A DNA stretch of 64,000 bases from assembly GCF_030704535.1 (NCBI RefSeq), contig NC_081819.1, forward strand, positions 22,912,001-22,976,000, given 5' to 3'. Of this stretch, positions 1 through 64,000 are shown in pieces. The notes under the pieces are model-generated. The model did no database searches. It saw only the letters and a list, made by a program, of their open reading frames with translations, and had not been told where the DNA came from. The first letter of the stretch is position 1; the number at the start of each line of letters is the position of its first letter. The position numbers and the translations under genes are program-made. This stretch comes from Vitis vinifera. Taxonomy: Eukaryota; Streptophyta; Magnoliopsida; Vitales; Vitaceae.

Positions 1-438
1 TTTTAACCATTTGTTTTTTTAAAAACAGATTCTTTTTAGAATAAATTTAAGATATATTTAATTATTTTCTACAACATCCCGACCATAATCGAAAACATAG
101 AGAATACTTTAAAAAAATTTATACTTCATATAATTATATATAAGTATATATTACTTTTATAAAGAATAAATTATTATTTTTTAAATAGAATTTTGTTCCG
201 GAACATAATTGAAAATTGTTTCTTAAAAATGATTTTTAAGAACTATTCTCAAAAATTTGTGTTTGAAAATGTTGTTGCTACTGAGTTTTCTAGGTTCGAA
301 CACAAATATACCAAATTATTTGATTACCAAACACTCTTCACTGCACCATTACATTAGGTCCATGCTGTGATCAAACAAGGCTACACCATTTCCTTCAAAT
401 GGTCTCCCTTTCAAGTCTCATGGTCCTCTCAAGTTCAA
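1..438. other. AT-rich intergenic DNA, no gene seen
   Basis: This stretch is low-complexity AT-rich sequence. I see no convincing reading frame, RNA gene or transposon terminus in it. Confidence 0.6.
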
Positions 439-649
439 GACCAAACCCAAGTCACGTTGCAGCTGTCCTAGATTACATAGGACAAATACTTCCCTTCAGA
501 GTGAACCAAAGACACCCACAAGGATACACCAAGATAAAAATCTATATTGACCAAACCCAAGTCATGTTGCAGCTGTCCTAGATTCCATAGGACAAATACT
601 TGCCTTCAAAGTGAACCAAATACACCCAATAAGGATACACCAAGATATA
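439..649 (+). repeat. 110-bp direct tandem repeat, two units
   Basis: Two adjacent units of period 110 bp start at 439 and 549. Both begin GACCAAACCCAAGTCA and end in ACACCAAGATA. A weaker relative of the end of the unit (ACACCCAACAAAGATACACC) lies at 4160-4180. The foldback element at 650 inserted at the end of the second unit. The repeat does not look protein coding and I do not recognise the family. Confidence 0.8.
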
Positions 650-3600
650 GGACTTTTCTCAATAGTACAGCAATTTAAAAAAGTTATGCTTAAATTACTG
701 TACTGGCAGAAGTTATTACAAATATAGGGTAGTTTTTGCCACATAGGAGAGAGGAGAGAGGAAAGAGGAGAGAGGAGAGAGGAGAGAGGGTGAGAGAAGA
801 GAGGAAAAAGGAGAGAGGAGAGAGGGTGAGAGAGAGGAGATAGGAGAGAGGAGAGAAGAGAGAGGGTGACTGTAAAAAAAAAGCAAACTCATCTCTTGAA
901 GAGACGAGTTCCATGAAAGAAGAGAGGAAAGAGGAGAGAGGAGAGAGGGTGAGAGAGAGGAGACAGGAGAGAGGAGAGAGAAGAGAGGGTATGTAAAAAA
1001 AAGCAAACTCGTCTCTTGAAGAGACGAGTTCCATGAAAAAAAATATATATATAATTTTAAAAAAAATATATATATAATTTTAAAAAAATTCTAAACAATT
1101 ATTCAAGGGAACTCGTCTCTTCAAGAGACGAGTTCCATGTAAAAAAATATATATTTTTTAAAAAATATATTTTTTAATTTAAAAAATCCCAAATTTAAAA
1201 AAAAAAAAAAATTTCCAAAAAGGGAACTCGTCTCTTGAAGAGACGAGTTCCATGTAAAAAAAATATATTTTTTATTTTAAAAAATCCCAAATTTAAAAAA
1301 AAAAAAAAAAAATTCCAAAGGGAACTCGTCTCTTGAAGAGACGAGTTCCATGTAAAAAAAAATATATATTTTAAAAAATATATTTTTTATTTTAAAAAAT
1401 CCCAAATTAAAAAAAAAAAAAAAAATTCCAAAGGGAACTCGTCTCTTGAAGAGACGAGTTCCATGTAAAAAAAAATATTTTTTTTAAAAAATATATTTTT
1501 TATTTTAAAAAATCCTAAATTAAAAAAAAATAAAAATCCAAAGGGAACTCGTCTCTTGAAGAGACGAGTTCCATGTAAAAAAAAAAATATTTTTTTAAAA
1601 ATATATATATTAAAAAAAAAATCCCAAATTAAAAAAAAAAAAAAAAACACACAATTCCAAAGGGAACTCGTCTCTTCAAGAGACGAGTTCCATGTAAAAA
1701 AAAAATATTTTTTATTTTAAAAAATCCCAAATTTAAAAAAAAAAAAAAATCCCAAAGGAAACTCGTCTCTTGAAGAGACGAGTTCCATGTAAAAAAAATA
1801 TATTTTTTTAAATATATATATATTAAAAAAAAAATTCCCAAATTAAAAAAAAAAAAAAAAAACACACAATTCCAAAGACGAGTTCCATGTAAAAAAAAAT
1901 ATATTTTTTAAAAAATATATTTTTTATTTTAAAAAATCCCAAATTTAATAAAAAAAAAATAAATTCCAAAGGGAACTCGTCTCTTGAAGAGACGAGTTCC
2001 ATGTAAAAAAAAATATATTTTTTTAAAAATATATATATTAAAAAAAAATCCCAAATTAAAAAAAAAAAAAAACACAATTCCAAAGGGAACTCGTCTCTTG
2101 AAGAGACGAGTTCCATGTAAAAAAAAAAATATTTTTTAAAAAATATATTTTTTATTTTAAAAAATCCCAAATTAAAAAAAAAAAAAAAATTCCAAAGGGA
2201 ACTCGTCTCTTCAAGAGACGAGTTCCATGTAAAAAAAAAAATTATTTTTTTAAAAATATATATATATTAAAAAAAGAAATCCCAAATTAAAAAAAAAAAA
2301 AAAAATTAATTCCAAAGGGAACTCGTCTCTTCAAGAGACGAGTTCCCATGTAAAAAAAAATATTTTTTTAAATATATATATATATTTAAAAAAAAAAAAA
2401 AAAAAAAAACAATTCCTCAAAATTCCTAACAGACGAGTTCTCATCTAAAAAAAAATATTTTTTTTTAAATATAAAATTTCAAGAGACGAGTTCCTTTAGG
2501 AAAAAAAATATATTTTTTAAAAAATATATTTTTTATTTTAAAAAATGCCAAATTTAAAAAAAAAAAAAAAATTTCCAAAGGGAACTCGTCTCTTGAAGAG
2601 ACGAGTTCCATGTAAAAAAAAATATATTTTTTAAAAAATATATTTTTTATTTTAAAAAATCCCAAATTTAAAAAAAAAAAAAAAAATTGCAAAGGGAACT
2701 CGTCTCTTCAAGAGACGAGTTCCCTTTGGATTTTTTTTTTAATTTGGGATTTTTTAAAATAAAAAATATATTTTTTAAAAAAAATATTTTTTTTTACATG
2801 GAACTCGTCTCTTCAAGAGACGAGTTCCCTTTGGAATTTTATTTTATTTTTTTTTAAAATTTGGGATTTTTTAAAATAAAAAATATATTTTTTAAAAAAT
2901 ATTTTTTTTTTACATGGAACTCGTCTCTTCAAGAGATGAGTTCCCTTTGGAATTTTTTTTTTTTTTTTAATTTGGGATTTTTTAAAATAAAAATATATTT
3001 TTTAAAATATATATTTTTTTTCCAAAAGGAACTCGTCTCTTGAAATTTTATATTTAAAAAAAAAATATTTTTTTTTAGATGAGAACTCGTCTGTTAGGAA
3101 TTTTGAGGAATTGTTTTTTTTTTTGAGTTCCCTTTGGAATTAATTTTTTTTTTTTTTTTAATTTGGGATTTTTTTTAATATATATATATTTTTAAAAAAA
3201 TAATTTTTTTTTACATGGAACTCGTCTCTTCAAGAGACGAGTTCCCTTTGGATTTTTTTTTTTTTTTTAATTCGGGATTTTTTAAAATAAAAAATATATT
3301 TTTAAAAAAATATATTTTTTTTTACATGGAACTCGTCTCTTGAAGAGACGAGTTCCCTTTGGAATTGTGTTTTTTTTTTTTTTTTTTTTTAATTTGGGAT
3401 TTTTTTTTTAATATATATATTTTTTAAAAAAAATATTTTTTTTTACATGGAACTCGTCTCTTCAAGAGACGAGTTCCTTTGGAATTTATTTTTGTTTTTT
3501 TTAAATTTGGGATTTTTTTAAAAAAAATATATATTTTTTAAAAAATATATTTATTTTTACATGGAACTCGTCTCTTCACTTTGGAATTGTGTGTTTTTTT

Positions 3601-4050
3601 TTAATTTGGGATTTTAATATATATATTTTTTAAAAAATATATTTTTTTTTACATGGAACTCGTCTCTTGAAGAGACGAGTTCCCTTTGGATTTTTTTTTT
3701 TTAATTTGGGATTTTTTAAAATAAAAATTATATTTTTTAAAAAATATTTTTTTTTTTACATGGAACTCGTCTCTTCAAGAGACGAGACGAGTTTGCTTTT
3801 TTTTTACAGTCACCCTCTCTCCTCTCTCCTCTCTCCTCTTTCCTCTCTTCTCTCTCTCACCCTCTCTCCTCTCTCCTCTCTCCTCTCTCCTCTCTCCTCT
3901 CTTCTCTCACCCTCTCTCCTCTCTCCTCTCTCCTCTTTCCTCTCTCCTCTCTCCTATGTGGCAAAAACTACCCTATATTTGTAATAACTTCTGCCAGTAC
4001 AGTAATTTAAGCATAACTTTTTTAAATTGCTGTACTATTGAGAAAAGTCC
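650..4050. mobile_element. Foldback (Mutator-like) DNA transposon made of palindrome arrays
   Basis: The element has long terminal inverted repeats: bases 650-760 (starting GGACTTTTCTCAATAGTACA) are mirrored at 3950-4050. It is flanked by an exact 10-bp direct repeat, CCAAGATATA, at 640-649 and 4051-4060. Inside each end is a GAGAGAGG-type purine tract (about 748-870 and 918-990, mirrored at about 3810-3955). The interior consists of units of about 100-120 bp, each with an A/T-rich stretch and a palindrome whose 14-nt arms (GGAACTCGTCTCTT and its complement) flank one central base. Unit orientation flips near 2711. The 9-11 bp target duplication and long TIRs fit a non-autonomous Mutator-like element with foldback architecture. 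No transposase gene is present, and the F/K-rich reading frames here are artefacts of the repeats. The exact family is unknown. Confidence 0.85.
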
Positions 4051-4060
4051 CCAAGATATA

Positions 4061-4749
4061 TATATATACATGACTCCCTTTGTTATAAGTTGTAATTAGA
4101 TAATGATATAGAATTCCAAATGACAAAAACATTGTTTTCTATCGAAACCAACGAAGGACACCCAACAAAGATACACCAACAGAAAGCCTATGTTGTTGTG
4201 ATATAATCAACATTATTATATGTTATTACTTTATTCGAATTAATTTCCTGTCTTGTATCTTTGATCATGCATACCTTGTTTGATCACTAATACAATGTAC
4301 AAATTATGTAATTTTTGCGAAGGAAAAGACTAGAAGAGTGTTCTAATATGAGCATTAAGGATATAATGTTTTTTTAGTAGTATCAAACAAAAATAAAGTA
4401 CCATAGAGATACACACAAGAATACCACACATATAAAAGGAAAATTATTGAAAAGTGTTTCTCATTTATCGTTTATGTAAATTATTTTATTTTTATTTTAT
4501 TTTTATATTCTTAACGTTCATTGACACAACAAAGACCAAGCCAACTTCAAATTGTATCAAAATCAACAAATCAAAGTTTTACATTTCGTATGTAGCCATC
4601 CATCCACATCTACAAGGTTTTTAGGAATGTAGTTTTTGTAGCGAAAGTTGATTGTTTTATTCTTCCGAATGTTCTATGATTGTGAGTTCTCACTTCTCCA
4701 TGTATTCCCAAAATAAATAAATAAATAAATAAAATAAAGGAATCAACTT
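4061..4749. other. Intergenic DNA without recognisable genes
   Basis: AT-rich sequence with a degenerate relative of the 110-bp repeat near 4150-4190 and a short AAAT run near 4710-4738. Nothing coding can be supported. Confidence 0.5.
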
Positions 4750-5560
4750 TTAAATCCTTCTACTATCAACCCCAATAAAGTTACCATGCCAATTAAGTGA
4801 CATGTCTCTAATCAAATAGCCAATCAAAGAAAAAAGTCTTCCCAATAGGAATGACCTCACATTTCCCCATCCAGACACTTCCTCAAAATAGAGGAGAATC
4901 CACCTAACTTAACATATAATGGCTGCTCTTTATTAGAATCACCCAAAAACAAGGTATCATTTTCCACCCTGTTTTCTCTAACACCTACCTTGGAATTCAA
5001 GATGAGACCTCCCCTCTACTACCCTTTGAATAAAGCAGCTCAACACTTCCATTATAAGAATGAAGAGATATGGAGAAAGCAGATCCCCTTTTTCAAACCT
5101 CTAGGACTTTGAAAGAAACCCAAGGGAGATCCATTGATCAACATGAGAAACAAGCCATAGAGATGCAAAATTTTATCCACCCAATCTGTTTCTGCACAAA
5201 ACCAATCAAACTCAAAACTGAAGACAAAAAACCCTAGCTCACATGATCATAAGTCTTCTCGATGTCTAGCTTGTACACTACTACAAGTTACCTCAAGTCG
5301 ATAATTACCTCATTAGTAATAAGAACAGCATCCAAAATTTGTCTTCCAGAACTGCCAAAACATCTTCACAAAAAAGATCTCTCTAAACTATCTCTACTGC
5401 TCCCAACTGTTTAAGGATCTCCCTCTCAATGCTTGGATGACTACTCAGCTTCTTCACATCAAATGATCAAAGAATAAGACAAGAAAAGAAGATGAGGTAG
5501 CAGATTTGCTCAAGTGCTTTTCTTCCCATTTCTTTCTTCTTGTTACAACTTTTTAAATGT
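4750..5560 (-). mobile_element. Decayed LINE (L1 type) reverse-transcriptase fragment
   Basis: Read on the minus strand, 5237-5272 encodes KLDIEKTYDHVS, the palm motif region of plant L1 reverse transcriptase (usual form KLDIEKAYDHV). Sequence just upstream on that strand resembles QILDAVLITNEVI, and sequence downstream resembles the WIKFCIS...SFSVLINGSP block and the later RT region. The reading frame is broken by many stops and indels, and neither LINE end can be defined, so this is an old truncated insertion. The outer coordinates are approximate. Confidence 0.7.
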
Positions 5561-6317
5561 TGAAGCTCCGTCTTGCTAGCCTAGTGGAAAGCTAAGGTAT
5601 AAGACTCAAGAGTGCTGTGAAGAAGGTAAGCTATATACCACTTATAATTATTAACCAAAAGTGTAAAGATGTACATAGGCAGTGATGACAATGAACAATT
5701 TTGAGGCTGGCAGGGATGGTGGCATGCCATCTGAACAAGAAAGACTCTGATAACACACCAGTTGTGGCACTGTCAACAGGATGGTTCAACAAACAGCATA
5801 GGTGATTTGAAAACATTACCATCTATGGGAATGGAGGGAGCATGAAAGCCATGGCAGTCATGAGTGCGATCAACCATGGCGTGTGATGCTGACCATGACT
5901 ACCAGCCCCCATGACCTAATGTCCTTGATGCCTCTAAAGCTGTTTGTAAGGCCTTGGGAGTGCCGCAAAGAGTGTGGTTTCTCATTATTTTGACCTTGAA
6001 ATTGAAAGGTCATATAAATTCACAATGTTTTGGATGTCAAAACAAGAGAAATATAACAGTAATCTTTTCTTTCTTACCTCTTCCCATTATTTTCTCACCA
6101 TCCAAATAAGCTTCCAATGACCAATGAGCAACCCATCTAAAAGAATAATTAATGTATTAGCTGTGGTGAAAGCCTCTGCTCAGTCTTCAGTTATACTGGC
6201 CAATTGAGATCAATTTTGACGATATCTTGAATTATTTGGCTGCTTTATGAGTTTCTTTTTGCCTTGTATAACTTGCTCTCCCAGTGCAAAGCATCCAACT
6301 TGATCATTAGTTAGCGA
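5561..6317. other. Region downstream of the PPR gene, no gene seen
   Basis: Non-coding by inspection. The part nearest 6317 should include the 3' untranslated region of the minus-strand PPR gene. I see no tRNA or transposon ends. Confidence 0.4.
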
Positions 6318-8933
6318 TCACCAGTAGCCTCTGCAGGAGCAAGATCCATTCTTGAAATGATGGAAGCGGCTCGAGTCTCTGACTATGATTTCATGTTCAA
6401 TGATTATAGAGATATATGTAAAGGCACTATGGCAATCACCACATGCACGAAGGTTCTTGGTGATGCGAATAGGAGCCCCTGGAGCTGTTGTTAGAATACC
6501 ATAAGCAAGAGCCAACTTCTCACTGTGTTCAGAAAGAAGATCACCTTTCTCCTCATCATCCACATCATGGAGAGCAAACCTATTGTCGGGAACATAGCCG
6601 AGGGCTTTGATGCGTTGCATAAGATCTCTAAGGAGATCATAGATTTGTTGAGACATTGGATGAGACCAGTCTCCTGCAAAAAATGTTGCAGTGCCCTTCC
6701 TCCCTTGGACCCAACTGCAACCTGGTCTCTTCTTGATCCCTGTATTTTTCATCAAATATCTGATCCTAGCCACATCTTTCCAACACCTGGCATTGGCATA
6801 AATGTTTGAGAGTAGGGTATAGGACCCATCATTCCCCGACTCCAACTCTAATAACTGGTTTGCGGCATATTCCCCAAGTTCAACATTTGCATAGACCCTG
6901 CAAGCACTAAGCAATGCTACCCACACTGCTGGGGTTGGTTTCATAGGCATGCCTCTTATGAGTTCCATAGCTTCATCCAAACGACCAGCACGACTCAAGA
7001 GATCAACCATGCAGGCATAGTGTTCTGCTCCAGGAACCACTCCAAAGTCCTTGTTCATGCCATTAAAGTAATTGATCCCCTGATCAACCATCCCAGAATG
7101 GCTGCAAGCATAGAGCACAACTACAAAGGTCACACCATCAGGCACCAGACCCACTTTCTGCATCTCATAAAAAATCTGCAGAGCTTCTTCTCCACGCCCA
7201 TGCATGCCATAGCCTGTCATTAGGGATGTCCAGGAAACACCATTCCTCTGGTGCATGTTGTCAAAAACAACCCGAGCTGCATCAACATCTCCAGATTTGG
7301 AATACATGTCTATAAGGCAATTAGCCACAAATAACATCGCAGACTCAAAACGGTTACGTAATACATAAGCATGAATTTGTCTACCAAATCTTAGTGCACC
7401 CAAACGAGCACACGCCATCAGAGCACAAGATATAGTAAAAGCATTTGGCATTACAAAGTTATCAGGTTGGAGCATCTGGGAGAAAAGTTCTAAGGCTTCG
7501 TTAGCTTCCCCATGCTGGGCATTTCCACCAATCAAGACTGTCCAAGTCACCACACTCCTATCTTTTGGTGGTATCAAATCAAACATTGCTCGTGCAGCTT
7601 TAGGGCTTTTGCACTTGGAATACATATCAATAAGAGCATTAATCACCATCAGATCATCCCCTGGATCATTCTCATCTAGGTTCAGAATCCATTTGATGGC
7701 ATGACAATGAGTTTCCTTCCCATGAAGTAGTGTTCCTGCCAAAGCACAACCTGATAGAAGGGACACAAGGGTAACAACATTAGGCTCTGATCCACAAAGT
7801 CGCATTTGCCGAAACACGTCCAGGGCTTCGAAACCAAGACCCCTCTGAGCATACCCGGCAATCACAGCACTCCAAGTCACTACATTGAGCTCAATCTTCT
7901 CCTCCCGAATCTTCTCAAACAAACCCAGGGCATCATCAAATCTACCAATCTGAGAATACCCAGTAACCATAGCATTCCAAGAAACCACATCCTTAACCTT
8001 CATTCGCTCAAAAACCTTGTTTGCCTCCTCCATCATGCCACACTTTGCATACATATCAACCACAGCATTACCCACGAACACATCCTCAAACAATCCACTC
8101 CGAAGAGCATAACCATGAACCTGCTTGCCCCGCGACCACGCACCCACTGAAGCACAAGCAGGGAGTACATTAACAAGGCTAACAGCATCCGGGCGGATTC
8201 CAAGATCCTCGGTCATTCTCTCAAACATCTTCATCGCCCTAATTGAATCACCACCCTGCATATAAGCTGCCACAATCGAATTCCACGAAACCAAATCTCC
8301 AACTCCCCTCTCCCGCATTTCATCAAACACCTGTCTCGCATTCTCCCAAGCCCCACACCGCCCGTACATCGATACCAACCCATTACCCACAAACACATTC
8401 CACTCAAACCCACTAGCAAACACCACCGCATGCACCGAAGCCCCACATCGAAACGACGGAATCTCCCCACAAGCCTTGAGGACAAAAGGGAAGGTATAAT
8501 GATCCGGCCTCCACCCCAGCCTCTGCATCCGCCGGTAAAGTTGGAGGACATCTTCGAGAAAACCCAGATGCACACTTCGTCTAATCAGCTGATTCCACCA
8601 GAAAACAGTATGTGAAGATGGGTGGAGGCGCCGGAGGACTGACAAGGCTTTGGCGGGGGAGTTGAAGGTGAGGTACATGGAGATGATGTGGGTGGGGTCA
8701 TGGGGTAGGCCTTGGACGAGGAGTTGTTGGTGGATGAGCTCGGCGGACGCTAGGGATTTGCATTGGTGGAAGAGGGTGGAGGTGAGATCAGTGGTTGATG
8801 ACGCAGTGGAGAAGAAGAAGGTGGTGAGGAAGAGAAGTGGAGGCTTTGGCTTTAGGCGTGGCAACGATATTAGCATCGTAGCCGTGGCCGTGGTGGCGGC
8901 AGACTTTAAACTACCAATTAAACCGGTTTGCAT
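6318..8933 (-). CDS. Pentatricopeptide repeat protein, PLS class with E and DYW domains (At5g16860-like)
   Basis: A single uninterrupted 871-aa reading frame, as usual for intronless plant PPR genes. The first 55 residues are rich in S/T/A, L and R/K with few acids, as expected for a mitochondrial or plastid targeting peptide. A PLS series of about 35-residue repeats fills most of the protein (recurring VSWNAMVTGY, LIDMYSKC and similar). The C-terminus has the E/E+ region and a DYW deaminase-like domain: HSEKLALAYG (zinc/catalytic HxE), CGDCH (CxxCH) and the terminal GYW triplet. From memory of that protein, the sequence resembles Arabidopsis At5g16860 along its whole length. DYW proteins act in C-to-U editing of organelle RNA; the target transcript cannot be read from sequence. 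The first ATG (8933) is chosen because it keeps the full transit peptide; a second in-frame ATG lies at codon 20. Confidence 0.95.
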   Translation of the reverse strand: MQTGLIGSLKSAATTATATMLISLPRLKPKPPLLFLTTFFFSTASSTTDLTSTLFHQCKSLASAELIHQQLLVQGLPHDPTHIISMYLTFNSPAKALSVLRRLHPSSHTVFWWNQLIRRSVHLGFLEDVLQLYRRMQRLGWRPDHYTFPFVLKACGEIPSFRCGASVHAVVFASGFEWNVFVGNGLVSMYGRCGAWENARQVFDEMRERGVGDLVSWNSIVAAYMQGGDSIRAMKMFERMTEDLGIRPDAVSLVNVLPACASVGAWSRGKQVHGYALRSGLFEDVFVGNAVVDMYAKCGMMEEANKVFERMKVKDVVSWNAMVTGYSQIGRFDDALGLFEKIREEKIELNVVTWSAVIAGYAQRGLGFEALDVFRQMRLCGSEPNVVTLVSLLSGCALAGTLLHGKETHCHAIKWILNLDENDPGDDLMVINALIDMYSKCKSPKAARAMFDLIPPKDRSVVTWTVLIGGNAQHGEANEALELFSQMLQPDNFVMPNAFTISCALMACARLGALRFGRQIHAYVLRNRFESAMLFVANCLIDMYSKSGDVDAARVVFDNMHQRNGVSWTSLMTGYGMHGRGEEALQIFYEMQKVGLVPDGVTFVVVLYACSHSGMVDQGINYFNGMNKDFGVVPGAEHYACMVDLLSRAGRLDEAMELIRGMPMKPTPAVWVALLSACRVYANVELGEYAANQLLELESGNDGSYTLLSNIYANARCWKDVARIRYLMKNTGIKKRPGCSWVQGRKGTATFFAGDWSHPMSQQIYDLLRDLMQRIKALGYVPDNRFALHDVDDEEKGDLLSEHSEKLALAYGILTTAPGAPIRITKNLRACGDCHSAFTYISIIIEHEIIVRDSSRFHHFKNGSCSCRGYW

Positions 8934-8974
8934 CCGAGCCTAACGGCTCTCTTCATCTTTATTTTTTATTTTTT

Positions 8975-9012
<38 letters not shown>

Positions 9013-10057
9013 AAATTAAGAATATGTAGGGTTGGATTTTGAGCATTCAAATTGAATTGATTTCATAGGTTTTTATATGTTAAGAATCAAATTAATTATT
9101 TAAAAAAAAAAAAAAACTGATTGGCTTGGTTATGTTTAATGACAATAATTGATGATTATTTTGTTTAAGGTTTTTTTGGGTTACTTTTTCTGAAATGAAA
9201 AAGTTTGGATATTGTGAATCATAAAACCAAAAAATATTAAGGTTATGTTTGATTTTTAAAAAATTTGAGGAAAAGACTAGAAAAATAAAATAAAGAGAAA
9301 AATGAGAAGAGAAAAAATAAAAAATAAATTTAAATTAATAAATTATTTTTAATATTTTATAAAACTCATTTCACTTATTTTTTTTCATTATATAAAAATT
9401 AATAATTTAAAAATATATAAAATTTTAACTAATTTTAATTATATTTAATTTAATTTCATATTTTCTATAATAAAAATATAAAACAAAATATTAGAAAATT
9501 AATTTTCTTTTCTTTTATAACACTTTTTGGAACCAGTTGCAACCTAAATGATATTATTAAAATCCATGTCAAATCATATTGGTAATCTAATTTACGAATT
9601 ATACTAAATAGTCCCATTATAGAAAAACTTTATGAAGTTACGGTTTGAGATTTTCTAAATCTGAAAAATGTGTACTAAATTAATAATATAATGAACAAAT
9701 ATTTTATACTATAGGTATATATAACTCTTACTTTGATTTCTTAATTTGTAGTGTAATTGATTTTTTGAAAAAATGATTTAAAAAAGGAAATTGGCAATTT
9801 TTTGTTTGAAAGACGGGGGCAGTGATAACAAGTTCTTGAACATCCACAGCAGATGCTGTCTGGAACCTGGAGAATGAAGCATCATACATCTGATTTGCAG
9901 CATGCTTGCCTAGCTGAAGACCAAATTTATGTATAATAAAGAGTTCTCAGAAGAATGTCATGTATGTCCACTTCCCATGACCAAAACATACTAAATCACA
10001 AGCACAAGAGGTAAATACCAAAAGAAACTTTGCCAAAAAGAAACCAGCAATCTGTAT
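8934..10057. other. Intergenic spacer between the PPR and MCTP genes
   Basis: Very AT-rich DNA containing an (AT)n microsatellite at about 8977-9009. It must hold the PPR promoter and 5' leader (near 8934) and the 3' untranslated region of the MCTP gene (near 10057). No additional gene is supported. Confidence 0.5.
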
Positions 10058-13000
10058 CTACAACATGCTGTCTGTCTTGGCTGGCAGACGACGGAAGAAA
10101 TTGATCGGTGCTGAAGGCAACCTGCCCCGGAATCTGGGATGCCTCATGTGATAAAACCCAGCCACCAAAGCCAGCACCTGGAAGGGGGTGATGTACAGAA
10201 CAAGGGCAACAAGAAGACAGAACACCAGAAATATGGTTGTGGCCCGGGGATCTCGCCAGCTTAGCAGAGCCTGGAACCGTTCTCCTTGGGTTGCAACATC
10301 GCCCACTACAGTCTGAATCCTTCCAGCCACACTCCTCAGCCGGTCATACCTCATTCGGACCAACTCTGAGCCCCGGGAGGTTGGAAATGAATCAAACTCC
10401 TCATCAAGCTCATCAGGGTGGACATTGTCAGCATAAGATATTTTTGTGTTCATGTGAGGAGGGTATCTGGGGCGGCCCCGGTAGTTCCAAAGCCCTATCA
10501 TAAACATGTAGAGAAACACTGTTGGCAAGATCAGCTCTGGAAAGCATACCAACATCACAAACAGAACATGTACCAGCCCTGTTGTGATGGGGTTTTTCCA
10601 TGTGCAGACTTCCCCGAACCATTTTCCAACTGCAATTAATCCTGAGAAAACTGACATTAGCCGGAAAAAATTGGCCTTGCTGCGTCTCATGCTCCAGAGA
10701 TGGGAGTCCATATCAGACATGTATTCGATTACTTCCTTCCGAAGAGGGGGTTCTGACCGGCTAAGCCTGGCTGCCACTATGTTGACAGCCTGGTGGCGCA
10801 GCATGTCCTGCTGCATTACAGTGAACGGCTTTATATAGTGCATTTTTGGCAAAAGGGGGCGTGAGTATATCAGCATTGTGTTCATCAAGGATGTGCATGA
10901 AAACCGTATTGCCAGATGCAGCTCACCCATCTTTTTGACACCATTGGGGTGAAGGACCAGAAGCGGGTAAGTGTGAGTATAAACACGACCGGTTTCAAGA
11001 GTAGAAATTCGAATGCGAACCTTCCCAATTTTCAGGTCTCTGTTACCGTTTGAACCCCCAACATGGCAGTTATCAAAAACCCCAATTGTGATAACTGTGG
11101 CTGGATCATAAACCTCCCAAGTGTACTGCTCGTTGTATTTTGGGCTCAAGCTGTTCATTATGGTTCGAGTCCGAACCCATTTCTGACCATACTTTGCTAC
11201 ACAGTATGTGTCTGATGTACCCTTTTGATCCCTTGTTTTCATCGGATGGAGCCCATCAGCATTTAGAATACCCAGCTCCAAGACACCAATTGAGGGGGTC
11301 CGGAGCCAGAGCTGCTTTAGTGAGGGTCGGAGATCACTGCTGTAGTGTGTTGACTCGTCATGCACATGGTAACCTCCCTCAAGGAAAAGACAGAGCCGGA
11401 GTCTACTAGCAAACTTATCTTTCTTATCTTTCTTACTCTGATCCACATCCATGACGTATGCCTTTTCAAGGTGATACCATCGAGAACGATCGATTCGATC
11501 ATCATGTCGAACCTCAGCACGTTTTTCAATGGCGCTCAATGGTATAATGGTCCTCCCAATTGTCTCGTCTTTGTTTGGACCCACACGATCTTCCACTGAA
11601 AGCATCAGGTGATCTTCAAAGGGTTCAGCAACAACAAATATCAAATCTTCATTCCAGAGTGGGTTCAGAGTTCGAGCTTGAGTTGGCTTTGTCTTTAAAA
11701 TCTGATTACCAATTTGAGCCTTCACGTATACATCTGGGAAACGAGTCTTTTCAGTGGTAACCAAGTCTTGCGCCTCAACTATAGTAACTCGGACATACCA
11801 AAGTCTTGGTGAATGGTAAACTTTAGATCGTATATATGAGGAGCCAGCTGCAGAGCTATCATGATGGGAAGCTGCATCTGAATGCCATGCATCAGGAAAA
11901 GCCTCATCAGCTTGTGTGCCATACCATACTGCAAGCATCAGTTCTCCATTATTTTTCTCTCCCTTACTGTTTGCAATCCTATACCATTCTGGGGCCAATG
12001 GACTATCTGGCGGGACCCGAGTGGGAACATCACTGAGATCAAATCGAACAAACCCAACAATATCATCTTTTAACATATCCTTATCCTTGACCACAACTTC
12101 CAGAACAGATGACTGCATCCTGTCCCCAGCAAAAGCAAACACTTCATTCCATTCAGGGTTTTTGTTTTTCTCAAAGTGTTTTGTAATTCCCTTGTAGTTC
12201 CCAACTCTTACTTCAACAAATGGGTCAAGGCTCCCGGTAACATCCTTGGTAGGAAGATCACGGGCTTTCACAACTCGTACAAAAAGGTAATGCATTTGCT
12301 CAACAAGATCATAGGTGCTGGCTGGCTTGTCTGCACGTATAACTCGCCCCCCAACAATCTGTCCCCCTCCAAGGATAGGGCTTGTCTCTTTAAGTTGATA
12401 ATCCAATGGTTGAGAAGCCGAACCTGAGAACATGCGAACAATTCTTGAACCCTGCGGTTCGGCTCTCATCTGATCAGCCCCAAATCTTCCTGGCTCTTGT
12501 GACATGGCTGCAGGGTGTTGTTGTTGTGGGACATTTGTGTTTGGAAGGTGATGAAATGTGTGCCTTGCCTCGGCTTTGTCATTAGAGAATGCGCCCTGGA
12601 CCATGTTCTGGACAATGTTCTGAACTTGTTGGACAGGCCCTTGAGCTTGGGTTCTGTGCGAATCTGTAAGCACAGAGGATTCCATTGCTGGAAGTGGATT
12701 TGAGGATCTTATGGAAGGGTCATCAGTAAGAAAGACTTTAAGACCAAGTTCTCCTTTTACACGCGACAAAATGCCTCGTTTCTCCAAAGGGTAGTGCAAA
12801 ACAGCAGCATCAGAATAGGGGACGAATGATGTCCCAGTGAGCCGAACCTTCCCAAGGAAGGATTTAGAATTGGTGGTCTTTACAAGGTTATAGACCCAGG
12901 CTTCAAGATTGAGATTAGATAGGTTGTTTGGATCAGAAATGTTGAAGTAGAAGCTTTCATTCCAAACTGGATTGAGATCCTTCTCTTTGGTAGTGGTACG

Positions 13001-13114
13001 AAATTTCTGGTTATCGAAGTGGAGCTCCACAAAGGCACTGGCTGAGCCCTGCCCATCTTTAGGCATGAGGTTGTGAGCACTCACAACCTCCACTCCTAGC
13101 TTCAAATTTGACAT
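10058..13114 (-). CDS. Multiple C2 domain and transmembrane region protein (MCTP; FTIP/QUIRKY family)
   Basis: Intronless 1018-aa frame. Domains: C2A about 5-125, a polar linker 140-260, C2B about 275-395 (ARDLPTKDVTGSLDPFVEVR), C2C about 437-550, C2D about 608-720, then the PRT_C region with two membrane segments (about 847-875 and 959-990) at the C-terminus. Aspartates expected for calcium/phospholipid binding are visible in C2B (D..SLDPF, KDKD). Plant MCTPs sit in the ER and at plasmodesmata, tether ER to plasma membrane, and traffic cargo such as FT or homeodomain proteins. Four C2 domains and an N-terminus starting MSNLKLGVEVVSAH suggest the MCTP6-10 group; the exact orthologue is uncertain. 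The start is the only ATG that preserves C2A, just downstream of a leader intron acceptor. Confidence 0.95.
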   Translation of the reverse strand: MSNLKLGVEVVSAHNLMPKDGQGSASAFVELHFDNQKFRTTTKEKDLNPVWNESFYFNISDPNNLSNLNLEAWVYNLVKTTNSKSFLGKVRLTGTSFVPYSDAAVLHYPLEKRGILSRVKGELGLKVFLTDDPSIRSSNPLPAMESSVLTDSHRTQAQGPVQQVQNIVQNMVQGAFSNDKAEARHTFHHLPNTNVPQQQHPAAMSQEPGRFGADQMRAEPQGSRIVRMFSGSASQPLDYQLKETSPILGGGQIVGGRVIRADKPASTYDLVEQMHYLFVRVVKARDLPTKDVTGSLDPFVEVRVGNYKGITKHFEKNKNPEWNEVFAFAGDRMQSSVLEVVVKDKDMLKDDIVGFVRFDLSDVPTRVPPDSPLAPEWYRIANSKGEKNNGELMLAVWYGTQADEAFPDAWHSDAASHHDSSAAGSSYIRSKVYHSPRLWYVRVTIVEAQDLVTTEKTRFPDVYVKAQIGNQILKTKPTQARTLNPLWNEDLIFVVAEPFEDHLMLSVEDRVGPNKDETIGRTIIPLSAIEKRAEVRHDDRIDRSRWYHLEKAYVMDVDQSKKDKKDKFASRLRLCLFLEGGYHVHDESTHYSSDLRPSLKQLWLRTPSIGVLELGILNADGLHPMKTRDQKGTSDTYCVAKYGQKWVRTRTIMNSLSPKYNEQYTWEVYDPATVITIGVFDNCHVGGSNGNRDLKIGKVRIRISTLETGRVYTHTYPLLVLHPNGVKKMGELHLAIRFSCTSLMNTMLIYSRPLLPKMHYIKPFTVMQQDMLRHQAVNIVAARLSRSEPPLRKEVIEYMSDMDSHLWSMRRSKANFFRLMSVFSGLIAVGKWFGEVCTWKNPITTGLVHVLFVMLVCFPELILPTVFLYMFMIGLWNYRGRPRYPPHMNTKISYADNVHPDELDEEFDSFPTSRGSELVRMRYDRLRSVAGRIQTVVGDVATQGERFQALLSWRDPRATTIFLVFCLLVALVLYITPFQVLALVAGFYHMRHPRFRGRLPSAPINFFRRLPAKTDSML

Positions 13115-13854
13115 GGTGTTCTTTTATGTAATCCTCCAAGACTTAGTGAACAAAAACAAGGTATTGTCCTGAAGGAAGGAACAAAGAATTTAGCAACAGT
13201 GGCTTTCTAATAGACAAATAAATGCAATGTCGCAGGAAAAACTGAAGAATCAACGAATGCCCAGTCAATTTTACATTCTCCTCATCCTACTATCACAGAC
13301 AGCATCTCCAAATCTAGGACATTAATGAACCTTCACAAAGTAATATTCAACAGTGATTAACATCACTATAATTCAGAAGATATAAACAAAGACTCCGGAA
13401 ACTAAATTCACTCTATAATCTTAGAAAAACAAATGGGTGTTGTGAACTGGTGGAGACACCAATTTCCTCCAGAATCAACCCTTAAATGACTCTTAAGAGT
13501 TAAAACTTCCTATATATGGAATCAAGCTCATAACATAGAAAAGAATCCAAAAGTAATGAAAGAAACCATTGATTAATTTCCATAGATTCCTACACAAAGG
13601 GAAAGAGAGAATCTAAAAAAGTTCAGATTGAACAAGAGGTAGATTCTGAATAAAAGCCACAAAGCTTTTAGGATATTCTTGAGAAAATTATGGATAAAAA
13701 AGGGGGAAAAAAAAAAAGGCGCTTGATTTTCTCAGCAGCAAAACAGGCATCTAATTCCTCTTGTCATCAACTTCACAGATGAAAAACTAGGACAAAGATA
13801 TGGCTCTGTTTTCCAGGGGCAAAAAAAGGTATTTTCTTACAGCTTCCAAAATAC

Positions 13855-13892
<38 letters not shown>

Positions 13893-14720
13893 AAAAAAAA
13901 AAAAATCTCTTTACATCAAACCGCTCGAGAAAAATTGTTTCTACAAATATTTTTCCCTGAATAATTAGAGAAGTCAGCTTTCTAATCCGATTCTCAAAAT
14001 TCTCGGGAAAAAACAAAACCAGAAAAATCCTTTTTTTTTTTTTTTTCTGCAAAACAGAGTCATCTAGAAAACAAAATTCCGCAGATTTTTCACAACGTTC
14101 AACAGATATCCGCACCCAAAAAAAAAACAAAAAATTTAAAATAAAAATAAAAACAACAACAACAAACAATCCTGCCAAACGCCACGAAAGCGCCTCACTT
14201 TTCCCTTCGCCTACCAGAAAACGCAGGAAAACAAAAAGAAAACCTGGAAACTCGTCTCATTCAACCCAATTCAACCCCAACCTGCCGGAAAATCCCAAGT
14301 TTCCTCTCTTTTCCCACGCTTTTCCAGCAACCAAACAACAGATATCCACACAAACAAAAAGAAACAACAAAATGACAATCAGAAAAACCAACAAAGATAC
14401 AAACCAACCTTCTCTTCAGCTTCAAAGTTTGCCGATTCGCTTCGCAAGCTGCCGACACAAGCTCACACCTCTTGATCCTCGAGCTGATCAACGAGCAATC
14501 CTCCTCTAGAGCTCTCACCTTTAAAGAAGAGAAAGCGACCGCTTCAGAGAGAAAAGAAGAAGAAGAAGCTGAGAAACCCTAGAAATAGCTTCTGCGATGC
14601 TTCGGAGAAGAGAGAAGATAGAGAGAGAGTCGTCGAAAACGAGTAGAGAAAGCGAGAGGAGGTCACCGCAAGTATCCGTTTCCGCTTGTTTTTTCTTCCT
14701 CTTCTGCCAAACAGAACCTA
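13115..14720 (-). promoter_or_regulatory. MCTP 5' leader with a 1350-bp intron
   Basis: On the minus strand a donor (CTTTAAAG|GTGAG) lies with its GT at 14518 and an acceptor (TTCCTTCCTTCAG|GAC) with its AG at 13169-13170, giving an intron of 13169-14518. The 50 bases between acceptor and ATG and the GAGA-rich stretch above 14519 would be 5' UTR. A 5' UTR intron before an uninterrupted coding region is a common plant gene arrangement. No good TATA box is seen above 14720, so the transcription start is only approximate. An AAT/ATT repeat lies inside the intron at about 13855-13893. Confidence 0.7.
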
Positions 14721-15599
14721 AGGACTGAAAGGCGTTTTAAACCTGTTGTATTCCTCTTAAAACGACGTCGTCCATCTTTTCCCTACTCGCGGTTGTTTGG
14801 TCAGTCCCATTACTCGCGCTGGCCGCTTTTTGAATATTCGGATATTTTCTTCCTCTTTGCTTTCCACAATTAACGATTAAAAATATCGCTGTCCACCAAA
14901 ATATCAAGACTTTGTAAAAAAAATATTAATAAAATGAAAATTAAAATATGATTAATAAATATAAAATTTAAAATATAATTTTGACAAATAATAAAATAAT
15001 TAATAATACATATATTAAAATTAATTATTAAATTCATTAGAAGAAGTAATTTATATGGATTATTGATAAATTAGTTTTTAAAATAAAGATATTTTTATAG
15101 AAAACTATTAGTTTTAAGTGTAAAATAATGTAATATACACAAAATTAATAAATAAAAAAGATAAAGTGGTTGCATCGCAATCACATTTCACACCCCACTA
15201 TATTTATTTATAAAAAAATGACTTGAAGAAAAGTCTAGTTTGGTACCAACTTTAGATTTTTTTTAAAGTCAATGAGACCAATTTGATTTAATCAATAACC
15301 CATTTTTTTATTTTCTTTAATTCATATTTATTTTTAATGATTTCTCATTATATCTTATAAAAACACCTGAAAAGTATCTCGAAATTATTTTAAAAATAAT
15401 ATATTTTTAGAATAAATTTTCAAATAAACTATTCTATGTAATAAGCGTTTTTGACATCGGTTGCCAAACAAACAAACCCTTCACTACCAGAATTTTAAGA
15501 ATTTATGTCCACCTGCAACTGCAAGTACAATTTTCAATTCCTAATTATCTTACTTTCACTTCTCCTAACGTTCACACGATAAAATAATTTTATTTTCAA
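14721..15599. other. AT-rich spacer upstream of the MCTP gene
   Basis: No reading frame or repeat boundary can be supported. The part close to 14721 should contain the MCTP core promoter. Confidence 0.4.
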
Positions 15600-16090
15600 T
15601 TTCTATAATTCGAGGAAGGCCCTGAGTGTGGTCGCTCACACACTTTATCATCATCTTATAACATCATAGGCCCTGTGTTAAATCATCTCCAGGTGGCTAA
15701 TAATTAAAACATCAAAAGACGAACCGGTCCCACCGGGGATGAGTGATAAGTTCCAACGATCCGACGGTCCTGGTTCGGAACATCATGCACAAGGTGGGGC
15801 CGTCCATACCGTAGTCTCCGTCCTAACACTACACAGTATAATATTCTGGTAAGAAAAGGCTGGCCGGGATGGGACAAGAGTTAGGATATGGATAGTAAAA
15901 TGGCGGATTTCGCCCTGACCTTTTGGGAAAAATACATCCGGGAGGTGGGATAGGGGTCGAAAGTGGAAAAGTGGGGTAAAGCATTATGATTATCTGAAAG
16001 CGCCATGCAATGGGTAGGAACCACGTAGGATGTTGCCACGTGTGGGGCACCTATTGGCTGTTGACGTGTGTGGCCTTGAACTTTTGGAGA
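15600..16090. promoter_or_regulatory. GC-rich island with G-box motifs
   Basis: This block is clearly more GC-rich than the AT-rich DNA on both sides. It contains a G-box core CCACGTGT (16035-16042), a nearby CCACGTAG (16022-16029), ATTGGC (CCAAT box, complement) and GACGTG. A short inverted pair, GAACCGGT/ACCGGGG, lies near 15721-15740. It could be a distal regulatory region of MCTP (start about 1.3 kb away) or a relic of a lost gene; the sequence alone does not decide. Confidence 0.35.
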
Positions 16091-17500
16091 TTATCTTAAC
16101 TCGGATTTGACTAGACTTTCATCACTCGTGACTCACCCACCACGGTTACAAATAAAACAAAGATTAATAACTTTTTTCCCAAGTTTTATCCACTTACTTA
16201 ATAATTAAGGCTTCATTAAATAATATAAAAATAAATACAAGTGGCATTAAAAATGAAATATAAACCGCTTATATCTTTTTCAAATTTTATTATAAAATAA
16301 TTAAAAATCCAAAAATGGGGATCTCACAAAATAATAATAATAATAATAATGGTAAAGGTTGGTTTATGACATGGTTATTTTTGTAACAATATTTCTAAAT
16401 CTAATAATTATATGGTTGATAAATTTATTAGTGCCCACAACAAATTATTATTATTTTTTACAAGTTTTATCTATTTAAAAAATATAGATTCTAAATTTTT
16501 TTTTTTGTAAAATATTACTTTAAAATTAATTCTTAATACTTTAAAATAAATCTATAATTTTTCGTATTATAGTCATGATTCACGTTCAATATATTAATGA
16601 AAAAATAAAATATTATTTTAAACAAGAAAGTGGATTCCCAAAGGAAAGAAGACAAAAAGTTTTGATGTCACATTCGAATTCCCAAATTATTTTGAAAGCA
16701 ACAATGAGAGAGTTTTTAAAGAAAGATTCGTTGGAAATGCTTTTCACGGGGTTATTGCCTTTACTTTCCTTCTCCTGCACATTAAAGTGGTGATTTATTT
16801 GGCCGTTACGTCCCTCGCCTTACATATTAAGGTGGTTATCCATTCATTAATGGTCCTACAATGGTTTCATTGATATCGAAAGCACACCACAAATAAGGTG
16901 ATGTTAAGGGTACGTCTTTGGGTCGTATGTATTAATTCAGTATTTTAGTATTTTATTTTATTAATTTAAAACCCCTTCAGAATCAAATTACTGTACTGAT
17001 TTGGTATTTTACCAAATTTCCAATCTCGATAATTTAAATTATGTAATAAAATTTAAATCTATATATGATGATATAAATATATGATATTATAATAAAAAAA
17101 AAAAATAAGATCAGAGTAGAAAAGAATGACAACGAAATACAAGTAAGATACAAAAGGATGTGGTCAAATTATATTTGTGACCCATTGTGATTGATCTTGG
17201 TTTTTAGTAGGTGCTGATTTAGGATTCTAGAAGATTTAACAAACTTTTATGATGATGGTGATGGATATAGAATATTTAGATGGTTGGTATTAAGATAGGG
17301 TTTGCCATGTTAGTAAGTGGTACGTTTCACTACCATATAAAAATGGTTTCATAGATTATGAGTTTTCACATGTGCACCTTAGTTTTACTTAAAACTTATT
17401 TGTTTTATACTCCACGTCTTATTATTTTTACTTTATATATAGTTTCATCATCTTATATTTTCATCTCATCATTTTATATCGTAATTTTTTTTAAAATTTA
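16091..17500. other. AT-rich intergenic DNA
   Basis: No gene is supported. A short AAT microsatellite lies near 16330-16350. Confidence 0.5.
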
Positions 17501-17760
17501 GGTTGTGTTTGTTTTTTTACTTAATTCTAAATAGAACTTTAATGCTTAATATGTTAAATATTAGGTTGTTTGTTTTTATAGTATTTTATTTCTGTAAAGT
17601 ATTAAAAAGTAAAGAAAACTACTATGTTATTTTTTCTATTTAAAAAAAGTTATATATTTTGGTTTTTTCTATTTAGTAAAAAGTTTATAATTAGTCATGA
17701 AAAAGTAGAAAAACAAACAACCTAAATTCTGAAAACAAATTACTTTCAGTAAAAAAAAAA
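17501..17760. mobile_element. MITE, probably Tourist/PIF-Harbinger like (copy 1)
   Basis: About 260 bp that share start, internal order and end with the better preserved copy at 36450-36676 (both begin GG(T)TGTGTTTG...TTTACTTAATTCTAAAT). TTA precedes the left end at 17498-17500. The right end is degraded, so the boundary near 17760 is approximate. Confidence 0.6.
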
Positions 17761-20700
17761 AAAAAAAAAAAACATCACCTTAGTCTTATTCGTTTGTATT
17801 CTTATTTAATAGTTCAGATTTCAGTATAAACTTATGAGCTACATTGAAAGTTTGATATTGTACTAATTGGTACTTTTCGATATGATACTAAAAAAAATAT
17901 CATCAATTTAGAGGTGTCACGTGTACATATGATTCCACCATGTTCTCATTGATTTGTCCTTTATACACAATTTTGTAGTTTCATACCCTCATTTTATTTT
18001 CTGAATTTTGGTCTCGGTGTTTTGTACTATAGTCTTATTTCTTTATAATTGATTCAATTTAATTATACCTTAATATCATTTATTTGCACATTCTTTCAAT
18101 GATGTAATACTAAATTTGTATCATACATCTTTTCATTAAAATAAATACAAGTATAAAATCTTTCTCCCTTTTTTTCTGGGAACATAAAATATTAAATAGC
18201 TAATTTAATTAAATATTAACATCCAACTCATTATGAATGAATTATTAATCTATATATTTAAGAATTTAAATTTTTAAATGTATAAAACTTCCAAAATAAT
18301 AATTAATTATAGGCACTAATAATTTTACCAATTAGAATGATTTAATTTTTCGAAATTATTAAATACTATAGAGAGAAAAAGAACGCAATGATTTAGAAAT
18401 GGGAATCCTAAAGGTTAGTCATGCCAGTATAGGGAAAAAACAATTTGTAATCAAATGTTAAAAGAGTACATCTAGCAGCTTTAATAGTTTCTTTATACGT
18501 GCCCCTTTGTCAACCATACAATCATTTCCTTTAGAAATATCGTTCACCAAATGATCATCATCCCAAACCAACCTTTTGCCTCTTTTTATTTTTCACTTTC
18601 TTTTTTTTTTTTAAGATCCCAATTAGGTAAGACATTGCTATCTCATGGCAAGGATGTAAAAAATTAGTTCAAAAATTTAAAATTAAATTAAGTCGGTAAA
18701 AATAAATTAGACTCGAGAGCTTGTAGTTGTGAATCCTCCAAATCTCCGACATTAAAAGATCACCCCATAAGTTGAAACTCCTTATTTGGTCGATTAAGAT
18801 CCCGAACCCTATTTGAAAGTACATGTTTTGGGGCAAATAAATGGAATAAGTCAAATAATCTATTATGTTTGAAAAGTTTTTACTTATAATTTTAATTTTA
18901 TTTAAAATTAATGAGATATTTAATATAATTAAAGTCACATAATTTGTTAGCTTAAAGTTTTATAATAAATATAATCTAAATATCTATTATACTTAAGATT
19001 TAAATATATTTTTTAATATATTTTGAACTCGTCTTAGAATATCGGAGTAAAAATATTTGACTTTAGGCACTGTGTGTTATAGATTTTTCATCTAAAAGAT
19101 TATTTTTATATTATAAAAACCTTTTAAGGCTCTTCATTATAAAATTATTTATTTTTAATATAATTTTTTAAGTTAGCAAAATTTATAATTTATATCTGGA
19201 TACGTATAATAACACTATTGAAATTCTTTATATAATTTCATAAATATCAAAATTAGGTAGAATATTTTAGTACTATTAAAAAAAATAAATAAATACATCC
19301 TTTTCTTGGTTTAATTTTTTAATTCAATTTTTATGATTTTTTTTAAAAATTTGTAGAGGCCGGTCATGGTCGTCACTTTGTTTATAAAATTAACGTCAAT
19401 ATAGGTTGTGTAAGGTGATGTGTATTCCCTTTAATTTATACTATTTCTACATTATTTTTTAATCAATCAATAATTAAATTAAAAATAATCATCCAATTAT
19501 TTGATCTCACTTGTCACACCCTCATCTTCTTCAATTTAAAAAAATTTAAGCTCACCCATACCTATTTTTTAGCATTATCATAAAATTTTTTTATTTGTTT
19601 CTAAAAAGCTGGGCTTTTGGCAGATCATTCTGGCACGGGTCCTGGTTGATCTTGATTTTCTGGCTTCCCAAACAGGTCATTGATGTGAAAAATATTTAAA
19701 AAACCCTTGTCTTCTTTGCTGAGAACAAAAAGGCAAAGCACATGGCTGGGAAAAAAAACTAGGGATGGTCAATTTCCTTGGACAGATATGCTAGGATTCA
19801 TTTTCTAGGATACTTTCCTGGAAAGGCCTGAGAAAAAAGTGATTACAAAATCAAGAGAATAATTTCCCCAAAATAAAAAATAAAGAAAAAAAATATGGGC
19901 AAGAAGAGAAGATATCGAATATTTAAACACTTTTTTATTTGGATATTAGTTTGTATAAAATTATAAAAAAAAAAAAGTCTTTAATAAGAAAATATCATTC
20001 ACAAAAATGCTAAAAATTAAGAGCTCTTTATCACTTTACAGGTGTCAGGCATTTCCCTATGGGGATTGTTTATTCACATGTGGTGATGAGTGGTTCACGT
20101 GGGTTCGAACCATGACTAAACCTACATGAGAGAGAAGTTGGGAGGTGGTTGGGTCCCATGAATCAAAGGAATTGCCGATGCACCACAAAAGGCTGATCCA
20201 AAATGAATCCCATCAAAGTGTGGAATATTTTTTCCTTGAAGCCAAACATTGGTCTTCTCCACCTAAAATTTTTAGGCAAAAGTTTGGATTTGACTTGCCA
20301 TCTTCCAACTCAAAGTAATTTTGGATTTTCACACCAATCACGAAACATAAATGAATCGAAAAAGTGAAACAGACTCTACCTAAATTAAATATATTTATTA
20401 ACATAACTTAATATCCTAATTTAAAGTTAAAAATCATTTTAAATAATTAAAATAAATATAAATTAAGTTATTAAACACTTTATAATATAAAAGTATTTGT
20501 ACTATATTCATATGCCCACATATTTCATTTTTCTTTTTATATGGTGGGTGGGTGTCGTTGTTTTATTTTATAAATAATATTATTATTTTATACCTTATTC
20601 TAATTTTTTAATATATTGATATTATGGTCTTATATAATCATATTTTACTAAACATTTAATCACGTGTTTGGTACAATATGGAAGTAATACCATAAAATAT

Positions 20701-20940
20701 TTAAAATAGTTTTTAGATTTGACATTTGATCAATTCATAGATTGTAATTTCGTATGACATTATTATTCTCCAATAGTCAATATTTATATCCAACTTAAAT
20801 TGATTGGGATTAAGTGTGACAATTACATCTCCCGTCGCCTTCATGTCATATTAAGGTTATACAACACATCTTAATCTAAGCCCTTTAAGTGAGGATATTA
20901 TGATCGAGAAAGTGTAACCAATACGCTTGGCCTAAGAAGA
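17761..20940. other. Long AT-rich spacer without recognisable genes
   Basis: About 3.2 kb with no convincing exon, RNA gene or transposon terminus. A GGTTCGAACC string near 20103 is not part of a tRNA fold. Confidence 0.5.
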
Positions 20941-21446
20941 AAAACTTTCATGTGGAAGGGTTGGATTGAGTTGGGCTGAAAGAAGCCCAACCCAAATCAA
21001 AGAGGCCCATCCATCACCATACCCACAAACCACAAACGGCTTCCGAACTATAGGGAAAGACTAGGGTTAGGAGAAGACCAAAAGAAGAGAAAAACATGGT
21101 CAAAAAGGCCATAAATATTACAAAACCCCGCAAAAAATTCAATGGCCAAATCCTAAGGCCAAAACTCCTAAAAAGTGGAAACCAAAACGTGGCAACAAGA
21201 AAGTGTAGTGGTGGACGTGATCAGCCTTGGATAAATGCAAGAAGTGAATGCCAACCCCTTATTTTCACCCCCACAAATGTCTCTCCTCCCTTTAACCTTT
21301 TCTTATTCTCTTCCTCCTCCATAACCCACTTCCCATATGCCCTCCAAAACTTAGGGATCTCTCTCTTTCTTCTTCTTTCAGACTTTGTGGGGTTTTTCTT
21401 TTTGGATCATTTTACAGAAGGGTCATCTCTCAGTGGAGGACACAAC
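20941..21446 (+). promoter_or_regulatory. Probable promoter and 5' leader of the ADF gene
   Basis: The region carries several site II-like elements (GGGCT, AGCCCAAC, AGGCCCATCC between about 20970 and 21015) and a telo-box-like CTAGGGTTAG at about 21061-21070. This combination is typical of TATA-less, broadly expressed plant promoters. A CT-rich stretch at about 21280-21395 fits a plant 5' UTR. The transcription start cannot be fixed; the in-frame stretch from 21096 is not a credible protein. Confidence 0.45.
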
Positions 21447-22120
21447 ATGGTATGCTCTCACACATCTTATTAAGTTTCCTTCACTTTGTGTTGATGGATG
21501 ATACTAATGAAAAACAATCACCCAAAAACATTGAAGAAACATTGCAAAGACCAAAAAGAAGATCAAATGGTAGTGAAATAATGTACATAATTGAAAGTTA
21601 CACAATTCCAATCGTTGCATGTTAGATAGCATGATTTGAATTGTGAACCTAAATCTTAATTAGGAAAAGTGATTGTTGGGTGATTTACCAATGCTCTATT
21701 TTACGTAGCTTATGTTTTATCCTGGTAGGCGAATTCGGCATCTGGGATGGCAGTGCATGATGAGTGCAAGCTCAAGTTCTTGGAACTAAAAGCAAAGAGA
21801 AATCATCGGTTCATTGTCTTCAAGATCGATGAAAGGATTCAACAAGTGATGGTAGAGAAGTTGGGAAGCCCTGACGAGACCTATGAGGACTTCACCAACA
21901 GCTTGCCTGCCGATGAGTGTCGCTATGCTGTCTTTGATTTCGACTTCACAACAGATGAGAACTGCCAGAAGAGCAAGATTTTCTTCATTGCATGGTGGGT
22001 TATCTCCAATGTCAATGTCTAATCCACTGTATGATCTTTAATTCTCAACCCGAAAAAAAGGCCTAATCATTTTGTGACTGTAGGTCCCCAGATACATCAA
22101 GGGTGAGGAGTAAGATGCTG

Positions 22121-22152
<32 letters not shown>

Positions 22153-22234
22153 GCTTGATGGGATCCAAGTTGAGTTGCAGGCAACAGATCCTAGCGAAAT
22201 GAGCATGGATATCATAAAAGGCCGAGCTCTTTAG
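21447..22234 (+). CDS. ADF: Actin-depolymerizing factor (cofilin family), ADF8/ADF11-like
   Basis: Three exons: 21447-21449 (the ATG alone, followed by GTATGC), 21729-21994 and 22084-22234. Together they encode 139 aa starting [20 protein letters not shown], the normal ADF length. Visible family features are the N-terminal serine (phosphorylation site region), the long helix with [20 protein letters not shown] that binds actin, and [23 protein letters not shown] binds and severs ADP-actin filaments in the cytosol and is tuned by pH, phosphoinositides and kinases. The ending [13 protein letters not shown] resembles Arabidopsis ADF8/ADF11, a root-hair and epidermal subclass, by memory. The ATG-only first exon is a known plant ADF trait. 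The reading is complete and undamaged. It is the only intact plus-strand host gene here. Confidence 0.95.
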
Positions 22235-23008
22235 ACCCTTGAGGCATTGCTGTTTGGCGTCTCCAGTCTTGAGCCTTTTTCTATTTTTAGATTTCTTGAC
22301 TTGTGTGGATTGAATATGAACCATTATTAGGGTGTAATACCATTCATTCTTCTGTTACATTGAGGCTTAAATTGTCGGGTTTTAACGTGGTTGATCCTCA
22401 TACCAAAGGACTTTTGCAAGAAGTTGCTGCTCCATCCATTTTTCTCTGAATCTTTGTATTCCGAATTGCGCTTTTGTATTTAGAACTTTTGAAGTAAATA
22501 CTGCTACTGTTGCATTCAGTTTCTGTTCAGTTTTAGCTGTTTAATACTTCTTGTTGATTTCATTTGTATTCGGGTTGTCCTCGATTCTTACTCTGAAACC
22601 CAAGCCAATGGTTTCCTCTGTTTGTTTGGGAAGAATTTAAATTCTTGGGAAAATGGGGTATTGGGGCTGTTCTATAAGGTATTTTTGCCGAGTCTCTCTG
22701 GAGAATGATTTTCCAACTGTTTTCATGTACCAAACAGAAGCTGAAGTGAACCCCATGAATTACTCAATTGGTATATGGATGGAGAAGAAGACCTATATGC
22801 ATAATTAACAGTTCAGTTCAGATGATCATCAGAGGGGAGAATTACATCAAAGATATCTTAATCTGTCTATCAATTAACAATGCCTATGCATGAGAAAATT
22901 TAGCTGTTTGGTTCTTAAGAATAAGAAAGACAGGAAAAGGACACAAAGGGAACTCTTTCCTAATCCTCATCATTTACAGAATTTGGTCATTTTGCCTTGA
23001 GATTATTT
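22235..23008. other. ADF 3' flank and 3' flank of Rumi-like copy 1
   Basis: The piece 22420-22690 is repeated at 26364-26610, and the piece from about 22735 to 23008 is repeated at about 26700-26947, upstream of the stop codon of copy 2. It therefore marks the ADF-proximal edge of the duplicated block. No gene of its own is seen. Confidence 0.7.
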
Positions 23009-25043
23009 TCAAAGATCTCCTCCAACAGTTCCACTTTCTTCCCATGTCTCCACTTGCTTCATCACATGGTCTTTCTTCTCAAGCACATCTTTGAGTTCTG
23101 CAGGATCATAGGGAGGGGGCATGGTACATGGACCCGTATCCGAAGGACTCCTCACCATGCTTTGGATCTTATAATCCTTCTCCAACCCTTTCACAGGGCA
23201 AACCATCGTCTCTGGGCAGAACTCCACAGCCCCTGGAGGCACAGATGGCTTGAATTTAAGCAGCTTTGCATACATGGACAACAGATGGAACATGTAGTCA
23301 TACACAAATTTCATCTTCAGCTTCTCTTGGACGAAGCTGCTCCCCGCCTTCGCTATCTCCTGTGCCTGTTGGGTGGCATCAAGGTTAGAAAATAGAGCAA
23401 GATTACAAGTTTTTCTGACAGAGAAATCAATCTTTCATCACCTTCTCTGTATGGTTATTGCACCATTCAGTGGCAAATTTGATGGATTTGCACATGTCCT
23501 TGAGTTTTAAAGGCCAGTAATGGACCATAGGCTGTAAACTTCTTGTGAAGAAATCATAGTAGTGAGGGTTTGCAAGCAGGGTCACAGAATCACAAGCTAG
23601 AATGTATTTTTCACTGACTGACCATGTAACTCCCTCTGTGTAAATCTTGTATCTGGATCAGTTGGGCCAAAGTGAAAACAGGGGTCATGAGAAAACACAA
23701 AAGGAAAAAAAAAAAACCCGAAAAGTTTCTCCAAATTCAATCACTCACCTATGAGTGCATTGGCTTGCTAAATCTGAACTGTTGAAGCCACTATGAATCT
23801 CTTGACGCCAGTCCTGCAAATCTTGAAGCTATCAGCAACATTCATGTATTTGATCTATTACTGAAAATATTGGGAGAGTCATGAAGATTTGTTACTATGT
23901 CATAAATCCGAGCATTCCAGTCTTGTTCACTGGTTTTATTGCATTTGGAAAGCTCATGTCTGGCCAGACCCAGATTGATGTTGCCTTTCCAATAAGCATA
24001 GGGTTCTCTGTCTATCCACTCGGTTCTGTTGTTGCCCTCTTTCAGGTCCTTTTTCAAGGTATTCCATTGTTTTATGTGGATCTCTGGCCTGCACAACCAA
24101 ATATGAGATGGCCTGATCTTTAAAAAAACATCACAAGAGAATCGTAGAAGGCTTACCAACCCCAAAATGACCAGTCCGGGAACACAATATCATATGTTTC
24201 ATCATCTCCACAGTAATGAAACAATGGGGGTGGAGTAGTGGCATTTGGCCCTTGGAAGTATCGTGTCTTCATCGCCAGTTTGTCCCCGCATGAAAACATC
24301 AAATCGAAGTCCGGCAGCTTCCCAGGATACATCCTCAGCAACTGCAGAATGCCCCATATGGTGAACACATCTCTAGTTTGATAGACCCCCTTGTACTTCT
24401 CCATATAAACTTTGCCATCCACCACCACAACCCTGATATATGCTGCAGGTTTTGCTCTTTCCACCATGTCCCTCGTGATCCCCGTCTCCCTCCACGGCCT
24501 CAGATCTTCATATATCCACCGGAAGTATTCTGGGCAGGTCTCAGTGGACGGTTCACTGGGCTCAAATGTCGCCAGTGGAGTGACTGGGCAGGTCTGTGCC
24601 ATGTTTCCCTCACTGCAATTCAGTGAATACTCAATTTTTTTATTACAAGGCTTTATTGAACTGCTATGACTCCAAACTTTCCTAAAGGAATCTCCTGTAA
24701 AAACAGACTGGAAAAACAGTACTTAGAATCAGAAAAACTGAAAATATTTCCATGAACTTTGCATGAAAAAACATATGTATTTAACAAACATATAAACATA
24801 AGAACAAGAAGGAGAAAACATCATGGGTCGAACGGAGAAAGAAATATGCAGATGACAGGAGCAGCTTACAACATTGCTCCACCGGGTGGAAATGAAAGCT
24901 CCAATGAAGAGGATGATGGAGAAGAGAGAAACAGTCATGGTAGCACCTTTTATGAAGGGAGAAGCCAAACCTGCTCCATGAAATTCATTATGAGCATTCT
25001 CTCCCATATGGGAAAATTTCTCATTACCAACAACCTCCCCCAT
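23009..25043 (-). CDS. Rumi-like O-glucosyltransferase (CAP10/DUF821, GT90), copy 1
   Basis: Six exons on the minus strand: 25043-24870, 24707-24157, 24088-23896, 23813-23749, 23652-23442 and 23365-23009, joined in phases 0,2,0,2,0, giving 516 aa without a stop. Residues 35-53 form one membrane segment after a short N-terminus, so a type II Golgi/ER protein is expected. The CAP10 domain starts at about residue 116 (CPEYFRWIYEDLRPW) and includes LPDFDLMF, PDWSFWGWPE, REPYAYWKGN and WSVSEKYILACDS. Animal Rumi/POGLUT1 adds O-glucose to EGF repeats; plant DUF821 proteins have no settled substrate, so cell-wall or glycoprotein glycosylation is inference. The ATG at 25043 has GCA before and G after (favourable). 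In copies 1-3 the codons just upstream are conserved but contain no ATG. Confidence 0.92.
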
Positions 25044-25450
25044 TGCCTTCTCCTGATCCAAGATGACTCTCGTTTCACTTCAATCAAAAAACCAAGAAAC
25101 CCCCTATTGCTACATGTATTAATGGGGAAAAACCATGATAATAAGAAGAGGAAAAAAACCCAGAAGAAGAAGAAGAAGAAGAAGAAGAAGAAGAAGAAAA
25201 AGAAAGTGAATTTTGGCGTTCACCTCAAGGCTCTTGGCTATAGAAAATTCAAGGCTTTTGGCTATAGAAAATTGGAGAAAGCTTTACGTACTTCTTAATT
25301 CAAGTTACCTTTGGTTTGGTTTTCTATGCAGTTGTTTCATCAATTCAATGCTTAGAATTTGATATGATCTAAATAAATCCAATCTCTCTTTTCAAGAAGT
25401 TAAGCTATACCATTGAATTGAATAAAAAAACCAAAGAAAATAAAAAAAAA
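25044..25450. repeat. 5' flank of copy 1 with GAA microsatellite
   Basis: Contains an (AGA/GAA)n run at about 25157-25206 and a local duplication of an AAGGCT.TTGGCTATAGAAAATT motif (25227-25272). The block 25205-25600 is homologous to 29150-29420 (upstream of copy 2), which shows that it belongs to the duplicated segment. Confidence 0.7.
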
Positions 25451-26368
25451 TTCATGGCTACTAGTTTCCCATGTGCCAAACAGAGCTGAAATGAATCCCA
25501 TGAATTAGTCAATTGGCATATAGATGGAGAAGAAGATCTATTCATGTATAACAATTGAGTTGTAATCAGAAATTTTTTCTTCCTAGCAATCACTTTCCCT
25601 AGAATTCATTTTTAAAAGTTGGGAATGTTCATCGGTAAAAATCAGTAACTACATCAAAGATCCGCAGAGGGTGAAATTACATCAAAGATCTGTTTATCTA
25701 TATATCAGTAAACATTAATGCATATGAATGAGAAAACTTTGGGTTGGACAGGTGAAAGACTAATTCGTACTAAACTTGTCTCTGAATATGTCCAATTCAT
25801 GCCAAATCCAACCCTAAGTCGGGTTTAGAATTCTCAACTTGCGCCAACCCTCATATCTCCAGGTTGATAATTTTGTAATCTAGGTTCGACACAAACTCGT
25901 TCACACCTTGCCCATGTCAACTTAGGCTGGTAAGTTTGAGCTCTTGAATACATTTTGAAATTGCCTAATCTTCAAAAAACCATCACAAGAGATTACCAAC
26001 CCCAAAGTGACCAGTCCCGGAAGATAATATCAAATGTTTCATCATCTCCACAGTAATGAAACAATGCTGGTGGAGCAGTGGCATTAGGTCCTTGGTAGTC
26101 ATGTGTCTTGAACACCGGTTTTTAGCCCCGCATTCAAATATCAAATCCAAGTCCGGCAGCTTCCCAGGATACATCCTCAGCAGCTGCAGAATGCACCATA
26201 TGGTGAGCACATGTCTAGTTTGAAACACCCACTCGTACTTCTCCATAAAGACCTTGCCATCCACCACCACAACCCTAATATGTGCCGGGTTTCCGCTCTT
26301 TCCACCATTTCCCTCGTGATCCACCCTCTCCATCCACGACATCAAATCCTCATAGATCTACCGGAAGT
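25451..26368 (-). pseudogene. Relic Rumi-like copy: 3' flank plus truncated exon 2
   Basis: Bases 25460-25740 match the 3' flank of copies 1-3. Bases from about 25953 to 26368 match the start of intron 2 and the 3' two-thirds of exon 2 (RMYPGKLPDLDL, HYCG region reading minus). Exons 3-6 and the 5' part of exon 2 are absent; about 200 bp of unrelated sequence (25745-25950) takes the place of exons 3-6. The exon also carries a frame disruption near 26125 and the start of the copy is lost at 26368, where the sequence switches to the duplicated ADF 3' flank. It cannot encode an enzyme. Confidence 0.85.
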
Positions 26369-26690
26369 TGCTGCTCCTTCCATTTTTCCCTGAACCTTGG
26401 CTTCCAAATTGTGGCTTTGTATTCAGAACTTTTGAAGTAAATAATTCTACTGTTGCATTCAGTTTCTGTTCAATTTGATTGTTAATACTTGTTCTTTTTA
26501 CTTGTTTCCTGTTTATCTCAATTCTTACTCTGAAACTCAAGCCAGTGGTTCCCCTGTTTGTTTGGGCCCAAATTTAAAATCTTGGGAAAATTGAGTAATG
26601 GGGCTGTTCTATAAGGTATTAAGCCCAGTTGCTTAGAAGGGGGGGTTGGGTTGGGGGGTGAGGGAATTAACCCAAAATGTTTCCTTTGAG
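26364..26690. repeat. Duplicated ADF 3' flank
   Basis: This stretch aligns to 22420-22690 downstream of ADF (for example GTTGCATTCAGTTTCTGTTC and GGGGCTGTTCTATAAGGTAT occur in both). No ADF coding sequence is included. It joins directly to the relic exon 2 at a shared GAAGT (26364-26368). Confidence 0.85.
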
Positions 26691-26947
26691 TTTGATATCT
26701 GAATGAACAGTTCCCCCAAACAGAAGTTAAAGTGAATCCCATGAATTACACAATTGGTATATGGAAGAAAACTAAATTTAGATGATCAGCAGAGTATACA
26801 ATTACATCCAAGAGATCTTGATCCATTTATCGATCAACAATGCTTATGCATGAGAAAATTTACATGTTTGGTTCCTGAGAATAAGAAGTAACATGAAAAG
26901 GACACAAAGGGAACTCTTTTCTCATCTACATTATATACAAAATTTAG

Positions 26948-28996
26948 TCATTTTGCCTTAAGAATATTTGCAATGGTCTCTTCTCCAACACTTCCACTTT
27001 CTTCCCATGTCTCCACTTGCTTCATCACATGGTCTTTCTTCTCAAGCACATCTTTGAGTTCTGCTGAATTAAAGGGAGGAGGCATGATGCATGGACCTGT
27101 ATCCGAAGGACTCTTCACCATGCTTTGGAGCTTATAATCCTTCTCCAACCCTTCAACAGCGCAAGCCATCATCTCTGGGCAGAACTCCACAGCCATTGGA
27201 GGCACAGTTGGCTTGTATTTAAGCAGCTTTGCGTACATGGACAACAGATGGAACATGTAGTCATACACAAATTTCATCTTTATCTCCTCTTGGACGAAGC
27301 CGCTCCCCGCCTTTCCTATCTTCTGTGCCTGCTGGGTGGCATCGAGGTTAGAAAATAGAGCAAGATGGAAAATTTTCTAATAGAGAAATCGATCTTTCAT
27401 CACCTTCTCTGTATGGTTGTTGCACCAGTCAGTGGCAAACTTGATGGATTTGCACATGTCCTTGTGTTTTATAGGCCAGTAATGGACCAGAGGCTGTAAA
27501 CTTCTTGTGAAGAACTCATAGTATTGAGGCTTGACAAGCAGGGTCACAGAATCACAAGCTAGAATGTATTTTTCACTAACTGACCATCCAATTCCCTCAG
27601 TATAAATCTTGTATCTGGATCAGTTGAGGGGTCATGGGAAAAAACACAAAAGAAAGGAAAAAAAATCCTTAAAGTTTCTCCAAATTCAATTACTCACCTA
27701 TGAGTGCATTGGCTTGCTAAATCTGAAGTTTTGAATCCACTTTGAACCTCTCGACCCCAGTCCTGCAAATCTGAAGCTATCAGCACGATTTATGTAGTAC
27801 TGTAACTGAAAAGATTTGGCTGAGTCATGAAGGTTTGTTACCATTATATAAAGACGAGCATTCCAGTCTTGTTCATCGGTGTTTCTACATTTGAAAAGCT
27901 CTTTTCTGACCACACCCATCTTGACATTTCCTTTCCAATAAGCGTAGGGTTCTCTATCTATCCACTTGGTTCTGTAGTTGCCCTCTTTCAGGTCCTTTTT
28001 AAAGCCATTCCATGGTTTTATGTTGGTCTCTGGCCTGCACAACCAAATGTGAAATTGCATAATCTTCCAAAGAACCATCACAAGAGAATGGTAGAAGTCT
28101 TACCAACCCCAAAATGACCAGTCCGGGAAGACAATATCATACGTTTCATCATCTCCACAGTAATGAAACAATGGTGGTGGAACAGTGGCATCAGGCCCTT
28201 GGTATAAATGTGTCTTGATCATCGGTCTGTCGCGGCATTCAAACATCAAATCGAAGTCCGGAAGCTTCTCCGGATACATCCTCAGCAGCTGCAGAATGCC
28301 CCATATGGTGAACTCATCTCTATTGTGGTTCACCCTCTTGTACTTTTCCATATAAACCTTGCCATCAACCACCACAATCCTGATACTTGCAGCAGGTCTT
28401 GCTTTTTCCACCATGGCTCTCGTGATCCCCGTGTCCATCCATGGCCTCAGATCTTCGTAGATCCACCGAAAGTATTCTGGGCAGGTCTCACTGGGCGGTT
28501 CACTGGGCTCAAATGCCACCGGTCCAGTAACCGGGCAGGTCTGTGACACGTTTCCCTCTCTGCAATTCAGAGAATACTCAAATTTCTGACTATGGGGCTT
28601 TGTTGGACTAGTATAATTCAAAGTTTTCTTCAAAAAATCTCCTGTGAGAATAGACTGGAAGAACAAAAATTAGAATCAGAAAAAAGGAAAATATTTTCAA
28701 GAACTTTGCATTAAAAAACATATGTATATAATAAAACATATAAACTTAAAAACAAGAAGAAAGAAACATCATGCATGGTGGACGGAGAAAGAAATATGCA
28801 GATGACAGGATCAACTTACAACATTAATCCATCGGGTGGAAACGAGAGCTCCAATGAAGATCAGGATGATGGTGAAGAGAGAAACCGTCACGGTAGCACC
28901 TTTCTTGAAGGGACCAGCCAAACCAGCTCCATAATTTTGATTAGGAGCCGTCTCTCCCGTATGGGACAACTTCCTATTACGAACAACCTTCCCCAT
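26948..28996 (-). CDS. Rumi-like O-glucosyltransferase (CAP10/DUF821, GT90), copy 2
   Basis: Exons on the minus strand: 28996-28820, 28654-28104, 28034-27842, 27762-27698, 27614-27404 and 27328-26948; same phases as copy 1, 525 aa, no internal stop. The membrane segment lies at about 36-55 (VSLFTIILIFIGALVST). CAP10 motifs CPEYFRWIYEDLRPW, LPDFDLMF, PDWSFWGW, REPYAYWKGN and WSVSEKYILACDS are all present. It is close in sequence to copy 1, and the duplicated ADF flank on its 3' side shows that the two come from one segmental duplication. Its C-terminus is slightly longer (ending GEETIANILKAK). Substrate unknown. Start chosen at the ATG equivalent to copy 1. Confidence 0.92.
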
Positions 28997-29420
28997 TGCC
29001 TTCTCCTGATCCAAGATGACCCTCTTTCCACTTCACTTTGAAAATGTTCAGAATAAATCTTCAATGATAGCTCTAATTGCTATATGGGTGCATTTTATTA
29101 GGTAAATACAATGACAAAAACAAGAGGAAGAAGCCCAGAAGAAGAAGAAAAAGAAAGTGAATTTTGGCGTTCACCTCAAGGCTTTTTGGCTATTGAAAAT
29201 TGGAGATAGCTTGACGTACTCCTTAATATAAGATGCCTTTATTTTGGTTTTCTATGCAGTTGTTTCATCAATTCAACGCTTAGAATTTGCTTTCATTTGA
29301 GTAAATCCAGTCTCTCTTTTCAAGAAATTAAGCTAGAATAAAGAAACCAAAGAAAATAAAATTTTTCATGGCAAGTGCTTGTTTCTCATGTGCCAAACAG
29401 AGTCGAAGTGAATCCCACGA
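28997..29420. repeat. 5' flank of copy 2, duplicated segment
   Basis: Homologous to the flank upstream of copy 1 (25044-25480). The last part (29235-29420) is repeated once more at about 30409-30560, on the other side of the CACTA-like insertion. Confidence 0.7.
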
Positions 29421-30402
29421 CACTACAACAAATTTCACATTTTCCTACTTTAATTTAAGGCAAAAATAAAAAAATTTGCAACAAATTTTATTTTTATGGA
29501 AAAAATGATTTTCTTAGACATGAAACTTGCACCCATGGCAAAATATTATATTTAATCACATCATATATTCATGACAAATAATTTTTCATAAGATTTTAAT
29601 ATGAATTTTGTATTGATGTCAAAAAGCAACATTTAATCACAACCATGATTTATGGCAAATAGCTTCTTATACAATTTTCCTATAAAATTTTTGTTAATTT
29701 AAATTTGTGTAAGCCTATTAGAAATTTGTTTGGGCTAGTTGAACTAGGGATGATGTTGTCCTTCAACATTTTTTACAAATATTTTTTCATAAGATTTTGA
29801 TATGAATTTTGTATTCATGGCAAAAAATAAGATGTAATCATAACGATGATTTGTTTTCTTATAAAATTTTTGTTAATTTAAATTTGTGTAAGCCCGTTAG
29901 AAATTTGTCTAATCTGATTGAACTATAGATGATTTTGCCTATAAATCTATTTTTTTTTAATAACATATATATTTATGACAAATAATTTTTCATAAGATTT
30001 TGACATGAGTTTTGTATTCATAGCAAAAAATAAAATGTAACGATGACAAGGATTTATGACAAATAATTTCTTATATAATTTTCCTATAAAATTTTTGTTA
30101 ATTTAAATTTGTGTATACTAATTAGAAATTTGTTTGAGGTACTTGAATTAGGGACGATTTTGCCATCGACCTTTTTTTAATATATATTTTTTAATTATAA
30201 AACTTCAGCAACGACATCTAATTAAAATAATAGCTACATTTTTTTAATGATATCATTAAAAAAAATGGAGCTATTATTTCAAAATCTTGTGAAAAAATAT
30301 TTGTCTCCGTGAGTATAACCTTCCTCTCTAAAAAAATCTTTTTTTTTCCCCATAAAAATAAGATTTATTGCAATTTTTTTTTTTTTACATAAAAATTTAT
30401 AT
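29421..30402. mobile_element. CACTA-like non-autonomous element, right end lost
   Basis: It starts with CACTACAACAAATTTCACAT, the classic CACTA (En/Spm) terminus. Bases about 29478-29520 recur in inverse orientation at about 30320-30375 (GCAACAAATTTTATTTTTATGG-like), so subterminal inverted repeats are present, but the final CACTA of the right end is not found. The interior holds three direct repeats of about 200 bp beginning near 29582, 29785 and 29987 (TTTTTCATAAGATTTT...). No transposase. The 3-bp target duplication cannot be read because the right end is damaged. Confidence 0.6.
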
Positions 30403-30628
30403 GTCTTTAGTTTGGTTTTCTATGCAGTTGTTTCATCAATTCAACGCATCCAGTCTCTCTTTTCAAGAAAGTAAGCTAGAATAAAAAAACCAAAGAAAAA
30501 AAAATAAAAATTCATGGCAAGTACTTGTTTCCCATGTGCCAAACAGAGTTGAAGTGAATCCCATGAATTACTCAATTGGTACATAGATGGAAAAGATAAT
30601 TTATTCATGTATAAAAGTTGAGTTATAA
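30403..30628. repeat. Second copy of the duplicated gene flank
   Basis: Sequence from the TTTGGTTTTCTATGCAGTTG block to the TCAATTGGTACATAGATGG block repeats 29235-29420 and continues as the 3' flank of copy 3. An (A)-rich stretch is present; no coding potential. Confidence 0.7.
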
Positions 30629-30812
30629 TTGTTAGGACGTCATTTGTTTGTTTGGCCCTGATCAGCCGTACCACCGGGACTAGCCGGAATGGGCCGGACC
30701 AGAGTGGCCTCCCCAGGATTCGACTTGGGGAGGCCACTCTGGTCCGGCCCATTCCGGCTAGTCCCGGTGGTACGGCTGATCAGAGCCAAACAAACAAATG
30801 ACGTCCCAACAA
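30629..30812. mobile_element. 184-bp hairpin MITE with a near-perfect stem
   Basis: The two halves pair over about 86 bp with only two mismatches and a loop of about 10 bases (near 30716-30725). The ends read TTGTTAGGACGTC and GACGTCCCAACAA. The flanking TAA at 30626-30628 and 30813-30815 is a 3-bp target duplication, and the related uninserted flank at 25555-25575 (GAGTTGTAATCAGAAATT) supports the boundary. A 3-bp TAA duplication suggests a PIF/Harbinger-type MITE, though the ends are not the usual Tourist termini. The arms are GC-rich, unlike their surroundings. Confidence 0.85.
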
Positions 30813-31114
30813 TAATCATAAATTTTCTCTTCCTAGCAATCACTTTCTCAGGAGTTTATTGATAGAAGTTGGGATGTTCATAGAAGCAGTGAAAGAGGAA
30901 ACATCAGTAAACTGAATTTAGATGATATGCAGAGGGTGAAAATATATGAAAGATTTGTTAATCCGTCTATCAGTTAACATTAATGCCTACGAATGAGAAA
31001 ATTGAGTCCTGGTAAAAGTTCAAACTATTATTCTCTGTTTGTTTCCTAAGAAAAAAATAACAAGAGACAGGCACAAGGGAGCTCTTTTCTCATGCCATCA
31101 TTTACAAAATTTGG

Positions 31115-33176
31115 TCATTTTGCCTTCAGATTTTTCAATGAACCCTCCTCCAACATCTCCACTTGCTTCATTACATGGTCTTTCCTCTCAAGCATATCTC
31201 TGAGTTCTGCGGGATCATATGGAGGAGGCATGACGCATGGACCCGTATCAGAAGGACTCTTCACCATGCTTTGGATCTTGTACTTCTTCTGTAACCCTTT
31301 CACAGGGCAAACCATCGTCTCTGGGCAGACCTCCACAGCCCCTGGAGGCACAGTTGGCTTGTATTTAAACAGCTTTGCATAAGCCGACAACAGATGGAAC
31401 ATGTAATCATACACAAATTTCATCCTTAGCTCCTCTTGGACGAAGCTGCTCCCTGCATTCCTTATCTCGTGTGCCTGTCAGGTGGCTTCAAGGTTAGAAA
31501 TCAGAGCAAGATGTTGAGTTGTTCTCTTAAAAAATCTTTGTTTGTCACCTTTTGTGTATGGTTATTACACCATTCAGTGGCAAATTTGATGGATTTGCAC
31601 ATGTCCTTGAGTTTTATAGGCCAGTAATGGACCAGAGGCTGTAAACTTCTTGTGAAGAAATCATAGTATTGAGGCTTGACAAGCAGGGTCACAGAATCAC
31701 AAGCTAGAATGTATTTTTCACTAACTGACCATGCAGCTCCCTCCGCATAAATCTTGTATCTGGATCAGTTGAGCCAAAGTAAAAAAAAGGGCCATGAAAA
31801 GAGAGAAAAAAAAGAAAAGGAAAGGAGACTTGGTAAATGATCCAATTTAAGGTTAACACCTTGTCCACTCCAACCCAGCGTTAGAAGATTGGGCACGGGT
31901 TGGGTGGGTTAGATGCACCCAAGTTGCAGCCCTATTGGTTACTCACTTATGAGTGCATTGGGTCGATAAATCTGCACTCTTGAATCCATTTTGCATCTCT
32001 TGGAGCCAGTCCTGCAAATTTTCTAGCTATGATCAGCACTTATTTTATGCGGTACTATTACTGAGAAAATTGGGAAAGTGATTAAGATGCGTAACCATGT
32101 TATAAATTCGAGCATTCCAATCTTGTTCATTGGTCTTACTGCATTTGGAAAGCTCATGTCTGGTTACGCCCATTTTGAAGTTGCCTTTCCAATAAGCATA
32201 GGGCTCTCTATCCACCCACTTGGTTTTGTTGTTGCCTTCTCTCAGGTCCTTTCTCAAGGTGCTCCATGGCTTTATGCGGATCTCTGGCCTGCATAACCAA
32301 ATGTGAAATTGCCTAATCTTCAGAAAACCATCGCAAGAGATCAATGTTAGAAGGCTTACCATCCCCAAAATGACCAATCCGGGAAGACGATATCAAGTGT
32401 TTCATCATCTCCACAGTAATGAAACAATGGAGGTGCAGTGGCATTAAGCCCTTGGTAGTCATGTTTCTTGATCACCGGTTTGTCGCCACATTCGAACATC
32501 AAATCGAAGTCCGGCAGCTTCCCAGGATACATCCTCAGCACCTGCAGAATGCCCCATATGGTGAACACATCTCTAGTCTGAAACACCCACTTGTACTTCT
32601 CCGTATAGACCTTGCCATCCACCACAACAACCCTAATATGTGCTGGGGTTTTCGCTCTTTCCACCATGTCCCTCGTTATTCCCGTCTCCGTCCACGGCTT
32701 CAAATCTTCGTAGATCCACCGGAAGTATTCTGGGCAGGTCCCGGTGGAGAGGTTGCTTGGCTCAAATGTTGTCAGAAGAGTAACTGGGCAGGTCTTTGTC
32801 ATATTTCCCTCACTGCAATTCATTGAGTACTCAAATCTTTTATAATGGGGCTTCGTTGAACTCCTATAATTCCAAGCTGTCCTAAAGGAATCTCCTGTAA
32901 CAATAGACTGAAAAAACAGCTCTTAGCCTAATTTTGTATGGTGTAATGAAGGAGGCATGCATTATGGGATAATGGAGAGAAATGCAGGGGGAAATGGCAA
33001 CTTACAACACCGCTCCACCGGGTCGAAAGGAAGGTGCCGATGAGGAGAATGATGAAGAAGACAGAAACATTCATGGTGTAACTTTTCTTGAAGAGACCAG
33101 GCAACCCAGCTCCATGAAATGCATGGACATTGTCTCCCATATGAGGCAACTTCTCATTACCAACAGCCTCCTTCAT
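31115..33176 (-). CDS. Rumi-like O-glucosyltransferase (CAP10/DUF821, GT90), copy 3
   Basis: Exons on the minus strand: 33176-33006, 32907-32360, 32288-32096, 32011-31947, 31759-31549 and 31474-31115; phases as in copy 1; 515 aa, no internal stop. One membrane segment at about 34-53 (NVSVFFIILLIGTFLST) and full CAP10 motifs (CPEYFRWIYEDLKPW, LPDFDLMF, PDWSFWGW, REPYAYWKGN, WSVSEKYILACDS). The exon 4 donor is ATAA|GTGAG instead of ATAG|GTGAG, changing the split codon from Arg to Lys. The exon 3 donor (ATG|GTTACG) is weak. Intron 4 carries an extra block of about 100 bp (about 31840-31945) that is absent from copies 1 and 2. Confidence 0.9.
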
Positions 33177-34689
33177 TGCCTTCTTCTTATCCAAGATGAC
33201 CACCCTTCTCCTACTTCAATGTCGAGACAAGAAAAAGAGAAATCACCATTTATCTTCCATGATAGCCTCCATGGCCATAGAAGAAGAAAAAGCCCAGAAG
33301 GAGGAGGAGGAGAAGACAAAAACAGTGTGAATTATGGGGTTTCCCTTAAGGTTTTTGACCTGGAAAATTTGCATAAAAGAGGGTGCATTTTTTCATCAAT
33401 TCAATGCATGGAATTTTCCTTGATTTAAATCCTGGAGTGGGGTTTTTCATCAATTCAATACAACATTTGAAAAGGCCCGCTGGTTCCTGTTTTGACAGTT
33501 AAGCAGCTAGACCATCCTGTTTTGAATTGAATTAAAACTAAAATATTTTTTTTTAAAAAAAAGCCAAAATAAGAAAATAAATTGAAATTTAAGAGGATAA
33601 TAAGATTAAAGAAGGCTTAATTTAAACAAAAATATATGGACGGCAACGGCTGCACTAATATTCAATGCTTAGATGTCACTTCTAACAATAGGTTATGGGG
33701 GTTGTTAATTCCATTTATTTCGAAACAAAATCAACTTCACTCCCCCTTTTTAAAGACATCTTTGATTTAATCCCTTATTAATTTTTTTTTTTTTTTTTTT
33801 TTTGCATTAAGATTGATAAATGAATATTTCTAATTGTATGTAAATTTATTTAAAAAATAATTTAAAAATAGATTAACTAGTTATTGAATGACTATTTTTC
33901 ATAATCGTGCTAAAAAATAAATATCAATAGAAAAATGTCACATCAAATTTACTTTTATTTGTTCTCTAATCTCATATATGTCTGATTTTAAAATTCAAAT
34001 TTTATCATTCATTTAAACGATCATAGGATTATATCTTAGTTATGATATCGAATTGATACTATAATATTTTTCTTCAAATTAAACTTGTTTACCCAAAATG
34101 TGAAAGGTATTCTTGTGTAGAGGAAAGAAGCAAACATGAAAAACATGGAAATGTGAGGATGAGAGAAGAAAAAGGGAAGAGCCACATTATCAGCATGAAC
34201 TAGGTTTGAATTTTTCATGAACAAGAAAAGAAATCATGAGTGGGTTTGAGCTTAGATGGAGGAAAGGAGATTGAAAGCAATGAAAAATGTGAAGATTGAA
34301 ACGTTAAAGGAATAACTTGTTCTTCCATCAAGGAAAATGGTTTATTATTTTCTCAATGATTTATATTCGTATATTAAAACATTTTATTTTAGCGAGAAGA
34401 AAAATAATTTCATGTTTATTTAGAGAACATTAATTCATGATATGAATAAATAATGGTTACACATTAACCCAACAACATCAATATTAAATAGGCTCTGACT
34501 ATTTAAGAAATATTTAGAACAACAGACAATTATTACATAATTTATTAATTTTTCATCTCATTAAAAAAAAAAAATTTCTGTAATATTTTCATAAAATTTA
34601 ACTACCGACATTTCATGAATTTCTGGTGTCTTCTTCCAACCATTCAAGAATGTCTGCACTTATTTCAGGTATTAATGGATTAGTAATGC
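33177..34689. other. Intergenic spacer upstream of copy 3
   Basis: Holds the copy 3 promoter and leader near 33177 and then AT-rich DNA with a long T tract at 33782-33803. No other gene is supported. Confidence 0.5.
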
Positions 34690-34870
34690 TTCATTAATTG
34701 GCATCAACCATGCCCACAGGTTGATTATGACTGTATTCCACTGCAAGATTTATGATGTCTGCGCCTCTTTCTAGTACCAAACCTTCAATGAAGAAATTGC
34801 AGTAATGAGAGGGTTTGTGAGCAAGATAATTAAGTCAACATGCTAAAATGAATTTCTCATCTTGATCCGA
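34690..34870 (-). pseudogene. Decayed Rumi-like exon 5 relic
   Basis: On the minus strand this reads SEKFILAC, then after a stop CNFFIEGLV and ADIINLAVEYSHNQP. The order matches exon 5 of the neighbouring genes (VSEKYILACDS...YYDFFTRSL...CKSIKFATEWCNNH). No other exons are recognisable around it. It is probably a remnant of an older array member that has been almost deleted. Confidence 0.5.
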
Positions 34871-35808
34871 ATTTAGAATTTTTTTATTAAAAACTAAAAA
34901 AGCATGTTTATAATTTTTATATATATATAAAAATCAGGTTTTTGAAAATTATTTCTGTAAATGAGTTGTTTTTTTAGAACAAATTTAAGGTATTTTAATT
35001 GTTTTTTTTTTTTTTTAATGGAAGACTTGAGTAACAATTGAAAATATAAAAGTACTTAAAAAAAATTGTATTGAGTAACAATTGAAAATATAAAAGTACT
35101 TAAAAAAAATTGTATTGTACATTAGTGCATATCACATTTACCAAGAATAAGTAAAAAAAAAACCATTTTTTATATTTGACACAATTTTATTTTTGAAATA
35201 ATTAAAAATTATGCTCAAAATTTATTGTTGGCAAATGCTTAGGCTTGTTGGGGAACAATTTTAAAAACAATTTTCAAAAATTGGTATATGGTATTTTCTA
35301 AAAAAAAAAAAATCTATTATCAATTTATTTTGTGTTTTTAAATATTTTTTAAAAATAACTTCTATTTATAATATTTTATTTTCAATCATTTTTTATATTT
35401 ATATAATATTTTTTTTAAATATTTAAGAAAATAAATGAAAACAATTAAATTATATTATCAGAACATACCATATTTTGAGAATAAATTATCAAAATTTTAC
35501 GAACATGTTTTCGAGTTTAAAATTGCTACTCTTTCTTTAGCCTAACAACAACAACAACAATTCACATAGAGAAAATTAGAGATATTAAAGTTATATGACT
35601 CATAAAAGTGAGATAAATTCAAAGATTTATTGTTAATAAGAGAATTAACAAAACCTATAAATGAGTAAGCTTTGACATGCATACCCTCATTATCTTTGTT
35701 TGGCTGGTGTGAATATGTGATTAATCCCCCTTCTTCACAACCAAAATAATGGAAAATGTATACTTAGACAACATGATTTACAAAAATTGGCCTTCCCCCA
35801 TTCAGAAT
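34871..35808. repeat. AT-rich spacer with a 44-bp tandem duplication
   Basis: An exact or near-exact direct repeat of about 44 bp (GAGTAACAATTGAAAATATA...) occupies about 35028-35115. Elsewhere the spacer is AT-rich with no gene. Confidence 0.7.
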
Positions 35809-38800
35809 TTAGGGGGAGATGTCTTTATTAAGATTTCCACTTGCTTCCAACTTCTCCACTTTACGGGTCACTTTGTCTTTCCTCTTGAGAAAAGCTTTAA
35901 GAGCTTTGGGATCATAGGGAGGAGGCATGGTGCATGGGCTTGTGGTTGCAGGGCCTTTTACTGAGCTTTCATTCTTATAAATCTTCTCTAAGTCTCCCCC
36001 AGTGTTGGCCATTGTCTCTGGCACAATTTCAATGGCTCCTGGAGGTACTGTTGGCTTATATTTGAAGAGCTTGGCATATTCAGATAAGAGATGAAACATG
36101 TAATCATACACATAATTCATCTTGAGCTCCTCTAGAACAAAGTTGCTTGCAGCCTTACCTATCTTTTGTGCCTGCAAGATGATTAGAATGTGGTTAGAAA
36201 ACAAAGAATTAGCAATTTGTATGAGAAGTGCCATCTTACTAACATAAAAACAAAAATTAGATCAATTTCGTAAGTTTTTCTTCCTATGATTGATCCGGGT
36301 TTTAGTTATTAATTGACTTGACAGTTTAAACGGGTAGATAATAAATAGGGAAAATGTTTTGTGAAGATGATTAGTTAAAATTTCGGCCTCTAAAAAACCT
36401 AAGCTATGATACTATATTAAGCTATTAACTTATCCAAAAGTTAAACTTAGGTGGTGTTTGTTTTTTTACTTAATTCTAAATAAAATTTAAAATTAAATAG
36501 TACTTAATAGTGTCAAGTATTAAGTTGTCGTTTTTGTAGAATTTTATTTATATTAAACGTTAAAAAAGTAAAGAAAAAATTAAATATTTTAACATTTTCT
36601 ATTCAACAAAAAATTTATAATAAGTTATGAAAACGTAAAAATACAAATAACCTAAAGCCTAAAAACAAACACCCTCTTAATTAAATATTGGATTGATAAT
36701 GTAATGGGTTAAACAACATCCTTTTTTTTTTTTAATAAGTAAACACACAGAGAAAAAATATATTAGAAAAAATGGTACCTTAAGGTTGGGTCCAAAGCAT
36801 ACAGAAGTATATAAGAGGCGTCCAAAAGTAAGAACAAAAAGAAGATGGGATACAAAAAATCACTAGTCCTCAACTAAAACCCAACCAATAAAAAAAAAAT
36901 GATTAAAGGAAAAGGCCATTCATCTACAATCGACTTAGTCCAAAATCAAATATTACAAACAAAAGAAATTTTCAATCTATAAATTAAAAACTCCTCATTT
37001 TCACATTGCTTTAACTATTATTCACATTGCTTTGAAAACTAGACTTTGATCTTATATTAAACTTTTAATTGATTCAAAAGCTTCAACTATTACATAATGA
37101 ACTAACAATATAATATAAAGTTGATTAAACCAAAGGCGTAACCCTAATTACTAAAAACTTCTCTACATTAACCATTATTTGTTGGGTATCGTGTTATTGA
37201 TGGTGACAAATTGATGCATTTTTTGTTACTACTAATTAAAAAAAAAAAACTATAGCAATCAACTTCTTTTTATATAAATATTATTCGCTTAAGTCTATCA
37301 GTCTCGTATCTTTGAAATGAGTCTATACGATTATGAAAAAATCTTTATATATATAAATTGAGGAATTTATTCTCCTAATTGATGTGGGTTATCATAAAAC
37401 CTTAGAATAATTATAAAATGTTGTGTCCAAATAATTAATTTTAATAATGAAGTCGCTCTTTAATTTATGTAGTCGCCCCCATCAAAGGCCTCAACTCCTT
37501 AGGTATAGAAAGATATATAAATTAATTTACCTTTTGTGGATGCTTGTTGCCCCAATCCACAGCATACTTAACAGATCTGCAGATATCATTCTGTTGTATG
37601 GGCCAGTAGTGGATTGTTGGCTGCAAGCTTCTGGTGAAGAAATCATAGTAACGAGACCTTGGAACCAGGCTCATAGAATCACAGGCCAGAATATATTTTT
37701 CACTAACTGACCAAGCAATTCCTTCCATATAAATCTTGTACCTACATTACTTTAATCGAACCAATAAGGAAAAAAAAAAAAATGGCCCACAGAAGAAAAG
37801 GAAATGAGGATGAAATTCAAAATTAATTTGATTACTCACTTATGAGTGCATTGGCTTGCCAAATTCGAATCTTTAAACCCTTCGTGAGACTCCCGTCCCC
37901 AATCCTAAAAACACATAAAAGTTAATACCAAATATTCATAAAGTTGGTACCATATGAAATTTTTAATCTTACCATTTAAAGGTATGATAAAGTTTGGTTT
38001 ATTGAACATGAAAAATCGAATCATAGTATAAAATAATGAAATCAAGGTACAAAACAATGAAATGTGACATATGAAATAATACGATTAAAATGTACGCATG
38101 ACTTCATATGTAAATGAGGTGGGCCAGGCCAAATAGAACCCCCGTCTTTTTCCGATGTATAATTCTTTCTCCATCTTTGTATTGTTTCCTATCCTAAATT
38201 AGGTGGGTCGAGGACCACAAATGGTCACAATGTGGATAAGTATCCAATGTAGCGCTGACCCCCATTCCCTATATTATAATTCATATTTAATATTTAATTT
38301 CTAATTCTCTATCCATTAGATGAGGATTCAGCCCGAATAATTTTTTATGCTATTCCTATTTATGATTGATGTCACCTTCTCAATATAATAATAAAAAAAT
38401 AAAAATCCCAAACCATTATCAAATCCTAATTAGAATATGAAAAATAATAGTCGTAGAATAACAAGTTATTACCATGTCATATACGCGAGCATTCCAATCA
38501 TGGTTGTTTGAGGGTCTACATTTGAAAAGTGCCTGTCTATTTCCACTAGTTCTGATGTTGCCTTTCCAATAAGCATAGGGTTCTCTATCCATCCACTTGG
38601 TTCTGTTGTTGCCTTCTTCTAGTTCCTTTCTCAAGGAATTCCATGGTTTTATGTTTATCTCTGGCCTGCATGTCCATAATGGAATTGACCCATATATATT
38701 ACAAAATAAGAGTAGGGAAAAGTCATAAAATTTCTCTCAAATTTGATTACCAAAAAAATTATAAAAAAGAAGTTTAAATCACGAGAAAAGTCTTTTTAGT

Positions 38801-41800
38801 ATCATTATGTCATTTTTTTATGAATTTTTCTTGATTTTTAAGTCTATTTGACAGTAATTATAGCAAGCGTTTTAGTTTAGATGTTTGATAAAATTTAAGT
38901 AATATTTTTAAAAAATTTAAAAATTATTTATAATATTAAAATATTACTTATAATACTTTCTATGTATATATTTTAGATTGGTGTGATAAAAAAAAATTTC
39001 AAATATTAGAAAAGTTGAAAATGTTTCCTAATTGTCAAACATTATTTTTTAAAAACACTTCCATGCTTAAAACACTTTAAATAGAAACACTCTAGAACCA
39101 AACAAAGGATAGAGAATAAAGAACCAAACAGAGGATTGAGAAGTTTAGGTGAAACCGAACCCGAAGTGAACAAAGCACGTGCGGGGCTACCACCTACTCC
39201 TTTAAATACATAAAACTCCAGGGACTATCATAATTTTAAGAAACTACTATGAGGGTAGAATTGTAATTCAGTCTTCCTCTAATTTGTCGTTAATCTATTT
39301 TTTAATATTAATTATTCTGATGTAAGTTTACTTTACTAATAATTTTGTATCTATCTATCTATCTACTAGAATCAAACCAGTATATTTTATTTTTTATAAC
39401 TAACCTTTTTGTATATTTATACAACCAATAAAATACCAAATATTTAAAATTAAAATTTAAGAATATTTCCATAATGTCTGTTTTATGATCAAATCAATTT
39501 TAAGTCTAATTTTTATTTAAAAATTTAAAATTAACATTTTTGTGTTTTATAGGCCTTACCCATATAAATCAAATGCTAAAAAACAGATTTTTTTTATAAA
39601 AATAAAATAAAAAATAAAAAAATGAAAATAATGAACATGTTTAAGAAAATCCATGCCAAAGTGTTGAAAATAATAACATTTTGATACATTTGAAAAATAA
39701 TCCAATTTAATAAATGTCCTTTAAAATAAATTTTCTAATAGAAGAAATTAATGTCTACTTAGAATTAAAAATAGTTGATGTGGATAAATGGAAAGGTAAT
39801 AAAATTGTTAACAAAATTTTGCTTTCTCAAAAATATTAAAAAAAAAAAAGTTAATTAAAAATCTATGTATTTTCAAATTCTTTTATTTTCAATAAACAAA
39901 TGAAATAAATTTGAAGTAGATAGATTTAATTTTTTTTTTTTATCTATTTTCTCTGTCTTTTATTTTTCCTCAAATTTTCAGATACCCAAATATATATCTA
40001 AAGGATTAACAAAAGTTTGGCAATTAAATCATTGAAACTAATTTTTCATTAAATTTATATATTTTCCTTTTAAAAACTATAAAATATATTACTAAATCTA
40101 TCCTTTATTTATATCTAAAAGCTAACAAATAAAAAATTATTTGTAAAAATATCCTATTTTTATAAAATTCAAAAAATCCTAACCCACACCTAAAAGTCAA
40201 AGACGCTAAACGAATAACATATGTTGTAACATGCTGACACACAAATTGCAACAAGGAATGATAGAGACACAACACCACACCCACACGCAAAAAACACAAA
40301 AAACAGAAACAAAAAAACAAAAACCCACAAACACCCACATTCTAACATCTGAAAAAACAAAACAAATTGTGAACCATAAAGAGAAAAGAAAGAAAAGCGT
40401 AGAGTTGAGAAGGCATTACCAACCCCAAAAGGACCAATCCGGGAAGACAATATCCAAGGTGTCATCACTTGCGCAGTAGTGAAACAAAGGCGGCACCTTC
40501 TTCTTCCCTTTTCGTCCTCCATAGTCAGTTGCCTTGATCCTCGGCCGGTCTCCACACTCAAACATCAGTTCCAAGTCCGGCACCTTCCCCGGATACAACT
40601 TCAGAAGCTGCAGAATCCCCCATATGGTGAACACGTCCCTTGTCTGAAAAGCCCCCTTGTATTTCTCCATGTAAACCTTTCCGTCCAATATCACTAGCCT
40701 GAAGAATGCTGGGTCCTTCGCTGCTTCCATCATCTCTTGGGTGATTCCGGTCTCCGCCCATGGCCGGAGATCCTCGTAGATCCACCGGAAGTAGTCCGGG
40801 CATGCATTACCGGAGAGTGGGTGCTGTTTGGTTGAGCATGTTGTGTTTTCCTTGGTGCAGTTTTCTTCGGTTGTTTGGAAGGTGCTAAAGGCTTTCTCTA
40901 GAGAGGTTCCTGAGAAAAGGGACTGGAAAAAGAATGGACAAGGTTCTTTAGTCTGTCATTGGTCGGATGAAAAGAATCTCCAAATTATCTTTCCTCCTTC
41001 AATCTTGCATTAACAAAATAACCTCAAATTATTTAGTCTGACGGGGCAAGATGGTAAAAGACCCCAAGCATGCCCCTATGCCCTCCACCTCCAACATGAT
41101 GTGCTTCTATAACCAATACAATTCATGTCATCCTATTGTCAATATTTTATTTTTATTATTATTATTATTTGACTCTCTCTCAATGCTAATTTGGAGCCCA
41201 TGAGAAAAAAAGGTTTTACAAAAATATTATCAAACCAAATCATGGAACAGTGTTTGGTACGTGGCAGTCATCCAATTAAAAACATGTACCTAACAAATAC
41301 GCTAGTCAAACCCCAGGATTCTAGGCCTCCAAACAAAACTTTTCCTCCCAACCCATTGTTCTTGAAATATATATATCTAAAAAAAACCATAAAGAAGTAT
41401 TCTTTGATTTAGTTGTGCACGAAAATTTTCTCGTCTCTATTAAAAGAAAATTAAAAGGAAAATCGATTGGGTTTTTTTTTTTTTTTTTTTCTCATGCATC
41501 CATGGATTTTTCTTCTCTCTCTCTTTCCTAGGCAATTTCAAAAAACCAAGCATGCCCGATTAAATTAATCTACCAAACGTAGCCGAACCAACTACTAACT
41601 TAATCCATATTACAATAATCAGTAAACAAAAAGAAAAAAGAAAAGAAAAAAAAAAATCTTGCAATATTGCAGAGAAGACGATGAAGAGAAGAGAAAATCA
41701 AGAAAGACTCACAACATCAAACCAGCGAATGAAGAAGAAGGCACCGATGAAGAGAAGAACAAAGAAGAGAGGAACAGTAGTTGAAGCCCCCCTCTTGAAC

Positions 41801-41991
41801 TGCCTCCCGACACTCTCTGGAAGATCACTCAACAGTTTGCTTCCATGCGACCAAAACCCATGTTCAACTCCTCCTTCATCAACACTTTCTTCCTGTTCTC
41901 CTCCTCCTCCTCCTCCTCCTCCTCCTCCTTCTTCTTCTTTCTGCAATTCCTCATGGGCCACAGCCTCATAGTCAGCCTTTGATGCCGCCAT
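35809..41991 (-). CDS. Rumi-like O-glucosyltransferase (CAP10/DUF821, GT90), copy 4
   Basis: Exons on the minus strand: 41991-41713, 40922-40420, 38665-38473, 37904-37840, 37741-37531 and 36171-35809; same phases, 537 aa, no internal stop. It is more diverged than copies 1-3. The N-terminal tail is longer (93-codon exon 1) and contains ten consecutive glycines encoded by a CTC/GAG microsatellite (about 41895-41930), followed by one membrane segment (VPLFFVLLFIGAFFFI). Exon 2 is about 48 bp shorter than in copy 1, the loss lying in the stem region before CPDYFRWIYEDLRPW. CAP10 motifs LPG-type PDLELMF, PDWSFWGW, REPYAYWKGN and WSVSEKYILACDS are intact. Introns are much larger; the last one contains a MITE and a LINE tail. 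The first ATG in the frame (41991) is used. Confidence 0.9.
36450..36676. mobile_element. MITE, Tourist/PIF-Harbinger like (copy 2), inside an intron
   Basis: 227 bp with ends GGTGGTGTTTGTTTTT and AAAAACAAACACCCTC, flanked by TTA at 36447-36449 and 36677-36679. It is related along its length to 17501-17760. It lies in the last intron of the copy 4 glycosyltransferase and leaves the exons untouched. Confidence 0.75.
36722..36990 (-). mobile_element. LINE 3'-end fragment in the last intron of copy 4
   Basis: A T tract (36722-36733) reads as a poly(A) tail on the minus strand. It is preceded on that strand by TTACTTATT and a block containing GGACCCAACC and AGTTGAGGAC that resembles 3' ends of plant L1 elements. 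The 5' boundary is not clear and no coding domain is present. Confidence 0.5.
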
Positions 41992-42214
41992 GCTTAGCCT
42001 CAGATATACCAAGATTTAGTTTTAAAAACAAGAAGAAGAAAAGTTCTTTATTGATGGGCGTTCACCCTGTGGCTGTGTATGCGTGGTGCATATTGAAAAC
42101 AAAGACTGATGAATGGGGAGAAGGACGAAGAAGAAAGCTAAGTTGAAAGGCCCAAAAGGAGATATCTTGGTGTTTACCATTAAAGCTCTGATTGACTTTT
42201 CTAAGAGCATGAGC

Positions 42215-42224
42215 CCTTATTTAA
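42215..42224 (-). promoter_or_regulatory. Candidate TATA box of copy 4
   Basis: On the minus strand TTTAAATAAG lies about 225 bp upstream of the ATG at 41991, a reasonable distance for a plant TATA box with a leader of roughly 190 nt. This is a motif match only. Confidence 0.35.
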
Positions 42225-44612
42225 AGCTCTTTTTCTTTTTAATTAACCCTTTGGTTTCACATGAAAACGACCAAAGAATAATACAATACTAGGTAAGACA
42301 AGATGATCATAAATATCTATACATGCTCGTATAATAACAGAATGATTTATTTTCGATCGTAATTAAAAGCATAAATTAAACTTAAAATCATGATTTTAAA
42401 AGCTTAATTAATAACGTCATTGATCGAACAATATAATTAAGGTACAAAATTCCGATATAAAACCCTTTTTTATGGTGTATGTAACTTGGATTACTGGGAG
42501 TAATGTATATAGGAGATTTTAATTATCATTATTATTTGGTTAGGTGGGTTCCAAATACGAAGTTACGTGTCCTAAATGATGAAAAAGACTGATGGTTGAG
42601 GGTATGGTTTTTGACTCTTCGGCACAACCTACTCATTGTTTGATATTAATTTATAAATATTTGTTTAATCAAGGAAATAATAAAGATTAATTACTTGTAT
42701 AAGTAATGTAGAAATTAATCGGTCGTGCCATCACGTTCAGTTGATTTGATTCTTTTTAGATCATAGTTTATTTGAATTGTTAATCTTTAATTAATGCACT
42801 GGAACCCGCTCTGCATTAAAATATGTCACCTCTTGATTTTTCTATCAATTTTGGAGGCGACGGCTTGAACTGTTCGCTGGAAAGGACTAAAAATTCTAAA
42901 AATGTGAAACCAACCTTTGCGCCCGACGTTACCGAAAATATTATCATATGATCATATTGCAAATAAATATGGGTCAAAATATTATATAATAAAAAAAATT
43001 ATTTTTAATTAGGTCAAATTCTTATTTCACACGTCAAAAAAATATTACTTGATTATTTGGACCTAATAACACGTAATTATTAATTATTTTTGTTAGGCCT
43101 CGTTTGGTAAATAGCCATAATAAGAGAGAGGTGTGTTAGGGATGGCGTGGCAGCGAATTTGTGGAGGAATCAAAAGTGGGGTAGGATCGTACCAGATGGA
43201 AGTTTGGGGCTTAGAATTCTGTGTTCGAAGCGAGAGGATGTGGTTAGTGACTTGACAGGATGAAGATGTAACACATCCACTAGGATTGACTTTGATTTTG
43301 GGTCTGTTCTTGCGTCCTATACGGTCTATACTAAGCTTCCTTCGTGGAAAAAATTCACCTCTTTCTTTCTATAAATTATATTTAAAATAAAATAAATTTG
43401 AAGAAATATATATAAAAATAATTTATTGATTTTATTTTATTTTTCATTTTTTGGTAGCCAAATATAGTTTAAGGGTCTGTTTGAAAAATACATTATTTAT
43501 TAATTGATGGAAAAAAAATTGTAACTAATATTGTACAATTGAATTTTATGTTTGAAATTATACTTTTGAAAATACTTATTGAAGAAAAGGATATTTTTTA
43601 TATTTTTAGAAAATTTAATTCAATGAGAATTTATTCCTTGTATCATGTTTGAAGAGAAGAAAGAGACAGTCGTGTGAAATTTTTAGCTAATATATTAGTA
43701 TTAATAGTCATGTTGTTGGTATGGAAAATGAGGCATTAAAGAATGGGAACCAAAGCATTGCTTGATAAAAAAATCAAAAGAGAAGAATAAAATTTGTGCT
43801 TAACAAAAAAATTAGAATCAGAACATGCTTTGAATAATATCTAATTTGATTTCACATTCATGAAGAATAAAGTGAATGTTATGAAAAGAATTATCATTCA
43901 AGCACAAAAGCATTATATTCTTGTTCATGTGTTGAAAAAAAAAAACATGGAATCGACTATATTGATGAAGACAAGACTCTAACGGACTTTAAATTATTTA
44001 TTTATGAATTGGGTTTTATTACATTAATTAGATGTGTCACATGTAAAACTCAAACACCGTTACATTGTACTCAACTGTCATTTATTTGTATTAAATATGA
44101 ATTTATAATATTTTGTATTTTGGTCTTATTTATTTATACCTTAGATTTATCTATCTTTATCCTTATTTAACAGGTTCAAATTTTATAATGCACTTTTAAT
44201 GGTTCAAGTTTTAAAAAATTTATAAAAAAAAAATCTAAGGTATCGAATCAGCATCTATAAAATTTTATTTTGTGCTTTCAACGATTCAGATTCAAGCAAT
44301 TGCTTTGTGATTAACTATTTCACGAGCTCAATAAAAAGCATTCAAAGTTATGTGAATAGTTTTCCTTAAAAGTGAAAATAGAGCATATACCTTGTGCCTA
44401 ACTTTGTCATCAATTTGTTGACATTTTTAGAACTATATACGTCACTTTGAAAATTTATTTCAAATCAATGATTTCATTAATTTTATTTCAAAATCAGGAA
44501 AAATGGGATTTACATCACTCTTTGAAATGATCCATTGGTTGACCCAATATATTGAAGACAAATTGCAGGATGAAAAATTCATATTCAATCGTCATACAAA
44601 GAAGAGAAGGCT
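42225..44612. other. AT-rich spacer between copies 4 and 5
   Basis: No reading frame or complete element is supported. The GGCCTCGTTTGGTAAATAGC stretch at about 43096 resembles the end of an old hAT-type MITE, but I cannot find the matching second end. Confidence 0.45.
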
Positions 44613-46180
44613 TTATAGCTGCTTATTTTGATTCTCCCAATACGCATCCCCCCACATCTCCACTTGCCTTGTTAAATTCTCCTTTTTGTTCAGGAAAGCC
44701 CTGAGGGCCTCAGGACTATAGGGTGGAGGCATGGAACATGGGGCTGAATCACTAGGACACTTCACCATGGATTCCATTACAAACTTCTGCAACACTGCGT
44801 CTGCACTGCAATCCATTGTTTCCAAGCAGAGCTCGACAGCTCCTGGCGGTACTGCTGGCTTGAACTTCAAGAGCTTTGAGTACTCATTCAACAGATGAAA
44901 CATGTAGTCATACACAAAATCCATCTTTGGTGAATGAAGTTGCTTCCTGCCTTACCAATTTCCTGGGCCTAAGTACACAATTTCACAAAATTTCGTTTCC
45001 AAGTTCAGCTCTTAGAAAAAGGGAAAAAAAAAAAATTAACATCAACAAATTATTTTAATTCATTTCACCTCTTTTTCTAACTTTTTTTTGTGTCTTTCAA
45101 AGCAAACATAACCTAAGATTTCACGGGTTACCTTTTCAGGGTGAGTGTTACCCCATTCAACAGCAAATTTAAGATCTCTACACTTGTTTCTAGGCCTAAT
45201 GGGCCAGTAGTGCGGCAATGGCACCATGCTCCTAGTGAAGAAATCATGGTGATAAGGTTTTATCAGAAGTGTCATCGAGTCGCATGCTAGGACGTATTTT
45301 TCACTCACAGACCATCCCCATCCTTCTACATAGATCTTGTACCTTCATGTGAATATCGCCCACGAGAAAATTTCAAAATTTTCTCAAGAAAAAAGCATAA
45401 AAGAAATGAGAGAAAATTGAAGTACCTGTGGGTGCATTGATCTGCTAGATTAGAGTTCTTGAACCCTCCTTGGATTCTTTTTCCCAGTTCTGAAAAAATA
45501 TAATAATGTTATGTGCTTGTGTCCATGGCCTATTAGCCTAGATTAGATATGACTCTAACCATGGCCTATTAGCCTAGATGTGACAATTGAAATCGACATA
45601 GTATTAAAATTAAGTCTTATGTAAATAAAGCATTATTGATATTTTCTTTCGCCCCTTTCTCTGTTGGATCCATCTGAAGTACTCAGGACATTCCTCTGCT
45701 GATAATTTCCCGGTTACACTAGTCATCGGATGATTGGCTGGGCATGCTTGTGCCATGTTCCCTATGGTGCAATTTACTAGGATCTTAGGGAAAATCCTTG
45801 GATTTTTTGTGTTTGGAGCCGAATTCTGATATGAAAAACTAGTCATCATAGGCTGGAAAACCAACTCATCACCAACATGATATCGGAAATTCTATTCGAT
45901 ATTAGGGTTTATCATTTTAATAAATAAAAAAAATTGCATGTTATGATCAAGCATGATATGATTGATTATTAGAGTTCAATTAAGAACAAGACATGATGGG
46001 AAGAAAACAAAAAAATGTGCAAAGAAATAGGAGAAGCAAAGGACAAGAGGACCAAGAAAGACTTACAAGGTGAGTCCAATAGAGTAAGACAAGGATAATG
46101 ATAGATAATATAACAAAGAAATGGAAAACATTTGATGAAGTTCCCCTCACCCCCCTGTTAAATCTCGCTTCACTAGCCAT
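44613..46180 (-). pseudogene. Rumi-like glycosyltransferase pseudogene, copy 5
   Basis: Recognisable pieces on the minus strand: exon 1 (46180-46067, ATG plus a membrane segment, VFHFFVILSIIILVLLYW), the first part of exon 2 (45852 to about 45666, ending ECPEYFRWI), exon 4 (45489-45426), exon 5 (45342-45132) and exon 6 (44968-44613). The rest of exon 2 and all of exon 3, which hold most of the CAP10 core including PDWSFWGW and REPYAYWKGN, are deleted. Exon 4 is 64 bp instead of 65, and exon 6 has lost bases between the FI...H and MDFVYDYM segments, so both carry frameshifts. A 22-bp direct repeat (CCATGGCCTATTAGCCTAGA, about 45522 and 45559) lies next to the deletion. No enzyme can be made. 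Confidence 0.9.
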
Positions 46181-47276
46181 TGATCTTACCCACGATGGAG
46201 AAGATGATACACAAGAATTTAGAGGAGAACACGAGTATAAAAAATATATTAAAAGTTAAAATAAACAAAAGTAAATAAAAATAAAAATATACAACTAATC
46301 ATATTAATTAATTTTGGTTTTTCTATAGTAAATTATTTTATTGATTTCCTTTTTCTCTCTAGGATGTTTTGCTTTCTTAATCTTCTTGCTTTTATTTTTA
46401 TTAGTTGTCATAATGAGAAGATCTTGCAGACCCACTATTTGAGTTTTACTTTTAATAAATTTTAATATTTTTTATTAAGAATTGTTCATTTCAACATATT
46501 GAAGGAACAATTCTTGATAATAAAAATTTTAAAAAGAAAAGTTATTTTACAAAAAGAAAAAAAAAAAAAAAATTGTGGAGGATGTAAAATGTAAATTATT
46601 TGGAAAGAGGATACAGATGAAATAGATATTTCAAAATAAAAAGGTGGATAAATATTTAAAGTAATATATCTAAATCATATTGGACAATGATTTATTTTCT
46701 CGATGAATTTGAATATACCAAATAAAAGAAATATCAAATATAGATAACTAATATAAAAAAATAAAAAAATATACTAAAGTATTTATGTATTGAAAAATTG
46801 GAAAATGTATCATACTGAAATATCATGAAGGGTGGTCAAAGTTGGATTTGATTTGATTTTTAATTCTACTTCTAATCAAACCAAATCAATGGATTAAGAA
46901 AATATAATTAATCAAAATAAAAAAAATTGGTATGAATTAATTGGCAAATTAGTTTGGCCCCTAACATTTTTTTTTTCTAATATCGAGCTTTCTAATTTTC
47001 CATTTAAATAATTTTGAATGTTCAATAAATATAGCTTTTTAAGCTCTAAATCATAAACTTTTTAAAATTTATCCTTTAAATCGTTTCAAAGTTTTACATT
47101 TAATTTTCCTTCTTCATCCTAAGTTTTCTTTTTTCTTTTTTCTTTTTCTACTTTTCATATATTCAAGTGAAATTAATCAAGATTATTCGATACCATATTG
47201 TAAAATTCTATTTGATACAAAATAAAAAATAAAAAAATTGTCTATGTCATCCAAAGAGATAGAAGATTTAGGTCAT
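46181..47276. other. AT-rich spacer between copy 5 and the transposon nest
   Basis: No gene, RNA or element end is supported; long A and T tracts are present. Confidence 0.5.
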
Positions 47277-49278
47277 TGTAGACCCTAAAATTTGTCCCGA
47301 TTTTTATTTTTACATTAATTTTAAACCTAATTTTGTCCTCAGATTTTAAATCCCGATTAAATGTAATATTTTTTGTCCACTCATCCTTTAATTCTTAGTT
47401 TTTATTATTATTTTGTATATTATATCATTTTATTTTATTATTATTATTATATTTATTTTATTTTCTCTCTCCTCTCTCTTTCTTTTTCTCCTTCACCTAC
47501 CTACCCCACACACACTCTCTCTGCTCCCATACCCCTAATCCCACTCCCATACCCCTAGCTAGTTTTTTTTTCTTTATTTTATTATTCTTCTTCCCTCCAA
47601 TTTATTTTTTTTTTCTTCCGTGGATTCTTCTTCAATTTTTTTTTTTTTTTTGGGAATTTATGTAACCATACACCAAGGGGCAAAATTTTACCTTTTGGAA
47701 ACTTTACTTTTTTACTTTTCAAATTTAGTGGATTTTGTGGAAAATAAACAACCTTTCATACACTGTAATAGTGATGTTGAGATCCTTCCAAAAATACCCT
47801 CCTATAGTTTGACATCTCTTTTAGTTGAATAAGTTGTTTGTTGTCCACTTAAGCCAATGACATGGCGCAGTTACATGTCATCGGCTAGCTAGACACTCCA
47901 CATGGATTGATGTTTTAAAAAATATTTACCCCTAAATGTCTTTTTCTTTCTTCAACCAAACCCTAACACCAAAAACTCATGTTCTTTCTTGTTCGTTCAC
48001 AAGCACAACCCATCACAAGGCGAAATGATCCATAAAAAATCTGGTAGGTTCTCAAATCGCGATAACCCATCAACCCCAAACGAACCTCCAAAATTGATCT
48101 CTTATTTTGTTTCTCCTCTATCACCATAAGGAAGACGACATCTTCATTTTCTCACCAAACATCAATCTGAAAACAAAAGTCCAAGTGTGAACCCCTTAAC
48201 AAAGGCCAGGTAGACAAAAAAACCCGTTTCTTTCTTCTTATTTCAGGAGTGACAATTATTTTTCTCCTGGTTGTACTTCCTATTTTGCTTTTACATTGAA
48301 AAAGGAGAAAGAAAGCAATTGAGAGAACGAGATAACGAAGAATAAAAATATTGTAGTTGCATTTAAATTTTAAAGCAAGGGTTTTTCCAGGTGATATATA
48401 TATGTTATTAAATTTTGTAATAACTTTATATTTTGATTTGTCATTTTGATTCTTTGAGATTTGAATAATGTCATAGTTATGTGATTTGTGTAATTTTGTG
48501 ATTTAAACTTGATTACATTGCATATTTCTACATGTTCAATGTCCATTAATATTGTATCTAAATTTAAATTTAAATTTATTTAGGGTTTATTCGAAATGAA
48601 ATATGGCTTAAAATTTGATAAATGATGGGAAAATGAGATGGTGGTAAGCTATATTGATTTTGTTTTATTTTCTGAATTGTTGTGTTTGTGTTGTATGTGG
48701 TTGTTGGGAAGAATACGGAAAAGAGAAGAAAAATATGACTATTGCATGTGAAGGGAATACAATTTTTAGGAATGTTCAAACAATTTGTTGTTTAATGTTG
48801 TTTATATGGGATTCGAGATGTTTTGTTGTTTAATGTTGTTTATATGGGATTCCAAAATGAGTAATTTGAGTGATTTTTTATAGTTGTTAATTGGTGAATT
48901 TAATGCATGGGAAAAGAATTCATGTTTAGTCATGAGTAGATGAGTATAAATTTTAAAAATGATTGGGATTAAAGTTTGAATAAATTTCTTAATAAAAGTT
49001 TTGAATTTGTAATGAATAAGGGTTAAATTGAAGAAGAAAATAAAACAAATTTAGTAAAGCGGGCATGAATTTATGTGGGAATTAGGGAAAATAGTAGTGA
49101 AGCCTTAGGTTCAAAATTGATGGTCACAACCACAAATATGAAATTTGTTTTGTTTATGTGTGTAGTGGTCATAGTAAGGGTCTACCCTTGGATGAAGGGG
49201 TTGGCCGTAATTCAGTTAATGATATTTGGATGAAATTATTGTTTTCGTAAGAGGTTGCAGTAAGTGAATTAAAGGATA

Positions 49279-49545
49279 ACCCATTTGTTTGGAGATAGGC
49301 CCTTAGTTGTAAACATTGTTGTGGTTTAATCTGGACAGTGGGCAAAATAAAGGCTGACCTATTTGTTTGGAGGTCGACCCTTGGTTGTAAACATTGTTGT
49401 GGTTCAATCTGGGTAGTGGGCAAAATAAAAGTTGACCCGTGTTTTTGGAGGTCGGCCGTTGATTGTAAACATTGTTGTGGTTTAATCTGGGCAGTGGGAA
49501 AAATAAGGGTCGACCCATTGTTTGAGGGGGTGGCCCAAAGAGAGT
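49279..49545 (+). repeat. 78-bp tandem repeat in the left part of the MULE
   Basis: Units start at 49279, 49357, 49435 and 49513 (the last partial). All share GTAAACATTGTTGTGGTT and a CAGTGGGCAAAATAA-like tail. The period is exactly 78 bp over three full units. No coding role is apparent. Confidence 0.85.
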
Positions 49546-49922
49546 GACATTAGCACAATTTGGCTTGAAGAGTTACCAAAACAATGGTTAGCCCATGAAT
49601 TGAGAGGTTCACTCCCTAACTTATATAACATAGCAAATTACTACGAAGTAAAATAGAATAATTGCATTGCTTAATGTTAAGTATACACTATGCATGTCTA
49701 TATTTACACCATTAATTGTAGACTATGAAATGTAAATGAAGCTCGTTTGTAAAGTTTCAAAGATAAACGATGTATTAATATATAATGGTCATAGGTGTGA
49801 TAATTAGTTTTGTTATAAGTAAGTTGGTTTATGCAGTGTTATTAAGAAATTAGTTAATTGTTTCAGCTTGACTAAAGGTTCATGCTTCTAAATAGGGGTT
49901 GCACATGATTGAGTAGCATTTA

Positions 49923-52900
49923 AATGGATCAAAGTAATACAATTTATTGTTATCTGCACATTGGAGGAGAGCTAGTAAGGGATGAACATGACAATGTGGA
50001 ATATATGGGTGGGAGACGAGAGGGTCTAAGTTTAGAATGATCAATGACATATAATGATTTTGTTTCAAGGATTTGTGGGAAAATGAACATCAATATAGTG
50101 GGACCAACATTTTCATATACTCTCCCGTTTGATTTATATGCACTTTGTTAACCCAAGGGTTCTCCTAATCGGGTTTTGATGATAACAAACCATGGTTAAG
50201 TAACTAATTGGTTTAATGTTTAAGAATCTCAAGTATAAACTCGAAAATTCATTAAAGGACCAAATGGATACAAGATCGAGACGCTTGGAAGACTTGAGAT
50301 CATAGGAAATGAATGTAAGATGATAGCATGAGTGCACTTAGGATGTTCATACCTTTTTATACATCTTAGAAAACTCGGTTTATTCTTTAAAACTTGATTT
50401 TCTTTAAAACCCGAGTTTTATCAAACATACCTTAGGCAAATTGATTCAAAAGTGGCATATTAACTCACCTAAAGACCTTGCCTAAGTATTGGAAAAGAAA
50501 GAAATAAAAAAGGATAGGTTTTCGGGGCCAAAAGGCTCAACCGGTTGAGGCTAAGGCCAACCGGTCAACCGGTTGAGTAACCGGTCGACCGGCTGAGGTC
50601 GTCCGATTGAGGACCGGTCGAGGAAGGTTAAAAACCTTATCTCTCTCCCAGTAGCCTTTTCTTCCCGGTCGAGGTCCGGTCGAGGCAACGGTAACCTGTC
50701 ATACATTAAATGCTCCAACAGCTAGTGAATCGGTTGACCCCTAGCTCGACCGGACGAGGTTGTCTTTTGCTGTTTTTGAATGCAATTGTTCTCTTAGTCA
50801 TAAATGAAGTGGAGCTCTCAATTTATAGGTTTCTAAGCTCGGGAGTCAAAAACAGCAAAAGGCAACCTCGTCCGGTCGAGGTCTGGTCGAGACAACGGTA
50901 ACCTGTCATACATTAAATGCTCCAACAGCCAGTGAACCGGTCGACCCCTAGCTCGACTGGACGAGGTTGCCTTTTGCTGTTTTTGACTCCCGAGCTTAGA
51001 AACCTATAAATTGAGAGCTCCACTTCATTTATGACTAAGAGAACAATTGCATTCAAAGCCTACCTATCTGTTCTTGATCAAAAAGCTCTCATTTCTTTCT
51101 TAGTGCATTAAAACCATCACTTGCATATTCTTAGTGCACTCTTGTAAATCATCCTAGCTTTCTCTTGTACTTGAGTCATCCTTAAACTAGGTTGAGAGTT
51201 TCATCTTTGTGTAAACTGAGTGTGAAAGCCTTCAAGTGGTTCAAATCTTGAAGAGATTGTGTAAGAGCCCATTGGAGCCGGAATCCAAGTGTAAGAAGAT
51301 TGAAAGCTTGATTGAAGCTCAAGATTAGTGGAACCCTCACTCGGTTAGGAGATTGAGGAGAGTGGACGTAGGTAAGGAAGTTCCGAACCACTATAAACCC
51401 GAGTTTGAGTTCTCTAACTTTATCTCTTTCCTTTATTTATTTTGTGCATATATTATTCTGTGGAAAAAGATTTTGAAAAACTCAATTCACCCCCCCTTTT
51501 GGGTATTTTCCTTAATTATTCATAGCCTTTGTTTTATCACACTTCAACCATTGAAAAATGATGAAGACTTGAGAAACATGTTTCAATTTAGTGATCGATG
51601 TGCATGTGTATATATATGTTTAGCATCAACAGTTGAAGACGATGAAATGATTGAGAATGGAGGACAAAGGTAAGTTATATCAAAAAAATATATAATCTTA
51701 AATGATTCCATGTATTTATTTATTTTGCAATATTTATGTTTATTCATTAGATGTTATAATGCAGCTTGAACGAAACAAACGTATGGTCTAACTCATCGGT
51801 CCCATATTCAACAAGAGATGTTGATATTAGAATGCAATCACGAGGATTTCATCAAAGATGTGCTGAATCACATATTGGTCCACTAGAGTCAAGTCGTTTT
51901 GAGAGTGCAATATTGGGTAGTGGGCATACCTTCTCAATTGGAAATGAATTTCAGGATGCAATATATCTCATGTCAGTAGAAGGCCATTTTAGATATAAGT
52001 TTAAGAGAAATTGTCTTAAGCATATGACTGCAATATGTGTTGTTGAAGGATGTCATTGGAAAGTAACTGCTCATGTTGTTGGGAGAACAAAAATAGTTCA
52101 AGTGTATACATTTAGAAATGAACATAACCACTCTTTAGAAGATGTGTCAATTTTCGAACCAGCAATTCGTTGTAATTGAGCCACAACTATGATTGATGAT
52201 GTTATTCATTCAAATTCAGATTACTTACCCTGTCAAATATGTAAAGACTTTCGTCAACAATACGGAATGCAATTGAATTATTGTCAAGCATGGAACTTGA
52301 AAGAGAAGGCTAAAGAACGAATTCATGGTGTGCCGCAATGTTCATATAAGTTGTTACCTTGGTTGTGTACAAGGCTTATTGAAACAAATCCAGGGACGAT
52401 TGTTGAATATAGATGTTCGGATGATGGTCATTTTATGCAATTGTTTGTAGCCCTTTCAGTGTCAATACATGGGTTTCAAATGGGATGTTGGCCTATTATA
52501 TCAATAGATTCATCCCACATGAGTGGGCCATACAAGGGTGCTTTATTTTCAGCTTCTTCCTATGATGCTGACAATGGCATGTTTCCACTTGCTTATGACT
52601 TATTTAGCTCTAAGAATTACGAGGATTGGCTTTGGTTCTTAGAGAAATTAAAGATGGTCATAGGTGAAAGAGATGTTATAATAATATTTGATAGGCACCA
52701 AGGGATTATTCATAGTGTTTCAGAGGTATTTGGTAGTGAAAACCATGCACATTGCTATCGTCACATTAAAGAAAACTTCAGTAGCTTTCTAACAAAGCTG
52801 AACACTAAAGGGAGGAAAGTAAAGGAAAATGCTTTGCAAATGCTTGATTCTATCGCCTATGCTAGGTTAGATTGTGATTATGAGGTTGCAATGGATACTT

Positions 52901-53652
52901 TAAGGACATTTAATCATGATTTGGCGAAGTGGGTTAAAGAAAATAACCCTCAACATTGGGCAATCTCTAAATTTAAGAAGATGCGTTGGGATAAGATGAC
53001 AAGTAATTTGGCCGAGTCTTTCAATTCTTGGTTAAGACATGAACAACACCATAACATTTGTGTTTTCTTCATCGAGCATATGGATAAGTTAGGATCTCTT
53101 TTAGTCGAGCATAAAAATGGACTTGTAAAATGGAATGGGTGTATTGGTCCTAAAATAGAAGAAAAGATTGCATTGAACATTGGAAAAAGTGAAAATTATA
53201 TCACTTATTTACACTTGGGTAGTTCGATGAAAGAATCCAATGGAAAAGCATTCCTGGAAGTGGACTTAATGGAGCGAACTTGCACATGTAAAGCATGGCA
53301 AATGTTTGGAATCCAATGTGATCATGCTTGTGTAGTTATACGGTGAATGGGGTTTGATGTATCTGATTATGTTGATGACTGGTATAAGTACAATTTGCAA
53401 GAGAAGATATACTCTGGAAGCATGCGTACTTTGGTAACGTATGACATGCCAATGATTGATAAAGATGGAACCGTTCGTGATGCCTTGGGTCATACTTATC
53501 CCTTTCTTAATCCTCCAACCACAAAGCGACCTCTTGGAAGACCTAGGAAATGTCGAATCGAGTCTTAATTCATGTAAAAAAAAACGGTTCATTGTTCTCG
53601 TTGTAATTAGCCTGGGCATAATCGTGCGACATGTAACAACCCATTGCTGTAA
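49923..53652 (+). pseudogene. MuDR-type MULE transposase, interrupted
   Basis: The first exon begins at ATG 49923 (MDQSNTIYCY, then YMGGRREGLSLE) and runs up to the nested LTR at 50146; coding sequence resumes after 51544 (LKNDEDLRNMF) and ends at a donor at 51671. An intron 51672-51763 precedes the main exon. That exon shows the MuDR N-terminal domain (51766-52170), the MULE DDE domain with IISIDSSHMSGPYKG and VIIIFDRHQG, and a SWIM zinc finger (CTCKAWQMFGIQCDHA). An AT-hook-like KRPLGRPRK and a CCHC knuckle (CSRCN..GHNRATC) follow. The frame is otherwise continuous, but in-frame stops occur at 50038, 52177, 53344, 53566, 53575 and about 53614. The first four alone make it non-functional; several fit C-to-T change of CGA/TGG codons, as expected of methylated transposon DNA. 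Confidence 0.88.
50146..51539 (+). mobile_element. Solo LTR, probably Ty1/copia (Maximus/SIRE-like), nested in the MULE
   Basis: It starts TGTTAACC and ends TTTATCA, with an exact 5-bp target duplication CACTT at 50141-50145 and 51540-51544. The interior carries CCGGTCGACC-type repeats near 50520-50960 and, toward the end, the AAGTGGTTCAAATCTTGAAG...AACCACTATAAACC blocks that I associate with long copia LTRs. A large internal inverted repeat lies at about 50740-51060. No coding region is present. The intact duplication makes it the youngest of the three nested insertions. It interrupts the first exon of the MULE transposase. Family assignment is tentative. Confidence 0.8.
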
Positions 53653-55420
53653 GTTTTTTTTTATTAAACTTCATAATGTAAGATCGACTTTATATTTGTA
53701 TGAAATAGTTTGGTAATCTTCGTTGTTGTTTCCTTGATTATAAGCAATGAGTAATTTATTGGATTTGAAGTGTTTGGTGTACATATATTGTGATTGTATG
53801 TTGTTCTTCAATATTATGGGATATGTTACATGATAATGTAATTGTAATAGCAAAATATGTACCTTGGTCATGATTGTTCAAAGATGGCATTAAAGTGACA
53901 TAGATTCACATGGCGTCCTTAGCAAAAAAAAAAAAAGATTGTTAACTAGTGGGCATAATCGTGGTCAACCTTTACATGTAGGGGTTATCGCTTTTTGGCT
54001 GATGACCCTTAAGCATATTATTTAGTTTTGTGTGAAATGGGCAGTAGCCAAAATAAGGTTGTGCCTGTTAGATCATAGGCAACCCTATCGTTTTTCTTCT
54101 TTAAAATTGGTTTCGTGTTATGTGAGGTGTCTGTAAAAGGGAGGTTAAACCATTAACACCATGGGAAGGCATTCGAACATTAGTTTAATATGTTATGTGC
54201 AGAAGACAATCTAGGGGTGCACCTTCCATTTGAAAGGCATGCCTATGTGTTAATGATATTATATAACTATGCTACATGCAGAAGGCAAAACAGGGGTGCA
54301 CCCTTGGTTGCATAAGTATGCCCATGGGTATGATAACTTTATTTGGAAATTCTATATGAAGTATGCAAAGTAGGGGCACACCCTTGATTTTAGGGGCATG
54401 CCTATTGCTAAAACCATTATATTGGTAGGCTATGTGCAGTAGTCAACCTAAGAGCAAAACCTTGATGGAAGACGCATGAATGTGGGTGAAAAACTTCTTT
54501 TTGTTAAGCTACTTGTAGTAGGAAAAAGAAAGACATGACTCTCTGTCAGAGGCATGCCTTTAGGATGACTAAAGTTGAGGTGTGGGTTGGGCAGTAAGGC
54601 AAATGGAGGCATACTGATAGCTTGAAAGGTTGGCCCTTGATGTTCATATAAAATAAACGCTGGAAATGATTCCTTGTTGATTCAAAATCATAGATTTTTT
54701 CTAAATATTTATCATTTAAAAAAAAATTAATTGTTCAATTTTTAATTTATTTTTTATTTCAAATTTATATTATCATTTTATTTTATATTACTTTATTTTT
54801 TTAACTACTTTTTTTATTTAGCTCATTAGTAATTTTTTTTATTTATCCGTTTACTTTTATTTAATTTCAAAATTTTGTATTTTTAAATATTACAAAAATA
54901 GTTATACTCAGAATTTGCTACAATATAAAAAAAATGATGAAGTCCTAATATTTTATAACTTAAAATTAATTTGATTAGATAAATGATTAATAATTTTAAT
55001 TATTTAAATAAATTAATGTTAATAGAAAAATTGTCACCACATGTTTGTAATAAATTTTTAGAAATCATATCTCAAATCAAATATTTGATATAAATCAATT
55101 TAGTTTTTATTTAAAATGTAATAAAATATGTTTTAATAAAAGTATTTTTTTAATTTTAAAATAAATCACTTAAATATATTAAATGAATTTATGTTAATTT
55201 TTTGATAAAAATTATCTTTAATCATACTTATATCAATTACATTTAAAAAGCATCTTTAATATATACACATAGATATATATATATATATATATTACAAATT
55301 TTGCGAAGGATGTACAAATGTATCGACAGAACATGGAAATCACCTACATAATGCCTTTTCATTAGTTAAAATGATCAATGGAAAGATGAAGGTATTTTTT
55401 CTTATTTATCATAAACCTTA
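53653..55420. repeat. MULE interior with degenerate tandem repeats
   Basis: Between about 53930 and 54640 there are roughly seven diverged units of about 85-95 bp with the common theme AGGGGTGCACCCTTG...GGCATGCC. They echo the style of the 78-bp array at 49279. From 54650 to 55420 the sequence is AT-rich with an (AT)n at about 55275-55291. No gene is seen. Confidence 0.65.
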
Positions 55421-57305
55421 CCGGAATATCAATGAAGCTCTCCCCTACTAAGCATTGAAGTTGTTCCCGTGTCACGCCATAGCCACCATATGCACAAAGC
55501 ATCTCACTATTAATCACATGAAACATAAGACGTGAGTAATTTTTTTTGTTTTTCTAGACAAATCCATAATCATAGTCTTTTAAGAACAATACTTGCTAAA
55601 CGTGTGATTTGGGACTAACCTAGGATCTTATGACTCGTCAAACACATAGTCGACAACATGTGTCTCTTCCTCCGTCAACCTTTTGTATTTTGATACACAT
55701 AATTGTACAAAAGGTGACTTGCACGCAGCTGCTCGTTGCCTATGACGACGTACTTTAATTTTTATTCTTCGTGGTCATATTTCTTTTGAGGCTTGTGGTG
55801 CTACATCCGTATTGTTGTCCATGCAAGATTGCACTAACACCAACATATTGTGTGGCCCAGGGTGAAGGGGATCCTTGTTTGCAAAGAACACACCATCTTT
55901 TACGTTGTGTCTTTTTGACACCCTTTCATTTGTACATCCAAGGTCATCTTCAGAAGATCTTCTTTGACCACCAGAATTAACAGGTGAATGATGTGGATTA
56001 TTTGTATAAAATGGTGCACCACTTTCATTAACATGTTCATGATAATTTGACGATTGGCCTTCATCTGTGCGATAGTGTGAAGAGGTGAAACGAGTCCTCA
56101 ACACTTTCACGTCACAGTTGTATGATGCAATAAGACTATTAAGATGACTTTGTGCATTGGTGATTTGACGTTGTGTTGCCTCCATGCGAGCATAAATAAC
56201 CTAAGTCAAACATAATAAAGGAACATTAAATGACATATATTTAAAATAAGCCTTAATATAAGTTACTATTCATAGTCATTAGGTATGAAGGATTGCATCA
56301 AAGTCTTCATTCTCATCTGGGTCAACTAGGTCATCAACTGTAGGAGCCTTATTTTTTTCTGTTTCATCTTGCTCCGCCGATGTGCTAACCAACTATCATT
56401 GCAAAACATGTAAATTGTCATCCCAATAATCTAATTACAATGGTAATCAACTATCTTAATATAACTAAAAGCTAATTATACCTCAACTTTGCCAAATCCT
56501 CCAAGCATTTCCAACTCCAACTTGATGCGTTGCTTGACCAAAAAATCATTCCATGCAGCAATGCGAGGAGTGGTAAGTTCCACATACATGGCTGGAAAAT
56601 TATATATTGAAAAGTGGAATATAAGACATAATTAGTGGTAACATCATGGTCAACATAGTGTATAACCATTATTAAATATCTAATACATGAACATATACTT
56701 ATAAATAAGACAAAAAGTTACTTGTAGAAACATCAAACACCCTTTAATCCAAACACTTTCCTTCCTCCTATGTTCATGTATAGCTTGAATAAAAAATTCT
56801 AAGACATTCTCCCCAATTTATGTTCCCAAGTAACTGCTCTCGGGGTGTATACCATAATGAGTGTCTATCTTCCAAACGAGATGTGGGTGCCAATAAGGTT
56901 GCACAAACGAAAATCAAGAAGACCCGCTTAAATTCCTCCATATCATCGATGTCAACCATCATTGACTCTATATCTTGCAAACTCGGCATTTGACTAGCCT
57001 TAACACTTCCCTTCTCAACAATTAACTTTCTTCCACTATGTGGAATGCCCATCGTCATCCCAACATCATGACATGTCAAAGAGACCTTCTTATCCCCAAA
57101 TAACTCGAGTTGGGAATAAACAATGTTTGTGTTTTTTATCAACCAAAAACATAAATCTAAATTAACCTCCTTACAACCTAATTGCAATAGCCCACCAAAA
57201 CCAAGTTCTCTTATTACATCCTTCTTCACTTCTGAGAGCAAATGGATTCCAGAGAGGAATCTACGACCAGAACAACGACACCGTATGTTCATATTATCAC
57301 TGCAT
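55421..57305 (-). pseudogene. MULE-borne Ulp1-like gene (plant-mobile/DUF1985-like domain plus C48 peptidase-like part), broken
   Basis: Minus-strand exons can be followed: about 57305-56730 (RELGFGGLLQLGCKEVNLDLCFWLI, HDVGMTMGIP), about 56600-56482 (MYVELTTPRIAAWNDFLVKQ), about 56394-56285 (acidic, VDDLVDPDENEDFDAI), 56200-55625 (coiled-coil-like QRQITNAQSHLNS followed by a polar linker and YKRLTEEETHVVDYVF) and about 55510-55425 (SEMLCAYGGYGVTREQLQCL). The last resembles the start of Ulp1 C48 peptidase domains, but the His-Asp-Cys catalytic part is not found. A one-base frameshift lies near 56815, and other stops occur. Plant MULEs commonly carry Ulp1-like genes of this layout. Exon limits are approximate. 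Confidence 0.6.
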
Positions 57306-59984
57306 TAAACAACCATAATTCATTAATAAATTAATCAAATGTTAAAGACATGTGAACGTGAATATAGTGTTCCTATATACATTCATCATAATTATTACAC
57401 AAATATAACATATATTAACAAAGAAATGAGAAACATTTTGTTACATCATGTAAATGAAAATCATTGAGATCGGTTTCCCCTAGCCTTTCAATAATATGGT
57501 TATCAATAAGGGTGAAATTGTTATATATAGGGTCACCCACTATGATACCCACTGCCCAAAAAAAAAAAAGACAATGTGCATTTTAGTGGGTCAACCAATT
57601 AAACAAATGGTATGCCTCAAAGTTACATACTCATCTAATCAAATCAATATAGTTTAAGGAATAGTGGGATTTGATTCACTAATGAGAAAATATATGGTAA
57701 AAAGAATCCCAAATATTTTAAATTAGTATTATCTTCATCTATTTAAAAATAATTTGAAATACATGCACTGAGTTATCCAATTATTCCAAAAAATGTAATT
57801 TTATTTGTCTTGTTATTCAAATCAATTGACAACTACACTTCTCCATTTAATGTTTCCTTATTATTTTAGATTTTTTTTTGTTATTTTATTATTTTAGGTT
57901 TTTTTTCCTCTAGAAACAAACACCTTATAAGATTCTTATTTTAGTTTTCTAAAAGTTTAGGAAATATTGTCAAACAAATCATATTTAATCATAATTACCA
58001 ATTCAAAAAGTAATAAGATTGTTTATTAAATAATAAATAATAAACTTCATAATATATAATTATTTTAATATTATAACAAATTTATTATTGAAAAACTCTA
58101 ATAACAAATTTTATTCATTATTATATTAAACAATTATTAATATTATATAATAAATAGAAATTTATTATTGGTTTATTTATTATCAAGAATATGAATCTAT
58201 TTTTAACTTATTAATACTATAATAAATTCTGTTTTTTTTTTTCAAATTCTTACTTTATAATGTTTCTAGAGAAAAAAAAAATTCCCCAATGATAAAATAA
58301 TAAAGTAATAATAATAATAATAAAATGTCTAAAAAGAATATAAATATTTATACGAAGGATTCTAATTGTCAATGGATTAGGATGACATGACAAGTAAAGG
58401 GCTATTTTTGGGAATAATTAAATCATAAATTAAAAAGTGCATGCATTTTAAATTACTTTTAAATAAATGAAGATAATATTGGAATTTTCTTTGTCAACCA
58501 ATCAGTTTTGAGAAAAAAAGTTCTTGTAACAAATAAGCTCCAGAATTGAGGAGGTTAGTTTTTGTGTATATATATATATATATATATATAACAGTTCATG
58601 TAAATTTTGATTTTTTTGTAAATTAAAATATAACATTTTTTTACATTGATAAATAAAAGCCATATTGTTTTAAATGTTCAAAAAATTTCTACATTTGTAT
58701 TAAAAATATGTGGTAACAAAATTTTCTATTAACATTAATTTATTTAAATAATTAATATTATTAATAATTTATCTTATCAAATTAATTTTAATTTATAAAA
58801 TATTACTGATAAAAACTGAAATTTTGATTTAACCAAAATAAAGATGGATAATTAATAATTATTTATAATTAATAATTAATAATTTTGATTTATAATATTG
58901 TTCTTATGATTTGTTTCCTTTTTATTTCTCTACTAGATCTAAAAAACGAAACGGCCACCCGAGTATGGCATCAAGAAGCCCTTTTGCTGAATTTCCTCTC
59001 CAAGCGAGCATCATGCCCTATTTTCCTCTACCACTCTCAATCCTCGCAGGTACTAATCTAATCATGTTATTAATATTTCTTTTCAACCCCTGTTTGCTTC
59101 CCAAGAAAATCCATTCCCCATTCGATTTCCAGGAAAATTCATCCTCGTTTGATTTCCGAGAGAAATCCATGCAAACTCCCAAGGAAAAAAAAAAAAAAAT
59201 GCTTTTATTTTTGTTGTTCCCTGTGTTTTCTGGATCTGTTCTAGGGTTCTATTTGCTTTTGTGTCATTGGATTTAAATTTTACAAACCCTAAATCCACGA
59301 TTTTTGAGCCAGACTGAAAACCACAACTTTTGCCCGCAAATTCTGGATCTGTGTGCGAGCTAGACTGGTAAGTGGAGTACGGGTAATGAGGATACCTTTG
59401 CCAACCACTGAACCACACCTAAACTTCAAATACACTATTTCTTTAATTAATCAACTTTTCCTTTTATTTCCATCAAAGCCTTTTTTTAAGACTTACAACT
59501 TAAAGCCTAGAATTTTATTTTTATTTTTTGACAGTTACAAACTTACAACCTCACTAGTTTCAGTGAGATTTCCCGTATTTATTTATTTTTTCTGAAAAAT
59601 GGGTAAAAATACCCATTAATACCGAAATCTCGGCGATATTTTTAAAAAATTACCTAATTTTTTGTCAAAGATCTCAACAAGCAACAATAACAACCCAAAT
59701 TAACTCATAAATCCATTACATTCGTACCCGGGAAAGCTCCTCTCAGCTCGGACCACCTCTCTCTGTTTTCATTGCAAGCTCTCCTCACGAATTGTGGTTG
59801 TGAAAGAAAGTGAAAAAATATGGGTTTTTGGAGTTAGGGTTTGGTTCAAGAGAGAAAAAGGGATTTGGGGGGTTTGGTTCAAAGAGAGAATAAGGGATTT
59901 GGGGGGTTTGGTTCAAAGAGAGAAAAAGGGTTTTAGGGTTTTGATTCAACACAGAAGAAAGGATTTCGGGTAAATCTCACTATT
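57306..59984. other. Right interior of the MULE, no clear gene
   Basis: AT-rich, with (TA)n at 58566-58590. A short exon-like piece lies at 58963-59048 (ATGGCATCAAGAAGCCC..., followed by a GTACTAATC donor). Three near-identical 38-bp units (GGGTTTGGTTCAAAGAGAGA) occupy about 59838-59945. No complete coding gene can be supported. Confidence 0.5.
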
Positions 59985-60904
59985 ATATTTTAATAAATTT
60001 TTTTTTTTTAAATATTGCCACGTGGAGTGTCTACATGTCATATGAGTCATGTCATTGGCTTAAGTGAAACATGGCTTTTGAGCAATTAATTATGTCAAAG
60101 TGCATGAGGGTATTATTGGAAGGGCCCTCAATATCAATATTACAGTGTATGAAAGGTGGTTTATTTTCCACAAAATCCATTGAATTTGAAAAGTAAAAAG
60201 TAAAGTTTCAAAAAGGCAAAATTTTGCCCCTTGGTGTATGGTTACATAAATTCCCCCCCTTTTTTTTGCTCTCCCCCCAAAAGACCATAGTGGTCGGCTA
60301 CCCCTTTCTCTCATCTCTTCCCATTTTGCCCCTTTGCCATTTTTTTCCTCTCTCCCCCAACTGCCGCCCCCCCCCCCTCTCCCCCCGGGTTTTCTCCATC
60401 CTCTGCCTTCCCCCTCCATTCACTCCCATAGTGCCCGGCGACCCCATCTCCCCACTTCATTTCTCATCTATTTCCCCATTTTTTCACTACATAGACGACC
60501 ACAGCAGGCTCCCCCATTTTTATTTTCCCATTCTTTTTTTTTATTTTTTATTTTTTATTTTGACTACCCAAACATCACAGCCAGTCGAAACCCTCATTCA
60601 CATCTCTTTTTCCTTTTTCTATTTCTCTCCTAGGGGACTCATAGGGAATCGACATATTCTTCTTTCTCGTTCTTCTTCAACTTTTTTTTCCAACCCTTTC
60701 TCCATCCAAAAACACCCAGCAGTTGGCTCCCTATTTCCCTTCCATTTTTATTTTTTATTTTATTTTATTTTATTTGTGTTTCCTAAAAAGCCATCCACTG
60801 TTGTTGGCAAGATCTTCAGCCGGTCGCCGCCGACAAGCCCTAGACGGCCGACGACCTCCTCTCTTTTTCTCTCATTCTCTCACTTCCTCGTATCACTCAT
60901 TTTC

Positions 60905-60952
<48 letters not shown>

Positions 60953-63114
60953 TACTACTATTTTTCTTTATTTTCCTTGATTTGGTTTTAATAGCAATTG
61001 TAGTTTATGAAATTTGAATTATTGGATTAATATGTAACTTGGGTTAATTTATTATTGATGGATTAATTTGAAATTTGTTAATTTGGTTTTGTGGTTATAT
61101 TAAATTTGATGATTAATTTGGGATATTTGGATTACATCAATTACATATTATTTAATTGGAGTTGGGCCTATTGTTGATTGATTATTTGTTTGGGTTTATT
61201 AGATTGAACTTGAAATACTATTTCTTTTGGCCATGTGTATTATTAATGTGTGCTTGTTAATTTACTATTTGTTTGGGCTTGAGATATTATTATTTTTGGT
61301 CATGTGTCTTATTAATGTGGGCTTGTTAATTGATGTGAATTTTGGGCCCACAATGTGGGTGAAATTTGTTGGATGAATTGAATATTTGATATGAGCTTTG
61401 TCCAATTGAATTATTTAATTTGAACATGGGGTAATTATGGTGTATATTAAATTATGTTTAGATTATGGAAATATTAAATTTAGGCATAATGGGATTTATC
61501 TTAATTTATCGTGTTTTGGGATTGATTAATTGGGCTTATATTTTGGCTATTAATTTGGAAATTTTATATTAGGGTCTATGATATATGAGATATTTTTATT
61601 AGGTTATATTTGTTAATTTGGGTCCATTTATAATTGGTGAAATTTATTAGACTAATTTGAAGTTTGAATTTGGGTTTGAATAACTATTTTGGACTCTACA
61701 TGTTTTTGAATATTTACATTTGTGTTATTCTTGTCTTTTGCATGGGTCCATTCTACAATCTTGTCGGCTGAGTACGAATTGATGACACATAGAGTTTGTT
61801 GTAAGTTTATTTTGGTACATATTTTATTTTCCACTTTTATTTGATTTAATTCTTAATCGTCTTTGTAAATATTCATTCGTATATATTTATTGAGTGTGTA
61901 TAGAATTGAACATCGAATAAACTATAAATTTTGTTGAATTAAGAGGAAGAATTCAATAAATATATTTTAATAAAATAATAATTTTAAAATATTCTTTTTA
62001 ATAAAAGAAAGTTTTTTTTATTTATAAAAATTCAGAAAAATGCATTTAGAAAAATCCAAAAGAATAGTTTTTTATAGAATTTGAAAATTTGTTTTTAATA
62101 AAATTGTCCAAAAATTTATTCGTTTAATAAAAATTGTCTAAAAAAAATTGTTTTGTAAATAAAGTCATCCAAAAAAAATTATTTTTTAATAAAATTGTCG
62201 AACAAAATATTTTTTTGAATTCTTTTTCCTTAATTAAAATGGGATTAAAAATGTTTTTTAGAAATAGAATATTTAAATATTTATTTTTTTTAATTAAAAT
62301 TTCTTTTGCAAATAAAGTTATGTCGTTTTAAATAATTTGTAAAAATCACTTTTTAAAATGAAAATGACTCAAAATACTTTTGTAAATAAAATTGTAAAAA
62401 TTCATTATTTTTTGAAAAAAAAAAAAGCAAGTAAAATAATTTTTGTTGCCCAATTAAAATTTTGTAATAATTTCTTTTATACAATAAGTACAAATAAATT
62501 TTTTTAAAAAAAAATTAAATACAAATGAAATTGAATCAAATCATTAATTGAAAATAAATTGAAACTTTTTTTTGTAAATAAATAAATCAAAAGCATTAAT
62601 TCAAAATCCTTTGAAATTTTTTTAAAACTATTTTTTTTAATATTTTTTTTGGGTTCAATAACTCATTTTGCATAATTCTTCGTCATTTATTTTGTGTATT
62701 CTTGTAATTAGATTTCATCATTATTTTTATGTATATTGATTTTCACTATGACTTGTATATACTCATTTGCATTATTATTTTTCTTGGTATCCATAATTAA
62801 TTAATTAATTGTCACAATTTCCTCAATTAGTTTAGTAAAGACCGTATGTATATGGGTTTAGAGGGGTGTTACAGCTCACCACTGTATCTTCCCGATAAGT
62901 AACCTGACCCCCAAACCCAAACTGACCTGTTTTTTTTCCTTGAGGAGTCACACTTAGGGTTTTTCTTTCTTATTTTGTTTTTCCCTTTAAAAATAAAACA
63001 AAAATAAGTGGTGACTCCAAGTCTTTTTTCTAAAAATCAAATTTTCACCAAATAAATAAAAAAATGAGTTTTGCCATCGAGTGGGAATACATCGAGCAAA
63101 ATGCGGGGTCCACA

Positions 63115-63591
63115 ATCATATTTGGTAATGATTTTTTAAAATTGTTTTCTAATATCTTATTGAACAAATGTCTCTTTGAGAACCTAATATTATTTTAACC
63201 TATTTTCTATATCTTTAAATATGTTTTAAAAATAATTTTTATATATAATACTTTATTTTTAATTATTTTTATATTTGTATAATTGAAAATAACTAAAAGA
63301 TATTCCCTAAAATATCATGTTCCAATTTCTTAAGAATAAAAAATTATTTCTATTTTTTTATTATCAAATGTATTTTTTTTTCCCAAAAAAAATAAAAAAC
63401 TATTTTTGAAAACCATTGACAAATAGGCCTCAATAACCCTTTTCATGCAAGTATTTTCAAGGTAATAGTGTATTCATTTTGTCAATAAGTTACTTGAGAT
63501 GCTTTATAAACTCCTCAAATGCGATCAAATTTTGGTCTAGTGAAAATTACCAATTATAATCTACAAGTTAGAACCATCCAGGAGAGGCCTT
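63115..63591. other. Short AT-rich spacer before copy 6
   Basis: No gene; the part close to 63591 should be the 3' untranslated region of the copy 6 glycosyltransferase. Confidence 0.5.
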
Positions 63592-63954
63592 CTATTGCTT
63601 CTTATTCTGCTTATCCCAATATTCATTCTCCCACAGCTCCACTTGCCTTGTTGCATTGGCTTTTCTCTCAATAAAATCATGGAACCCTGGAGGATCATAT
63701 GGAGGAGGCAAGCTGCAAGGAGTGGTATCAGTAGGAATCTTCTCTAGGGATTCCTCCATGAACTTCCTCCATGCACCTTCTGCAGGGCATGCCATTGTTT
63801 CTGCACAAACCTCCACTGCTCCTGGTGGTATGGTTGGCTTGAACTTCAAGAGTTTTGCGTACTCGTTCAATAGATGGAACATGTAATCATACACATAATC
63901 CATCTTCAGATCCTCCTGAATGAACTTGCTCGTCGTCTCCCCCATTGTCTGTGC
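63592..63954 (-). CDS. Rumi-like O-glucosyltransferase, copy 6, last exon (partial at window edge)
   Basis: The exon starts after an acceptor TTGCAG|GCACAG (63954 boundary) and encodes AQTMGETTSKFIQEDLKMDYVYDYMFHLLNEYAKLLKFKP to a stop at 63592, 120 aa. It corresponds to exon 6 of the other copies, has the same phase and no stop, and resembles copy 5 in ending ENEYWDKQNKKQ. The other exons lie beyond base 64000, so whether the whole gene is intact cannot be told. Confidence 0.88.
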   Translation of the reverse strand, partial: AQTMGETTSKFIQEDLKMDYVYDYMFHLLNEYAKLLKFKPTIPPGAVEVCAETMACPAEGAWRKFMEESLEKIPTDTTPCSLPPPYDPPGFHDFIERKANATRQVELWENEYWDKQNKKQ

Positions 63955-64000
63955 CTGCAAGTCCATGAAACTCAATAGTCCATGTTTTGACAAAACGCAA

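What the first reader, a model, noticed from the sequence alone, without database searches (positions are those of the whole stretch)
650..4050. Foldback transposon whose arms are arrays of palindromes, bounded by a 10-bp target duplication
The outer 100 bp are perfect-looking mirrored TIRs, and CCAAGATATA flanks both sides exactly, so this is a real transposition unit and not random low-complexity DNA. The interior is made of repeated palindromes in two opposed arrays meeting near 2711. A transcript through it would fold into a hairpin more than 1 kb long with many side hairpins. I do not know a named family with this design; Mutator-like ends with Foldback-type interior is my inference.
Basis: partly seen in the sequence, partly recalled or inferred. 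Interest (0 to 1): 0.8.

Follow-up and report, generated by a model that had tools for sequence, protein, structure and literature searches.

The report
Grapevine foldback Mutator transposon with palindromes
This is a real jumping gene that cannot move by itself: a stripped-down member of a plant Mutator-type transposon family whose two long mirrored arms are built from many copies of one 29-letter palindrome, and the middle letter of that palindrome flips in place, which may make it a natural record of a particular DNA-copying error.

Summary
A 3,401-bp element (650-4050) lies between exact 10-bp duplications, with 156 bp of identical inverted ends and two opposed palindrome arrays meeting at 2709. 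At least 19 other places in the same genome (grapevine by size, inferred) have both ends. Of 19 copies examined, this one included, 8 have perfect 10-bp duplications, each different, and 4 have 1-2 mismatches. Three long copies also carry a MULE transposase and plant-mobile-domain genes; one, 14 kb, has a perfect duplication. Not found in my text searches: arms built of a 29-bp palindrome (1,130 perfect copies genome-wide) whose central base is almost always G or C (A/T in 19 of 1,130) and differs between related units far more often than spacers do. A neighbouring asymmetric mutation is always coupled to the centre (28 of 28), as in-place inversion predicts. I attribute this to spacer inversion by template switching (inferred; gene conversion is a rival). 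Whether the palindromes also bind a protein is open. New variant of a known kind.

The parts
640..649 (+). left copy of the 10-bp target-site duplication CCAAGATATA
   Evidence: exact match; only 2 in the window
650..805 (+). left terminal inverted repeat, 156 bp identical to the right end
745..988 (+). GA-rich 7-bp-period stretches inside the left end, interrupted by the first palindrome
   Evidence: TRF rows 745-865 and 921-988
884..2694 (+). left arm: 14 near-complete palindromic units plus truncated ones; outer flank mostly CCAAAG, inner flank mostly ATGTAAAA; neighbours mostly 95-120 bp apart
2695..2723 (.). central palindrome with the outer-type flank on both sides (axis of symmetry 2709)
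2800..3790 (-). right arm: opposed array of 7 near-complete palindromic units plus truncated ones
3814..3955 (-). CT-rich 7-bp-period stretch, mirror of the GA-rich stretch
   Evidence: TRF
3895..4050 (-). right terminal inverted repeat, 156 bp identical to the left end
4051..4060 (+). right copy of the target-site duplication CCAAGATATA
439..551 (+). tandem sister copy of the left flank that carries the target without an insert (related empty site)

Best explanation
The element is a non-autonomous, foldback-type member of a Mutator-like (MULE) DNA transposon family. Full copies carry a MURA-type transposase gene and a convergently oriented plant-mobile-domain (PMD) gene with palindrome arrays outside and between them. 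The window copy has no such genes and its arms meet at one palindrome; it would be moved in trans by the family transposase acting on the ends and making 10-bp duplications (ends, duplications and genes are shown; the movement is inferred). The arms gain and lose units (shown as numbers from 1 to 56 per arm). The palindromic cores invert in place, flipping the central base G<->C without turning their flanks, most simply by polymerase switching to the complementary strand inside one half of the palindrome and back in the other (at least one inversion is well supported by the sequence; template switching as its cause is inferred).
For: Family and transposition: copies; perfect 10-bp duplication in 8 of 19 copies, 1 mismatch in 3, 2 mismatches in 1, 3 or more in 7; related empty site. 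Coding copies: same 860-aa frame in three long copies, split in one; frame of the 21-kb copy: MULE 3.2e-18, DBD_Tnp_Mut 4.1e-11, SWIM 5.8e-9; frames of the 14-kb copy: PMD 3.6e-55 and 1.7e-23; 58 transposase matches, 53 of 1,190 candidates scored; two about 100% identical without a stop. In-place inversion: central base G 287, C 300, A/T 0 of 587 palindromes in 19 copies; genome-wide 19 of 1,130 perfect palindromes have A/T. In 132 alignments of like arms (12 of the 19 copies) the centre differs at 224 of 798, all C/G, other non-CpG palindrome sites (positions 3-27) at 65 of 15,926, spacers at 1,491 of 74,158. In 83 disjoint pairs with near-identical flanks the centre differs in 9 and the other palindrome sites in 37 of 2,324 (Fisher p 1.7e-5). 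A neighbouring asymmetric mutation is coupled to the centre in 28 of 28 cases, ACA 12 and TGT 16, AGA and TCT 0. The marker segment X keeps the orientation of its arm in 52 of 52 hits.
Against: No observed transposition and no allelic empty site; a second rejoined-flank search gave nothing convincing. Arm homogenisation, the other signature of template switching, was hardly seen: at palindrome positions 3-14 there is 1 paired change against 117 one-sided and 5 double unpaired changes; at the edge position 2, 5 paired against 113 one-sided. The 28 coupled cases may descend from few events. The arm pairs are not independent and non-orthologous units may be aligned, which inflates the centre difference; with identical 120-base flanks the centre differs in only 1 of 26 pairs. 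Three short copies (2.4-2.6 kb) have no X and show mixed unit orientations, so fixed orientation is not general. A centre with outer flanks on both sides was seen clearly only in the window copy; other gene-less copies have other centres. The 14-kb coding copy has only one palindrome left in its right arm.
Confidence: 0.86

Rival explanations
1. Central G/C variants are two old unit types shuffled by unequal exchange, with no inversion at all.
For: Units are gained and lost in bulk; arm alignments can pair non-orthologous units; with identical flanks the centre differs in only 1 of 26 pairs.
Against: Flank-matched disjoint pairs still differ at the centre in 9 of 83. The asymmetric mutation switches sides together with the centre inside same-orientation flanks. 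A/T centres, which point mutation would be expected to give, are rare (19 of 1,130).
Confidence: 0.15
2. Palindromes flip by gene conversion between units paired in the inverted register (left arm with right arm, or neighbours), not by replication template switching.
For: Perfect units are homologous to one another in both orientations; orientation of the longer marker X is not changed in 52 of 52 hits, as short conversion tracts would give.
Against: Conversion should also carry flanking spacer bases now and then; not tested.
Confidence: 0.35
3. The element is assembled low-complexity or segmental DNA rather than a transposon.
For: The interior is AT-rich and repetitive, and short chance repeats abound.
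Against: Eight different perfect 10-bp duplications, conserved ends, and coding copies.
Confidence: 0.01
4. The palindromes are maintained because a dimeric element-encoded protein binds them, as VANC proteins bind repeated motifs in VANDAL MULEs. This does not exclude the best explanation.
For: Non-CpG palindrome sites differ five-fold less than spacers (0.41% against 2.0%); palindromes also lie between the two genes of the three long copies; [quoted passage not shown]
Against: Conversion among many identical cores could give the same conservation; no binding data; no VANC-like protein was looked for.
Confidence: 0.25

Closest known systems
Tm1 Mutator/Foldback family of root-knot nematodes (PMC3169594; passages read)
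   Same: MULE-type family with composite inverted repeats of variable length made of tandem units; coding and gene-less members
   Different: 13-15-bp units (no palindromic unit in the passages read), most often 9-bp duplications, Phantom-type transposase; here 29-bp palindromes about 115 bp apart, 10-bp duplications, PMD gene
Grapevine Mutavine MULE families (PMC2528002; passages and section 8 read)
   Same: MuDR-like MULEs of Vitis, some with long inverted ends and lengths of 16-18 kb
   Different: Duplications reported as always 9 nt where found; the words foldback, palindrom- and tandem do not occur in the main text.
MuTAnT MULEs of Medicago (PMC4486113; first of four parts read)
   Same: Foldback-shaped non-autonomous MULEs with a related coding copy; the window copy also sits beside a TA run
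   Different: 90% are 200-300 bp, 144-bp arms in the type copy, TA-repeat targets; the other seven perfect duplications here are not TA repeats
VANDAL MULEs and VANC target repeats of Arabidopsis (PMC5735166; passages read)
   Same: Short motifs amplified in non-coding regions of a MULE with an extra gene
   Different: The 9-base motif is not a long palindrome; the extra protein is VANC, not PMD
PMD-carrying MULEs (PMC5418596; passages read)
   Same: MULE with a plant mobile domain
   Different: There described as fusions with transposase in several grasses and Amborella; here separate, convergent frames
Drosophila FB and Tetris; plant FARE, SoFT, Tnr8 (FARE paper not held; Tetris seen in a search listing only; titles on FB, FARE, Tnr8 and plant foldbacks seen in a reference list; rest recalled)
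   Same: Foldback arms of tandem units (recalled)
   Different: Palindromic units not recalled for any of them; not checked

Membership tests
Mutator-like elements (MULE) | transposase with MULE and DBD_Tnp_Mut domains in coding copies with the same ends | tested here: met
   on the 860-aa frame of one copy; searches place the same frame between the same ends in three copies
Mutator-like elements (MULE) | target duplication of about 8-11 bp (range recalled) | tested here: met
   10 bp perfect in 8 of 19 copies; 9 nt is typical for plant MULEs according to PMC2528002
Mutator-like elements (MULE) | long terminal inverted repeats | tested here: met
   156 bp exact in the window copy; 0 to 167 bp exact in the 19 copies, the 0 being a copy with a truncated right end
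Mutator-like elements (MULE) | transposase acts on these ends | not testable with these tools
   needs a transposition assay
Foldback-type elements | most of the element is two long inverted arms of internal tandem units | tested here: met
VANDAL/VANC-type anti-silencing targets | an element protein binds the repeated motif | not testable with these tools
   no binding data
VANDAL/VANC-type anti-silencing targets | a VANC-like gene in coding copies | not tested
   Pfam gave PMD for two frames and nothing for the third in the 14-kb copy; VANC itself was not searched for
Published Mutavine family of grapevine | sequence identity to a listed representative | not testable with these tools
   Repbase and the listed accessions are not on hand

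The most novel reading that the evidence does not exclude
The palindrome arrays are amplified binding sites for a dimeric protein of the element (PMD protein or transposase), an independently evolved counterpart of the VANC anti-silencing arrays. Gene-less foldback copies keep them to share or drain that protein, and the palindromic form lets cores invert freely without losing the site.
Probability: 0.22. Interest if true: 0.75.

Novelty: new variant of a known kind. Interest (0 to 1): 0.52.

Why it matters
More than a thousand palindromes that are identical except for a one-base centre act as a built-in reporter of in-place inversion in a plant genome. The rate of such events, and whether single and arrayed palindromes differ, could be read from existing long-read assemblies. 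The family also has coding copies with transposases about 100% identical, which link gene-less foldback elements to their likely source, and it pairs a transposase with PMD frames and a motif array, a set-up that invites a test of anti-silencing.

Tried and rejected
Rejected: the neighbouring MULE at 51.7-53.7 kb as the source of the element. Its transposase is only 30% identical to that of the family, and the first 21 bases of the family end were not found elsewhere in the window with up to 4 changes.

Rejected: microRNA precursors. All 13 Rfam matches and all 17 lie below their gathering scores; the five alignments shown run through AT-rich and self-complementary sequence.

Led nowhere: exact scans for the end and the palindrome in viral contigs and for the palindrome in genome contigs, 0 matches each; the end against plasmids, no match. 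Text searches for the palindrome letters found one similar listed Brassica small RNA (PMC3936892, one passage read), not followed further. A rejoined-flank search for the C18 copy at 8214706 gave, besides its own flanks, 13 partial matches; one of 79 bases at 77% identity reaches 7 bases past the target and was judged too weak for an empty site. The FARE paper is not held.

Considered and not adopted: an origin of the mirrored arms at 2709 by snap-back in this copy. X markers lie in both arms of 11 of 19 copies, so mirrored arms are probably older than the window copy, and loss of the core by exchange between a left and a right palindrome is simpler; neither is proved. Searches that bear on 'not found in print': (seven of the ten text searches; 68, 69 and 81 asked other questions). 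For listed papers I saw titles and abstract starts; passages or sections only where said in Closest known systems.

Full report
WHAT IS THERE. The element spans 650-4050 of the window (3,401 bp). It is flanked by CCAAGATATA at 640-649 and 4051-4060, the only two occurrences in 64 kb. The two ends are identical in inverted orientation for 156 bp. The interior is two opposed arrays of a 29-bp palindrome, GGAACTCGTCTCTT-S-AAGAGACGAGTTCC (S = G or C), neighbours mostly 95-120 bp apart with A/T-rich spacers; 22 near-complete copies were counted, 17 perfect. In the left arm most palindromes have an outer flank ending CCAAAG and an inner flank ATGTAAAA; in the right arm the order is reversed. At the axis, base 2709, one palindrome carries the outer flank on both sides. 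The arms align with 1191 matches and 30 mismatches in aligned columns, with large gaps. No stop-to-stop frame of 150 aa or more lies in this copy; shorter ones are low-complexity by eye and were not scanned.

SAME-GENOME COPIES. The window lies in a 495.6-Mb genome of 21 contigs. The published grapevine T2T assembly has 494,873,210 bp, 19 chromosomes and a longest one of 36,684,271 bp (PMC10199708, passages read); contig C18 here is 36,670,000. That this is grapevine is an inference. The 251-bp end gave 72 matches, with 40 of 334 candidates scored, and the 97-bp end 40 matches, with 40 of 320 scored; 20 places, the window's included, have both ends in opposite orientation, paired by hand from these two lists. 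I took 19 of the 20. Ten-base duplications are perfect in 8 of 19, have 1 mismatch in 3, 2 mismatches in 1, and 3 or more in 7 (among the 7 are one with a truncated right end and one whose right flank repeats part of an end). The perfect ones differ in sequence. In the window itself, a tandem sister of the left flank (439-551) carries the target uninterrupted and aligns across the rejoined flanks; the match past the target is only about 14 columns, so this is modest support. The same test for one other copy gave nothing convincing.

CODING COPIES. Three long copies (14.1, 21.0 and 22.0 kb) contain the same frames. The 860-aa frame of the 21.0-kb copy matches MULE (3.2e-18), DBD_Tnp_Mut (4.1e-11) and SWIM (5.8e-9); two frames of the 14.1-kb copy match plant mobile domain (3.6e-55, 1.7e-23) and a third has no Pfam match; an 8.7-kb copy keeps a PMD frame only (3.6e-52). 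Transposase and PMD frames are convergent, with a further group of palindromes between them in all three. Palindrome arrays lie outside the genes on both sides in two of the three; in the 14.1-kb copy the right arm is down to one palindrome. That copy has a perfect 10-bp duplication; the other two do not (3 and 7 mismatches). The transposase query has 58 matches (53 of 1,190 candidates scored); 53 of the 58 have stops inside. The five without are the two about 100% identical copies, one 64% identical copy and two partial matches; a third about 100% identical copy has one stop. The coding copies are the likely source of movement for the gene-less ones; that is inferred from shared ends.

HOW THE ARMS EVOLVE. 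Unit number ranges from 1 to 56 per arm, leaving aside one copy with a withheld stretch. A 90-bp marker, X (hits of at least 70 bases and 90% identity), occurs in 15 of 19 copies, 26 times pointing right and 26 times pointing left, and in every copy all right-pointing ones lie left of all left-pointing ones. So these long segments are duplicated or lost but not turned round. The short copies L065-L067 lack X and show mixed unit orientations, and the groups between the genes are mixed too. The gene-less copies have differing centres. The window copy's centre is what exchange between a left and a right palindrome, which are direct as well as inverted repeats of each other, would leave after loss of the core. 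That is one possible route, seen clearly in one copy only.

THE FLIPPING CENTRE. In 587 palindromes of 19 copies (up to 5 changes allowed) the central base is C 300 times, G 287 times, A or T never; read in unit orientation it is G 363, C 205, with 19 of unclear orientation. Genome-wide 1,130 perfect palindromes were found, with 0 for the reversed control, and 19 of them have A/T at the centre. In 132 alignments of like arms of 12 of the 19 copies, counting ungapped blocks of 25 or more, the centre differs at 224 of 798 aligned sites, all C against G; spacers differ at 1,491 of 74,158, of which 37 are C/G; palindrome CpG sites at 91 of 3,178; the other palindrome sites (positions 3-27) at 65 of 15,926. 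These pairs are not independent. In 83 non-overlapping pairs with at most 3 differences in 120 flanking bases, the centre differs 9 times, the other 28 sites 37 of 2,324 and the flanks 104 of 9,960, the last being low by selection (Fisher p 1.7e-5 against other palindrome sites, 3.4e-7 against flanks). Among pairs with identical flanks it differs in 1 of 26. One pair has cores TACAA and TTGTA, exact reverse complements, inside flanks of the same orientation. Over all copies this asymmetric mutation is seen as ACA 12 times and TGT 16 times, AGA and TCT never; in unit orientation 25 and 3. Independent point mutation of the centre would break this coupling; inversion of the core keeps it. The 28 cases may be few events copied. 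Spacer inversion by intermolecular template switching is described for short inverted repeats with arms above 9 bp in yeast (PMC8604942, abstract and passages read). Its companion, homogenisation of arms, is hardly seen here: 1 paired against 117 one-sided and 5 double unpaired changes at positions 3-14, and 5 paired against 113 one-sided at position 2. Gene conversion in the inverted register remains a rival.

WHAT THE PALINDROMES MAY DO. Outside CpG, palindrome sites vary five-fold less than spacers. Constraint by a bound dimer would explain it, and so would conversion among many identical cores. [quoted passage not shown] this is a resemblance, not a test. A transcript of the whole element is predicted to be 84% paired at -1896 kcal/mol, with 0 of 17 perfect palindromes as local hairpins; it could be a source of double-stranded RNA, untested.

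COMPARISON AND NOVELTY. MULE membership is met on domains of coding copies, duplication length and ends; foldback structure is met. Mutator/foldback elements are known (Tm1, PMC3169594; MuTAnT, PMC4486113). Grapevine MULEs were catalogued with 9-nt duplications where found, and the words foldback, palindrom- and tandem do not occur in that main text (PMC2528002); the present family may be among them under a Repbase name. PMD in MULEs is known (PMC5418596). What I did not find in the seven text searches that bear on it is a MULE whose arms are arrays of long palindromes, or the inverting centre. I rate it a new variant of a known kind.

Noticed in passing
window 51760-53346 (+): Remnant of a second MULE transposase (DBD_Tnp_Mut, MULE, SWIM), 30% identical to the transposase of the foldback family; its ends were not identified.
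   Followed up: partly
window 23009-44951 (-): Repeated reading frames that look by eye like a tandem cluster of glycosyltransferase family 90 genes; one frame (24153-24722) was tested and matched PF05686.
   Followed up: partly
window 50775-51057: Short inverted repeat, 106-nt arms 99% complementary with 71 nt between; no duplication looked for.
   Followed up: no
window 6318-8939 (-) and 10058-13123 (-): Uninterrupted frames of a PPR-DYW gene (873 aa) and a C2-domain gene with the PRT_C domain (1,021 aa).
   Followed up: no
window 439-628: Two copies of at least 80 bp, 110 bp apart and 94% identical, beside the insertion; the upstream one serves as the related empty site.
   Followed up: yes
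L010-L011 (copy C10:8375229-8389571): This copy holds a 1,493-aa reading frame not seen in the other fetched copies, probably a nested insertion; not identified.
   Followed up: no
L065, L066, L067: Three short copies (2.4-2.6 kb) lack the marker X and show mixed unit orientations, probably an older or separate subfamily; all three have perfect 10-bp duplications.
   Followed up: partly
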